Shown one piece after another: positions 1 through 38,118 of a stretch of 38,118 bases of DNA. Origin of the DNA: a virus. Positions within the stretch are counted from its first letter, which is position 1. Every line of letters begins with the position of its first letter. The position numbers were made by a program, and so were the translations under genes. The DNA is taken from positions 1 through 38,118 of IMG/VR virus record IMGVR_UViG_3300050821_009233; one strand, written 5' to 3'. A model generated the notes under the pieces. That model was not told where the DNA came from. It saw only the letters and a list, made by a program, of their open reading frames with translations, and made no database searches.

Positions 1-874
1 GCTGCGTTTGCGTCGTCGGTTCCTGCACAGAAACAAGAGCCGGTCCCCAGCTCGAGCTGGCATTGCCGGCGGTTAATCCCGCGCCGAACAGGAGCGGGTT
101 GCCGCCCAGGCTCTGCTGCGCAAAGGCGCTCGGTGCCAGCAGTCCGTAGCCGCGGCACTGCTTGGCCCCGGCCTGCGTGAAGTAGGGGCCGTATGACTTC
201 AGGCTGCCGTCACTCTGGAATTGGGATAGGGCCAGGCATGGATAGTCTGCGGGAGTTGTGTTGTAAAAGCCGGCGAACGGCGCGAAGATGCTGCTTCCGT
301 CAAATACCGGACAGCCGGGAGTGATGTTGCCAGAGACGTTCGGATTGCTGAGCGGCATCACCGCATCGGTGAATGCAGAAGACCGGAGGTAGACGTTGAC
401 CAGCGACGCGCGCGGCGCCTTGGTTATGTCTGCGTTGAATCCGGCGAGGCTTATCTCGACAAGCGAATTGCCGTTGTTGACGGGCGTCGGCGTAACGCTG
501 GGCATCGGCCCAGACCACTGCGCGGGGACATAGCCAAACATGAGCAGATATTTGCTGCCGTCTGCCGCGCGGCGCATCATTAGTCCATTGCCACAGCACC
601 ACGTCGAGTTGTAGCGCGAAGTCGCGTCGCCATCGGTCGGGCATTTCATGTAGCCGACAAGCGCTAAGTTTTTCGAGGAAAGCACTCCGGGCGACACCGC
701 AGGCGGCGGCGTCGGCACGGTCGGCGGCGTTATGGGCGTAGTGCCGACGCCGAGCCAGGCAGCCAGGGCAATCAACCCGCCCATGACAAAGGTGAAGATG
801 GCGCCGTACAGCCAGTTATTCGTTCCGGGCTGGGCCTGGGCGTTGGGATCGGGATTCGGAGGGGTTGGTGTCAT
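1..874 (-). CDS. Membrane-anchored protein of unknown function, C-terminus beyond the window edge
   Basis: An open frame starts at ATG 872-874 on the minus strand and runs about 291 codons to the left edge without a stop, so the 3' end is missing. The N-terminus is Pro/Asn-rich (about residues 1-19). A single membrane span follows at about 21-44, then a Thr/Pro-rich linker (45-62) and a larger region with several Cys, including CPTDGD and TWCCGNG near residues 77-95. I do not recognise a family. A short cytoplasmic tail, one anchor and a Pro linker fit a protein whose main domain sits outside the membrane. It starts 6 nt after the lipase stop and probably shares its transcript. There is no evident Shine-Dalgarno site. 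The reading frame is certain; the function is unknown. Confidence 0.75.
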   Translation of the reverse strand, partial: MTPTPPNPDPNAQAQPGTNNWLYGAIFTFVMGGLIALAAWLGVGTTPITPPTVPTPPPAVSPGVLSSKNLALVGYMKCPTDGDATSRYNSTWCCGNGLMMRRAADGSKYLLMFGYVPAQWSGPMPSVTPTPVNNGNSLVEISLAGFNADITKAPRASLVNVYLRSSAFTDAVMPLSNPNVSGNITPGCPVFDGSSIFAPFAGFYNTTPADYPCLALSQFQSDGSLKSYGPYFTQAGAKQCRGYGLLAPSAFAQQSLGGNPLLFGAGLTAGNASSSWGPALVSVQEPTTQTQ

Positions 875-880
875 TTGAAG

Positions 881-1573
881 CTAGGCGGCCGCGGCCAGCT
901 CCTGGGCCGCCGCATTGCCCAGGACGCGCACGTAATGTTCGATGTGGTGGTCTTGCCAGGTCAGTTCCCACGTGTTGCGGTCCGTAAACTGCTCATGCCA
1001 TGCGCCCTGCGCGTCGAAATAGCAGAGCGAACCTAAATGCCCGGCCCACCACCATGGAGGAAGGACAGGAACCACATCGTTGTGATTGCAAAACGTGTAA
1101 GTCCGCGCGCCCAGGCGTTTGTTGAAGGCATCGTGGAAATCACTGTTGCCGAACTCGGGGGGCGCAAATAGGTGCAGGTCCTGCACGTCATAGCCGGCGA
1201 TACCAGCTGCCCGCCAGGCCGAGCCAATGGCAAAAGCAGCCCCCAGTGAGTGACCCGTGAAGTGCAGCTTGCGCGGCTCGACTTCATCGGGCTTGGGCAA
1301 AAGCTTCAGCAATTCCGTCCACAGCCCATGCACGCCGTCGGAAAATCCTGAATGCACCAGGCCCGGCCAGATGGTTGAGCGCACGGGCAAGGCTCGCGAG
1401 TCGAGTAGCCATTCCTTGAAAGTCTTTGTGCCGCGGAAAGCAATGACCGTTTCCTTGCCTTCGGTTCCAGCAAGGCTGCCAACGATGGCATGATGCGGCC
1501 CGATGGGCGTGGCGGCGTCGGTGTAAGCCAGGTCGCACAAGAGGGCGCGTTGGTAGGCAGTCTCGAAATTCAT
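881..1573 (-). CDS. Class 3 (fungal-type) lipase family protein
   Basis: This 230-residue protein has the full alpha/beta-hydrolase signature of the lipase class 3 family. The nucleophile elbow GHSLG is at residues 107-111 (Ser109), the likely catalytic Asp is in NHNDVVP (Asp166), and the likely catalytic His is in DHHIEHYV (His209 or His210). An upstream AFRGT motif (45-49), typical of the oxyanion-hole strand, is also present. There is no clear signal peptide, so it is probably cytoplasmic until lysis or released through a holin. It lies directly downstream of holin-like genes in the transcription order. A role in envelope disruption, comparable in principle to LysB esterases, is possible but inferred. 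The family call is strong; the substrate is unknown. Confidence 0.9.
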   Translation of the reverse strand: MNFETAYQRALLCDLAYTDAATPIGPHHAIVGSLAGTEGKETVIAFRGTKTFKEWLLDSRALPVRSTIWPGLVHSGFSDGVHGLWTELLKLLPKPDEVEPRKLHFTGHSLGAAFAIGSAWRAAGIAGYDVQDLHLFAPPEFGNSDFHDAFNKRLGARTYTFCNHNDVVPVLPPWWWAGHLGSLCYFDAQGAWHEQFTDRNTWELTWQDHHIEHYVRVLGNAAAQELAAAA

Positions 1574-1577
1574 GCGG

Positions 1578-1823
1578 TTAGGCTGGCGTGATGTCGAGGT
1601 AGTATTCCTTGCCGGGCTCGAATTCCTCGCGGACGGAAACCACGGAAAAGTGCCCCGAAGGCGTGGAGGCGTAGAACTTTTTGTTTTCCTCGCTTCCGCT
1701 CGTCACGGCGGTGAAGTGTGCGTCATAAACTTCGCGCTTCACGTATTTGCCGGCGGCCGAATCGTATTCATTCGAGAGCCGCCTGGTAACGCTGTCGCAA
1801 ACAAACTTGCATCGAATCGTCAT
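1578..1823 (-). CDS. Small conserved phage protein, unknown function
   Basis: An 81-residue protein containing CKFVCDSVT near the N-terminus, YASTPSGHFS in the middle and FEPGKEYYLDITPA at the end. This layout resembles a small hypothetical protein found in many tailed phages, usually ending FEPGKEYYxDFTPA; I recall the pattern but cannot name a function. Its start overlaps the upstream gene's stop by 4 nt (ATGA), indicating translational coupling, and it ends 4 nt before the lipase start. It has no membrane segment and is predicted to be a small beta-rich soluble protein. It is certainly a real gene given the coupling and conservation. Confidence 0.8.
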   Translation of the reverse strand: MTIRCKFVCDSVTRRLSNEYDSAAGKYVKREVYDAHFTAVTSGSEENKKFYASTPSGHFSVVSVREEFEPGKEYYLDITPA

Positions 1824-2050
1824 GCAGGGTCCTCAATCACATCCCAGCCCGTGCGCTCGATAACTTCCCGGTAGACTCCCTCCACGTCGGTGGGATCATG
1901 CCGGGTGACCGTGTACACGGCGCGGTGTTTCTTGGATCGTTCATCCAGGGGCGCGGCGGGGAGGATCTTCTCCCAGGAGGTGCCGATGGGGCGGATGTCC
2001 TCGGGCTTGCCGGTCTGGGCTTCCTGGGGGGCGGCGTTGCTTTTGATCAT
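1820..2050 (-). CDS. Small hypothetical protein
   Basis: A 76-residue ORF that starts with ATG a few nucleotides downstream of the preceding gene and overlaps the next gene by ATGA. It has no recognisable domain. The middle is charged and basic (ERSKKHRAVYTVTRHDP) and the C-terminus is acidic. It is supported by its tight operon fit and ordinary composition rather than by homology. Confidence 0.6.
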   Translation of the reverse strand: MIKSNAAPQEAQTGKPEDIRPIGTSWEKILPAAPLDERSKKHRAVYTVTRHDPTDVEGVYREVIERTGWDVIEDPA

Positions 2051-2053
2051 GGG

Positions 2054-2419
2054 TTACTCTGGAAATCCAGCGGCCGCGCGTATTTCAGCGAACAGCCCGC
2101 TTTGATCACATTCCGGCCCTTCAACCTCCAGCTTGAACCGTGCCTTGGCGATGGAGGCAGAGGGCACACCTAATGCGGCGATGGCCGCCCAAAATTCGTC
2201 GTCTGTCCGTTCGCGGATCGCCTCAGCGTATTCCTCATCCGTTTCCAAAAGCGAGCGCGGGCATGCCTGGTAAATCTCTTCGGCCCTGAAAGAGAATTCC
2301 TCTCCGTCCCAGTAAAAGCCGCATGCCAAGCGTCGCTTCATGGAGTCGGCCCGGCGGTTGGGGTATGAGCCGCCGCCGGGCCGCAAATGCCGCGACGCGG
2401 CTCCGAAAGGAAGGTTCAC
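2054..2419 (-). CDS. Hypothetical protein, translationally coupled
   Basis: A 121-residue frame beginning with GTG. The GTG overlaps the stop of the upstream holin-like gene as GTGA (2416-2419), and this 4-nt coupling is why I choose the long start. An internal ATG at 2339-2341 would give 95 residues beginning MKRRLACGFYWDG, and the first 26 residues look less protein-like, so that start remains possible. The body contains an acidic helical stretch (ETDEEYAEAIRERTDDEFW) and no membrane span or metal site. The function is unknown; its place in the putative lysis block is the only clue. Confidence 0.6.
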   Translation of the reverse strand: MNLPFGAASRHLRPGGGSYPNRRADSMKRRLACGFYWDGEEFSFRAEEIYQACPRSLLETDEEYAEAIRERTDDEFWAAIAALGVPSASIAKARFKLEVEGPECDQSGLFAEIRAAAGFPE

Positions 2420-2814
2420 AAATTCTCTGGGCCTGGCGGTTCCTCTGCCTGGTCAAACGCGGGCAGCTCAGGCGGCGGCGGCAACGGATCGCCTTTCTTC
2501 CACGCGGAGATCCCCAGGGCCACGGTAACGGTGCTGATAAAGGCCACCACGCCGTGGGGCAGGAATTCGTACTTGGCCTGCAGAGCTGCTCCCCCCGCCA
2601 GAGCCAGCGCTGCCAGCTGACGCCAGTAGCGCCGCAAATAAACAGCCAGGACGGGTCGGCATTTCGCCCAATACCTTACGGCGGGCGCAAAGAAAGATTT
2701 CACAGCGGCAACGAAGTTTTCCCAGCGTGTCATGGGGCGGACTTCCCAGCTTTCACATTGGAGCTTGATCCCGCAGATTTCGACCGTGGCGTTTTTGCCG
2801 TGGTACCTCATCAA
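2416..2814 (-). CDS. Holin-like membrane protein (candidate)
   Basis: A 132-residue protein. The first 27 residues form a small segment with two Cys (VEICGIKLQCESWEV). From Met28 come an amphipathic basic helix, a hydrophobic span (about 68-79, LAALALAGGAALQ) and a second span (about 85-103, HGVVAFISTVTVALGISAW). The tail is Pro-rich and acidic. Two short spans, a basic juxtamembrane stretch and a charged tail fit phage holins, and the gene sits two genes ahead of small phage proteins and the lipase. Translation may start at Met28 instead, which would remove the Cys segment. No sequence family was recognised, so holin is an inference from topology and position. Confidence 0.5.
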   Translation of the reverse strand: MMRYHGKNATVEICGIKLQCESWEVRPMTRWENFVAAVKSFFAPAVRYWAKCRPVLAVYLRRYWRQLAALALAGGAALQAKYEFLPHGVVAFISTVTVALGISAWKKGDPLPPPPELPAFDQAEEPPGPENL

Positions 2815-2822
2815 GATCGATC

Positions 2823-3131
2823 CTAACCCGGCTTCTCGACGCGGTTGATCGTTTCGTCCTGGTTGTGCGCTTCCTGGAGGGCTTTTACCGCCTCGGAGAG
2901 CTGCTTCACGCTCGACGCCACGCCCTTCAAGCTTTGATCGATGCCCGCCAATTTCTGGCCGTGCTGGACAAGGACAAAGCGCAAGGCCCAGACCACGCAG
3001 CCAACCACGCAGGCAACCAATGCAGACAGGGAGGCCACGACAGAATTCAGATCACCAGAAGCGGCGGTGGCGATGATGCTGGTGCCCAGGCCGGCAAGAG
3101 CGCCGCAGTTGAGACAGGGGTAGCGGAACAT
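2823..3131 (-). CDS. Small membrane protein with C-terminal coiled coil (second holin-like candidate)
   Basis: A 102-residue protein. The N-terminus contains FRYPCLNCG, a weakly hydrophobic Gly/Ala/Ser-rich segment follows (about 11-27), and then a strong span at about 31-54 (VASLSALVACVVGCVVWALRF). The C-terminal half is an amphipathic coiled-coil-like helix (about 60-92). It resembles short membrane-plus-coil phage proteins of lysis cassettes. The start is supported by an AGAGGA Shine-Dalgarno site just ahead of ATG 3129-3131. It is the first gene of the left-hand minus-strand block, downstream of a candidate promoter and divergent from the zinc-ribbon gene at 3212. The function is inferred from topology only. 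Confidence 0.55.
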   Translation of the reverse strand: MFRYPCLNCGALAGLGTSIIATAASGDLNSVVASLSALVACVVGCVVWALRFVLVQHGQKLAGIDQSLKGVASSVKQLSEAVKALQEAHNQDETINRVEKPG

Positions 3132-3158
3132 AGGTCCTCTTCGAGATGTGCGCGAGCA

Positions 3159-3188
3159 AGTTTAGCAGAGCGAGGGGCGCAGAGGCAA
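3159..3188 (-). promoter_or_regulatory. Candidate promoter for the holin/lipase block
   Basis: On the minus strand TTGCCT (complement of 3183-3188) and TAAACT (complement of 3159-3164) are separated by 18 nt, about 30 nt ahead of the holin-like gene start. It resembles a sigma70 site and would allow the lysis-type block to be transcribed separately. The match is modest. Confidence 0.35.
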
Positions 3189-3199
3189 AAAGATGCGGC

Positions 3200-3205
3200 T
3201 ATAAT
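3200..3205 (+). promoter_or_regulatory. -10 box TATAAT, predicted leaderless start
   Basis: A perfect TATAAT ends 6 nt before the ATG at 3212. A transcript starting 6-8 nt after this box would begin at or next to the ATG. No convincing -35 element is seen. The box faces away from the minus-strand lysis block and would drive only the small zinc-ribbon-like gene and perhaps the pseudopilin. Confidence 0.5.
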
Positions 3206-3211
3206 CCCGGC

Positions 3212-3505
3212 ATGAGCAAAACACTTTTTTCATTTCTGCTGAGCGAGCTGCAGACCGTGCGCATCAAATGCCACGGGACCTTGCCCCAGACGAACGCGCC
3301 ATGCGGCATGATCTACGAAGTGTCCTTGGAGCGGTTAAAGACGGCCTTTCCGAAAAACTGTTGCCCCTCATGTAACCAGAGCTTCAACAGCGGCAACGCG
3401 CCTGGCAATCCTTTTGCCGCGCTGGCTGCCGCCATTGGCGACGTGAAGATTCTCGCCAGGGAAATCGGGCTAGAAGTTGAGTTCGTTTTGCCCGACGACT
3501 CCTGA
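3212..3505 (+). CDS. Small zinc-ribbon-like protein on the opposite strand (moron candidate)
   Basis: From ATG 3212 the product has 97 residues. An in-frame GTG/ATG-type extension back to 3146 is open, but it crosses the TATAAT box and is unlikely to be translated. Cys residues in IKCHG, APCGM and CCPSC (about residues 20-52) suggest a four-Cys zinc site. The C-terminal half is Ala-rich and helical. It stands alone against the direction of the surrounding late genes and has its own -10 box. I recognise no named family. It could be a DNA- or RNA-binding regulator or a lysogenic-conversion gene; neither is shown by the sequence. Confidence 0.65.
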   Translation: MSKTLFSFLLSELQTVRIKCHGTLPQTNAPCGMIYEVSLERLKTAFPKNCCPSCNQSFNSGNAPGNPFAALAAAIGDVKILAREIGLEVEFVLPDDS

Positions 3506-3558
3506 AATTCTTGCCATTTCTGGTAATAATTTTCGCGCCCAGCCCTTGCCCGCCGTGT

Positions 3559-3564
3559 TACAAT
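3559..3564 (+). promoter_or_regulatory. Candidate -10 box TACAAT for the pseudopilin gene
   Basis: TACAAT lies about 113 nt upstream of the pseudopilin ATG. If used, it gives a 5' leader of about 105 nt that contains the hairpin at 3646-3664. No clear -35 was found. Confidence 0.3.
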
Positions 3565-3645
3565 TGAAAACACGCGGGACGGCCGGAGTCATGACTGGCT
3601 GGCCCGCCTTCAAGGCGCTGTTCTGTATTCCTGGCGGCGCTTAGG

Positions 3646-3664
3646 GGGCGGGTAACTCCCGCCC
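3646..3664 (+). other. Perfect 7-bp hairpin in the pseudopilin leader
   Basis: GGGCGGG (3646-3652), loop TAACT, CCCGCCC (3658-3664) form a very stable hairpin ending 13 nt before the ATG at 3678. The likely ribosome site AGGGA (3665-3669) follows immediately. There is no U-run, so it is not a typical terminator; it may influence translation or mRNA stability. The role is inferred. Confidence 0.55.
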
Positions 3665-3677
3665 AGGGAATACACTC

Positions 3678-4661
3678 ATGTCCAGCACGTCTTCCGCTTA
3701 CTTTCCCGGCTACTATTTGCGGTCCAAAAGGGGGTTCGCCATGCGGCGCGGCGTTTCTTTGATTGAAGTGTTGGTGGCCATTTTCGTCACGGCCATTGGG
3801 CTGCTTAGCATTTTGGCGTTGTTTCCTGTCGGCGCCTTCAGCATGCGCCACGCGATTGACAATGGCCGCGTCGTTCAATGCTCCCAGAATGCCGCGGCCC
3901 TTGCCGCTGCCCTCAATCTCAAAACCGATTCCGGCGCTACCGGCGGCAATGCCTTCAGCGATCCTACGGCCGGAATCCTGCCTGCCGCTGTCGCTGGGTC
4001 CCCGAGCTACCCTGTTTTTGTAGATCCTATCGGCTCCGCCTCGCTTGCTTCCGGCGGCTCTTGGCTTGGTGGGCTTAAGGCAATCCCGCGCAAAGTCCCC
4101 AGCTACGTGACGAGCTACAAGCTTGGGCTCCAGTATTTCAGCCTCATGGACGATCTCTCTTTCCAGCAGGACGGTTCCCCAAAAGCCGTCAGTGTGTCGC
4201 CTGGCGGCAACATCATTGAACGCGAAATCCTTTACTCGTGGGCATACATGCTGCATCAGCCGGCCCTAAATAGCGGCTTGACCGAAATGTCTGTAGTCAT
4301 CTACTCCCATCGTCCCCTGGGATTTGCTCTGCCGTCCTCCGAAAGGATTTTTGCGGCGGCAGGAACCGCAAAAGGGAACACGCTAACTATCTCCTACGCT
4401 CCTGGCATTGGCCAAGCCGCTCCCGAGCTAAAAGCCGGCGCTTGGCTGCTCGATTGCTCGCAAGAAGCCACGGCTGCGGGCATCAAGCAGAATGGTCCGG
4501 TACACGGGAAATACTATCGGGTAGTCAACGCAACGCCGGGAACGGACGCCGCCGGCAATCCGGCCGTTAGTTGCGAACTCCAGGAGAGGCTACTCATGGA
4601 CGTTTCGAGTGTGCTTATCCAGGACAATGTGTTGGAAGTAATCGAAAGGGGCCTGAATTAG
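3678..4661 (+). CDS. PilV/PulG-like pseudopilin with prepilin N-terminal cleavage signal
   Basis: A 327-residue protein. A short basic leader ending near MRRG (about residues 22-25) is followed by VSLIEVLVAIFVTAIGLLS, the class III prepilin signal and hydrophobic stem, with the key Glu five residues into the mature protein. A prepilin peptidase would cut after Gly25 and the stem would assemble in a type II secretion or type IV pilus-like fibre. The C-terminal domain (about 60-327) is globular and not recognised. Such proteins are common in planctomycete genomes and rare in phages. It reads against the late genes and its stop overlaps the convergent gene at 4658 by 4 nt. It is probably a captured host gene; its function in the prophage is unknown. 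Confidence 0.85.
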   Translation: MSSTSSAYFPGYYLRSKRGFAMRRGVSLIEVLVAIFVTAIGLLSILALFPVGAFSMRHAIDNGRVVQCSQNAAALAAALNLKTDSGATGGNAFSDPTAGILPAAVAGSPSYPVFVDPIGSASLASGGSWLGGLKAIPRKVPSYVTSYKLGLQYFSLMDDLSFQQDGSPKAVSVSPGGNIIEREILYSWAYMLHQPALNSGLTEMSVVIYSHRPLGFALPSSERIFAAAGTAKGNTLTISYAPGIGQAAPELKAGAWLLDCSQEATAAGIKQNGPVHGKYYRVVNATPGTDAAGNPAVSCELQERLLMDVSSVLIQDNVLEVIERGLN

Positions 4662-5116
4662 CCGCTTATCCGGAAGTTCAGGAACGCGCCAGGACAAGCA
4701 CCGCTCTGGTCTTGAAAATTGTTCCACTGCACATTCAGCGGCGGACCGCAGACATTTACGTCCGGCAGCGTTGGATGGAAGAACATATTGTTGAAGTTGC
4801 ATTGTATGCGCATGTCCCAGTTGGGAACATTGCTGCAACCAAAGTCAAATGTTGGACAGGTAAAGACGCCTTGCGGACCGTTATCCCAAGCTCCGTTGAT
4901 GCCGCTGCCGAGCACATTGTCCCCAGCGACGAAGCGCAGGGTGTACGTGCCAGGCCATTTAGTGCAAGTGCCCGAAACCAGGGTCACTGTTAATGTCAGT
5001 GTTGCCGCGGGCATGCAGCCGTTGCAAGTGATGGTGGGCGTGCTCCCGCAGCACGCATTACATGCCGGCGAAGGCATGATCGACATCGGCGTCATGCTGC
5101 GGAAGTCCAGGAGCAT
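4658..5116 (-). CDS. Cys-rich hypothetical protein
   Basis: A 152-residue protein with eleven Cys, among them CNACC near residue 19, TCNGC near 31 and scattered singles through a beta-rich Thr/Val/Asn body (TLTLTVTLVSGTC). There is no signal peptide by eye. The composition suggests a disulphide- or metal-stabilised extracellular or virion surface protein. It follows the small zinc-binding protein gene by 3 nt in the same direction and may encode a distal virion component. No family was recognised. Confidence 0.6.
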   Translation of the reverse strand: MLLDFRSMTPMSIMPSPACNACCGSTPTITCNGCMPAATLTLTVTLVSGTCTKWPGTYTLRFVAGDNVLGSGINGAWDNGPQGVFTCPTFDFGCSNVPNWDMRIQCNFNNMFFHPTLPDVNVCGPPLNVQWNNFQDQSGACPGAFLNFRISG

Positions 5117-5119
5117 GGC

Positions 5120-5728
5120 CTAGCCCTCCGGTGTTAAATGCGTGGGCCTGCCGTCGCGGATATGCATCAAGCCAAACTTCACATCCGCGATAGCCAGGCC
5201 CGGCAACAGAGCGAAGTCGCGCATGACCCGGTAAACACCTGTCCTTGCGCCGCCAAGCAATTCTTTGAGCGTCTTCGCTTCCGGCACGAGCTTCCCATTC
5301 AGCACAGCCACGCCTAGCACGACGGCATCAGCTGGTTGCAAGTCGCGCGGCTCCTTATGGGCCGCCTTGAGATCAGGGCCGATCCCAACCACGATGCGCA
5401 TCTCTTCCGGTTTCGGTTGCACGCTTAACAGTAATTCCTCCGAAGGGATAAAGGTTGCTTCCCACTCTGGCGCCGGCTTGCCATCTTTGAGCTTGGGGCA
5501 AAACGACGTGGCGCGTTCAAGCTTGTCGCCGAGCGGCGTCGGATGGAGCGGGCAACCACACCAGTTGCAGGAATCCTTTTCCTTGTCACGGTCAGGGCAA
5601 GGGTCGCACTTGGCGCGACGCGCAGCGCGTACCTCCTCGGAGACAACGGGGCGGCCGGATTTAATCCACCGCTCCGTGTCTTCGAGGAGGTTCCAGAACT
5701 TCTGTAAGAGCCCGGGAGGTTGGGGCAT
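5120..5728 (-). CDS. Small protein with CxxC zinc site, likely virion-associated
   Basis: A 202-residue product starting at ATG 5726-5728, which overlaps the upstream stop by one base (TAATG). The frame is open further upstream, but that part lies inside the preceding gene and reads as a shadow. Residues about 35-80 hold CDPCP, CNWCGCP and FCPK, six Cys arranged like a zinc ribbon of a type seen in many phage proteins of unknown function. The C-terminal half (LLLSVQPKPEEMRIVVGIG onward) is a mixed alpha/beta region with no recognised motif. Gene position among tail-type genes suggests a virion or assembly role; this is inferred. Confidence 0.7.
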   Translation of the reverse strand: MPQPPGLLQKFWNLLEDTERWIKSGRPVVSEEVRAARRAKCDPCPDRDKEKDSCNWCGCPLHPTPLGDKLERATSFCPKLKDGKPAPEWEATFIPSEELLLSVQPKPEEMRIVVGIGPDLKAAHKEPRDLQPADAVVLGVAVLNGKLVPEAKTLKELLGGARTGVYRVMRDFALLPGLAIADVKFGLMHIRDGRPTHLTPEG

Positions 5729-6582
5729 TACCGTTCGACGTGCGAAGCGCTCAGGCCGCCAAAAGCAATGCCGGCCGTGGCGTTCGACAAAGACCAGAGA
5801 TAGAAGAGGAAATACTCCTGCGGTCCCACACTGACCGCCGGATGCGGCTCGACAATGCGCGAGGCGCCGGCAGGGGCGGCCGTGACGAGCTGCCCCGACA
5901 CGCGATCCGTGGCGCCAAAGACAATGCGGTAATCGTCCGAAGCGCCGGCCGCGGAGCCCACAGGGATTTGTCCTCGTAGGATGCCGTTGCCTTCCAGGGT
6001 CCGCGCTCCGCTGGTTGCAGCAGGCACGGCCGGCGGCGCACCAGCCGAAGTCGATAGCGGGAACCACCACTGACCGTAAATGGTCGGGTTTTCATCCGCG
6101 TTCGTGCAGACCACGGGAGATAAATAGGCGGTCGCCGTGGCCGGCGTGCCAGGCCCGGTGCCACCGGTGCCGTTGCTCACCGTTGTCGGGGCGCGGTTGC
6201 CGCCGTTATCAATGACGGTTGCATAGAGAAGGCAGGTGCCGGAAGTTGGCGGGGTCACCACCCAAAAGCGAATGTCGCGAAGATGACAGCGCACACCCGA
6301 GTTTTGCGGGGCGTTGTTCTTGAAAACCAGGCAAGCGGCCGTCGCGGAGAAGGTCGCCGAAAGGCCGAGCTGCAACGTCGTGGCGCCCGGCGCCATGGTG
6401 GACATCATCAAGGAGCCTTCATCGGCCATAGCCATTTCCCCGCCCCAGGGGTTAGCGACGTAATCCTCCGAGTAAATCGTCTTGCGCTTGCCGCGGCTGT
6501 CGCTGTTGCCGCTGAGCACGGCCTGGAGCTTGGACAGGGAGCGGGCGATAAAGCCCTGGTCCGAATAGTTGGTGTTAGCCAT
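5728..6582 (-). CDS. Probable virion structural protein (beta-rich)
   Basis: A 284-residue protein, Gly/Ala/Thr-rich and mostly beta in character, without signal peptide or membrane span. It has an N-terminal helical stretch (about 10-35), then a long run of strands (LRDIRFWVVTPPTSGTCLLY and similar). It starts 13 nt after the previous gene's stop and ends coupled to the next gene by TAATG. Composition and position between the tape measure and lysis regions fit a distal tail or head-surface protein. I do not recognise a family. Confidence 0.6.
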   Translation of the reverse strand: MANTNYSDQGFIARSLSKLQAVLSGNSDSRGKRKTIYSEDYVANPWGGEMAMADEGSLMMSTMAPGATTLQLGLSATFSATAACLVFKNNAPQNSGVRCHLRDIRFWVVTPPTSGTCLLYATVIDNGGNRAPTTVSNGTGGTGPGTPATATAYLSPVVCTNADENPTIYGQWWFPLSTSAGAPPAVPAATSGARTLEGNGILRGQIPVGSAAGASDDYRIVFGATDRVSGQLVTAAPAGASRIVEPHPAVSVGPQEYFLFYLWSLSNATAGIAFGGLSASHVER

Positions 6583-6595
6583 TGAGCGAAACCTC

Positions 6596-7162
6596 TTACA
6601 GGGGATAGGAAACGATGCGGGCGCCTTGCTGCTCAGCCATTACGTTGAGCTGAACCAGGATCGCCAGCAGTACGTCTCGGAGTTGCGGCGTGCTTTGCTG
6701 GACATCAGCCAATGCCGCGGATTGTTTGTCTAAATTACCGCCGGATTCCTGGGAGGCGTTCGGCGGCAAGGTTTGCGGAACGGTGTTTACGGTGCCTGAA
6801 ACTTGCGCGGTGACAGGCGGTAAGGCGCTGATCGCAATCGTGCCGCCGGCCACCTGGACGTTGTTGGTGTCGCAGTAAAGCAAGGACTGCGCGAGCGCCT
6901 GGAGCTGGGCCAGTTGGGCGTCTTGCCGCGCCCCCGTGGCAATGTCGATTTCCTGGGCGAACCAAACCACCTGGCCATAAGTGCCCGGCGGGGGCTGCTG
7001 GTTGAGTACCGCTCCATGGGCGTTCGGGTCGGAGGGATCGGAGACGTTGACCCTTTGCCTGAGGTGCTGCGTTCCGTCCGCGCGTGTGATGGCGCTGTTG
7101 TCCACCTTCTGGCCGGACAGGTCAGGCGCTAAACCAACATCTCCGTCAACGGGAGTGCTCAA
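6596..7162 (-). CDS. Probable phage structural protein, unknown function
   Basis: A 188-residue protein. An N-terminal charged segment is followed by a helical region (about 70-95, ARQDAQLAQLQALAQSLL), a Pro/Val/Thr/Gln-rich linker with repeated V-P-T/Q pattern (about 105-140), and a C-terminal helix containing QLRDVLLAILVQLNVMAEQ. Low-complexity linkers between helices are common in small phage tail and capsid-associated proteins. It sits in an unbroken minus-strand series with short spacers. No catalytic motif is visible. Confidence 0.6.
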   Translation of the reverse strand: MSTPVDGDVGLAPDLSGQKVDNSAITRADGTQHLRQRVNVSDPSDPNAHGAVLNQQPPPGTYGQVVWFAQEIDIATGARQDAQLAQLQALAQSLLYCDTNNVQVAGGTIAISALPPVTAQVSGTVNTVPQTLPPNASQESGGNLDKQSAALADVQQSTPQLRDVLLAILVQLNVMAEQQGARIVSYPL

Positions 7163-7178
7163 GGGTTATCTCTCCTCT

Positions 7179-7682
7179 TTACGGCGCCGAGATCAGGAGG
7201 CCATTCTTAAAAGTCCAGGTGTGCGTGTTGCCGTCGCCTTCGCAGACGTGTTTCGTCCCGGTGAACCCTATGAGCGTTCCAACGAACCAGTATTCTTGCC
7301 CCGCGCTGGTGAAATTAAAGAATCCGGGCCGCAGCCAGACGATGGTGCCGGCTGCTAGGTTATTGATACCGGTTACCTCATAGGCCGGGTTAACAGTCGT
7401 CGTGCCGCTTAGCGCATCAGGTAAAGGGGTAAACGTCCCCCCCGTGGCAAACTGCTGCTGCTGCCATGCGTAGGGGTTGGTCCCCGAGAGGATCTTGGCG
7501 GCAAAGCCGCTTCGTAGCACCTGGCGATACATCGGCCCATTTGGACCGTTGATCACCTCGCCAGCCGAGCTGACCGATGTCTTTGAGATCCGCTCGATCT
7601 CCACGGCCATGCGGTCCAGCAGCATAACCAGCTCTTGCACGCTGTACCGGCCGGCATCGAGGCGAGGCAGTGAGCCAATCAT
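7179..7682 (-). CDS. Probable tail-region protein, unknown function
   Basis: A 167-residue protein with an N-terminal helix (SVQELVMLLDRMAVEIERI, about 14-32) followed by a beta-rich domain (TGINNLAAGTIVWLRPG, about 100-120). Its ATG overlaps the upstream gene's stop by one base. The coupling to the 347-residue gene implies they are made together. No family was recognised. Confidence 0.6.
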   Translation of the reverse strand: MIGSLPRLDAGRYSVQELVMLLDRMAVEIERISKTSVSSAGEVINGPNGPMYRQVLRSGFAAKILSGTNPYAWQQQQFATGGTFTPLPDALSGTTTVNPAYEVTGINNLAAGTIVWLRPGFFNFTSAGQEYWFVGTLIGFTGTKHVCEGDGNTHTWTFKNGLLISAP

Positions 7683-8725
7683 TACTGAGCCTTTGGCGGC
7701 TTGAACAACGTCGTCATGTCGCAGACGTCGTAAATGTGTTTGCCGTCCGGCGTCACAGGGCCGGGGTTCGGTCCCTGGATCGCGTAGGCGGTGCCATCGC
7801 TGGAGATCTCCACCCAGCCGCCGGTGGTGCCGTTAACTGGCCCGAAAATCTTGTGGTGCCCCGGATTGAAGTACTTCATCCGGTAGCCCACGGTGTAGAT
7901 GCGGCGGCCGATCGGCGAGCGGATCGGGGTCATGACCGCCGCGAGAAGAAGCAAGGTCCCCGCGGGGTAGCCGGCGAAAGCGTCCTGGTTGACTTTACCG
8001 AGGCACGCCTCTACCGCTGCTTCGGTGGCGCTCAAGGTTGGGTCAATCGCGAGGCTCGGCACCGCCTCTTTCGGCACCAGCTCCCAGCGGAATTCAAAGT
8101 CGTGATTGACGGCGATCTTGCCAGGCGCGAACTGGACGACGCTCCCGGCCGCCCCACCGCCGGCATACTTCATAACGCCAATGCCGAGCGATACGTAATC
8201 CGCGCTCGGATTAACCAGCTTCGTCACGTAGCGGTTAAGCCGGCTCTCGTCGGTGATGAGCGTTGCGCCGACGAGCGTCTGGACGAGCGGGTCGTTATCC
8301 GTGCGGATGTCGTAAGGGAGGGTCTCAAATTCGATGGTGAAGCGTGCGAACTTGTAGTTGTTGCTGATCTGCGGGCTCATCACCGAGTAGCCCGGCGCGA
8401 AGACATTGGCAGGCTGTCCGTTTGCCTGATCGGGCAAGCCGTGCGGCATAACCCGGCTTATTTTAGTCGCGTAGAGGAACTGATTGCCGTCCGAAAGAAA
8501 GTCCGGATGCGCCCAGGGCACCGTCCGCAAGATCATGGCCGCGTTGGGTTCGGCCAAACCGGTGTTGTAAACCTGGGCATAGCCGAGGATGTCCTGAACA
8601 GCGTAGGCGTACTGCGCCCAGGGCACGTCGATGACCCGCGTCATGCGTGTGCCGTCATTGACCCAGGAGGCGTCGTGGCTCTCGGGGTAATGCTCGGTGT
8701 ACGTGAAGCGGCGGAAGGATTGCAT
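7682..8725 (-). CDS. Large probable tail/virion protein, unknown function
   Basis: A 347-residue protein with no signal peptide or membrane span. The first half is aromatic-rich (FRRFTYTEHYPESHDASW) and looks beta-structured. A C-terminal region (about 260-347) contains IGRRIYTVGYRMKYFNPGHH and a Gly-rich segment. It is the first gene downstream of the tape measure apart from the opposite-strand gene at 8749, where many phages encode distal tail and tail-associated proteins. A distal tail role is inferred from position only. Confidence 0.6.
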   Translation of the reverse strand: MQSFRRFTYTEHYPESHDASWVNDGTRMTRVIDVPWAQYAYAVQDILGYAQVYNTGLAEPNAAMILRTVPWAHPDFLSDGNQFLYATKISRVMPHGLPDQANGQPANVFAPGYSVMSPQISNNYKFARFTIEFETLPYDIRTDNDPLVQTLVGATLITDESRLNRYVTKLVNPSADYVSLGIGVMKYAGGGAAGSVVQFAPGKIAVNHDFEFRWELVPKEAVPSLAIDPTLSATEAAVEACLGKVNQDAFAGYPAGTLLLLAAVMTPIRSPIGRRIYTVGYRMKYFNPGHHKIFGPVNGTTGGWVEISSDGTAYAIQGPNPGPVTPDGKHIYDVCDMTTLFKPPKAQ

Positions 8726-8735
8726 GGGCGGTTGC

Positions 8736-8741
8736 TAGAAT
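8736..8741 (+). promoter_or_regulatory. Extended -10 box TGC-TAGAAT, predicted leaderless start
   Basis: TAGAAT is preceded by TG one base away (8733-8734), an extended -10 arrangement that can work without a -35. The box ends 7 nt before the ATG at 8749, so the transcript would start at or beside the start codon. Confidence 0.5.
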
Positions 8742-8748
8742 CAAGGGC

Positions 8749-9069
8749 ATGCGCGACACGATCCCGGTCCACTGCCCCAATTGCGAGAAGGTTGTGCAGG
8801 CGCTCGCTTACGCCAGGGCCTCGCTGCGCTGTAGCCAATGCAACAAGGTGTTTGTCGTGAACGATCACCGGCAGCCACCGGTCGGTATCAGCCGGCGCGT
8901 CGAGGTCGCCTGCCCCTGGTGCGCGAAACCGGTGGTGGTCACCGTCGAGCAACTCCACGGCCGGGAGCGCTGTCCGCATTGCGGCGCTCGCTATCGCCCA
9001 GGGGAGCCGCCACGGCAGAAGAAAGCCTTTTGGGAGCGCATCATGGCATGGTTCAAGCGACCTACTTGA
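8749..9069 (+). CDS. Double zinc-ribbon protein on the opposite strand (moron candidate)
   Basis: A 106-residue protein with four Cys pairs: CPNC (residues 9-12), CSQC (27-30), CPWC (55-58) and CPHC (75-78). Pairs one and two, and pairs three and four, are spaced to form two tandem zinc ribbons. The C-terminal tail is basic (KKAFWERIMAWFKRP). This resembles nucleic-acid-binding or RNA-polymerase-associated ribbons, but no named family was recognised. It lies alone on the plus strand between tape measure and tail genes; its stop overlaps the end of the tape measure gene by 8 nt. It could regulate transcription or serve as lysogenic cargo; both are inference. Confidence 0.75.
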   Translation: MRDTIPVHCPNCEKVVQALAYARASLRCSQCNKVFVVNDHRQPPVGISRRVEVACPWCAKPVVVTVEQLHGRERCPHCGARYRPGEPPRQKKAFWERIMAWFKRPT

Positions 9070-11071
9070 GCGGCCGCCGGCCGTTCTGTTCGATCTTGTT
9101 CAGGATCTCGAGCTGCTCGATAAGCTTCTTCAAGTTGTCCTGCTGCAGTTGCAGCAGCTTTGCTTCCAGCGGCGACTTGATCTGCATCTGGGCATTCTTC
9201 CAGGCATCGGCGATGCTGGTTATTTGCGGCCGCATTTGGAAGGCGGCAAGCGCCGCCGGGTCGGCCTGGAGCTTGGCAGGGGCGTTCTGCTGGGCCTGCA
9301 TTTTGCCGGCGCCTTTGAGTATTTCCGCGATCCCGGGCGGGGGCGCCATTCCAGGGGGCATGTGAGGAGCGATTGGACCGCCTGGCATGTTCACGCCCGG
9401 CCCCTGCCTACCCTGGTTTCCCGCGCCTGCTGCGCCTTGCACCATGCCGCCCATCACTGCGCCGGGAAGTCCGCCCTTGTTATTTTGGTTGGGCGGCGGG
9501 TTGATCTTTTCAAACTCCTCCCGCATCTCTTTCGCGCGCTGCCTGGCCTCTTGCAGTTTCCAGATCAGAATGCCGATCAGCGTGATGAGAATGAGCACGC
9601 CGGCGATAATGGGATGTGCCATCAAGGCGCTGCCGGCCGCCAGCATTGCACGCGCCAGCGCAGGGACAGCCGTTGTCGCGATCCACATGAGTGCGAAACC
9701 AACGGAGCGAAACCCCTCAATCAGCGCAGGCAATGTGGCAATGAACTTGAGCACGATCATTGTGGCCCCGGAGATGCCCAGCCCCCAGAGAATCCACTTC
9801 GCGTAATTGTCTTTCTGCTCGTCGCTTAGATTGTGCACCCAGTAGGCGGCCTTTTGGATCCACACCACCGCCTGGGCGACGTAGGGAATGAACGCGCCGC
9901 CGATCTCGGCCGAGAGCAGCTTGAAGCTCAAGGTCAGCGTGTTAAAGGCATCCGGACTGGCCGCGGCGACGAACCCGGCGACCGCGGCGCTGCCTGCGAC
10001 AAAGACCGTGGTGGCAACCTTGTTGAGCCCGTCCATGCGCTTGGTGATTTCGTCGAGACGGAAGCGAAACTTGCCTAACGCGGTGTCGCCGGCGATGAAC
10101 ATCTTAAAGGCCGTGCCACTGGCCGCTCCCCAGCCGCGCATCTTGATGGTGGCGTCGACGAGTTGCTTCTGAATCGCCTTCATCGAGGGTTCCATCTTCC
10201 GTGACAGGGCCTTTTGGAACTGCTCGCCGGCGGTGCCCATGCCCTGGCCCATTTCCCCGCCCAGGGCCTTGAAGGCACGCTGCATGCGCGTCATTTCCCG
10301 CCGGGCCTCGCCCATGCTCTTAAGCACCGCTGGGTCGATGCCCATCTTGGCCAGGGCGCCCCGGTCCTGATCTAACCCGGCCTGAGCCTCTGCGCGGTCC
10401 TTGATATCCTCCATCTGCTTGGCAATTGCGTTTTGCGTGCGCAGGAACTTGACGTATTCGCCGGAGGCGTACGACTTCTTGAGCTTGTCCAAGGAGTCGA
10501 TCTGGCCGCTGATTTGTTGCTGCAGGGGGCTCATGCCCGCCTGCGCCGCGGCCTGGTCCTTGATGTCCTGCATCTGCTTGGCGATTGCAGACTGCGTCTT
10601 CAGGAACTTGACATACTCTCCCGAGGCATAAGCTTTTTGCAGCTTGTCCAACTCGCCACGCTGGGCGGTAATCGCCTGCGTCATTTCTGAGGGCTTGCCC
10701 AGCCCGGCCTTGGCCTCCGCGTTCGCCTGCAGGTCGATGAGCTGCTTTTGCAGCCCGGCCCGTTCTTTGAGGAAATTGATGTACTCGCCCGTGCGGACCG
10801 CCTTGTTCAGCCCCTCCAGCTTCATGCGTGCGGCGTCCAGCTCCTCCTCCCAGGGCGACTTTGTTTTGACGCCGGCCTGGAGCATGGCGCGCTCTTGCAG
10901 CTCCTGCATCTGCTTGGCGACGGCCTGCTGTTTGGCGGCAAAGTCTTTGAAGCCGCCGTTGTTGAGCGCAGCCGCAAAGCGCTCGGCCTGGGCCTGCTGT
11001 TGCTTCAGGTAACCTTCCAGGTTTCCCTTGGCGGAGATCTCGACAAACAGGTCGGCGAGCTTGAACGCCAC
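9062..11071 (-). CDS. Tail tape measure protein
   Basis: A 669-residue protein. A helical N-terminal half holds about four degenerate repeats of roughly 54 residues (about 39-233) with GEYxxFL at 95, 151 and 204 and KQMQDIKDxAxAQAG-type cores. A membrane-compatible segment follows at about 358-378, with more hydrophobic spans at about 430-505 and a Pro/Gly/Gln-rich C-terminal region. Long coiled helices plus internal membrane spans are the hallmark of siphophage tape measure proteins, which set tail length and contact the membrane on DNA entry. It directly follows the tail assembly chaperone T domain (one-base overlap), the classical gene order. It is short for the family, predicting a tail of about 100 nm by the usual 1.5 angstrom per residue rule. 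Confidence 0.88.
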   Translation of the reverse strand: MAFKLADLFVEISAKGNLEGYLKQQQAQAERFAAALNNGGFKDFAAKQQAVAKQMQELQERAMLQAGVKTKSPWEEELDAARMKLEGLNKAVRTGEYINFLKERAGLQKQLIDLQANAEAKAGLGKPSEMTQAITAQRGELDKLQKAYASGEYVKFLKTQSAIAKQMQDIKDQAAAQAGMSPLQQQISGQIDSLDKLKKSYASGEYVKFLRTQNAIAKQMEDIKDRAEAQAGLDQDRGALAKMGIDPAVLKSMGEARREMTRMQRAFKALGGEMGQGMGTAGEQFQKALSRKMEPSMKAIQKQLVDATIKMRGWGAASGTAFKMFIAGDTALGKFRFRLDEITKRMDGLNKVATTVFVAGSAAVAGFVAAASPDAFNTLTLSFKLLSAEIGGAFIPYVAQAVVWIQKAAYWVHNLSDEQKDNYAKWILWGLGISGATMIVLKFIATLPALIEGFRSVGFALMWIATTAVPALARAMLAAGSALMAHPIIAGVLILITLIGILIWKLQEARQRAKEMREEFEKINPPPNQNNKGGLPGAVMGGMVQGAAGAGNQGRQGPGVNMPGGPIAPHMPPGMAPPPGIAEILKGAGKMQAQQNAPAKLQADPAALAAFQMRPQITSIADAWKNAQMQIKSPLEAKLLQLQQDNLKKLIEQLEILNKIEQNGRRPLK
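10373..10957 (-). repeat. Four degenerate ~160-bp coding repeats in the tape measure gene
   Basis: The repeats encode about residues 39-233. The two best copies (around 10462 and 10621) share ASGEYVKFL(K/R)TQ and AIAKQM(Q/E)DIKD; the copies near 10789 and 10950 are more diverged. Spacing between GEYxxFL motifs is 56 and 53 residues. Tandem duplication of coil units is a known way to alter tape measure length. Confidence 0.75.
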
Positions 11072-11274
11072 TACTTACCTTCCTTCGCCTTTCTGCCTTC
11101 CTCGGCCAGGAACTCTTTCCACTTGCGATCCACCAGGTCCGGAGGAAGTCCCCGGTCCGTCCACACCTGGCGGAACTTCTCTTCGTAGGTGAGTTCTTCT
11201 TGGTTGGGATTGATGAGACGGCCCTTGTCGTCGCGCGGATGTCCGTAAATGGCGCGAACCTGGCCCGGCATCAA
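11071..11274 (-). CDS. T domain of the tail assembly chaperone (made by -1 frameshift)
   Basis: This 67-codon stretch can be read alone from TTG 11272-11274, but it continues in the -1 frame from the upstream gene G. The -1 frame is open from the slippery site at 11373 through WLSDDPWNLSIREIGRLMPG to the stop at 11071. It should therefore be made as the C-terminal part of a G-T fusion of about 242 residues (142 + 100). In siphophages the T domain recruits tail tube subunits to the chaperone-coated tape measure. The sequence is charged and helical, and it overlaps the tape measure start by one base. A separate start at TTG is unlikely. Confidence 0.8.
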   Translation of the reverse strand: MMPGQVRAIYGHPRDDKGRLINPNQEELTYEEKFRQVWTDRGLPPDLVDRKWKEFLAEEGRKAKEGK

Positions 11275-11798
11275 GCGGCCGATTTCTCGGATGCTGAGAT
11301 TCCAGGGGTCGTCGCTGAGCCAGGCGACGACGGTGCGGAAGGGGAGCCAGCCCCCGGAGCGGGGGCTTGAAAGTTTGGGTCGTTCATCTCCGCCAGGATT
11401 TGCATGACCTCGTCGAGCATCTTGGCAAAGATTTTCTCAACCAGGGGCATGTCCACGTCGTGCTCTTGCGGTTCGGCCTTGAGCATGAGGTAGAGCAGTT
11501 GCTTCTGCCCCATTTGCGTGGTCATGGCCTTGGCGGAGATGGCGGTGCCAAAACTGTAGGCGCCGGCGGCGATCTCGCCCGTCAGGGCCGTCATGCAGGA
11601 CTGGTATTCCTCTTCGGACAGGCCCTGCGGATTGGTCGGCGTTTGCTTGGCACGCTTGAGTGCGGCGCGGGCGCGTTGCTCCAGCCAGACCTCGAAATGC
11701 GCCTGCACGTCGTAGCGCGGTTGCGGCGCGATGTTGTAATGCTTGCCCTCGAAGTCGAACCCGGTGGGTAGGCCGAGAGCGTGCGCAGTGTCGCCCAT
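11271..11798 (-). CDS. Tail assembly chaperone, G protein
   Basis: A 175-residue helical protein directly upstream of the T domain and the tape measure gene, matching the position and size of lambda gpG-type chaperones, which coat the tape measure during tail assembly and are absent from the virion. Residues 1-142 are shared with the frameshift product; residues 143-175 (a Pro/Ser/Gly-rich tail) are specific to the unshifted form. The slippery codons CCA-AAC encode Pro141-Asn142. It starts 11 nt after the tail tube gene stop. Function comes from gene order plus the frameshift signal; the primary sequence itself is not similar to any family I recognise. Confidence 0.8.
   Translation of the reverse strand: MGDTAHALGLPTGFDFEGKHYNIAPQPRYDVQAHFEVWLEQRARAALKRAKQTPTNPQGLSEEEYQSCMTALTGEIAAGAYSFGTAISAKAMTTQMGQKQLLYLMLKAEPQEHDVDMPLVEKIFAKMLDEVMQILAEMNDPNFQAPAPGAGSPSAPSSPGSATTPGISASEKSAA
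11349..11379 (-). promoter_or_regulatory. Programmed -1 ribosomal frameshift signal (slippery heptamer plus hairpin)
   Basis: On the minus strand the heptamer C-CCA-AAC (complement of 11373-11379) lies in the G frame in the X-XXY-YYZ arrangement. Five nucleotides later comes AGCCCCCGCTCCGGGGGCT (complement of 11349-11367), an 8-bp perfect stem with a CTC loop. Slippage by -1 enters the open T frame. Heptamer, spacer and structure all fit the established tail chaperone mechanism. Confidence 0.9.
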
Positions 11799-11809
11799 GA
11801 AATCCTCAG

Positions 11810-12205
11810 TTACGGATAAACAAACGAACCCTTGGCCTTGCAGGAGATCGAGATGGTAAGCGCCGTCTTGACGTCGGCGTCCATCGGCGTGTCAACGACC
11901 AGGGCGGAGGGGAACGACCAGAAAGGACTGGCCAGGTCGTTGGTGTAGAGCTTCACGGCGGTGATGACCTGGGTCACCGTGATGTTGGGTGGATTGCCGA
12001 ACGGATCAGAGGCGGAATCCCAGTCCCCGTCGATGGAGAAGTCGCAATAAGCCAGGCAGCCGATGAAATCACCGAAGCCGGCGCCTTCGAAGTTGCTGAT
12101 CTCGTATTCATCGCCATGGGGCTTGACACTCCATTTCTTGGCGGTGAGCACGTAGGCGCCGACGCGGCACTTTGCGTTCTTGGCGGACAGGGGCGTAAAG
12201 GCCAT
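11810..12205 (-). CDS. Probable major tail tube protein
   Basis: A 131-residue beta-rich protein immediately upstream of the tail assembly chaperone, the usual place of the major tail subunit. It contains YVLTAKKWSVKPHGDEYEIS near the N-terminus and SALVVDTPMDADVKTALTIS near the C-terminus, consistent with the two-sheet fold of tube proteins. It is near the lower end of family length (about 130-250 residues), with no Ig-like extension. There is no membrane span or signal. The call rests on position, size and strand pattern; no family profile was run. Confidence 0.65.
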   Translation of the reverse strand: MAFTPLSAKNAKCRVGAYVLTAKKWSVKPHGDEYEISNFEGAGFGDFIGCLAYCDFSIDGDWDSASDPFGNPPNITVTQVITAVKLYTNDLASPFWSFPSALVVDTPMDADVKTALTISISCKAKGSFVYP

Positions 12206-12257
12206 GGGCGAGCCTCACATAATCAGAAGTCGAAAAGTCAGAAGGCAAAAGGGCGGG

Positions 12258-12785
12258 TTAGCCCCAGATGATGACCGTGGCGCTGAAGCTGTTGGTGCCA
12301 GGATCGAGCTTGAGCGACTTGCTGGTGGCGGAAACCCCGAACGAGTCGATGGGCGATTCTTGCATCCACTTGCCGCCGGCGCCGATGATCTGGATATCGG
12401 CGACCCCGTTGAACGGGCCGGCGTTGGGGGCGGCCGTGCCGATCCAGGCGTTGGTGGCCGCGCCGCCGACCTTCAGCACAAAGGCGGAGGTCGTTGCGAG
12501 GTTGATGATGCAGATGCCCTTCACGCCGTTCGTCGTGAAAACAAGGGCGTTGCCGAAGGCGTCCGTCAGACCCGTCGTCAGATCGAGCGTCTGCGGCGTC
12601 GAGGCGACCAGGGCGAGCGTCGCGTAGTAGAGCAGGTTGAACTTATTCGCGCCGGTGCCGCCGTTGTAGCTCGTCTTTTGGACGATGGTCGGATTGTCTT
12701 GGGGAACAGACAGCGAGCCGATCGGGTTCTGGTTGATCGCCGTGAAGGTCAGCGACATGCTGCCGGACTGAATGGCTGCGGCCAT
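12258..12785 (-). CDS. Probable virion protein, second tail-tube candidate
   Basis: A 175-residue beta-rich protein with many Thr, Ala, Asn and Gly and no membrane segment. It carries GSMSLTFTAINQNPIGS near the N-terminus and ends in FSATVIIWG. Similar IIW endings occur in the 108-residue protein at 15454, hinting at a related fold. Between tail terminator and tube genes, it may be a second tail tube or a decoration protein. I cannot choose from the sequence. Confidence 0.6.
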   Translation of the reverse strand: MAAAIQSGSMSLTFTAINQNPIGSLSVPQDNPTIVQKTSYNGGTGANKFNLLYYATLALVASTPQTLDLTTGLTDAFGNALVFTTNGVKGICIINLATTSAFVLKVGGAATNAWIGTAAPNAGPFNGVADIQIIGAGGKWMQESPIDSFGVSATSKSLKLDPGTNSFSATVIIWG

Positions 12786-12795
12786 GGGCTTTTTC

Positions 12796-13233
12796 TCACA
12801 AGGTGCGGATCAAGGTCATTTCGTAAAGCAGGTGGATGTAAAAAACGTCCACATCGTTTTCGTCGACCGCTTCGTCCATATCGAGGTCGTCGAGGGGCGA
12901 GGTCCTCTCGAACTTCATCAGGCGGGCCGTGTCGATAGTGAGCGTTTGCCAGTTGAGGAGCTGGTCGATGCGCTTGGCGATGTTCTCGGTGGTGGCCGCT
13001 AGTTCCGAGAAAGGCGAAATCTGGAGCTGCAGGCCCTCGGTGTAGTCTTTTTCAAACGTGTACTCGGGGCCCGGCCCGCCGGTACTGAAAAAAACGATGT
13101 AGGGCATTACTGCCCCGGGCGGCGCCGCCTTATACCACATCGCCGGATTGCCGTTCGGGTCAGGCGGAGCAATCAAGCCGATGATTGTGGCATCCGTGAC
13201 GACAGCTTGTTGCAGGGCGGTCTGGTAGGGCAT
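12796..13233 (-). CDS. Tail terminator / tail completion protein (DUF3168-like)
   Basis: A 145-residue protein with the layout of the DUF3168 tail terminator group. An N-terminal helix (LQQAVVTDATIIGLI) is followed by MWYKAAPPGAVMPYIVFFS, where the Pro-Tyr-Ile-Val strand is typical. A central helix then holds FSELAATTENIAKRIDQLL, and a final strand pair ends YIHLLYEMTLI. These proteins cap the tube at the head-proximal end. It sits between the gp10-like protein and the tube genes, as expected. It overlaps the upstream gene by one base. Confidence 0.7.
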   Translation of the reverse strand: MPYQTALQQAVVTDATIIGLIAPPDPNGNPAMWYKAAPPGAVMPYIVFFSTGGPGPEYTFEKDYTEGLQLQISPFSELAATTENIAKRIDQLLNWQTLTIDTARLMKFERTSPLDDLDMDEAVDENDVDVFYIHLLYEMTLIRTL

Positions 13234-13766
13234 CAGGAGCTCGGCAGGTTCACGCCTGCGCCCGGGCCCTCGCTAAGCGTGTTCGTGCCCTGGCCGGCCA
13301 GGATCTTCTCGACGTTTCCTGCTTCCTCAAAAGCGGTTTGGCGGAGGAAGGGGCGGCTCGCCATCTTGCTTGTGCCGAGCTCGAGGAACTTGGCATATTT
13401 CGTCGCGGGCCCGTACACGCCCACGCGGGCCACTAAAGTTTTCTCGTCTACCTCATACGTCACGCCGCTGCGGAGGTCGCCGGTTTGCTTCCTTGGCGGC
13501 TCGCCTGGCAAAGAGCGGACAAAGCCGTAGATGCGCTGGCGCTTCTTGTACAGCACCGTCCTGGTGAAGAGCTTGCCGCTGCGGAATTGCCCTGCTATTT
13601 CTTCGCGCTCATGGGCATAGACCGCGGAGCCGACGCCCGAGAGGTTTAGCTTTTCCTTGACGCGGTTGTGCAGGTGCGCCGCGGCCTTGGTCAGGCGGAC
13701 GGCAATGACGTTGTGGTACCAGTCCAGGAACTGCGCGTCATAGCTCTTGAGCGTGGCGACTGGCAC
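13233..13766 (-). CDS. HK97 gp10-like head-tail joining protein
   Basis: A 177-residue protein. The region YAKFLELGTSKMASRPFLR (about 125-143) is the characteristic HK97-gp10-like motif (a/yxxfxExGTsxmxaxPFLrpA). The preceding part is basic and helical (TKAAAHLHNRVKEKLN, about 26-41) as in that family. These proteins complete the head-tail interface. The neighbours, a head closure protein upstream and a tail terminator downstream, are exactly the standard order. It starts 2 nt after the upstream stop and its C-terminal tail is Gly/Ser-rich. Confidence 0.85.
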   Translation of the reverse strand: MPVATLKSYDAQFLDWYHNVIAVRLTKAAAHLHNRVKEKLNLSGVGSAVYAHEREEIAGQFRSGKLFTRTVLYKKRQRIYGFVRSLPGEPPRKQTGDLRSGVTYEVDEKTLVARVGVYGPATKYAKFLELGTSKMASRPFLRQTAFEEAGNVEKILAGQGTNTLSEGPGAGVNLPSS

Positions 13767-13768
13767 AT

Positions 13769-14116
13769 TTATTTCGGCTTCTTTTCCTGGCAGCCCACGA
13801 TGAGGTAGCGGTTCAGCTCGTCGGGGTTCCTCACGGCCTTCACTTCGAAGATGCGCGTGCCGAAGACGATCTGCTCCCCGCGCGAGATCGAGATGTTGGC
13901 CACGTTGTTGGCGCTGGGTCCGCCGACATACACGATGTGGTCAACCGTTTGGCCGTCGCGTCCGAACTGGCGCACGGAGCGCGCGTCAGCGGGACGAATC
14001 CTTGCCGGCAGGGCGGCATACTTGGCCACCCAGCTCTTTTGCCGCTTGCCGCCCGTCTGGGCCATGCTGAGCGTGTTGACCTGGATTACTTTCCCGAGCA
14101 GGCTGTGCAGGGTCAT
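13769..14116 (-). CDS. Head closure (head-tail joining) protein
   Basis: A 115-residue beta-rich protein. The C-terminal half has the family pattern of phage head-tail joining proteins: a GEQIVFGTRIFEVKAVRNPD segment (about 79-98) followed by RYLIVGCQE, close to the usual rIxyggrxFxVxgvxnpdernryl. It would seal the connector after DNA packaging. Its ATG at 14114-14116 lacks a clear Shine-Dalgarno site. An alternative frame from 14210 overlaps the first part and is listed separately. Gene order strongly supports the call. Confidence 0.75.
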   Translation of the reverse strand: MTLHSLLGKVIQVNTLSMAQTGGKRQKSWVAKYAALPARIRPADARSVRQFGRDGQTVDHIVYVGGPSANNVANISISRGEQIVFGTRIFEVKAVRNPDELNRYLIVGCQEKKPK

Positions 14117-14210
14117 GGGCTTTGTTTTGACTGCCGGTGAAGAGCTTGTTTTTGTAATTGCTTTGCATGGGTTTCCACTCGCGGCCGTCGAGGTATTCCA
14201 CTCTCAGCAT
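13986..14210 (-). CDS. Possible small overlapping gene, low confidence
   Basis: This 74-codon frame starts at ATG 14208-14210, overlapping the upstream stop by 7 nt (ATGCTGA). The first 34 residues (MLRVEYLDGREWKPMQSNYK and on) look protein-like and fill the otherwise empty 14117-14203 gap. The rest overlaps the head closure gene out of frame and looks like a shadow. It may be a real short gene, the remains of one, or chance. Confidence 0.25.
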   Translation of the reverse strand: MLRVEYLDGREWKPMQSNYKNKLFTGSQNKAHDPAQPARESNPGQHAQHGPDGRQAAKELGGQVCRPAGKDSSR

Positions 14211-14509
14211 GGCGGGGCCTTGGGCAAATGCGTTTCGACGAAGGCCATCAGCTCGGCATGCGTTTCAAAGCAGACTTCATACTCGTACTCAGCCAGCTTT
14301 TCGCGGAAGGAGTAGCCGCGCTTGGGAGGCTCGATGTAAGCTTTTTCGTCGGCCGTCTCTTTCAGCAGGATTGGTTCCCCGTTGGCTGGGCAGGGCGTCC
14401 AATGCGTCCACCCGTCATGCGTCGGCTGAGTCAGTGCCCGAAACACCAGCTGCTCATGGTCGCCGCCGCATCGAGCACAGTGCTTCAAATCCACCGTCAA
14501 AAAGCCCAC
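14204..14509 (-). CDS. Small CxxC protein, unknown function
   Basis: A 101-residue protein beginning MGFLTVDLKHCARCGGDHE, with a Cys pair at residues 11-14 and another Cys near 40. A helix-rich C-terminus contains EKLAEYEYEVCFETHAELMAFVETHL. It lies between connector and head closure genes, where many phages carry a small non-essential gene. The single ribbon-like half site could bind zinc with help from the Cys at 40 and nearby His residues. No family was recognised. It starts 1 nt after the connector stop. Confidence 0.65.
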   Translation of the reverse strand: MGFLTVDLKHCARCGGDHEQLVFRALTQPTHDGWTHWTPCPANGEPILLKETADEKAYIEPPKRGYSFREKLAEYEYEVCFETHAELMAFVETHLPKAPPC

Positions 14510-14510
14510 G

Positions 14511-15452
14511 CTAAACCACCTTCGAGTGATCCTTGTACTGCTTGATCACCGCCAGCACGCGCTTGGGCAACCGCTCCGACAATTCGCGCTCATAGGTGTA
14601 ATCGCCCAGCGTTTCCTTGGTGAGCTCGCCGGCAGAGGTCGGATAGCTGTAGAGGCTGGCGGCCAGCAAAGCACACGCGTCCTGCAAGTCTTCGGGGATC
14701 GTGTTAAAGCCGGCCGTGTACTGCACGCGCACATTCAAGCTGCCGCGCGGCAAGTTGACGCCTGGATAGAGATCCCCGACCGAAACCGTGTTGGGCATCC
14801 AACCCGTCGAAAGAACTTGCGAGAGCGGATTGGCGAACCTCAGCTCTCCCGTCTCGGGAACGATGTCGTAATAGTTGAGGTCGGTCGTGTGCAGGTTTAG
14901 CTGCGCTGCCGTCTGCAAACAGGCTTGCGCGCCAATGAGCGGGTTAAGATCAGCCGAGGCCCATTTCTGATAGCCGCCGATCACGTTGGCAGACCAGCCA
15001 GCGCCAAGGGCGACGATGGCGGCCGCTACTAGCGCAATCGTGGGATAGACGGCCCAGGTGATCGAGTTATCGACGATCTTGACGCCCGAGGCAAAGCGCG
15101 TCAGGCGCAGGCCTGTGGTGGCCACCGGGACATCGACGCCCGTATTCTGCTGCGTCCCTACCAGCGCCCGTGAGTTAGTGGCGTTGTCGCTGTTGACGAC
15201 GCTCAGCACGGACGTGGGCGACATCGCCACGCGGTCCACGCTCAAGACCGGAAACTGCCGCAAGAGCAGCGTCCCGCCGCCGTCGCTGTCGTAGCGCTCG
15301 TCATAGGCCGTGACGCCAAAGGTGCGCTTGCAGTAGCGTTCGATCATCCTTGACGCGGCCGTGATCTTGGACTGGATGACCGTGTTCTGGGAAGTATCGA
15401 GCAGGTTTGGAAAAGCGTCGAGGGCTCGATTGAGGCTGACCAGGTCGGCCAT
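14511..15452 (-). CDS. Head-tail connector protein (HK97 gp6 / SPP1 gp15-like) with central insertion
   Basis: A 313-residue protein. The N-terminus (about 25-70) contains SKITAASRMIERYCKRTFGV followed by ERYDSDGGGTLLLRQFPVLS, the classic connector pattern (helix with a bulky RTF motif, then a Gly turn and yPv strand). The C-terminus (about 238-313) has VRVQYTAGFNTIPEDLQDA, a helix, and a final helix LPKRVLAVIKQYKDH, also typical. About 100 extra residues lie between, including a Val/Ala-rich stretch (about 140-155). Usual family length is 100-200, so this is an expanded version. The protein would form the ring between portal and head closure protein. Confidence 0.85.
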   Translation of the reverse strand: MADLVSLNRALDAFPNLLDTSQNTVIQSKITAASRMIERYCKRTFGVTAYDERYDSDGGGTLLLRQFPVLSVDRVAMSPTSVLSVVNSDNATNSRALVGTQQNTGVDVPVATTGLRLTRFASGVKIVDNSITWAVYPTIALVAAAIVALGAGWSANVIGGYQKWASADLNPLIGAQACLQTAAQLNLHTTDLNYYDIVPETGELRFANPLSQVLSTGWMPNTVSVGDLYPGVNLPRGSLNVRVQYTAGFNTIPEDLQDACALLAASLYSYPTSAGELTKETLGDYTYERELSERLPKRVLAVIKQYKDHSKVV

Positions 15453-15453
15453 G

Positions 15454-15780
15454 TTAAACCCAGATGATCGTGATGTCGGCCGCGGTGCCGGCCGCCAGCG
15501 CGTAGCCCAGGCCGTTTACGGTTGCGATGTCAAAGAACAGCGTGGTGACAAGCGAGGTCGTATCGATGACGCAGATGGGGTTTGTCGTTCCGCCCAGCGC
15601 GTCGTCGTACAGGGTGAGGATGTTGCTCGTGGCGCCCTTGCTATTGATCGAGACCGCATGCAGAAAAGCAGGGGACGCCTTGAGATTGACGGCCGCTTGC
15701 AGCGCCGCTTTGTGCGTGAAGGTAAACGGCCCCTCCAGGACGCTGATTCCATTCACGTTGGGGGCAAGCGGTGTGGCCAT
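15454..15780 (-). CDS. Small probable capsid-associated protein
   Basis: A 108-residue beta-rich protein. It contains EGPFTFTHKAALQAAVNLKA near the N-terminus and SINSKGATSNILTLYDDALG in the middle, and ends in ITIIWV. A short strand-turn repertoire without Cys pairs or membrane span suits a virion surface protein. It ends 1 nt before the connector start and so belongs to the head operon. The IIW ending resembles the 175-residue protein at 12258. No family was recognised. Confidence 0.6.
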   Translation of the reverse strand: MATPLAPNVNGISVLEGPFTFTHKAALQAAVNLKASPAFLHAVSINSKGATSNILTLYDDALGGTTNPICVIDTTSLVTTLFFDIATVNGLGYALAAGTAADITIIWV

Positions 15781-15850
15781 GACTCCGGATCCTCACGCCA
15801 GGAATGGCGATAGCCGCGGCCAACGCCAAGAACAGCGATGTACGATCGAG

Positions 15851-16324
15851 CTACTGAGTGAATCCGTAAGCCACGACCGAGGCATTCGTGTTGCCCGACC
15901 CAAAACTAGGACAGGTCACCACAATATTGGTGTTCGTCGCGGAACTAGGGATCGGCGTAGGGAAGCGCACGGAGTAAACGGCATTCGTCGAGGCCGTCCC
16001 AAAGGCGGGCGCGGCAGCACCGGCAGCGATCGGCACTTCGTATTTCAGCGTGTTGGTTATGCCGGTGACGGTGACCTCAATCACCGAGGCGCCGGTAGCA
16101 CCTCCGCCGCTGATGTCGAAGCCCTCGATATAAGTCAGCTTGCTGGTAGCTCCCGTGAGCGTCGCGGCATTCGACTGCGCGGCGCCGGCAGCATTGACGA
16201 CTTGCAAGGTGACCGTGCCCACGGCCTGCGTCTGCGTCAGGCTCTTGCCGCGGTTGACGAAGGTGGCAAGGATGCCGAGCGCGAGGAGGCACAGGACAAA
16301 CAGCGGGAACGGGAAACGTTTCAT
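15851..16324 (-). CDS. Protein with N-terminal hydrophobic signal/anchor, unknown function
   Basis: A 157-residue protein. Residues 1-22 (MKRFPFPLFVLCLLALGILA) form a basic plus hydrophobic signal-peptide-like segment. The rest is a Thr/Ala/Gly-rich beta domain (about 35-157) with VGTVTLQVVNAAGAAQS near its start. A membrane or secreted protein within the head operon is unusual. It could be a superinfection or surface protein, or the segment may be a hydrophobic structural helix. It is preceded by a normal spacer of about 50 nt. No family was recognised. Confidence 0.6.
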   Translation of the reverse strand: MKRFPFPLFVLCLLALGILATFVNRGKSLTQTQAVGTVTLQVVNAAGAAQSNAATLTGATSKLTYIEGFDISGGGATGASVIEVTVTGITNTLKYEVPIAAGAAAPAFGTASTNAVYSVRFPTPIPSSATNTNIVVTCPSFGSGNTNASVVAYGFTQ

Positions 16325-16377
16325 GGCGGAAAATTCCTCAATTACTGGCGAACAAATCAGTTGCCGGCAGATGTGTT

Positions 16378-16788
16378 TCAGGAAGGCTGGCGGGTCGCTT
16401 CGCGGATGCGCCGCTTCTCGCGTTCCTCGGCCAGGCGTTTAAGGTAGACGACGTGATCTTCAACGAGCTTCTGGACGCGGAGGGCTTCCTCGGTGCTGTA
16501 CGCCCGATGCTCGTTGGCGTACTCATGCTGGCCCATCTCGTTGCGGTAGGGCTTGGCGTGCGAGGTGCACTTCCACTTGCGGCCGCTTGGTGATCGCTCC
16601 CAGCCGCATTCCTCGAGATAAAGCCCATCCTTGCTCAGCGGCGCCTCGGGCTCGGGTTCCGGCTCGGCCGCGGCCGCTTTCTTGCCCTTACCTTTGCCCT
16701 TGGCTTTGGGCTTCTCATCCGCCTCGGTTTCTTCCGCGGCGGTTTCTTCCTCGGTTTCGTCGAGGACGTCAGTCGTCGATTCGGCCAT
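16378..16788 (-). CDS. Hypothetical head-region protein, paralogue of its upstream neighbour
   Basis: A 136-residue protein. Residues 1-50 are an acidic then Lys/Ala/Glu-Pro low-complexity tail. Residues about 53-136 form a compact domain: LYLEECGW, then RKWKCTS, then YSTEEALRVQKL. The same skeleton (L-x3-GW, W-x-C/D, Y-S/T-x-E-D/E-A-x3-Q) occurs in the gene just upstream (16769-17086), so the pair look like tandem duplicates. The two genes overlap by 20 nt. Function is unknown; position in the capsid block suggests a head or assembly role. Confidence 0.65.
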   Translation of the reverse strand: MAESTTDVLDETEEETAAEETEADEKPKAKGKGKGKKAAAAEPEPEPEAPLSKDGLYLEECGWERSPSGRKWKCTSHAKPYRNEMGQHEYANEHRAYSTEEALRVQKLVEDHVVYLKRLAEEREKRRIREATRQPS

Positions 16789-17086
16789 CGTTGTTCCTTT
16801 GAGTCTGGATCTGGACCGCGTCTTCCAGCGTGTAGTACCACTTGTCGGCGGTCACATGAAGTTGGTGAATCTGGCGGAGCTGCTTGTTGATCATGTCCTG
16901 GCGGATGAATTTAAGCTCCGGCTTCTTGCCTGTCGTGGGATCCAACCACCGCTTTTTCGGCGTGGGGCAGTCTTCCTTTTCCGCCTTCGTCCAGCCGTGA
17001 GAGAGCAGGAACGGCTCCGCCTCGGCGATATCGAAATCGCCATCTTCATCCCTGACGGGGGCAGCTGCTTTTACGGCCGTGGTCAT
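16769..17086 (-). CDS. Hypothetical head-region protein, paralogue of its downstream neighbour
   Basis: A 105-residue protein with PFLLSHGW (about 25-32), KRWLDPTTG (about 45-53) and YYTLEDAVQIQTQ (about 84-96). These align by eye with the domain in the next gene, but without its acidic, Lys-rich N-terminal tail. It overlaps that gene by 20 nt and is preceded by the intergenic hairpin at 17100-17135. No metal or catalytic motif is visible. Function is unknown. Confidence 0.65.
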   Translation of the reverse strand: MTTAVKAAAPVRDEDGDFDIAEAEPFLLSHGWTKAEKEDCPTPKKRWLDPTTGKKPELKFIRQDMINKQLRQIHQLHVTADKWYYTLEDAVQIQTQRNNDGRIDD

Positions 17087-17099
17087 GAAAGTGATTCCT

Positions 17100-17135
17100 A
17101 GCGCCCGGGGGCCTGGGCGAGCTCCCCCGAGCGCT
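17100..17135 (-). other. Intergenic hairpin downstream of the decoration gene
   Basis: AGCGCCCGGGGG (from 17100) pairs with CCCCCGAGCGCT (to 17135) with one mismatch, giving about 11 base pairs around a 12-nt loop. There is no U-run after it on the minus strand, so it is not a classical terminator. It shares the flank GCCTTGCAGCGC (minus strand) with the hairpin at 17661. Confidence 0.6.
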
Positions 17136-17153
17136 GCAAGGCAGATTCGAGGG

Positions 17154-17627
17154 TTAGTTGGCGTCCGCGATCGTCTGGATGACGGCCGCCACTTCCTTGC
17201 CGCTGGCCAGAACTTCCGGACGGAAGCGGCCGATCGAGGCGTAGGCGGTGACTGCGATCAAAACGGCATTCGTGCCCACGATGAGCTGGCCGCGGATGAA
17301 GCGGTAGTAAGTGACGCCCGACGTCGCCGGCTGGGTGCCGACGTCTTCCGCCGTGGCGCCGACCTTGGCCACCTTGTTGGCAGTCGTGATCTGGGTGATT
17401 TGCTTGCCGGTCAGGAGCGTCCAGCCGCTGGTGCCGTTGACGGAGCCCTGGAGCTGGAAGTCCACGGTACCCGCACCGCCGACGGCGCCGACTTGCACCG
17501 TGTAGAGGATGCGCGAGAAGAAGAGCATGTCCACGGCGTTCATGGTGACCGTGGCCGCGGCCTGGCTGACCGGGTCGAGCTTATCGACCAGGCACAGGCT
17601 GTTCGAGAGTTGAAAACCGATGAACAT
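17154..17627 (-). CDS. Probable capsid decoration / head protein
   Basis: A 157-residue beta-rich protein immediately downstream of the major capsid gene in transcription order. Residues about 30-75 carry VDMLFFSRILYTVQVGAVGG, then VDFQLQGSVNGTSGWTLL. This matches a strand pattern (fxVqtG.....-f-lqeS.dg..W) that I associate with small capsid-associated beta-sandwich proteins of tailed phages. It lies between two intergenic hairpins, suggesting its mRNA segment is separately stabilised or processed. The assignment to decoration is from position and pattern, not from a recognised family. Confidence 0.6.
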   Translation of the reverse strand: MFIGFQLSNSLCLVDKLDPVSQAAATVTMNAVDMLFFSRILYTVQVGAVGGAGTVDFQLQGSVNGTSGWTLLTGKQITQITTANKVAKVGATAEDVGTQPATSGVTYYRFIRGQLIVGTNAVLIAVTAYASIGRFRPEVLASGKEVAAVIQTIADAN

Positions 17628-17660
17628 GGGCGTCTCTCAGAGGTGAGCAGGAAGGGCGAA

Positions 17661-17687
17661 CAGCGCCCGGCACAATGCCGGGCGCTG
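17661..17687 (-). other. Perfect 12-bp intergenic hairpin after the capsid gene
   Basis: CAGCGCCCGGCA (17661-17672), loop of 3 nt, TGCCGGGCGCTG (17676-17687). It begins 9 nt past the capsid stop on the minus strand and lacks a U-run. It could slow or partly end transcription or protect the 3' end of the capsid mRNA. The role is inferred. Confidence 0.7.
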
Positions 17688-17696
17688 CAAGGCGAT

Positions 17697-19214
17697 TTAC
17701 TGGAGGATGACGAAGGGGCTGACAGTCGTGGAGCCGTCCGCAAGTGTGATGGCGTTGTCGAGCCAGGGCTGGCCATCGACGCGCTTGATGCACCTCCAGG
17801 CAAACTGATTGGTGCCGAAGAAGGCGTGCATGCTGGTATCGATCTGCACGTTTTGGCGATCGCCGATCAGGTAGTACTGGAAGTCGGCCAGCATAACGTC
17901 GCCCTTGCCACCCAGCGCGCCCACCTTCTCGGTGAAGATGATCGGCAGGCCGAACAGGGTGACCGGCAGCGACTGAGCGGCGCCGCCCATGCTCTGCTGG
18001 TTGGGGATCCAGACCACGCGGCCCGCGGCGTCGGCCAACTGGACCAACTGCGGAATCAAGGTCTGGCTCATGATCCAGACCGCCGAGCCCATCGAGCTGA
18101 TGAGCAGCTTCGAGAGCATGACCGCGGCGTCGACCAGCTTGAAGCTGTTCGCCACCGAGCGATTGACCACGATCGAGGCCGGGGCGTTGAGGATGCCGAG
18201 CGGCTTGCCGGCACCGGTTCCCTGGATGAAGGCGTAATCCTCGTAGAAGCCGAGGGCCTTGCCGAAGAGCGTGGTGATCACCGCGTCGAGGGTGACCGCG
18301 TTGTCCGCCAGCAAGGTCATGCTGGACTTCGAGAGCAAGCTCAGCTCGTGTGCGATCAGCTCGACTTGTTTGAACTGCGGCTCGAATTCCGGGCGGGTTT
18401 GCGCTTCCTCCACCCACTGCCCCACCACGCCGGCATAGAACGGGGAAACCCCGGCGCCGTAGTTGGTGGTCACGTCGAGGGTCGGGATATGCACCGAACG
18501 CGCGCCCATCGGGATGATGCGGGCGCGGGGACGGACTACCGCGTTCTGTCCAGCGATCTGCTGGAGCTGCATGTAGAACTCGGTCGGCACCAGGAAACCG
18601 CCGGTCGTACCGGCGCCTTCCGCGAGCGGCGTCTTCGAGACCAGGAGGCCGCCGAGGTCTTTGGTGTCGTCGGAGAGCTGGCCGTGGTTCCAGTCCTTGG
18701 CAATCTGGGCTTCGAGGTCCTTGGAGGGGTGATAGGCGTACTCGATGGCCTGCTTGAGGAATTTCCCCATGCCGATGCCGCTGGAGTAGTACTCCCCGCG
18801 GTACACCAGCGCATCGTCGGCACCTTTGACGAAGTGGCCGGACATGCCGCGATCGACCAGGCGGCCGGCCTGGGCGCTGTTCACGCCGAGCAGGTTCTTG
18901 ACGCGATTGGCGTAGGCTTCCTGGGCGGCGTCCTTGGCCTTCAGGATGTCGTCGAGGGCTTCCTTGGTGGAATCGCCCATTTGCTGGCCGAGCCCCTTCA
19001 GGAGCTTCTTGACGGCCTTGTTCATGAGCTTGCGCTCGGGGGATTCGGCTTCGAGCGCTTTCTGCTGCTCGATCAGGTCCTTGGCTTCCTTCTTGGGGAC
19101 CTTGATGACTTCCCCGGCAGCGTGGCCCTGGAAAGGCTCGGCGAGCTTGAGCCACAGAGCCTTGTCCTTTTTCTTTTGCTTGGTCTTGGGTTCTTGTTCG
19201 ATGACCTTGGGCAT
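17697..19214 (-). CDS. HK97-family major capsid protein
   Basis: From ATG 19212-19214 the product has 505 residues; TTG 19244 would add ten. Residues about 1-110 are charged, Lys-rich and helical, with a Pro-rich Lys start, and would act as the scaffolding delta domain removed by the prohead protease. The capsid domain begins about residue 180 with the GTTGGFLVPTEFY motif that marks the start of the HK97 fold. Further along are EEAQTRPEFEPQFKQVELIA, the GTGAGKPLGILN loop (about 320-331) and ADFQYYLIGDRQ near the C-terminus, all typical of phage_capsid (PF05065). Its neighbours are the protease upstream and a decoration-type protein downstream. The size is larger than average for the family because of the long delta domain. 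Confidence 0.93.
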   Translation of the reverse strand: MPKVIEQEPKTKQKKKDKALWLKLAEPFQGHAAGEVIKVPKKEAKDLIEQQKALEAESPERKLMNKAVKKLLKGLGQQMGDSTKEALDDILKAKDAAQEAYANRVKNLLGVNSAQAGRLVDRGMSGHFVKGADDALVYRGEYYSSGIGMGKFLKQAIEYAYHPSKDLEAQIAKDWNHGQLSDDTKDLGGLLVSKTPLAEGAGTTGGFLVPTEFYMQLQQIAGQNAVVRPRARIIPMGARSVHIPTLDVTTNYGAGVSPFYAGVVGQWVEEAQTRPEFEPQFKQVELIAHELSLLSKSSMTLLADNAVTLDAVITTLFGKALGFYEDYAFIQGTGAGKPLGILNAPASIVVNRSVANSFKLVDAAVMLSKLLISSMGSAVWIMSQTLIPQLVQLADAAGRVVWIPNQQSMGGAAQSLPVTLFGLPIIFTEKVGALGGKGDVMLADFQYYLIGDRQNVQIDTSMHAFFGTNQFAWRCIKRVDGQPWLDNAITLADGSTTVSPFVILQ

Positions 19215-19556
19215 GGTTGGTCTCAGATTGGAAAAAGGGGACAACGGTTGACGGGGAGCAGGCGCTCCGCAATAACGGCCGATGTGATTGCCGCACCGTC
19301 CTAGCTGCTGCCCCGACCCCCGGCGTCCGCCTGGTCGGTAGCTACAGCCCCCAGAGGAAGGGCTTCACAGATTCTTTTGAGGCGGCCTGGTGGGAATCGA
19401 ACCCACAATCTCCGGGCATACCCGGCGCTTTGCCGTTCAGCTACAGGCTGCTTTTGATCGCTGCTTCCCTCACCCCTGCGACCAAACCAGGCTTTGCAGG
19501 GCTACGAACGCCTGGCTCGCGTGCCTACTTGGGAAGCTGTGGCACGGTATGAGTCG
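19215..19556 (-). other. Noncoding gap between prohead protease and major capsid genes
   Basis: No convincing ORF on either strand fits this 342-nt stretch. It holds the tRNA-like gene at 19381-19451. The rest (19452-19556 and 19215-19380) shows no clear promoter box, terminator or repeat that I could find. It may hold a separate promoter for the highly expressed capsid gene. Confidence 0.5.
19381..19451 (-). tRNA. tRNA-like gene with shortened anticodon arm; isotype undetermined
   Basis: On the minus strand, positions 19450 to 19382 form a 7-bp acceptor (CAGCCTG with CAGGCCG, one mismatch). A D-arm with GG follows, then a T-arm GTGGG-TTCGATT-CCCAC, and C at the discriminator position. The base before the acceptor is G (19451) opposite this C, as in tRNA-His. 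The anticodon arm is CCGGG-TATG-CCCGG, or CCGG with a 6-nt loop GTATGC. It lacks the normal 7-nt loop, so no anticodon can be assigned. CCA is not encoded. The whole is about 70 nt, about 3 short of normal. It may be a degenerate phage tRNA or a tRNA mimic. Confidence 0.6.
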
Positions 19557-20282
19557 TTACACGCCGCCCTTGGCGAGATGGACGGCTTCTTTGACTGTTT
19601 CCGGAATCGTCGCGCAAATCTGCTCGGCGATCTGCTTGCGCATGCGCTTCAGGTTTTTCTTGTCGAGGACGGACTTGCGCAAGGTATCCTCACTCAAGAT
19701 CGTGTAGACCTTGGCCGGCCGCACTTCCTCCAGGCCCAGCTCCTTGGCGAAGTCGGGGGAAAGGGAAATGGCCTTGGTCTGTAGGGCGCGGGTCAGCGCC
19801 TCTTGATTGCAGCCCACGTCGCACATGCTGTATTCCACGACCTTGGCTTTGCGGTGGATGCAGTGCGCTTCTTTCCAGGCGGGATGCTCGTTGAGTTCTT
19901 TTTGCGTGGGCGCGCCGGACAGCCCTTTTTCAGCGAGGAAGCCAATGCTCCACGCCTTCATGAACTCGCCCTTGGCCAGTTGCCAGCATTCCTCGCCGCG
20001 CTGGGTTGGAGCAAAGATTGTCTTGGCGAGCCAGCCGTTGCCCTCTCGCCTTACCCAGAGGTTCTTGCCGATGGCGGGCTGGTCGTACTTGTGCGCCCAG
20101 AGGACGATGGCATTCTGGCGGTATTCGGAGAAGTCGAGCCCATCGGGGAGGACAACCTCTTTCTCGCGGTCCACGGCGTCGGTGGTGATGTAGTGAACGA
20201 CGGAGCGTTCCTGTTCGTCCACGCGCGCTTTGGCGGAGACACAGGCTCGGATGATGAGCTGACTGCGGTCAATGTCGGGCAT
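19557..20282 (-). CDS. HK97-family prohead protease
   Basis: A 241-residue protein with the prohead protease (peptidase S78-type) signatures. The catalytic His is in LWAHKYDQPAIG (His64), the catalytic Ser is in KAWSIGFL (Ser112), and early strands include VVHYITTDAVDREKEVVLP. The enzyme cleaves the scaffolding domain of the capsid protein during head maturation. The extra helical C-terminus (about 205-241, KNLKRMRKQIAEQI) is common in versions encoded separately from the capsid. It precedes the major capsid gene, separated by a tRNA-like gene. The catalytic His and Ser are both intact. Confidence 0.92.
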   Translation of the reverse strand: MPDIDRSQLIIRACVSAKARVDEQERSVVHYITTDAVDREKEVVLPDGLDFSEYRQNAIVLWAHKYDQPAIGKNLWVRREGNGWLAKTIFAPTQRGEECWQLAKGEFMKAWSIGFLAEKGLSGAPTQKELNEHPAWKEAHCIHRKAKVVEYSMCDVGCNQEALTRALQTKAISLSPDFAKELGLEEVRPAKVYTILSEDTLRKSVLDKKNLKRMRKQIAEQICATIPETVKEAVHLAKGGV

Positions 20283-20379
20283 GGGCGGTCCGGAGCTGAT
20301 CTTGAAAGGTCAGTCGTGTTGCTGGGAGGCATGCTACCCCAGAGCTGGGGTACGGCGTCAAATCGATGGGAGAAAAAAG

Positions 20380-20706
20380 TTACTCGACGATTGTCGGCGT
20401 GTCGGCTTCTTGCAAGGGCTCAAGGCTTTTCTGATTGTCGCTTTCCCGGAATTTGCGCACGAATTCTGTTCCGCAGCGTGGGCAAATGCGCGTGCCGTCC
20501 TCGGCTACGCCGTTGCAAAGGTTGCGCGTCAGATTCCAGTTAAAAATGTGCTCGCACTTCTCGCAGATGTAAAAGGAGCCGATTTGCGGATCATTTTGCG
20601 CGGGCTTCTGGCATTGGTGCTTTTCGCCTACATACCAGGGCTCGTTGCACGAAGCGCAGACGATGGGATAACCGCACATGGTTTGCGGCTTCTTTTCATC
20701 ACTCAT
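20380..20706 (-). CDS. Zinc-ribbon-like Cys-pair protein
   Basis: A 108-residue product from ATG 20704-20706; an upstream in-frame start at 20736 would add ten residues but overlaps the previous gene. Cys pairs CASC (about 17-20), CEKC (about 48-51) and CPRC (about 75-78), plus single Cys and His residues, suggest one or two zinc sites. The middle contains HIFNWNLTRN. The ATG overlaps the upstream stop by 8 nt. It is the last gene before the 97-nt spacer ahead of the prohead protease. Function is unknown, perhaps nucleic-acid binding. Confidence 0.65.
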   Translation of the reverse strand: MSDEKKPQTMCGYPIVCASCNEPWYVGEKHQCQKPAQNDPQIGSFYICEKCEHIFNWNLTRNLCNGVAEDGTRICPRCGTEFVRKFRESDNQKSLEPLQEADTPTIVE

Positions 20707-20923
20707 GCAGCACCCAGTGTTCATGCGGACCGCCATGCCAGCTTTCCACTATTTTTAGCCGGCCTCTGTGCACCGTGGCGATGTGTGCCCATCTTCCCGG
20801 CCCATTGTCAAAGGCTGCTTCAGCGTCCGCGATGGATGGAAAAGAGCCAACATAATCGCCCATGCCCCCTTCAGGGAAATAAGGATCGTCGCCGGCGAAC
20901 AGAAAGAACAAGGGATGCAGCAT
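20699..20923 (-). CDS. Small hypothetical protein
   Basis: A 74-residue product starting at ATG 20921-20923, which overlaps the previous gene's stop by one base (TGATG). The frame is open further upstream, but that part is inside another gene. The sequence begins MLHPLFFLFAGDDPYFPEGG and has a compact domain with SFPSIADAEAAFDNGPGRW and several aromatic and His residues near the end (WHGGPHEHWVLH). It might be a small nucleic-acid- or ligand-binding module. No family was recognised. Confidence 0.55.
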   Translation of the reverse strand: MLHPLFFLFAGDDPYFPEGGMGDYVGSFPSIADAEAAFDNGPGRWAHIATVHRGRLKIVESWHGGPHEHWVLHE

Positions 20924-21468
20924 CACCGCTCCACAATCTGAAACTGCCACAAGGGCAAGCAAGGCGGCAGCTCGCCGGCATAATAATCCTCGCGCCCCAA
21001 CTTGTCGCGGAGATTTTGCAAGGCCCGCCGGCGGCAGACCCAGCTTTGCGTGGGGCAGGTGGCCGTCTCGACCAGTCCCCAGACCTGGCAGAGCTGTTGC
21101 GTCTGACAGAGCATTTGGCGCAAGGCGTCTTGATGGCACAAGGCGACTTCTAGGCGTGATTCGAGCATGCGCTGGTAGGCTTCGTTCAGCTCGCGGGCCG
21201 CGTTCACTCTGTAGCCACCTATCTCCACCCTGACGGGGTTGGGGAAGAGCTGAGCATCCGACAAGGGCGGCGCCTCGCGCAATTCTCTACAGTGCCGGCG
21301 CACGTAGCCCAGCTCGGAGCGGTAGTCATCGATCCAGCGCTCGTGCGGTCCTACTACCTCCAGGCGCAGGGCGGCATCTTTCAAAGCTGCCCAGGCGGCC
21401 GGCGGGGCTGTGTGCGGGACGGACGGGATCAGGGGCGAGAAGATCAAGACCAAGGTGAGAAGGTACAT
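20923..21468 (-). CDS. Secreted or membrane-anchored helical protein, unknown function
   Basis: A 181-residue protein with an N-terminal signal or anchor (residues 1-27, MYLLTLVLIFSPLIPS). A helical region with Arg and Glu follows (ELGYVRRHCRELREA near 52-66), and several Cys lie around 110-145. There are no catalytic motifs. The arrangement (helical exported domain after a short anchor) recalls planctomycete cell-envelope proteins and phage spanin-like proteins, but neither is established. Three or more Cys in an exported region suggest disulphides. It starts 14 nt after the previous gene. Function is unknown. Confidence 0.6.
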   Translation of the reverse strand: MYLLTLVLIFSPLIPSVPHTAPPAAWAALKDAALRLEVVGPHERWIDDYRSELGYVRRHCRELREAPPLSDAQLFPNPVRVEIGGYRVNAARELNEAYQRMLESRLEVALCHQDALRQMLCQTQQLCQVWGLVETATCPTQSWVCRRRALQNLRDKLGREDYYAGELPPCLPLWQFQIVER

Positions 21469-21482
21469 GGGCGGTGAACCTG

Positions 21483-21806
21483 TTAGAAGAATTCGCGGAA
21501 TTTGACTTCAGGCTTTTCGGGGCAGACGTGCACCCCGATGGTGATAGGAAGTTCCGGGTAAGTGTCGCTGAATATACGCGACTCAAAAGACTCATGCACG
21601 ACGCGCAGCAATAATTCGTTTGTTTTCTCGTCGATCATCCAGCCATCCCAAAGTGCGGTCGGAGGTAAACCCTTCTTGATCTCGGTTATGCGCTCTTCGA
21701 GGATGTATGCAAGGAATTGACCAGGCAGGCGCACGACGGCGTGCCGGCCTTCGCTATTAAGCCGCTCGCGGCGTTCTTCAGCGCTCTCGTACCCCTGAAG
21801 GGCCAT
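21483..21806 (-). CDS. Small hypothetical protein
   Basis: A 107-residue protein with an N-terminal charged helix (ESAEERRERLNSEGRHAVV), a helix around LAYILEERITEIKKG and a C-terminal strand-rich region (ITIGVHVCPEKPEVKF). It has neither signal peptide nor metal pair. It starts 9 nt after the upstream gene and belongs to the accessory cluster. No family was recognised. Confidence 0.6.
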   Translation of the reverse strand: MALQGYESAEERRERLNSEGRHAVVRLPGQFLAYILEERITEIKKGLPPTALWDGWMIDEKTNELLLRVVHESFESRIFSDTYPELPITIGVHVCPEKPEVKFREFF

Positions 21807-21815
21807 GCCGCATCC

Positions 21816-22145
21816 TCACAACTGCTTCTTCGCCCAGCACGGCCCGCAAATGCCGTCCTCGCCGGCGGGGTTAGCGCAGCCGGGCGTGGTGCATTTTGGT
21901 TTGGCGGGCTGGCCGGGTTGATCATCGTAGGATTGCAAATCGACTGAGGCGCGCATACTCGAATCGACAGGAACCGGAATTAACTCGCCCGTACATTGGC
22001 CGCGCAGGAAGCGGCGCTCTGTCTCCACGCCCACGGTGAATTGGCCGAGATCGCGGTCGCGCTTGTTGCTCTCAACGGCGATTCGCTGGCATTCCTTGAT
22101 CTGGGCGTCCAGCGCCTCGCTTGCCGTCGCCCCTGTCTGGATCAT
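21816..22145 (-). CDS. Hypothetical protein with C-terminal four-Cys zinc finger
   Basis: A 109-residue product from ATG 22143-22145, which overlaps the upstream stop as ATGA. The longer frame from GTG 22202 overlaps the neighbouring gene by 61 nt and is less likely. Helical residues (TASEALDAQIKECQRIAVES) occupy the N-terminal half. The C-terminus has CTTPGC and CGPCW (about 85-105), a short zinc-finger motif often found at the end of small phage and transposon proteins. Function is unknown; nucleic-acid binding is possible. Confidence 0.6.
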   Translation of the reverse strand: MIQTGATASEALDAQIKECQRIAVESNKRDRDLGQFTVGVETERRFLRGQCTGELIPVPVDSSMRASVDLQSYDDQPGQPAKPKCTTPGCANPAGEDGICGPCWAKKQL

Positions 22146-22873
22146 GGCCTGCGCCTTGTTGCCCGGCCACTCGGCTTCAATCCCTTGCACAATCGTTTGC
22201 ACAAATCAGCGGCAAAGCGTTGGATGACCGAGTGCAGCCCGTTTATCGCGCTTCTCACCGTTGCTTGCAACGCTTCTTTGCCCGGCCCCTCACGCCGGCA
22301 AAGTTCGGCCGTTTTCTCCCCCGCATGGTATTCGAGCGCCTGGGCAACTCTGCCAAAGGAAGTGTGCGCGCATTCCCGGTTGTCCATGCGCGGCAAGCTT
22401 TGCCGCTCTAAGATTTCCTGCGCCTGGCGCAAGGCCATCTCCAGCACAGCGGGCTTGAGCATCGCTACCAGCTCGTCATGCGACCATTTCACTTCGATCA
22501 TGGAGGGTGCTCCTTCCATTGGATAAACACCGCCACAACCGGTGCAGCGGATTATCTCGGCGCCGACGTCGATTTCCCATTCCTCATGCAGGCATGGCCG
22601 AGTTTCGATGGTAATAACTTTGCCACAGGCGTAGCACTTCGCGTCAATCAGTCTGCGTTCGGCGCAAGGCACAAAAGCGATCCGCACATAGTTGCCGCAG
22701 TAGCAGAGTTTCTCGACTTCCTTGAAGGGCGGCCCGTCGATTTGCGATTCTGGAGACCAATAGTCATAGGAGGGATCGATGTAGCTGTTAAACCCTGCCG
22801 ACACAAATCCCGTACCCCAATCCTGGTCGCCAATCCGAAGCCTTACGCCTTTACCAACGAATTGCGGCATCAC
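22142..22873 (-). CDS. Cys-rich hypothetical protein with possible zinc sites
   Basis: A 243-residue protein. The first part (about 1-55) is aromatic-rich (YDYWSPESQID). A middle region holds CYCGN, CYACG and CTGCG (about 57-116), suggesting one or two zinc sites. The C-terminal half is helical and basic (VLEMALRQAQEILERQ and CKRLCKGLKPSGRATRRRP). Both ends show ATGA overlaps with neighbours. Its function is unknown; the arrangement of metal site plus basic helices suits a nucleic-acid-binding protein, which is inference. Confidence 0.6.
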   Translation of the reverse strand: MMPQFVGKGVRLRIGDQDWGTGFVSAGFNSYIDPSYDYWSPESQIDGPPFKEVEKLCYCGNYVRIAFVPCAERRLIDAKCYACGKVITIETRPCLHEEWEIDVGAEIIRCTGCGGVYPMEGAPSMIEVKWSHDELVAMLKPAVLEMALRQAQEILERQSLPRMDNRECAHTSFGRVAQALEYHAGEKTAELCRREGPGKEALQATVRSAINGLHSVIQRFAADLCKRLCKGLKPSGRATRRRP

Positions 22874-23064
22874 TCCACCACAAACTCCAGCCCATCGAAC
22901 TCCAAAAGCCGCCCGTCCTTGAGCATCACCGTGTAGAGCGGCCGCGGCGGTCTGCTGTCCTCAAGGTACACGTTCACGATGATCCCGGCCCGCCCGTCGT
23001 CCGGCCCCTGCTGGCGGACGCGGACCTTTTTCTTCAAGAGCTTGGTGTAGAGGCGGGCTTTCAT
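22870..23064 (-). CDS. Small basic hypothetical protein
   Basis: A 64-residue protein, basic at the N-terminus (MKARLYTKLLKKKVRVR) with a beta-like C-terminus (YTVMLKDGRLLEFDGLEFVV). The size and strand pattern resemble small SH3-like or S1-like modules, but I cannot assign it. It starts by overlapping the GroES stop and ends by overlapping the 243-residue gene as ATGA, both 4 nt. Confidence 0.6.
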   Translation of the reverse strand: MKARLYTKLLKKKVRVRQQGPDDGRAGIIVNVYLEDSRPPRPLYTVMLKDGRLLEFDGLEFVVE

Positions 23065-23381
23065 TCTTTGACCACAACGGCGAGAATGTCATCCTCGCGC
23101 ATAACAAGGATATCCTCCTCCTCCTTGGAGTTGCGGTCCCCCACCTCGCTGCCGGCGTAGTTGCTCCAACAAACCTTTTGGCCCTCCTTCAGCTCCATCG
23201 GCCCGCGCTTGCCATCGTCCAGCAGCTTGCCCGGCCCGACCGCGAGCACAAAGCCCTTCCTCATCTTGCCCTGCGCGCTCTCGGGGATATGGATGTTGCC
23301 GATCTTGTCCGGCGCCTTCTCGCGGCGGATCACAACCTTGTCGCCGAGGGGGCGGTAAACGGGTTCAGACGCTTTCGCCAT
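23061..23381 (-). CDS. groES: Phage GroES-type co-chaperonin (Cpn10)
   Basis: A 106-residue protein with the complete co-chaperonin fold. It opens with YRPLGDKVVIRREKAPDK (about 9-26), matching the usual IRPLxDRVVVK start. A mobile loop follows at about 21-41, with a GNIHIPESAQ core in place of GroES GGIVLxxxA. Then come GFVLAVGPG (43-51), VCWSNYAGSEV (70-80) and a C-terminal MREDDILAVV (94-103). It would cap a GroEL ring, host or phage, and assist folding of capsid proteins, as T4 gp31 does. Its neighbour upstream in transcription is a small Cys-rich gene and downstream a small basic gene. It is not next to any visible GroEL gene. Confidence 0.9.
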   Translation of the reverse strand: MAKASEPVYRPLGDKVVIRREKAPDKIGNIHIPESAQGKMRKGFVLAVGPGKLLDDGKRGPMELKEGQKVCWSNYAGSEVGDRNSKEEEDILVMREDDILAVVVKE

Positions 23382-23664
23382 GAATGACCTCCTGAAGGGG
23401 TAAGCCTTTGACCGCGCGCTGCAGTTGTTCCTTGGTCAGCCCAACGTACAGGTGGTGCGAATCCTTGCACACCTGGCAAGTCATAGGGCAGCGGATTCGA
23501 AAGCCAGGGCCTGTCGGCATCGAAAACGGCGGCGCATAATTGGCGCATCTTTGGATCGCAAGCTTGCCCCCGATGTCTTGCTTGTCGCCGCTCTTACGTT
23601 TGCCGCAAGCGCACCTGTTCAGGAGCCCGCTATATGCCAGGAGAAACCGCAGCAAATTCTTCAT
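23365..23664 (-). CDS. Hypothetical protein with N-terminal hydrophobic stretch and Cys pairs
   Basis: A 99-residue protein. Residues 1-15 (MKNLLRFLLAYSGLL) are hydrophobic and precede NRCACGKRK, a possible short anchor or lipoprotein-like junction. The centre contains CPMTCQVC (about 59-66), a ribbon-like Cys cluster. The C-terminal helix is GLTKEQLQRAVKGLPLQEVI. It overlaps the GroES start by 17 nt and the previous gene's stop by 4 nt. No family was recognised. Confidence 0.55.
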   Translation of the reverse strand: MKNLLRFLLAYSGLLNRCACGKRKSGDKQDIGGKLAIQRCANYAPPFSMPTGPGFRIRCPMTCQVCKDSHHLYVGLTKEQLQRAVKGLPLQEVIHGESV

Positions 23665-23849
23665 GCCAAAGTGACCGAGTACAAGGGCACAATGTGAAGG
23701 CGATTCTCAATCTGAACCGCGACGCAATGGTTCTCCAGCATGGCGCGAACAGTCCCTGTTTTCCCGCCTGGCCAGGCCCATGCGACACTCCACCAATCGG
23801 GCTGCCTGTCGTCCACGGTCACAGTAACGCCGATAAGATCGTTCATCAT
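23661..23849 (-). CDS. Small beta-rich hypothetical protein, predicted leaderless
   Basis: A 62- or 63-residue product starting at ATG 23847-23849 (or the second ATG at 23844-23846), containing IGVTVTVDDRQPDWW and HIVPLYSVTLA. The longer open frame upstream of this point is basic, Arg/Gly-rich and a shadow of neighbouring sequence. A TATAGT box ends 6 nt before the ATG. It is the first gene after the 95-nt spacer downstream of the MuF gene. Beta-rich with several Trp residues. Function is unknown. Confidence 0.55.
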   Translation of the reverse strand: MMNDLIGVTVTVDDRQPDWWSVAWAWPGGKTGTVRAMLENHCVAVQIENRLHIVPLYSVTLA

Positions 23850-23855
23850 GCCCCG

Positions 23856-23861
23856 ACTATA
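23856..23861 (-). promoter_or_regulatory. -10 box TATAGT, predicted leaderless start on the minus strand
   Basis: TATAGT on the minus strand ends 6 nt before the ATG at 23849, inside the 23850-23944 spacer. It would drive a second transcript carrying the small genes, GroES and perhaps the protease and capsid genes. No clear -35 was found. Confidence 0.4.
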
Positions 23862-23944
23862 ACACACAACCCAGAGGCACCACCTAGCCCGATTGCATGG
23901 CCCCGGCCCGCACCACTCGGCCGACCTCGTCATTCCCGGCAAAC

Positions 23945-25621
23945 TCAACGCGGCTTTTGCTCTAGCCTGTCCCATACCGCTTCGGCCGCGGCCAGGTCCA
24001 GGGCGTCGGGGTACAGCTCCTCCGCGACGGCCGGCGGCCGCTTCAGGGCCTTGGCTGTTTGTGGTGGCTTCTCGGGGGCTAATTGGCTGCGCAGTAAGCG
24101 CTCGCGTCGATAGGCATCGAACATCTTGACGTTCTCGCTTTCTGGCGACAGATCGAATTCTAGCTTGATAGTGTCGCCGACTTCCTCCCACATGCGGCGG
24201 CCGCCGGGCATGAGGAATACCTCCCGGATCGTCCTGGCCTTGCGGTAGGGCTCAGGCAACAAGCGCTTGTGCTTGCGCAGGAGCGGCCCATCAAAACCAA
24301 AAAGCGGCCAGGTGTAATAACCGTTCAAGGCATCGTCCGGATCATCAGCGTCCACGCGGCCCGCTTCCGTTTCGATGGCCACAAAGCCGAGGCGCTGGGC
24401 GGTCTCTAACTGCCGCCCAAAGATGCGCATGCCCACCCCGCCGCGGCGGAACTTGTTCTTGAGGAAGGAACCGGCGTTATGAATCACGCGGTTGCCGTCG
24501 TCATCAAGGTAAAGTTCGCGGTTGGAAGTGTAGCCGGCGTGCGGACCTTTTTCGTCTGTGTAGGGTAGGCCCTCGGTGTAGACGTAGACCAGGTCGTCGC
24601 CGAAGGTCACGCGCACGTCGTAACCATCCTGCGCGCCTACCAGGGAGGCGATGTCCTGAACTTGGATGCCCGGCCCCAGGAGCTGCTCGATCTTTGTATT
24701 GGCCTGGGCCGTGCTGAATGCTCCATGTGTGACCATGGCGTTGCTAGGGCCAAACGGTTCCAGCGGCGACACCTCGGGCTCGATGCGCGAGAACGCTTCG
24801 GCGAGGCCCTCAGCGTCATCTAAGGCGATGCCGGCAGCCGGGTCTTCATCGGAGATGATCTCTTCCTGGCTGCACTGGCAATTCGGATGTAAGGGCGGAT
24901 GGGGCACGCTTTCATAGGCGGGATTCTTGCTCTGCCCCTCGGCATAGTTTTCGTCGATGCCGATTACTTTGCCGTTCAGGTCCGCGCACCGGTCGCACGC
25001 ATCGGCCGAGGCCAGCCATTTGAACCCCTCGACAACTCCCGAGGCCTTGGCCGCGATCCGCTCGGCCGAGTGAATGGCGCGGGAGGTCTCTGTAACCGCA
25101 ATGCGCCCGGCTCTGTATTCCTCCGCCCCGTCGAAAATCTCATTGACCCGCTTGCGCATCTCCGCGCGCGGGTCGCCGGCCACGACGCCGTTGAGCACGT
25201 CCTCCCGGAGCTGGGCCAGGGCGTCGTTTAAGTCTTTGCTGGTGGTGGCGTTGGTTTCGGCGCAGAAGTTGAGCGCTAGCTGTTCTGCGGCCCGGGAGAT
25301 TTGCGGGTTGATGACCTGGAAGACTTGATTCGATGCGCCCACGCGCGGGTGCACCTGGCCGATGCGCTTGAGCGCCTTGTCCGCCGACTCTTCAAAGTAC
25401 AGCTCGATCAACGGCTGGACTTCATGCGCCACGGCAGGAGTGCCGCCGGCGAAGTCTTCGATGTTGACGAAGTGAGGCGGCAGCTTGGCCGGCTTGTCAC
25501 TGAGCGGCTGGGACAGGGGCGGGCGTTTCGCGGTCAGCTCCTCGAGGAGCTTCGTTTGGTTGTCCAGCCAGTGGAGTATCTCCTGGCGCTGCTTGCGGAA
25601 AAACTTCTCTAAAACGGTGCG
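23945..25621 (-). CDS. MuF-type minor head protein with C-terminal GNAT-like domain (5' part in another frame)
   Basis: This frame has no usable start nearby; the coding signal begins about 25621 with TVLEKFFRKQRQEIL. The open frame reaches back to 25849, but its first ~76 residues look like a shadow. Numbered from 25849 (so minus 76 for the mapped part), the MuF/SPP1 gp7 core runs to about residue 330, with VTETSRAIH (252-260), CDRC (285-288) and PPLHPNCQC (318-326). A second domain at about 430-560 contains RRGGVGMRIFGRQLETAQRL, similar to the acetyl-CoA loop and helix of GNAT enzymes, and GYYTWPLFGFDG. MuF proteins act in head assembly and DNA ejection, and MuF fusions to toxin domains are known. 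The 5' end is in the neighbouring frame at 25497-25880. Confidence 0.75.
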   Translation of the reverse strand, partial: RTVLEKFFRKQRQEILHWLDNQTKLLEELTAKRPPLSQPLSDKPAKLPPHFVNIEDFAGGTPAVAHEVQPLIELYFEESADKALKRIGQVHPRVGASNQVFQVINPQISRAAEQLALNFCAETNATTSKDLNDALAQLREDVLNGVVAGDPRAEMRKRVNEIFDGAEEYRAGRIAVTETSRAIHSAERIAAKASGVVEGFKWLASADACDRCADLNGKVIGIDENYAEGQSKNPAYESVPHPPLHPNCQCSQEEIISDEDPAAGIALDDAEGLAEAFSRIEPEVSPLEPFGPSNAMVTHGAFSTAQANTKIEQLLGPGIQVQDIASLVGAQDGYDVRVTFGDDLVYVYTEGLPYTDEKGPHAGYTSNRELYLDDDGNRVIHNAGSFLKNKFRRGGVGMRIFGRQLETAQRLGFVAIETEAGRVDADDPDDALNGYYTWPLFGFDGPLLRKHKRLLPEPYRKARTIREVFLMPGGRRMWEEVGDTIKLEFDLSPESENVKMFDAYRRERLLRSQLAPEKPPQTAKALKRPPAVAEELYPDALDLAAAEAVWDRLEQKPR

Positions 25622-25880
25622 TAACGGTTTCCCAGTCGGAAGTTTCCGGGTGTGTCCAGGGGTCGCTTTGCGGAAAGGAATTGCCCGGCGGGCTAGCCTC
25701 CTTTCGACCGCATTCGCAGGTGAAAGGCGCGGCGCAGGTGCAACAGATGAGCTTCCCTTGCACGGCCGTCCGGACCGCCTCGTTAGGCTTGGCGAGGATT
25801 CCGGGACAATCGGCGTACAGCAAGGCAGGGTGCTTGCGCACGGCAGCAAGGCGGGCGGCTTCGGAGACGAAGTAGCTCAT
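25497..25880 (-). CDS. Probable N-terminal part of the MuF-type minor head protein, out of frame
   Basis: A 127-codon frame starting at ATG 25878-25880, coupled to the RNA ligase stop as ATGA. Residues about 1-85 (MSYFVSEAARLAAVRKHP onward, with LICCTC and CECGRKE near residues 44-59) look like real protein, possibly a small zinc site. From about residue 90 the sequence becomes a shadow of the frame that encodes the MuF core. The most economical reading is one gene whose two halves are offset by one base. The switch is probably near 25611-25614, where a run of four A (four T on the coding strand) could carry an extra base. A programmed +1 or -2 shift is also possible. Confidence 0.6.
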   Translation of the reverse strand: MSYFVSEAARLAAVRKHPALLYADCPGILAKPNEAVRTAVQGKLICCTCAAPFTCECGRKEASPPGNSFPQSDPWTHPETSDWETVTHRFREVFPQAAPGDTPLAGQPNEAPRGADRETPAPVPAAQ

Positions 25881-26452
25881 GGGGCGGCGGGCTTGAGTTT
25901 GAGACCGAAATCTTTTTTCTTGATCTTCACCATGCGGCCATCTGGGTGATGCCAGACGATGCCCTCGATGTCGAGCGGCGCCAGATAGGCTTTGATTTCG
26001 TCGAACGTGCGAGGGCAGTCCAGGAGGCGAATGCAGCCGTGGCCGATCAGATGATGGCCGCCGAATCCTTCAGGGTTGCCGTTCACTTTCGGGCCGCACA
26101 ATTCATACGTGCCATCGGCAAGCGGCTGGCCGCCCGTGTTATCGAGATCCTCCCACGCGGCGCGGTGCCAGCGATCATCGGCGCTTTGTCCGACAGCAAC
26201 CCAACCTTGAATTTTCCCCGTGACAGGGTCGCCAGCTACCGCCTCGAAATGCTCCGGAGACTTTCCGCCCGGCTTGATCTCATAACGGCGGAAAAGCATG
26301 CCGTCGCGCACCAGACAGCAGGAACCGTCCACCTTTTGCGTGGCAACGCCTTCGCCGGCTAGCACCCATTCCGCGCCCGGCACTACTTCATTGCGCACCA
26401 GATGGTCGCCGTCGTAGTTGCGCTGGAAGAGGGAGATGATCTTCTGCATCAA
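25877..26452 (-). CDS. RNA ligase family protein (nucleotidyltransferase fold, DUF5565-like)
   Basis: A 191-residue protein with the ligase nucleotidyltransferase motifs. Motif I KVDG is at 40-43 (nucleophile Lys40) within VATQKVDGSCCLV. A GTYELCGPKVNGNPEG block lies at 114-129, motif IV EGIV at 163-166, and motif V KIKKKDFG at 176-183. Size and spacing match a family of short RNA-ligase-1-like proteins (DUF5565, as I recall it). Such enzymes join RNA ends after adenylylation of the Lys; in phage T4 RNA ligases repair nicked tRNA. It lies in the accessory block, one gene from the alarmone-hydrolase-like gene and near a tRNA-like gene. The OB fold of larger ligases is absent. Confidence 0.8.
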   Translation of the reverse strand: MMQKIISLFQRNYDGDHLVRNEVVPGAEWVLAGEGVATQKVDGSCCLVRDGMLFRRYEIKPGGKSPEHFEAVAGDPVTGKIQGWVAVGQSADDRWHRAAWEDLDNTGGQPLADGTYELCGPKVNGNPEGFGGHHLIGHGCIRLLDCPRTFDEIKAYLAPLDIEGIVWHHPDGRMVKIKKKDFGLKLKPAAP

Positions 26453-26461
26453 AGTAGCTCA

Positions 26462-26905
26462 TTACACAGAGAGAATGTGAGCGGCCAGCATCCATTTATC
26501 GCGGACGCTGTTTTTGTTTTTCATGTCCTTGGAGTCGTTCAGGTTGCACTCGATGTCCGCCAGTTTGATGCGACGAACCATCTCGTGTTTGCGCAGCTCC
26601 AGAATGTATGCCAGGTAGGTCTGCTCTTCGCGATGGGTCAATAACTCTACAGCGCAGACCGTTTCGTAAGGCATTCCCGCGTCAAGGAGGTAGCCAAGCG
26701 TAAGGGGCGTGTCTTCCACGACGTCATGCAGCCAGGCGATAGCTTCGTATTGCCATCCATACCCGGCAACGGTTTTGGCCACCGCTTCGGGATGAATGAT
26801 GTACGGTTCGCCGCCCCAACGCTTTTGCCCTTCGTGCGCATTGGTCGCGATGGTCTTGGCGAGCTCAACGCAGGGATAGCCAACAGTGCGCATGTACTGT
26901 ATCAC
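26462..26905 (-). CDS. HD-domain alarmone hydrolase (SpoT/MESH1-like)
   Basis: A 147-residue single-domain protein with the HD signature of (p)ppGpp hydrolases. HEGQKRWGGEPYIIHP (24-39) gives His24 and His38. WLHDVVEDTP (58-67) has the HD pair His60/Asp61 and the ED pair Glu64/Asp65. The KLADIECNL stretch is at 114-122. It is close in length to MESH1-type small hydrolases (about 180 residues). It would split ppGpp to GDP/GTP and pyrophosphate with Mn2+, lowering a host stringent response. No synthetase domain is present, so it is a degrader only. The start is ATG 26903-26905, overlapping the upstream stop. All HD residues are intact, supporting function. Confidence 0.8.
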   Translation of the reverse strand: MIQYMRTVGYPCVELAKTIATNAHEGQKRWGGEPYIIHPEAVAKTVAGYGWQYEAIAWLHDVVEDTPLTLGYLLDAGMPYETVCAVELLTHREEQTYLAYILELRKHEMVRRIKLADIECNLNDSKDMKNKNSVRDKWMLAAHILSV

Positions 26906-27234
26906 GCTGCCTCTTTGAGAAGTTTCACCAGACGTTCGACCAGGGGTTTAAGCGGGCCGCGCTCATTGAAGGTCAGCACCTGAAGCAAGCTTGCAATTGC
27001 CTCGCGCTCAGTGTCGAAGACGCGGCCAATCGAGATGGTGAGCTGCTGGCAACTCGCCGTGTCTTCCGGCTGGATTATGGCCTCGACACAGGTCAGCGGC
27101 AGAAACAGCCAGCAGTCGTTCCGCTCGAAATTGACGCGTTCAGGCCATTTGAATCGAACGAAGTGGCCGGACACCAACTCGCATCGATCCGTGATAGCCC
27201 AGAGCGTTTGGCCGAACCGCGCCTTCTCGATCAT
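26902..27234 (-). CDS. Hypothetical protein in the accessory block
   Basis: A 110-residue protein with a mixed fold and no recognised motif: LWAITDRCELVSGHFVRFK near the start, CWLFLPLTCVEAII in the middle and a helical Leu-rich C-terminus (LKPLVERLVKLLKEA). It abuts the upstream stop (TGA then ATG) and overlaps the alarmone hydrolase by ATGA. It may be its partner, but only because they are coupled; no interaction is evident from sequence. Confidence 0.6.
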   Translation of the reverse strand: MIEKARFGQTLWAITDRCELVSGHFVRFKWPERVNFERNDCWLFLPLTCVEAIIQPEDTASCQQLTISIGRVFDTEREAIASLLQVLTFNERGPLKPLVERLVKLLKEAA

Positions 27235-27705
27235 TCACGCTGCCTCTTTGAAATCCACCAGCTCCACGGTCCCCACAACGGAGGTCGGGCCTTCCTTGGG
27301 GACCGGGTCGCCGTCGGCTGTTTTTTGTTTGATGAACTTGTCGAGCGCGGCGCGGATGTGCGCCGTGTAATCCTCGGGCACGTGCGCGTGTCCGTCTTCG
27401 GCGTCATGCAAGGCCTCCTGGAGGAGAATCGCCGCCGTCTCACAGTCCAGGTGCGTGGGCCATGTGCGGTGAAACATCAGATAGGCAATCACCAGCGCCC
27501 AGTCCGGATGGTAAGGCTTGTGCGTTTCCCCGGACTCCCCCTTCTTGAGGATGCAGTTGAAGTCCAGGATAGCGCGCCCCTGCAGGGCATGCTCGCCCGG
27601 CTTCTTGAACTTCGCGGCCGCGCCTTCCACGGCCTTGCTCTTCAAGAGGGCCTTGGCGACCAGGGGCCACTGTTTCCATAGAGAGGCGGTTGCTGCTTTG
27701 CTCAT
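27235..27705 (-). CDS. Hypothetical protein in the accessory block
   Basis: A 156-residue, largely helical soluble protein with basic N-terminal half (AKALLKSKAVEGAAAKFKK) and several aromatic/His segments (THKPYHPDWALVIAYLMFHR). It overlaps the upstream gene by 4 nt. There is no catalytic or metal motif. It is real by operon fit and composition. No family was recognised. Confidence 0.6.
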   Translation of the reverse strand: MSKAATASLWKQWPLVAKALLKSKAVEGAAAKFKKPGEHALQGRAILDFNCILKKGESGETHKPYHPDWALVIAYLMFHRTWPTHLDCETAAILLQEALHDAEDGHAHVPEDYTAHIRAALDKFIKQKTADGDPVPKEGPTSVVGTVELVDFKEAA

Positions 27706-27926
27706 GATGTCTTTTCAGGGAAGAGAATCTTTTCCATCTCGCTTTGCAGGCGCGTCCCATGCACGCGATGCGACCAGGTCGGCTCCTTGCCCTTGGGACG
27801 CCGCTCGATCTTGCAGCCGGCCTTGCGGAGCTTCTGGTCGCGTGGCTTCAAGTCGCGCCGCTCCGCCCACGTGCTAGGGCCGTCATCTTCGACGTGCTTC
27901 AGGTGTTCGGGGACTTCGAGGCTCAT
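27702..27926 (-). CDS. Small basic hypothetical protein starting 2 nt after a tRNA-like gene
   Basis: A 74-residue product from ATG 27924-27926, preferred over the start at 27959 because that would place the N-terminus inside the tRNA. It is highly charged and basic (WAERRDLKPRDQKLRKAG, KIERRPKGKEPTW). The only Shine-Dalgarno-like bases ahead of the ATG are GGAG within the tRNA 3' acceptor strand. If the tRNA is cut out, the mRNA would start two bases before the ATG. Possibly a nucleic-acid-binding protein by charge; no family was recognised. Confidence 0.6.
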   Translation of the reverse strand: MSLEVPEHLKHVEDDGPSTWAERRDLKPRDQKLRKAGCKIERRPKGKEPTWSHRVHGTRLQSEMEKILFPEKTS

Positions 27927-27928
27927 AA

Positions 27929-28016
27929 TCTCCGCGGGGGGAATCGAACCCCCACCCACCAGCGCTACCGTGGGAAGGGATGTACGCCCTTACGTGTGCC
28001 GTTTCGCTACACGGAG
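27929..28016 (-). tRNA. Class II tRNA-like gene with long variable arm and non-canonical anticodon loop
   Basis: On the minus strand a 7-bp acceptor (CTCCGTG with CGCGGAG, one G-U pair) is followed by discriminator A. The D-arm is reduced but carries GG. The anticodon arm AAGGG-CGTACAT-CCCTT has a normal 7-nt loop, with G instead of U at position 33. A long variable arm follows (CCCAC/GTGGG, 5 bp), then a T-arm GGGGG-TTCGATT-CCCCC. Long variable arms occur in tRNA-Leu, -Ser and bacterial -Tyr. Read normally the anticodon is TAC (Val); shifted by one it is GTA (Tyr). CCA is not encoded. It fits exactly between two late ORFs with 2 nt on each side. It is a degenerate or specialised tRNA. Confidence 0.7.
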
Positions 28017-28018
28017 CT

Positions 28019-28309
28019 TCAGGCTGCCTTGGCCAGCGCGATCGGCCCGCTGTACTCTTCCTCGGCGGGCGGCTGCGCGGCTTGCTCCTGGGCAGGTTGA
28101 TCGTCGCCTTCCGCTTCCTTGCTAAACGCGCAAAGGGCCACCGGGATCGCCGGCCCGGCCGCCATCAGCCTGCCCTTGCCGTCGAGACCTTGGCCTTGGG
28201 CCTGGCCGGCGAGCATGCCACGCAAGAGCCAACCATCCTGCCCCCTGGTCTTCAGTCTCTTTTCGAGATCGCCCAGGGGGACGGGCTCCACTTGATAGTC
28301 GTACTTCAT
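28019..28309 (-). CDS. Small protein with DUF4177-like N-terminus
   Basis: A 96-residue protein. The N-terminus MKYDYQVEPVPLGDLEKRLK, then GQDGWLLRGML, resembles DUF4177 (kYeYkVvxl....le..Ln..g.xGWelv), small proteins of unknown role in phages and bacteria. The C-terminal half is low complexity and acidic. The stop comes 2 nt before the tRNA-like gene. The short DUF4177 core is the only clue. Confidence 0.6.
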   Translation of the reverse strand: MKYDYQVEPVPLGDLEKRLKTRGQDGWLLRGMLAGQAQGQGLDGKGRLMAAGPAIPVALCAFSKEAEGDDQPAQEQAAQPPAEEEYSGPIALAKAA

Positions 28310-28412
28310 TCAGGGTTCCTCTTCTTTAAGCAGACCGGCCGTTGCCATCTTTGTGGACCGCGGCGCGGCATTCGGGCGTCATGCCCATCGCAATGAGTTC
28401 CTTCGAGGTCAG

Positions 28413-28682
28413 TCAGGCGCCTTTTGCAATGGGATCCCAGACCGGCGCACCATTCGCGCCCTCACTGGTAACAAGCCCGCCGTCCGGAGCAGCGGTAAAG
28501 CGCGGGCCTTTGAGCGCATTCCGGATGAGATGCGCCGCGACCTTGCCCGTGAAAGCCGCCTCGGCGTACTCGTCGCTTTCAAGCAGCCTGGTTATCTGCG
28601 CCCGCGCCTGGTCCTTGCCCTTCTTGCGCTCCCGGCGCAGGAGTTTCGACAGGGCCTTGATCGCCTGGTGTTTTGCTTTCAT
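28413..28682 (-). CDS. Small hypothetical protein overlapping the portal gene's end
   Basis: An 89-residue protein, basic and helical at the start (MKAKHQAIKALSKLLRRERK), ending in a Gly-rich tail. Its start lies 104 nt inside the portal gene in another frame, so the low-complexity portal tail and this protein share sequence. The Arg/Lys-rich helices suggest binding of nucleic acid or another virion protein. The 103-nt stretch 28310-28412 after it has no convincing ORF. Confidence 0.5.
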   Translation of the reverse strand: MKAKHQAIKALSKLLRRERKKGKDQARAQITRLLESDEYAEAAFTGKVAAHLIRNALKGPRFTAAPDGGLVTSEGANGAPVWDPIAKGA

Positions 28683-31209
28683 CGGGAACCTCGATCACGC
28701 GCAGCGTTACTTGCTTCTGTCCCAACAGCACGGCGGCCGCCAGTTTCGCCGCGCCGCTCACAATGATCAGCCTGCCCTTGTTTGACAGCACGGCGGGCTC
28801 GGGGGCGTCAAGCCTGCCGTCGATGGCCTCTTCCACGCGGCCGCGGTGGAGCGTGATTTCATTGGCCAAAACCAGGCTGGCCAGCTCCAGCGTCTTAAAT
28901 TCCCCCTCGGCGTACTGCTCTGGGGTGAAGGTCGGGCGCGTCTCAGTCAGCACTTCGAAGGGCGCCGGAATCTGATCATCCGGACCAATGGGCGGTACGC
29001 CCTGCAGTTTCTCCTTGGCCGCCCCGATCTCCTTGCCTCTGACTCCTTGCGCCGTCTTCTTGTATTCGTCCCCTAGTTCCACACACCAAACTGAAGGTTG
29101 AATGTCAAGCACGCGCGCAAGACAGAGTCGCGTATCACCACTGAACAGATAACAGTCACCTGAATCGAAACAGAGCACGATGGGGGCGCGTACCTTTCCA
29201 GAAAGAAAGTCGGCGAGTATCCGTCGTACCTTTCGCTTTCGGGAATGGGCGACGCGCATAACGTCGGAAAGCTTGGCGACGTCGAGGGAGTTGGTTCCTG
29301 CGATTCGCTTCCAGAGCTTATCCTTGAGGGGGACCAGGCCTCCCTGTCGGAGCTCGTCTCGAAGCTCGTCTGCAGAGCACCGGTATCCCTGCTTATCGAG
29401 TTCTCCGGCGATGCGCTCGGCGTCGGCCTTGGTTTTCTTCGAGCCGAAGTCCGGCTTTTGCCACTTGATCTTGGCGCCTTTTTCTTGCCAGAGCGTGGCG
29501 ACCTTGTCGCTAATGCGGTCATGCTGGTTGGTGTCCTCAAAACCTTGGAGGGCGATGTCTAGTTGCTTGTATAAATCCCGGTCGCCTGGTTCGCTCAGGC
29601 AGCGCGCCGCGACTTCCTCACCGTAGGCTTCCGCGAGGATGGCAAAGCCGGCTTCTTTCGAGAGCCCACCATCACGGACAGCCGCCGCCAATCGGAGGCA
29701 CTCATCAACGCTCGGCTTACCCTGGTCAGCAGATACAGCGGCCGCGCTTTCAGGGTGATCTTCCGGAAGTGCGCCTTTACCTTTCGGACCTTTGGGCTTT
29801 CCACCAGCCACACCCCGGCCGGCATTTCCGTTTGCTCCACCACCAGCGCCTTGCCCGGGCATCGGCTTCGCGGGCGGGTTGCCCGAGGCGTCGAGGACCT
29901 GCTGGTTCGTGGGCAGAGTGGGCTTTTTCGCCCATTCGGCCGATTCCTGGCCGTCTGCAATCCTGGCTTCGTCCCGGAGGGTGATCCCCGCTTGGACGTA
30001 GGCGACGGTTTTCTTGACCTTGGCATCTTCGTCATCGGGGATCGGGTTGTCGGATGCTACGAACAAGCGGCCACTATCGTCATACCACGGCATCACGACG
30101 CGGTTGATCGTTTCGTCCTGGTTGATGACGCGAGGGCGCACGGCAAAGCGCGCGTGCTGATCGAGCGAGGCCTCCAAATTGGCGAGGTTGGTGTCCTTCG
30201 TGGCCAGCGCCTGGGGCACGCCGTAAGCGTCGAAAATCTGGTCTCGGTTGATGCCCATCGCCTCGAAGACGCCGAGGTCCACGGGCGACCAGCCCAGGGG
30301 CTGCAGCTTCATGCCGCTCTCGGTAACCATCAAGCCGCCAAAGCCGGCCGCGCGGAATTTGGTGTTGAGCCGCGTCTCCAGGCGTTTCTGCTCGTATTCC
30401 CCGATTGCCTCCTCGGGCGAAAGGATCGCGTCGGGCCGGGCCTGGTTGTCGAGCAGGGCCTGGTAGTGGCCGATAAACTGCTCGTTGACGTTCACATGCT
30501 CGATCAGGGCCCACAAAGGCGACATGCCCAGCGCGTAGGGTTCCCAGGGGTTGAACATCCGATAGTGGACGATGTCCGCCGGGTCGATCTTGACCAGCGT
30601 GCGGGCGCCCGCAAAGGCGTAGTAATCCACCAGCTCCTTGGCATTGGGATCGACGCGCACGGGCCAGACCTGGTGCGCCGGCAAGGGCCACAGCTCGGTA
30701 GGCACTCCCAGGCGGTCACGCGCGCCTACGTACTCGTAGGCATTGCCCACGATGTCCATGTAGCTGCTGCGCGTGATGCTCAGAAAGTGCGAATCGTAAT
30801 AAGGATTTGGCCGCGCCGTGAGATCAAGGTAGCGGTGATCGGTGACCTCCTCCACGTCGGTGTCGCCGGCGATCCGCCCGGACATGCTCGACTGGGAGCG
30901 GAGGTATTCCTGCTTCTGGTTCGAGAGGCCCTTGATCTTGCATTTGGGCCGCGGCTCTCCGCGGCGCGTTTGCACGTAGAGCTTGCGCGCCACGCATGCG
31001 CCCGCCTCGGCGTTCAGGCGCACGCAGGTGTAGACGGCGTTCCGGTACTGGGCGACGAGCTCGGCCGGCGTGGGGATGCGCTGTTTCTTGTACCGATCGG
31101 TGTAAGCCGGCCCGTAAGCCGTGCCGCCCGTGCCGTACAAACCGAGGCCCTGGACGGGGCTTTTGACGTGCAGGCCGGAGGAGGATACTTGCAGTTGGGT
31201 GGTTTCCAT
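28579..31209 (-). CDS. HK97-type portal protein with a long C-terminal ParB-like extension
   Basis: A 876-residue protein from ATG 31207-31209 (no Shine-Dalgarno). Residues about 45-440 are the portal core: RNAVYTCVRLNAEA (56-69), IVGNAYEYV (153-161), WPLPAHQVWPV (174-184), the DIVHYRMFNP segment (212-221), GMSPLWALIEHVN (228-240), and NRDQIFDAYGVPQALA (321-336). Portal rings form the DNA entry vertex. A Gly/Pro/Lys-rich linker (440-490) leads to an extension of about 380 residues. Two parts resemble ParB/sulfiredoxin-type loops: APIVLCFDSGDCYLFSGDTR (675-694) and IIVSGAAKLAAAVLLGQ (815-831). The usual portal length is 400-550, so this is a fusion. A helical basic region (635-670) precedes the first ParB-like motif. 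The role of the extension is unknown. Confidence 0.85.
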   Translation of the reverse strand: METTQLQVSSSGLHVKSPVQGLGLYGTGGTAYGPAYTDRYKKQRIPTPAELVAQYRNAVYTCVRLNAEAGACVARKLYVQTRRGEPRPKCKIKGLSNQKQEYLRSQSSMSGRIAGDTDVEEVTDHRYLDLTARPNPYYDSHFLSITRSSYMDIVGNAYEYVGARDRLGVPTELWPLPAHQVWPVRVDPNAKELVDYYAFAGARTLVKIDPADIVHYRMFNPWEPYALGMSPLWALIEHVNVNEQFIGHYQALLDNQARPDAILSPEEAIGEYEQKRLETRLNTKFRAAGFGGLMVTESGMKLQPLGWSPVDLGVFEAMGINRDQIFDAYGVPQALATKDTNLANLEASLDQHARFAVRPRVINQDETINRVVMPWYDDSGRLFVASDNPIPDDEDAKVKKTVAYVQAGITLRDEARIADGQESAEWAKKPTLPTNQQVLDASGNPPAKPMPGQGAGGGANGNAGRGVAGGKPKGPKGKGALPEDHPESAAAVSADQGKPSVDECLRLAAAVRDGGLSKEAGFAILAEAYGEEVAARCLSEPGDRDLYKQLDIALQGFEDTNQHDRISDKVATLWQEKGAKIKWQKPDFGSKKTKADAERIAGELDKQGYRCSADELRDELRQGGLVPLKDKLWKRIAGTNSLDVAKLSDVMRVAHSRKRKVRRILADFLSGKVRAPIVLCFDSGDCYLFSGDTRLCLARVLDIQPSVWCVELGDEYKKTAQGVRGKEIGAAKEKLQGVPPIGPDDQIPAPFEVLTETRPTFTPEQYAEGEFKTLELASLVLANEITLHRGRVEEAIDGRLDAPEPAVLSNKGRLIIVSGAAKLAAAVLLGQKQVTLRVIEVPDESKTPGDQGPVETPAPGAQEGQGPGAGADNQAA

Positions 31210-31215
31210 TAGAAT
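31210..31215 (+). promoter_or_regulatory. -10 box TAGAAT for the 31236 gene
   Basis: TAGAAT lies 20 nt before ATG 31236. A possible TTGCAG at 31189-31194 is only 15 nt upstream, shorter than normal spacing. It is followed by an AGGAGG ribosome site (31225-31230), so unlike the other plus-strand genes this mRNA would have a short leader. Confidence 0.45.
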
Positions 31216-31235
31216 GACGTGCAAAGGAGGGGGCG

Positions 31236-31526
31236 ATGCCGCATGCTCTGATGGCACAGCATGAAGAAAATCCGCACAGGCAACCGCTGCTCTTGAGTGC
31301 GCGCTTTCGCTGCGACTGCGCGGCCAATGAGGTGCTAACGGTCCAGACGGTGATCGATCTTAATTTGCCCGACGATGTCCTGGAGTGGACCTTGCGGCTA
31401 CTCGTTCTCGACGTGCGCCGCGAGGTCCGGCAGCACATGACTCGAGCCTCGCCAGATCCGGCGGAGGCAGCTGCCCTCGCCGGCATTAACGAGCGGATCC
31501 GCACGGCCGAGCATCTCGGCGTCTAG
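31236..31526 (+). CDS. Opposite-strand hypothetical protein between portal and large terminase (moron candidate)
   Basis: A 96-residue protein with a strong AGGAGG Shine-Dalgarno ahead of its ATG, the best ribosome site of the window. The N-terminus has FRCDCAANEVLTVQ (about 24-37). A middle helix-rich region holds LPDDVLEWTLRLLVLDVRRE, and the end is charged. No zinc pair, membrane span or family was seen. It reads against the packaging genes, its stop overlaps that of the large terminase by 4 nt, and it has its own -10 box. This is the typical layout of an expressed cargo gene. Function is unknown. Confidence 0.65.
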   Translation: MPHALMAQHEENPHRQPLLLSARFRCDCAANEVLTVQTVIDLNLPDDVLEWTLRLLVLDVRREVRQHMTRASPDPAEAAALAGINERIRTAEHLGV

Positions 31527-33004
31527 CGCCAGCTTTCCCAGCCATAGTCGCGCAAATGCTCCTGGTTCAGCCGGCGCTGCTCTTCTGCCTCTGTCTCCGT
31601 CCGCTCGGGTTTCTCGGGTTTGCTGAAGCGCGTCTGCTTCATCGGCTTGCGATAAGCTTCAGGGCTTTCTGGATCCAGACTCGCCGGCGATGGCGGGGTT
31701 GGATCCGGCGGGGGCTCGGGTATGCCTTGCGGCCGGCGGCCGCGGTCGATGCCCATCACCATGTAACGCAACGCGTCGGGGGCGTGATCGTTTTCCTTGA
31801 CGGGGTCATCTTTACTGGTTGTCTTCTCGGGATCGTAGTGATAGAGCCCTAATTCTCGAATCAAATTCGGGCAAGTGCGGTGGACGAACAGGCGCCCTGT
31901 CCCCATGCGTGCGCCCACGGCGCGGATCCCATCGGTAACGGCCTTGTCGGCAGCCCGGCAGCGAATGCCGCCGCGCCTGAGTTTTTCGATCGACTGCGGA
32001 TTGGCGCTGTCGCAGAAAGTCAGGTCCATGCCCCATTTGTCACAGAGCGGCCGCGCCTTAGCCGCCAACACTTCATCGGTCATGTGCGAGCCGTACACTT
32101 CCGCCACGACATGCAAGACGTCGTCCGGCGTCAGAACCCCTGTCAGCAAACAACTGGGGTTATGCCAGCCGAAGTCCGCGCCGCCAAACGCTCTGAGTTT
32201 GTCCCAATCTCCGCCCTGGGGAGACTGCTTCAAATCGACAGGGTCGATGATGCAGGCCTCGTAACCGGGGTAGACCAGGCCCATCATCTGGGTGAACGAG
32301 CAGTAATACTCCTGCTGGACGTAGAGCTCGCCATAAGACGCCCGGTCGTTCTCGATCACGGTCTTGTCGAGGCGAGGGCAATCGTCGGCGGTGATGCGTA
32401 CGCGTTTCCAGTCCGCCGGCTTCGGGCGCGGGTTGCCCTGCTCATCGACCGAGGCCCACTCGCGATAGAAGTAACCTTGCTTGCCGTACGGCGTGGACAG
32501 GCAAATCAGCTTGCACGGCCGCGTCTTCAAGGCCAGCATGGGCGAGATCGATTTGAACAGCTCATCTTCCACGCGCGAGGCTTCGTCCACGATGATCAGG
32601 TCCGGCGTCCACCCGACCGCGGAGTCGGGGTTGCCGGTCATCGGCATGATGCGCGAGCCGTTCTGAAAATCGAGGATCGACGTCTTGTCCGTGCCGCGCC
32701 GTACGGGCCGGCCCAACTTCTTATAGAGCGTCTCCAGCGTATAGAGCAGCTCGTCGGATTGCTTCCCCGCGGGCGCGAAGATCAGCGTAAGCGTGGGCTT
32801 GTCCTTCTGCGAGAACATCGCCGTGTGCAAAGCCTTGATGGCGGCGCAGGTTGTCTTCCCTGAGCGGCGCGAGCAGTTGAGCAAGGCGCGGCGATAGTCC
32901 GACTGTAGAAATTCGACCTGCCAGGGATCGGGGTCCAGGCCCAGGTCCTCCAGCATGGCCGCGGCGTCGTACGACCAGTAATCAACCCGAAACTTGCTCG
33001 CCAT
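31523..33004 (-). CDS. terL: Large terminase subunit (ATPase-nuclease)
   Basis: A 493-residue protein. The ATPase domain has Walker A CSRRSGKTT (44-52, Lys50), Walker B LIIVDE (136-141), and an ICLSTPYGKQGYFY coupling motif near 169-182. The C-terminal nuclease domain has GGADFGWHNPS, FCDSANPQSIEKL and ENDHAPDALRYM, the Asp residues of the RNase H-like fold. This motor cuts and packages DNA with the small subunit and docks on the portal. It overlaps the small subunit gene by 23 nt. The C-terminal Pro/Glu/Arg tail (about 435-493) is variable. All catalytic motifs are intact. Confidence 0.95.
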   Translation of the reverse strand: MASKFRVDYWSYDAAAMLEDLGLDPDPWQVEFLQSDYRRALLNCSRRSGKTTCAAIKALHTAMFSQKDKPTLTLIFAPAGKQSDELLYTLETLYKKLGRPVRRGTDKTSILDFQNGSRIMPMTGNPDSAVGWTPDLIIVDEASRVEDELFKSISPMLALKTRPCKLICLSTPYGKQGYFYREWASVDEQGNPRPKPADWKRVRITADDCPRLDKTVIENDRASYGELYVQQEYYCSFTQMMGLVYPGYEACIIDPVDLKQSPQGGDWDKLRAFGGADFGWHNPSCLLTGVLTPDDVLHVVAEVYGSHMTDEVLAAKARPLCDKWGMDLTFCDSANPQSIEKLRRGGIRCRAADKAVTDGIRAVGARMGTGRLFVHRTCPNLIRELGLYHYDPEKTTSKDDPVKENDHAPDALRYMVMGIDRGRRPQGIPEPPPDPTPPSPASLDPESPEAYRKPMKQTRFSKPEKPERTETEAEEQRRLNQEHLRDYGWESWR

Positions 33005-33572
33005 TCAGTTGTTCGCGGATGAGTTTGCCGACGGCTGCTTTTTTGTCCGGTGTGTCGGCCAGGATTTGCCCGAGGCGGATGAAGAACTCGCGGCGCTGTT
33101 CGTCGCTGTTGTTGACGGTGACATTCACTTGCGGGCCGTCCGCCCCAACCATGCCCAGGTGCCGAGCAAGATCTCGAATAGCCGCCAGCTTGTCGTAAAG
33201 CTTGATCGTGGTGCCGTACTTGCCGCCGGCGATTTCCTTGATGCAACGCGAGGCGCCGGGCGGCAATAAGTTTTTGGGCGTCGCGCGGACACTGGTTTCA
33301 TCCCACCAGCCATACGTATCCATGTCGGCATTTGCGATGGCGGCCAGCTCGGCCAACACCTCTTCGGCTTTCATCTGGCTCTTCTCGGCACGGCGAGCCA
33401 GGGCCTCTTTGACGGCCGCCGCAACACTAGCATTTGCTAACAGCCTTGCCCCTTGCTCATTGGCTGTCTTCTTCGAATAGCCGGCGCGGATGGCGGCCTG
33501 GGTGGCGTTGAGGTCGATCAGGTATTCCTGGACGAATCGCTCTTGCTTCGGGGTCAGGCCGGTTCGTGGCAT
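32982..33572 (-). CDS. terS: Small terminase subunit (Terminase_2 family)
   Basis: A 196-residue protein. The N-terminus LTPKQERFVQEYLIDLNATQ, then AAIRAGYSKKTANEQGARLL, is the signature of the terminase_2 small subunit with its DNA-binding helix-turn-helix. The C-terminal half is helical and likely oligomerises (about 120-196). It recognises the phage DNA for packaging. It lies just upstream of terL, overlapping it by 23 nt. The start is ATG 33570-33572, which itself overlaps the upstream gene by 19 nt. Confidence 0.92.
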   Translation of the reverse strand: MPRTGLTPKQERFVQEYLIDLNATQAAIRAGYSKKTANEQGARLLANASVAAAVKEALARRAEKSQMKAEEVLAELAAIANADMDTYGWWDETSVRATPKNLLPPGASRCIKEIAGGKYGTTIKLYDKLAAIRDLARHLGMVGADGPQVNVTVNNSDEQRREFFIRLGQILADTPDKKAAVGKLIREQLNGEQVSG

Positions 33573-33814
33573 ACGTTGCCCTTTTCGTCGATTGCCACAT
33601 GCGCCACTTCCTTGGTGCGCACGGGCGTTTCTGCGTCGCGCAGGATTTGCTCCAGCGGCTCCAGCTCGGCGTTGTCGAGGGCGCGCTGGACGTAGACCAT
33701 TACGATGTTGCGCATCTGGAAATCAATCACCAGGCGATGCACCGGTCCTTTGATGCCCAGCGCGTCGCACATTCTCTTGGCGGCGCCACAGCCGCGCGTC
33801 GGACAAAATGCCAT
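33554..33814 (-). CDS. Small hypothetical protein with Cys motif
   Basis: An 86-residue product from ATG 33812-33814, chosen because AGAGGAA lies at a good distance upstream. It begins MAFCPTRGCGAAKRMC. The rest (KGPVHRLVIDFQMRNIVMVY and on) is strand/helix with no named family. It overlaps the upstream gene by 92 nt and terS by 19 nt. A start at 33772 would reduce the overlap. Function is unknown; it may be a packaging-region accessory protein. Confidence 0.6.
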   Translation of the reverse strand: MAFCPTRGCGAAKRMCDALGIKGPVHRLVIDFQMRNIVMVYVQRALDNAELEPLEQILRDAETPVRTKEVAHVAIDEKGNVCHEPA

Positions 33815-34037
33815 CGGTTGGTTCCTCTGCAAGTTTCGCTTTCCACTTTCGACACCAGTCATCCGCCATCACCAGGGGCCACCTTCCCACCGGGAGGGTC
33901 GTAATCACCTTGCCCTCGGCGTCGCAGATCTCCTCCATCACCACGCCCGGCGGATGGAATCGGCAGGTCCCCATGTTCTGAGGGGCGCCCGCGGGCACGT
34001 CTCCTGAATAGCGGCAAGTCTTACAGCTCTTCGTCAT
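33723..34037 (-). CDS. Cys-rich small protein with likely zinc site
   Basis: A 104-residue product from ATG 34035-34037; the frame upstream overlaps the preceding gene. It starts MTKSCKTCRYSGDVPAGAP, with CKTC (5-8), a Cys near 25 and DWC near 61-63. This resembles the zinc-binding start of small phage proteins often found near terminase genes, with a C...C...H/C arrangement. The C-terminal part is basic (RRQENVRRAGHQR) and overlaps the next gene. Function is unknown. Confidence 0.6.
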   Translation of the reverse strand: MTKSCKTCRYSGDVPAGAPQNMGTCRFHPPGVVMEEICDAEGKVITTLPVGRWPLVMADDWCRKWKAKLAEEPTDGILSDARLWRRQENVRRAGHQRTGASPGD

Positions 34038-34597
34038 GGCGTGGCTTGTTCCTGAGCGATGGTCAAGGTTCCCTGCGCAAGGCAAGTCGAGGCGCCGTTG
34101 TCATACCTGCGCGCCTCCCAGAACCAGGGCGTTGTTTGTATGGTCAGGCCCGAGGTGTCCGCCTTGGCCAGCGATACCGTGAAAATGCCGTTGAGCGCAT
34201 CGGTGATTACTAACCCGCCCGTGCCGCCGTTGTCCTTGGTCACTGAGACAGTCCCGCCCGAGGTTGCGCGCAACATCCAGCGAATCCACCAGCCGGTAAT
34301 GTTCGTGGGCACGTCGGGGATGCAGGGGAAAGGGATGTCCTCTCCGCGGACCATTGAGAATTCTTGACCGAGCGCGGCCATGGGCGTGGCTCTCCAGACA
34401 ATCGTGCGCTGAGGCGATTGGTTCCAATTGACGGTTCGCGCCGAGACGTTCCAGCGCAGGAGGTATTGCGCCAGCGACCAGCGCAAATAGACAATGCGTA
34501 TCGGCGGGGCCGACGCGGGGGCCCGCGGGCCAGCCCAGGTGACACTGGTAAAGGTGCGGCTGCCAAAGGTTTTCGAGGCGAACGTGCCCTTGGCCAT
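34034..34597 (-). CDS. Probable baseplate/fibre-associated protein (BppU-N-like)
   Basis: A 187-residue beta-rich protein. The C-terminal domain (about 80-187) has a pattern I associate with the BppU N-terminal-type Ig-like domain: VRGEDIPFPCIPDVPTNITG, then WMLRATSGGTVSVTKDN, NGIFTVSLAKADTSGL and STCLAQGTLTI. The first third is basic and aromatic, including two WN motifs. It lies among virion-type genes between tail fibre and terminase. The fold is inferred from strand pattern. It overlaps the next gene by 4 nt. Confidence 0.55.
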   Translation of the reverse strand: MAKGTFASKTFGSRTFTSVTWAGPRAPASAPPIRIVYLRWSLAQYLLRWNVSARTVNWNQSPQRTIVWRATPMAALGQEFSMVRGEDIPFPCIPDVPTNITGWWIRWMLRATSGGTVSVTKDNGGTGGLVITDALNGIFTVSLAKADTSGLTIQTTPWFWEARRYDNGASTCLAQGTLTIAQEQATP

Positions 34598-34600
34598 GGC

Positions 34601-35179
34601 CTACCCGTAAACAATGGCCGTGCGGTTGCCGACACTATCCACGGTGATCGTCAGAACGGCCGTTGCGCCGTCGAAGCCAAGGAAAGTTTCCGTTCCCGAG
34701 CCGGCGCCGCTCACTTTGCCCGCGGTCGATGCCCAGATTTGCTCGATACGCGAGCGCGCCCCGTTGGTGGAATCGAAGAGGTTCACGCTGGGCAGTTGCA
34801 CGATGTGATCTTCCTGGGTCATGTTGGCCACGCCCAGGATGGTGACAATCAAATAGCGGGCGCCGCCAACTGCCCAGCGTGAGTTTTCGAACTGCACTTC
34901 CAGGAGGCCGGGGTGCTTTACATCATCGACCAACTTTAAGCGGCAGTGCCCCGCCGTCGGCGCAACCCATGTCCCCAAGGTGGTGATCGTGTCGATAGTC
35001 CCGCCGGCCTGGGTGTAGCTGGTGCTGGCGGATTCATTGTCCGCGATAGCGCTAATGCGCAGGCCAGCGCTGGCGTTGGTCACTCCCGTCAAGCCACCGT
35101 TATCCGTGCGCGTGGAGTCTCTTGCTTTGAGGCGCAGACTGACAGCGCCGATGCCGTTCCAGTAGGTCAGAAAGGCCAT
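34601..35179 (-). CDS. Probable tail or fibre-associated structural protein
   Basis: A 192-residue beta-rich protein. It has an N-terminal region (GAVSLRLKARDSTRTD) and a middle with PGLLEVQFENSRWAVGGARY and VTILGVANMTQEDHIVQLP, a layout seen in small proteins next to tail-fibre genes. It directly follows the large fibre-like gene (7 nt gap). Such proteins may attach or cap fibres. The assignment is weak and by pattern only. Confidence 0.55.
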   Translation of the reverse strand: MAFLTYWNGIGAVSLRLKARDSTRTDNGGLTGVTNASAGLRISAIADNESASTSYTQAGGTIDTITTLGTWVAPTAGHCRLKLVDDVKHPGLLEVQFENSRWAVGGARYLIVTILGVANMTQEDHIVQLPSVNLFDSTNGARSRIEQIWASTAGKVSGAGSGTETFLGFDGATAVLTITVDSVGNRTAIVYG

Positions 35180-35186
35180 AGGTTCC

Positions 35187-37808
35187 TCAGGCGCTAAGTG
35201 CGCCGCAGAATTCGCTGAAGCCGCCGCTCATGGCGGGGTCTGGTTTGATTTGCCGCTGCGCAATGTCGTTACCCACGTAGACGGCCGGCTCTGCATCCGA
35301 CCAGGTTTCAGTAATGACCGGCCCAACCAGGTACGCTGTGCCGCCGGTTGTGTAATCGCAGAAGATGATTCCGCCGTTGCATGACCCTGTGTATGTGGCG
35401 GCCCCGCTCCAAACCTGCACGGCCGTGAAATGCACCGACTTGCCGTTAACGTCCATGGAAAACTTGACGCGCACCAGCTTGTTCATCGGCACATTTACAG
35501 GATCGTTGGGAAAGGCTGTCGTGATAAGCTTGGCGTCGCGCGGATCGCTCGCACCAGTGAGACTGACGTACTTTTCGCTGGCGAACCCGGTGATGTCCAT
35601 GCCGGCCAGGGCAGGATTGCCGGCAGTGATCTTCAGAACCATCGAATACGCGGTGCGCGGTTTCTGGCTAAAGTCGGTGCCGGTTGTTGTCCACTGCACG
35701 CGCTCAAGGTCTGGCTGGGAGCATGAGCATACATTGGCACGGCCGTTGAGCTGGGCAGGAGCCGCAACAATGCTTACGCCGGTTGCATGCCGCGGCCAGT
35801 TGTTAAAGTTGCCCCCTGACCAGTCTTCGCTGAATTGATCGACGTTCGCCGCCGCAAGTTTGTCAAACCAGGTGAGGAAAATCGCCCTGCCCTGGCTGCC
35901 CGAGCGCCCCGGCCCATACCAGCCGAAAGCGACAAGCCCCGCGTTTTGTCCGTATTTGACTTCGCCCCCGGCCGTTGTGCCCGTATCGCCGGCTAGTATC
36001 CACGTCCCGCCCGACGTGTAGGCGCCATTGCCCGTCGAGCCATTGAGTGAGAAATGGTCCGCATCGACGCGCGTGATCGTGAAGGTTCCATTGGCGGCCG
36101 TGTTGCCGAGCACGCCGCTGATTACTACCTGCACGCCGCTTTGGAGATTGGAGCCGACGGCAGTGATTACGATTGGGCTGGCATTCGTCGCGCCGGTGAC
36201 ATTGCCGCTGTACGGGTAGGTGCCGAAATTGATAAGCGGGTTGTGGAAAGTCGGCGTGCCGGAGGCCCAGTCGTTGGTCAGCCAGACCTTGCAGCCGCCG
36301 ATGCCGCCGCCGGAGTTGCGCGAGGTAACAACCATCACCGAACCGCTACGCAGTCCGATAACGCCGTTCTGGTTGCCATTCTGCGGATTGCCGCCGGGCG
36401 TCGTGACATAGGCGTAGGCGCCCCACTGCGGCACGCCGCCGCTCCAGGTCAACGCCACGCGGTAACGGACCATGCGGGTTTCGCTGCCGTTAGTTCGCCA
36501 GGCCACGGCGAAGACGCGGTCCTTGCTATCGAAGTACCAGTCGGGCTCATTCCAGCTATTGCTGCCGCCGTCAGCGAGGGTGTCGAACACCACGCCCGCC
36601 GCTGGGGATCCGCCGACATTGACCCACTGCGTACCGTCGCGCTCGTCTGCGCCGGCCGGGCACTTCATCGCCCAGATAGACAACGCGGTGTCAGTGCCCT
36701 TGATGCTCTGGATTAGAATGAACCGGTCGCCCGCCAGGTTCTCCTGCATGTTGCCGAAGACCTGGCAGTAGGCTCCTGCCTGCTGGCCGGGACTTAATGG
36801 CGCGAACCCGCTGCCAGGCCCGCCGCTCCACGTCCCGCTGCCAAAGGCACGCTTGTAGACGTACATCGCGCCCTTGCCGACCTGGACGTTCCCGCTCGTG
36901 TCCTGGGTGAGCACGACCAGGCGGTCGCCATTGCGTGAAGCCAGCCCGTTGCCGAGTGGCGCAGCCGCATTGCCGGCGGAAGGATTGATCAGCTCGGTTT
37001 TCGTCCAGTTGGCGTTGGGAAGCGCAGTGTTGAGATAGTTCGTCGCTTCTGTTTGCCAAACCTTGCCGTTCGCCTGGGCGTTATTGTCCGAGGCCCCAAA
37101 GATGATTACCGCGCTGCCGGCGCCATCTTCCAGAACGCCCGTGTTTCCCTGACAGTAGGGTTTGTCTACCGTTGACTCATCCACCAGCACCGAGGTTGCC
37201 GGGGCAACCTGGCTCAGATACGTCTTGGCAATGCTCTGGTAGTTTTGCGGCGGGGAAGGATTTCCGAACTGCAGCTTGATTTGTTTGGCGAGCAACCAGC
37301 TCCCGCCCGAAGTATAGGCCCCGTTGCCGGCGCTGTTGTTTAGGGAGAAGGTATTGGCGTCGATCTTCGTGATGACCCACGCCTGGTTCCCGGCGGTATT
37401 GTTCGCCGCTGTGTTGCCGCCAACGCCGCTGATGACGACAAGCTGATTCGTCGCGAGCCCGTGGTTGGCGCTGGTGATCACGATGGGCGTCGCGTTGGTC
37501 GCCCCTGTTATGCTTCCGGACAAGGCAGGCAGATCATCCGTCTGCGCAACTACGGTCCCCGTTTTGGTGTTCGTGTCCCAGAAAAGCAGATCGAACCCGC
37601 CGCGGTTCCATGTCGTGGACGGCCCGTCCGTCGAGGTCGGCGGCTGGCCGTAGATCTTATCGTTCACATCCGTCGCCGTGATGTCGCTGCCGTCGCTTTT
37701 AGCCTCGGGGAAAGTGACGTTGGGGATTTCGATTTGGTGAGCATCGGAGGGCGAGCCCGGCTTGGTGATCGTAATGGTCCGGCTGGCTGTGTAACCTGGC
37801 AGGGGCAT
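35187..37808 (-). CDS. Large tail-fibre-like protein with two E1-FCCH-like repeats
   Basis: An 873-residue protein. Residues about 97-173 and 533-603 are copies of a small domain starting SGxxTGATNAxPIVIT, through VVISGVxGNTAAN, to GNGAYTSGGxW. This matches the E1-FCCH repeat described in ubiquitin-activating enzymes and many phage fibres. Between them, about residues 200-520, are repeated W/G/D-rich strands such as SNSWNEPDWYFDSKDRVFAV that look like a beta-propeller (BNR/sialidase-like). The C-terminal part (610-873) is beta-rich with several Cys. The likely role is host binding or surface glycan degradation. No catalytic residues can be named safely. It lies next to the integrase, an unusual position for a fibre gene. 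Confidence 0.75.
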   Translation of the reverse strand: MPLPGYTASRTITITKPGSPSDAHQIEIPNVTFPEAKSDGSDITATDVNDKIYGQPPTSTDGPSTTWNRGGFDLLFWDTNTKTGTVVAQTDDLPALSGSITGATNATPIVITSANHGLATNQLVVISGVGGNTAANNTAGNQAWVITKIDANTFSLNNSAGNGAYTSGGSWLLAKQIKLQFGNPSPPQNYQSIAKTYLSQVAPATSVLVDESTVDKPYCQGNTGVLEDGAGSAVIIFGASDNNAQANGKVWQTEATNYLNTALPNANWTKTELINPSAGNAAAPLGNGLASRNGDRLVVLTQDTSGNVQVGKGAMYVYKRAFGSGTWSGGPGSGFAPLSPGQQAGAYCQVFGNMQENLAGDRFILIQSIKGTDTALSIWAMKCPAGADERDGTQWVNVGGSPAAGVVFDTLADGGSNSWNEPDWYFDSKDRVFAVAWRTNGSETRMVRYRVALTWSGGVPQWGAYAYVTTPGGNPQNGNQNGVIGLRSGSVMVVTSRNSGGGIGGCKVWLTNDWASGTPTFHNPLINFGTYPYSGNVTGATNASPIVITAVGSNLQSGVQVVISGVLGNTAANGTFTITRVDADHFSLNGSTGNGAYTSGGTWILAGDTGTTAGGEVKYGQNAGLVAFGWYGPGRSGSQGRAIFLTWFDKLAAANVDQFSEDWSGGNFNNWPRHATGVSIVAAPAQLNGRANVCSCSQPDLERVQWTTTGTDFSQKPRTAYSMVLKITAGNPALAGMDITGFASEKYVSLTGASDPRDAKLITTAFPNDPVNVPMNKLVRVKFSMDVNGKSVHFTAVQVWSGAATYTGSCNGGIIFCDYTTGGTAYLVGPVITETWSDAEPAVYVGNDIAQRQIKPDPAMSGGFSEFCGALSA
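35997..36214 (-). repeat. E1-FCCH-like coding repeat, copy 2
   Basis: Encodes about residues 533-603 of the fibre-like protein. It shares with copy 1 the segments ITGATNAxPIVIT, VVISGV, GNTAAN and GNGAYTSGGxW. DNA similarity is visible around GTAGGCGCCATTGCC. It likely arose by duplication or domain shuffling. Confidence 0.75.
37290..37520 (-). repeat. E1-FCCH-like coding repeat, copy 1
   Basis: Encodes about residues 97-173 of the fibre-like protein and carries a short Asn/Thr insertion (GNTAANNTAGNQAW) absent from copy 2. Otherwise the two agree closely in motif order. Confidence 0.75.
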
Positions 37809-37883
37809 TCTTTTGGCTCAGAAGCGAGCGGAGATGAGGCGACGGGCTGGTCAGCCTATCAGGATCGCTAGAACAGCGTCAAA
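37809..37883. other. Spacer between fibre gene and integrase gene
   Basis: This 75-nt stretch has no ORF, promoter box or clear inverted repeat by eye. It lies beside the integrase gene, where phage attachment sites often occur, but I see no core or arm repeats that prove one. Confidence 0.3.
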
Positions 37884-38118
37884 TCACAGGTCCCTTACTG
37901 CTTCCTGCAGGTCGTCATCCTCGACATGAGTGTATATCTCCGTGGTGGCGATCGAGGCATGCCCCAGGAGCTTCTGCACGATGCGGATGTCCTTGGTTTT
38001 GCGCCAGGCATTGGTCGCGTATCGGTGCCTTAGCTTGTGCGGTGTGTAGCGCCTGGCTCGGTTCGCCTCGGGCAATCCCGCGGCCGCGGCCAATCGCTTC
38101 ATGAGCTTTTGCACCGCG
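37884..38118 (-). CDS. Tyrosine recombinase (phage integrase), N-terminus beyond window edge
   Basis: The visible part has 76 residues from a GTG at 38112-38114, but the frame is open to the edge and the catalytic domain is too short, so the gene probably starts outside. The motif PHKLRHRYAT contains the His-x-x-Arg of the active site. LLGHASIATTEIYTHV contains the second His and the nucleophile Tyr. These are the C-terminal boxes of XerC/D-type recombinases. It would integrate and excise the phage at attP/attB, supporting a temperate lifestyle. The first Arg and the Lys of the active site lie outside the window. Confidence 0.85.
   Translation of the reverse strand, partial: AVQKLMKRLAAAAGLPEANRARRYTPHKLRHRYATNAWRKTKDIRIVQKLLGHASIATTEIYTHVEDDDLQEAVRDL

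Follow-up and report, generated by a model that had tools for sequence, protein, structure and literature searches.

Portals are among the most conserved machines of the virion, and to our knowledge their C-terminal fusion partners have until now been either MuF or predicted effector domains. What, then, is carried by a portal that continues far beyond its core, and what could the added part do there? The question arises from a window of 38,118 nucleotides, the whole stretch of viral DNA analyzed here (record IMGVR_UViG_3300050821_009233), in which an HK97-type portal and a C-terminal extension of ~375 residues form one protein of 876 residues. It is encoded by a single open reading frame on the minus strand, 31209-28579, running from an ATG at 31209 to a stop codon at 28579-28581. 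Its parts, together with the gene that precedes it, are as follows.

31523-33004, minus strand: terminase large subunit (PHROG 2, E 6e-46)
29890-31209, minus strand: portal core, residues 1-440 (PF04860, phrog_2662, Rcc01684)
29710-29889, minus strand: Gly/Pro/Lys-rich linker, residues 441-500, pI ~9.7 (length similar among relatives, sequence unconserved)
29314-29709, minus strand: helical region, residues 501-632 (low-confidence AF2 secondary structure and three-sequence alignment)
29065-29313, minus strand: ParB/Srx-like domain 1, residues ~633-715 (hhalign, identity to L106)
29128-29139, minus strand: P-motif-like GDTR within domain 1, G691-R694 (alignment; P motif according to PMC12704722)
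28930-29064, minus strand: connector between the ParB-like domains, residues 716-760 (identity comparison)
28660-28929, minus strand: ParB/Srx-like domain 2, residues ~761-850 (hhalign, hmmsearch, VIA)
28579-28659, minus strand: low-complexity tail, residues 851-876, and stop codon (overlapped in another frame by gene 28413-28682)

Profile comparisons identify the core as a portal. With hmmscan, PF04860 (Phage_portal) covers residues 115-418 at E 5.1e-37, scoring 128.2 bits against a gathering threshold of 39.1. The PHROG matches are likewise portals (phrog_2662, E 1.4e-49, and PHROG 12), and the solved GTA portal Rcc01684 (PDB 6te8/6tba) aligns with residues 124-345 at E 3e-10. The gene lies directly after that of the terminase large subunit, an order that is kept in a related viral contig, L002. 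The first-pass annotation of this DNA had let the core end near residue 440 and a linker follow, in agreement with the extent of PF04860 and a linker at 441-500. It had also called the protein nearly twice the usual portal size, which is true relative to bare portals but not relative to the portals of the nearest named phages, which reach ~620-715 aa including a C-terminal MuF domain.

The same colinear architecture is found in three independent viral contigs, namely the window, L002 and L106, which rules out an out-of-frame fusion or an assembly chimera. The L002 counterpart has 883 aa and is 63% identical, and that of L106, whose portal scores 139.5 bits against PF04860, has 853 aa and is 39% identical. 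Identity to L002 is 78% in the portal core, 42% in the linker and 64% in the connector, with estimated dN/dS below 1 throughout. Identity to L106 is 47-48% in the portal core, 15-18% in the linker, 28% in the helical part, 47-53% in domain 1, 35% in the connector and 24% in domain 2. Domain 1 is thus the most conserved part of the extension and, judged from these alignments, is held as tightly as the portal itself, since its identity to the most distant relative matches that of the portal core. It is immediately preceded by an LKDK-x-WKRI motif (628-636). The first-pass annotation had allowed for the region being unconserved; the extension is in fact conserved and colinear in both relatives. 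Results on the conservation of the extension as a whole refer to these three sequences.

Curated libraries were silent on the extension: neither it nor its pieces matched a recognizable family in Pfam, NCBIfam, PHROGs or PDB sequences, and PF02195 had no match anywhere in the 38 kb record. A dedicated ParB N-domain profile was therefore compiled; it comprises 12 phage ParB loci, two Noc, PadC and E. coli YbdM. Searched with this profile by hmmsearch with all filters off, the extension yielded only two sites, 675-702 in domain 1 (APIVLCFDSGDCYLFSGDTRLCLARVLD) and 805-842 in domain 2 (PAVLSNKGRLIIVSGAAKLAAAVLLGQKQVTLRVIEVP), the latter with E 0.0015 in the two-sequence search. Profile-profile comparison of 95-residue windows over the whole protein gave exactly two peaks, at domains 1 and 2, and did so in its two-sequence version as well. 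With three sequences, hhalign scores against the ParB profile were 24.2-24.5 for domain 1 (P 3.5e-4 to 4e-4) and 27.0 for domain 2 (P 1.1e-4), over short aligned lengths of 29 and 54 columns; windows away from both domains reached at most 16.8, and 0 of 300 column shuffles attained the score of either domain. In a ranking of single sequences against 471 windows from other phage ORFs, none scored above domain 2 of the window protein and 3 scored above its domain 1; for L002 the counts were 1 and 26, respectively. P1 DdrB, a known member of the superfamily, scored only 13.5 in this test, which is therefore insensitive, and its absolute scores mean little. The two peaks coincide with the motif positions remarked on at first reading (675-694 and 815-831). 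Together with PF04860 they support, at the level of sequence, the ParB-like extension on a portal that was proposed there, and more exactly a portal fused to an extension of ParB/Srx type.

Relatives of the extension are few. No relative emerged from a genome-collection scan with an alignment of two sequences, scanning viral and genome collections for DNA motifs returned L002 only, and none of 79 further loci in a terminase-based scan had a related portal carrying the extension. Several weak matches were set aside. Five from tblastn of the window's domain 1 in phages (E 2-7) were not used as evidence, among them a Dinoroseobacter match antisense to an annotated gene, a Musetta match outside annotated genes and one in a Synechococcus entry; a ParB/RepB/Spo0J protein from a plasmid search, although matched at the right place, was too weak at E 6. 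Domain 1 of L106, searched against 50,697 phage records, found one protein, p033 of Rhodothermus phage RM378 (tblastn E 4e-4), so that the stand-alone homologues sought since the first reading exist for domain 1. RM378 p033 comprises 149 aa (3743-4192 of L108), and its gene adjoins those for the tail sheath and tail tube and lies a few kb from the portal gene; homologues occur in two Alishewanella phages, Slicko01 and Slickus01. These proteins resemble domain 1 in an SG[ND]TR motif and a PIVL strand, but are separate proteins of ~150 aa with no portal fusion. On its own, p033 aligns over 69 of the 80 columns of the ParB profile, and with it and the Alishewanella protein added, domain 1 rose to a score of 30.2 (P 4.6e-5), the best of 200 shuffles reaching 20.1. 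The domain family is invisible to current libraries, and its stand-alone form occurs in large myoviruses.

As a separate observation, RM378 p033 and its Alishewanella homologues make up a small unnamed ParB-like family in large phages; the best PHROGs of p033 are two ParB-like families, neither match being significant (E 0.16 and 0.32).

A canonical CTPase ParB has a Box I C-motif of QPR type, GERRxxA, an HTH and a ParA partner, and a sulfiredoxin enzyme has its catalytic Cys directly before HR in a GGCHR motif. The three-sequence alignment contains neither a canonical QPR-type CTP C-motif nor GERR, and the sulfiredoxin cysteine was not found there, the motif reading SGDTR/NGNTR with a conserved Cys696 after the arginine. 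A partition system was accordingly rejected, as the canonical ParB motifs were not seen in the alignment and PF02195 was without a match in the record, and so was membership among sulfiredoxin enzymes, whose defining cysteine is absent. DdrB-like ParB domains are described in the portion of Iyer et al. 2017 (PMC5512222) drawn on here as having an extra helix with a conserved Tyr between the terminal helix and a strand. This inserted helix is missing from the window protein, in which VLDIQPSVWCVEL directly follows the helix and the gap between LARVLD and the following strand is only about four residues, leaving no room; membership among the DdrB-like domains was rejected because the defining residues are absent.

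What domain 1 does retain is the P motif of the ParB fold, GxxR, whose arginine, when changed to alanine, abolished NTP binding in diverse members (PMC12704722). The motif reads GDTR in the window and in L002 and GNTR in L106, T693, R694, L695 and C696 are invariant across the three portals, and the stand-alone relatives RM378 p033 and Slicko01 carry SGNTR. At the corresponding position domain 2 has GAAK, GFGY and GLAD, without the arginine in any of the three. Both motifs noticed at first reading are ParB/Srx-like, but they are unequal: the GxxR arginine is kept in domain 1 (R694, 3/3) and lost in domain 2 (3/3). The likely working copy is accordingly domain 1, domain 2 being probably degenerate. 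Beyond the fold and GxxR, we found no likeness of the domain to nucleases or CTPases.

In structure prediction, an AF2 model from two sequences had a low mean pLDDT of 50.5, with 44.3 for domain 1 alone, and the whole model gave no significant Foldseek match. Domain 2 was modeled at pLDDT ~70 as strand-strand-helix-strand-strand-helix-strand, an order that fits ParB/Srx, and its best three VIA matches (model 262-348) were all human sulfiredoxin: 7lj1_a at Z 4.0, 3hy2 at Z 3.9 and 1xw4 at Z 3.2, values that are weak alone. The strand and helix order of domain 1 in its low-confidence model fits ParB/Srx too, and no VIA match to that model reached Z >=2.

The nearest portals of named phages bear on where the extension is placed. 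Those of Aussie, ctLpZ231 and Roos (~620-715 aa) carry MuF at the C-terminus, which makes this a known docking position. PF04233 is absent from the 876-aa protein, extension included, and MuF is encoded separately in the window, L002 and L106. Two further head genes of the window are relevant.

23945-25849, minus strand: separate MuF head protein (PF04233, E 3e-12; TIGR01641; homologues in L002 and L106)
19557-20282, minus strand: prohead-protease-like protein (PHROG head maturation protease, E ~1e-8; homologue in L106)

The Peptidase_S78 match of the latter lies below the cut-off. L106 and the window both encode MuF, a prohead protease and a major capsid protein, and L002 and the window share terminase, several small genes, an HD protein and MuF. 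Portal-MuF fusions have been described in Microbacterium clusters EA/EB (PMC7302621). In such fusions, as in PHROG 2662, Sinorhizobium phage Aussie and Faecalibacterium phage Roos, the extension is MuF, whereas in the window it consists of ParB/Srx-like domains and MuF stands apart. The portion of PMC5512222 drawn on here also treats portals fused to PBECR, 2H or InPase domains as well as packaged head proteins that contain DdrB-like ParB domains, and reads all of these domains as injected. Effector-type portal fusions of this kind are alike in placing a virion-carried, non-portal domain on a portal, but the domains differ from the ParB/Srx-like ones of the window. P1 DdrB shares with the extension the ParB/Srx superfamily, association with the phage head and a GxxR-type arginine, and the P1 record has no sequence match to the extension. 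A ParB-portal fusion is not named in that portion of PMC5512222, and the main text of PMC12704722, a survey of the ParB fold, does not contain the word portal. Fusions to portals are known, and so are ParB-like domains of phages; their joining appears undescribed in a literature search conducted mostly outside subscription journals.

Solved portal structures show the C-terminal helices as a barrel on the capsid-interior side. The 765-residue Pa193 portal has such a C-terminal barrel, its residues 529-765 not being visible (PMC11042391). Because this barrel faces the capsid interior, the chain of the window protein would pass from there through a flexible linker and a helical region to two domains of the ParB/Srx superfamily, and a dodecameric portal would place twelve tethered modules in the lumen, surrounding the channel through which DNA enters. 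Domain 1 modules are probably nucleotide-binding, judging from GxxR, with domain 2 a degenerate and probably structural or dimerization partner. The modules would take a nucleotide and/or the DNA of the phage, or a protein inside the head, as their ligand; at the portal vertex, where the nearest relatives have MuF, they would help to assemble the head, package the genome or handle DNA. A portal with tethered, luminal ParB-like modules that serve assembly, packaging or DNA handling is the best explanation as a whole, and we give it about an even chance. Its parts differ in standing. That the protein is a portal subunit with two ParB/Srx-superfamily domains is very probable, and the functional part, binding of nucleotide, DNA or a head protein in assembly, packaging or DNA handling, is put forward tentatively, as somewhat short of an even prospect; location in the lumen, nucleotide binding and the role in assembly or packaging are what we infer. 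A core virion role is favored because domain 1 is constrained like the portal and RM378 p033 lies among virion genes, and portal-like constraint in these alignments argues for such a role and not for a fast-changing weapon.

The main rival is an effector ejected with the DNA: a virion-carried enzyme (an NTP-regulated nuclease, nucleotide hydrolase or phosphotransferase) that would be detached from the portal, for instance through prohead protease cleavage in the linker, and enter the host. The portal fusions and packaged DdrB-like domains read as injected in PMC5512222, as drawn on above, lend it weight, as do polymorphic toxins with ParB-fold domains (PMC3482391), the prohead-protease-like gene and flexible basic linker of the window, and the presence in the head cluster of further genes probably aimed at the host (HD/alarmone-hydrolase-like, RNA ligase). 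We nevertheless consider it unlikely, if the strongest competitor: domain 1 evolves at the slow pace of the portal, no catalytic site was recognized beyond GxxR, and because the ring remains in the capsid, release would need the putative cleavage. Alternatively, the ParB/Srx fold may be a ligand-free interaction or scaffold element that replaces a fused MuF structurally and binds the separate MuF, the protease or a scaffold. The nearest portals do carry MuF at this very position, with MuF separate in the window, L002 and L106, and domain 2 lacks the P-motif arginine; a pure scaffold, however, would need no GxxR, a motif that domain 1 keeps without exception in the three portals and that the stand-alone homologues also have, leaving this reading with perhaps one chance in several.

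Least probable of all is that the short ParB/Srx resemblance is coincidental and the extension has another alpha/beta fold. The lack of family matches, low-confidence models and short alignments would fit such a coincidence, but two independent sites, both in register, outscore all 300 shuffles and the remaining protein, p033 aligns over the whole ParB domain, sulfiredoxin tops the structural matches of domain 2, and the predicted order of strands and helices agrees.

A further and rather improbable reading would make the portal a nucleotide switch: twelve luminal ParB-like domains would bind NTP, with domain 1 active and domain 2 its degenerate partner, and would thereby gate or sense DNA filling, the end of packaging or ejection, or hold the end of the packaged DNA as a clamp. 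If true, this would be a ParB-type switch working inside the virion. More broadly, the fusion suggests that some portals may have a built-in nucleotide-responsive part inside the capsid, and a conserved ParB/Srx-like tandem of one intact and one degenerate nucleotide site would, if true, bring the ParB fold to the vertex at which DNA is packaged. R694 would offer a single-residue handle on whether the portal responds to nucleotides.

The neighborhood of the gene holds several further features. A small minus-strand gene at 28413-28682 begins with a basic N-terminus (MKAKHQAIKALSKLLRRERKK) that is conserved in L002 (MSKSRHQAVKALAKLLKK). At its start it shares the final ~100 bases of the portal gene, read in a different frame, and this may account for the low-complexity tail of the portal. 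On the other side (31210-31526), just before the portal ATG, AAAGGAGGGG on the plus strand resembles a ribosome-binding site for a plus-strand ORF of 96 aa (31236-31526); L002 keeps this motif although its plus-strand ORF there stops after seven codons.

In the MuF protein (23945-25849, minus strand), a C-terminal region of ~290 residues reads as GNAT acetyltransferase-like (GVGMRIFGRQLETAQRLGF...NGYYTWPLFGFDGP), with no Pfam match to that region; the MuF ORF of L106 stops before it. The head cluster also encodes, at 26462-26905 on the minus strand, an HD_4-like protein that L002 keeps (Pfam E 5.5e-4, below the cut-off; PHROG 990 phosphohydrolase, E 8e-35), in which HEGQKRWGGEPYIIHPEA and WLHDVVEDT are typical of small alarmone ((p)ppGpp) hydrolases. 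Between this gene and MuF lies an RNA ligase (25877-26452, minus strand; PHROG 14301, E 4e-69; RLIG1 in Pfam) that is missing at that place in L002 and is therefore a recent insertion or loss. A GroES-like co-chaperonin (23061-23381, minus strand; Cpn10, E 2.4e-22) adjoins the head genes. Two tRNAs fall inside the head gene region: an unusual one at 19381-19450 on the minus strand, with 49 bits to the Rfam tRNA model and no clear anticodon loop according to ARAGORN, and a tRNA-Val(TAC) at 27929-28016.
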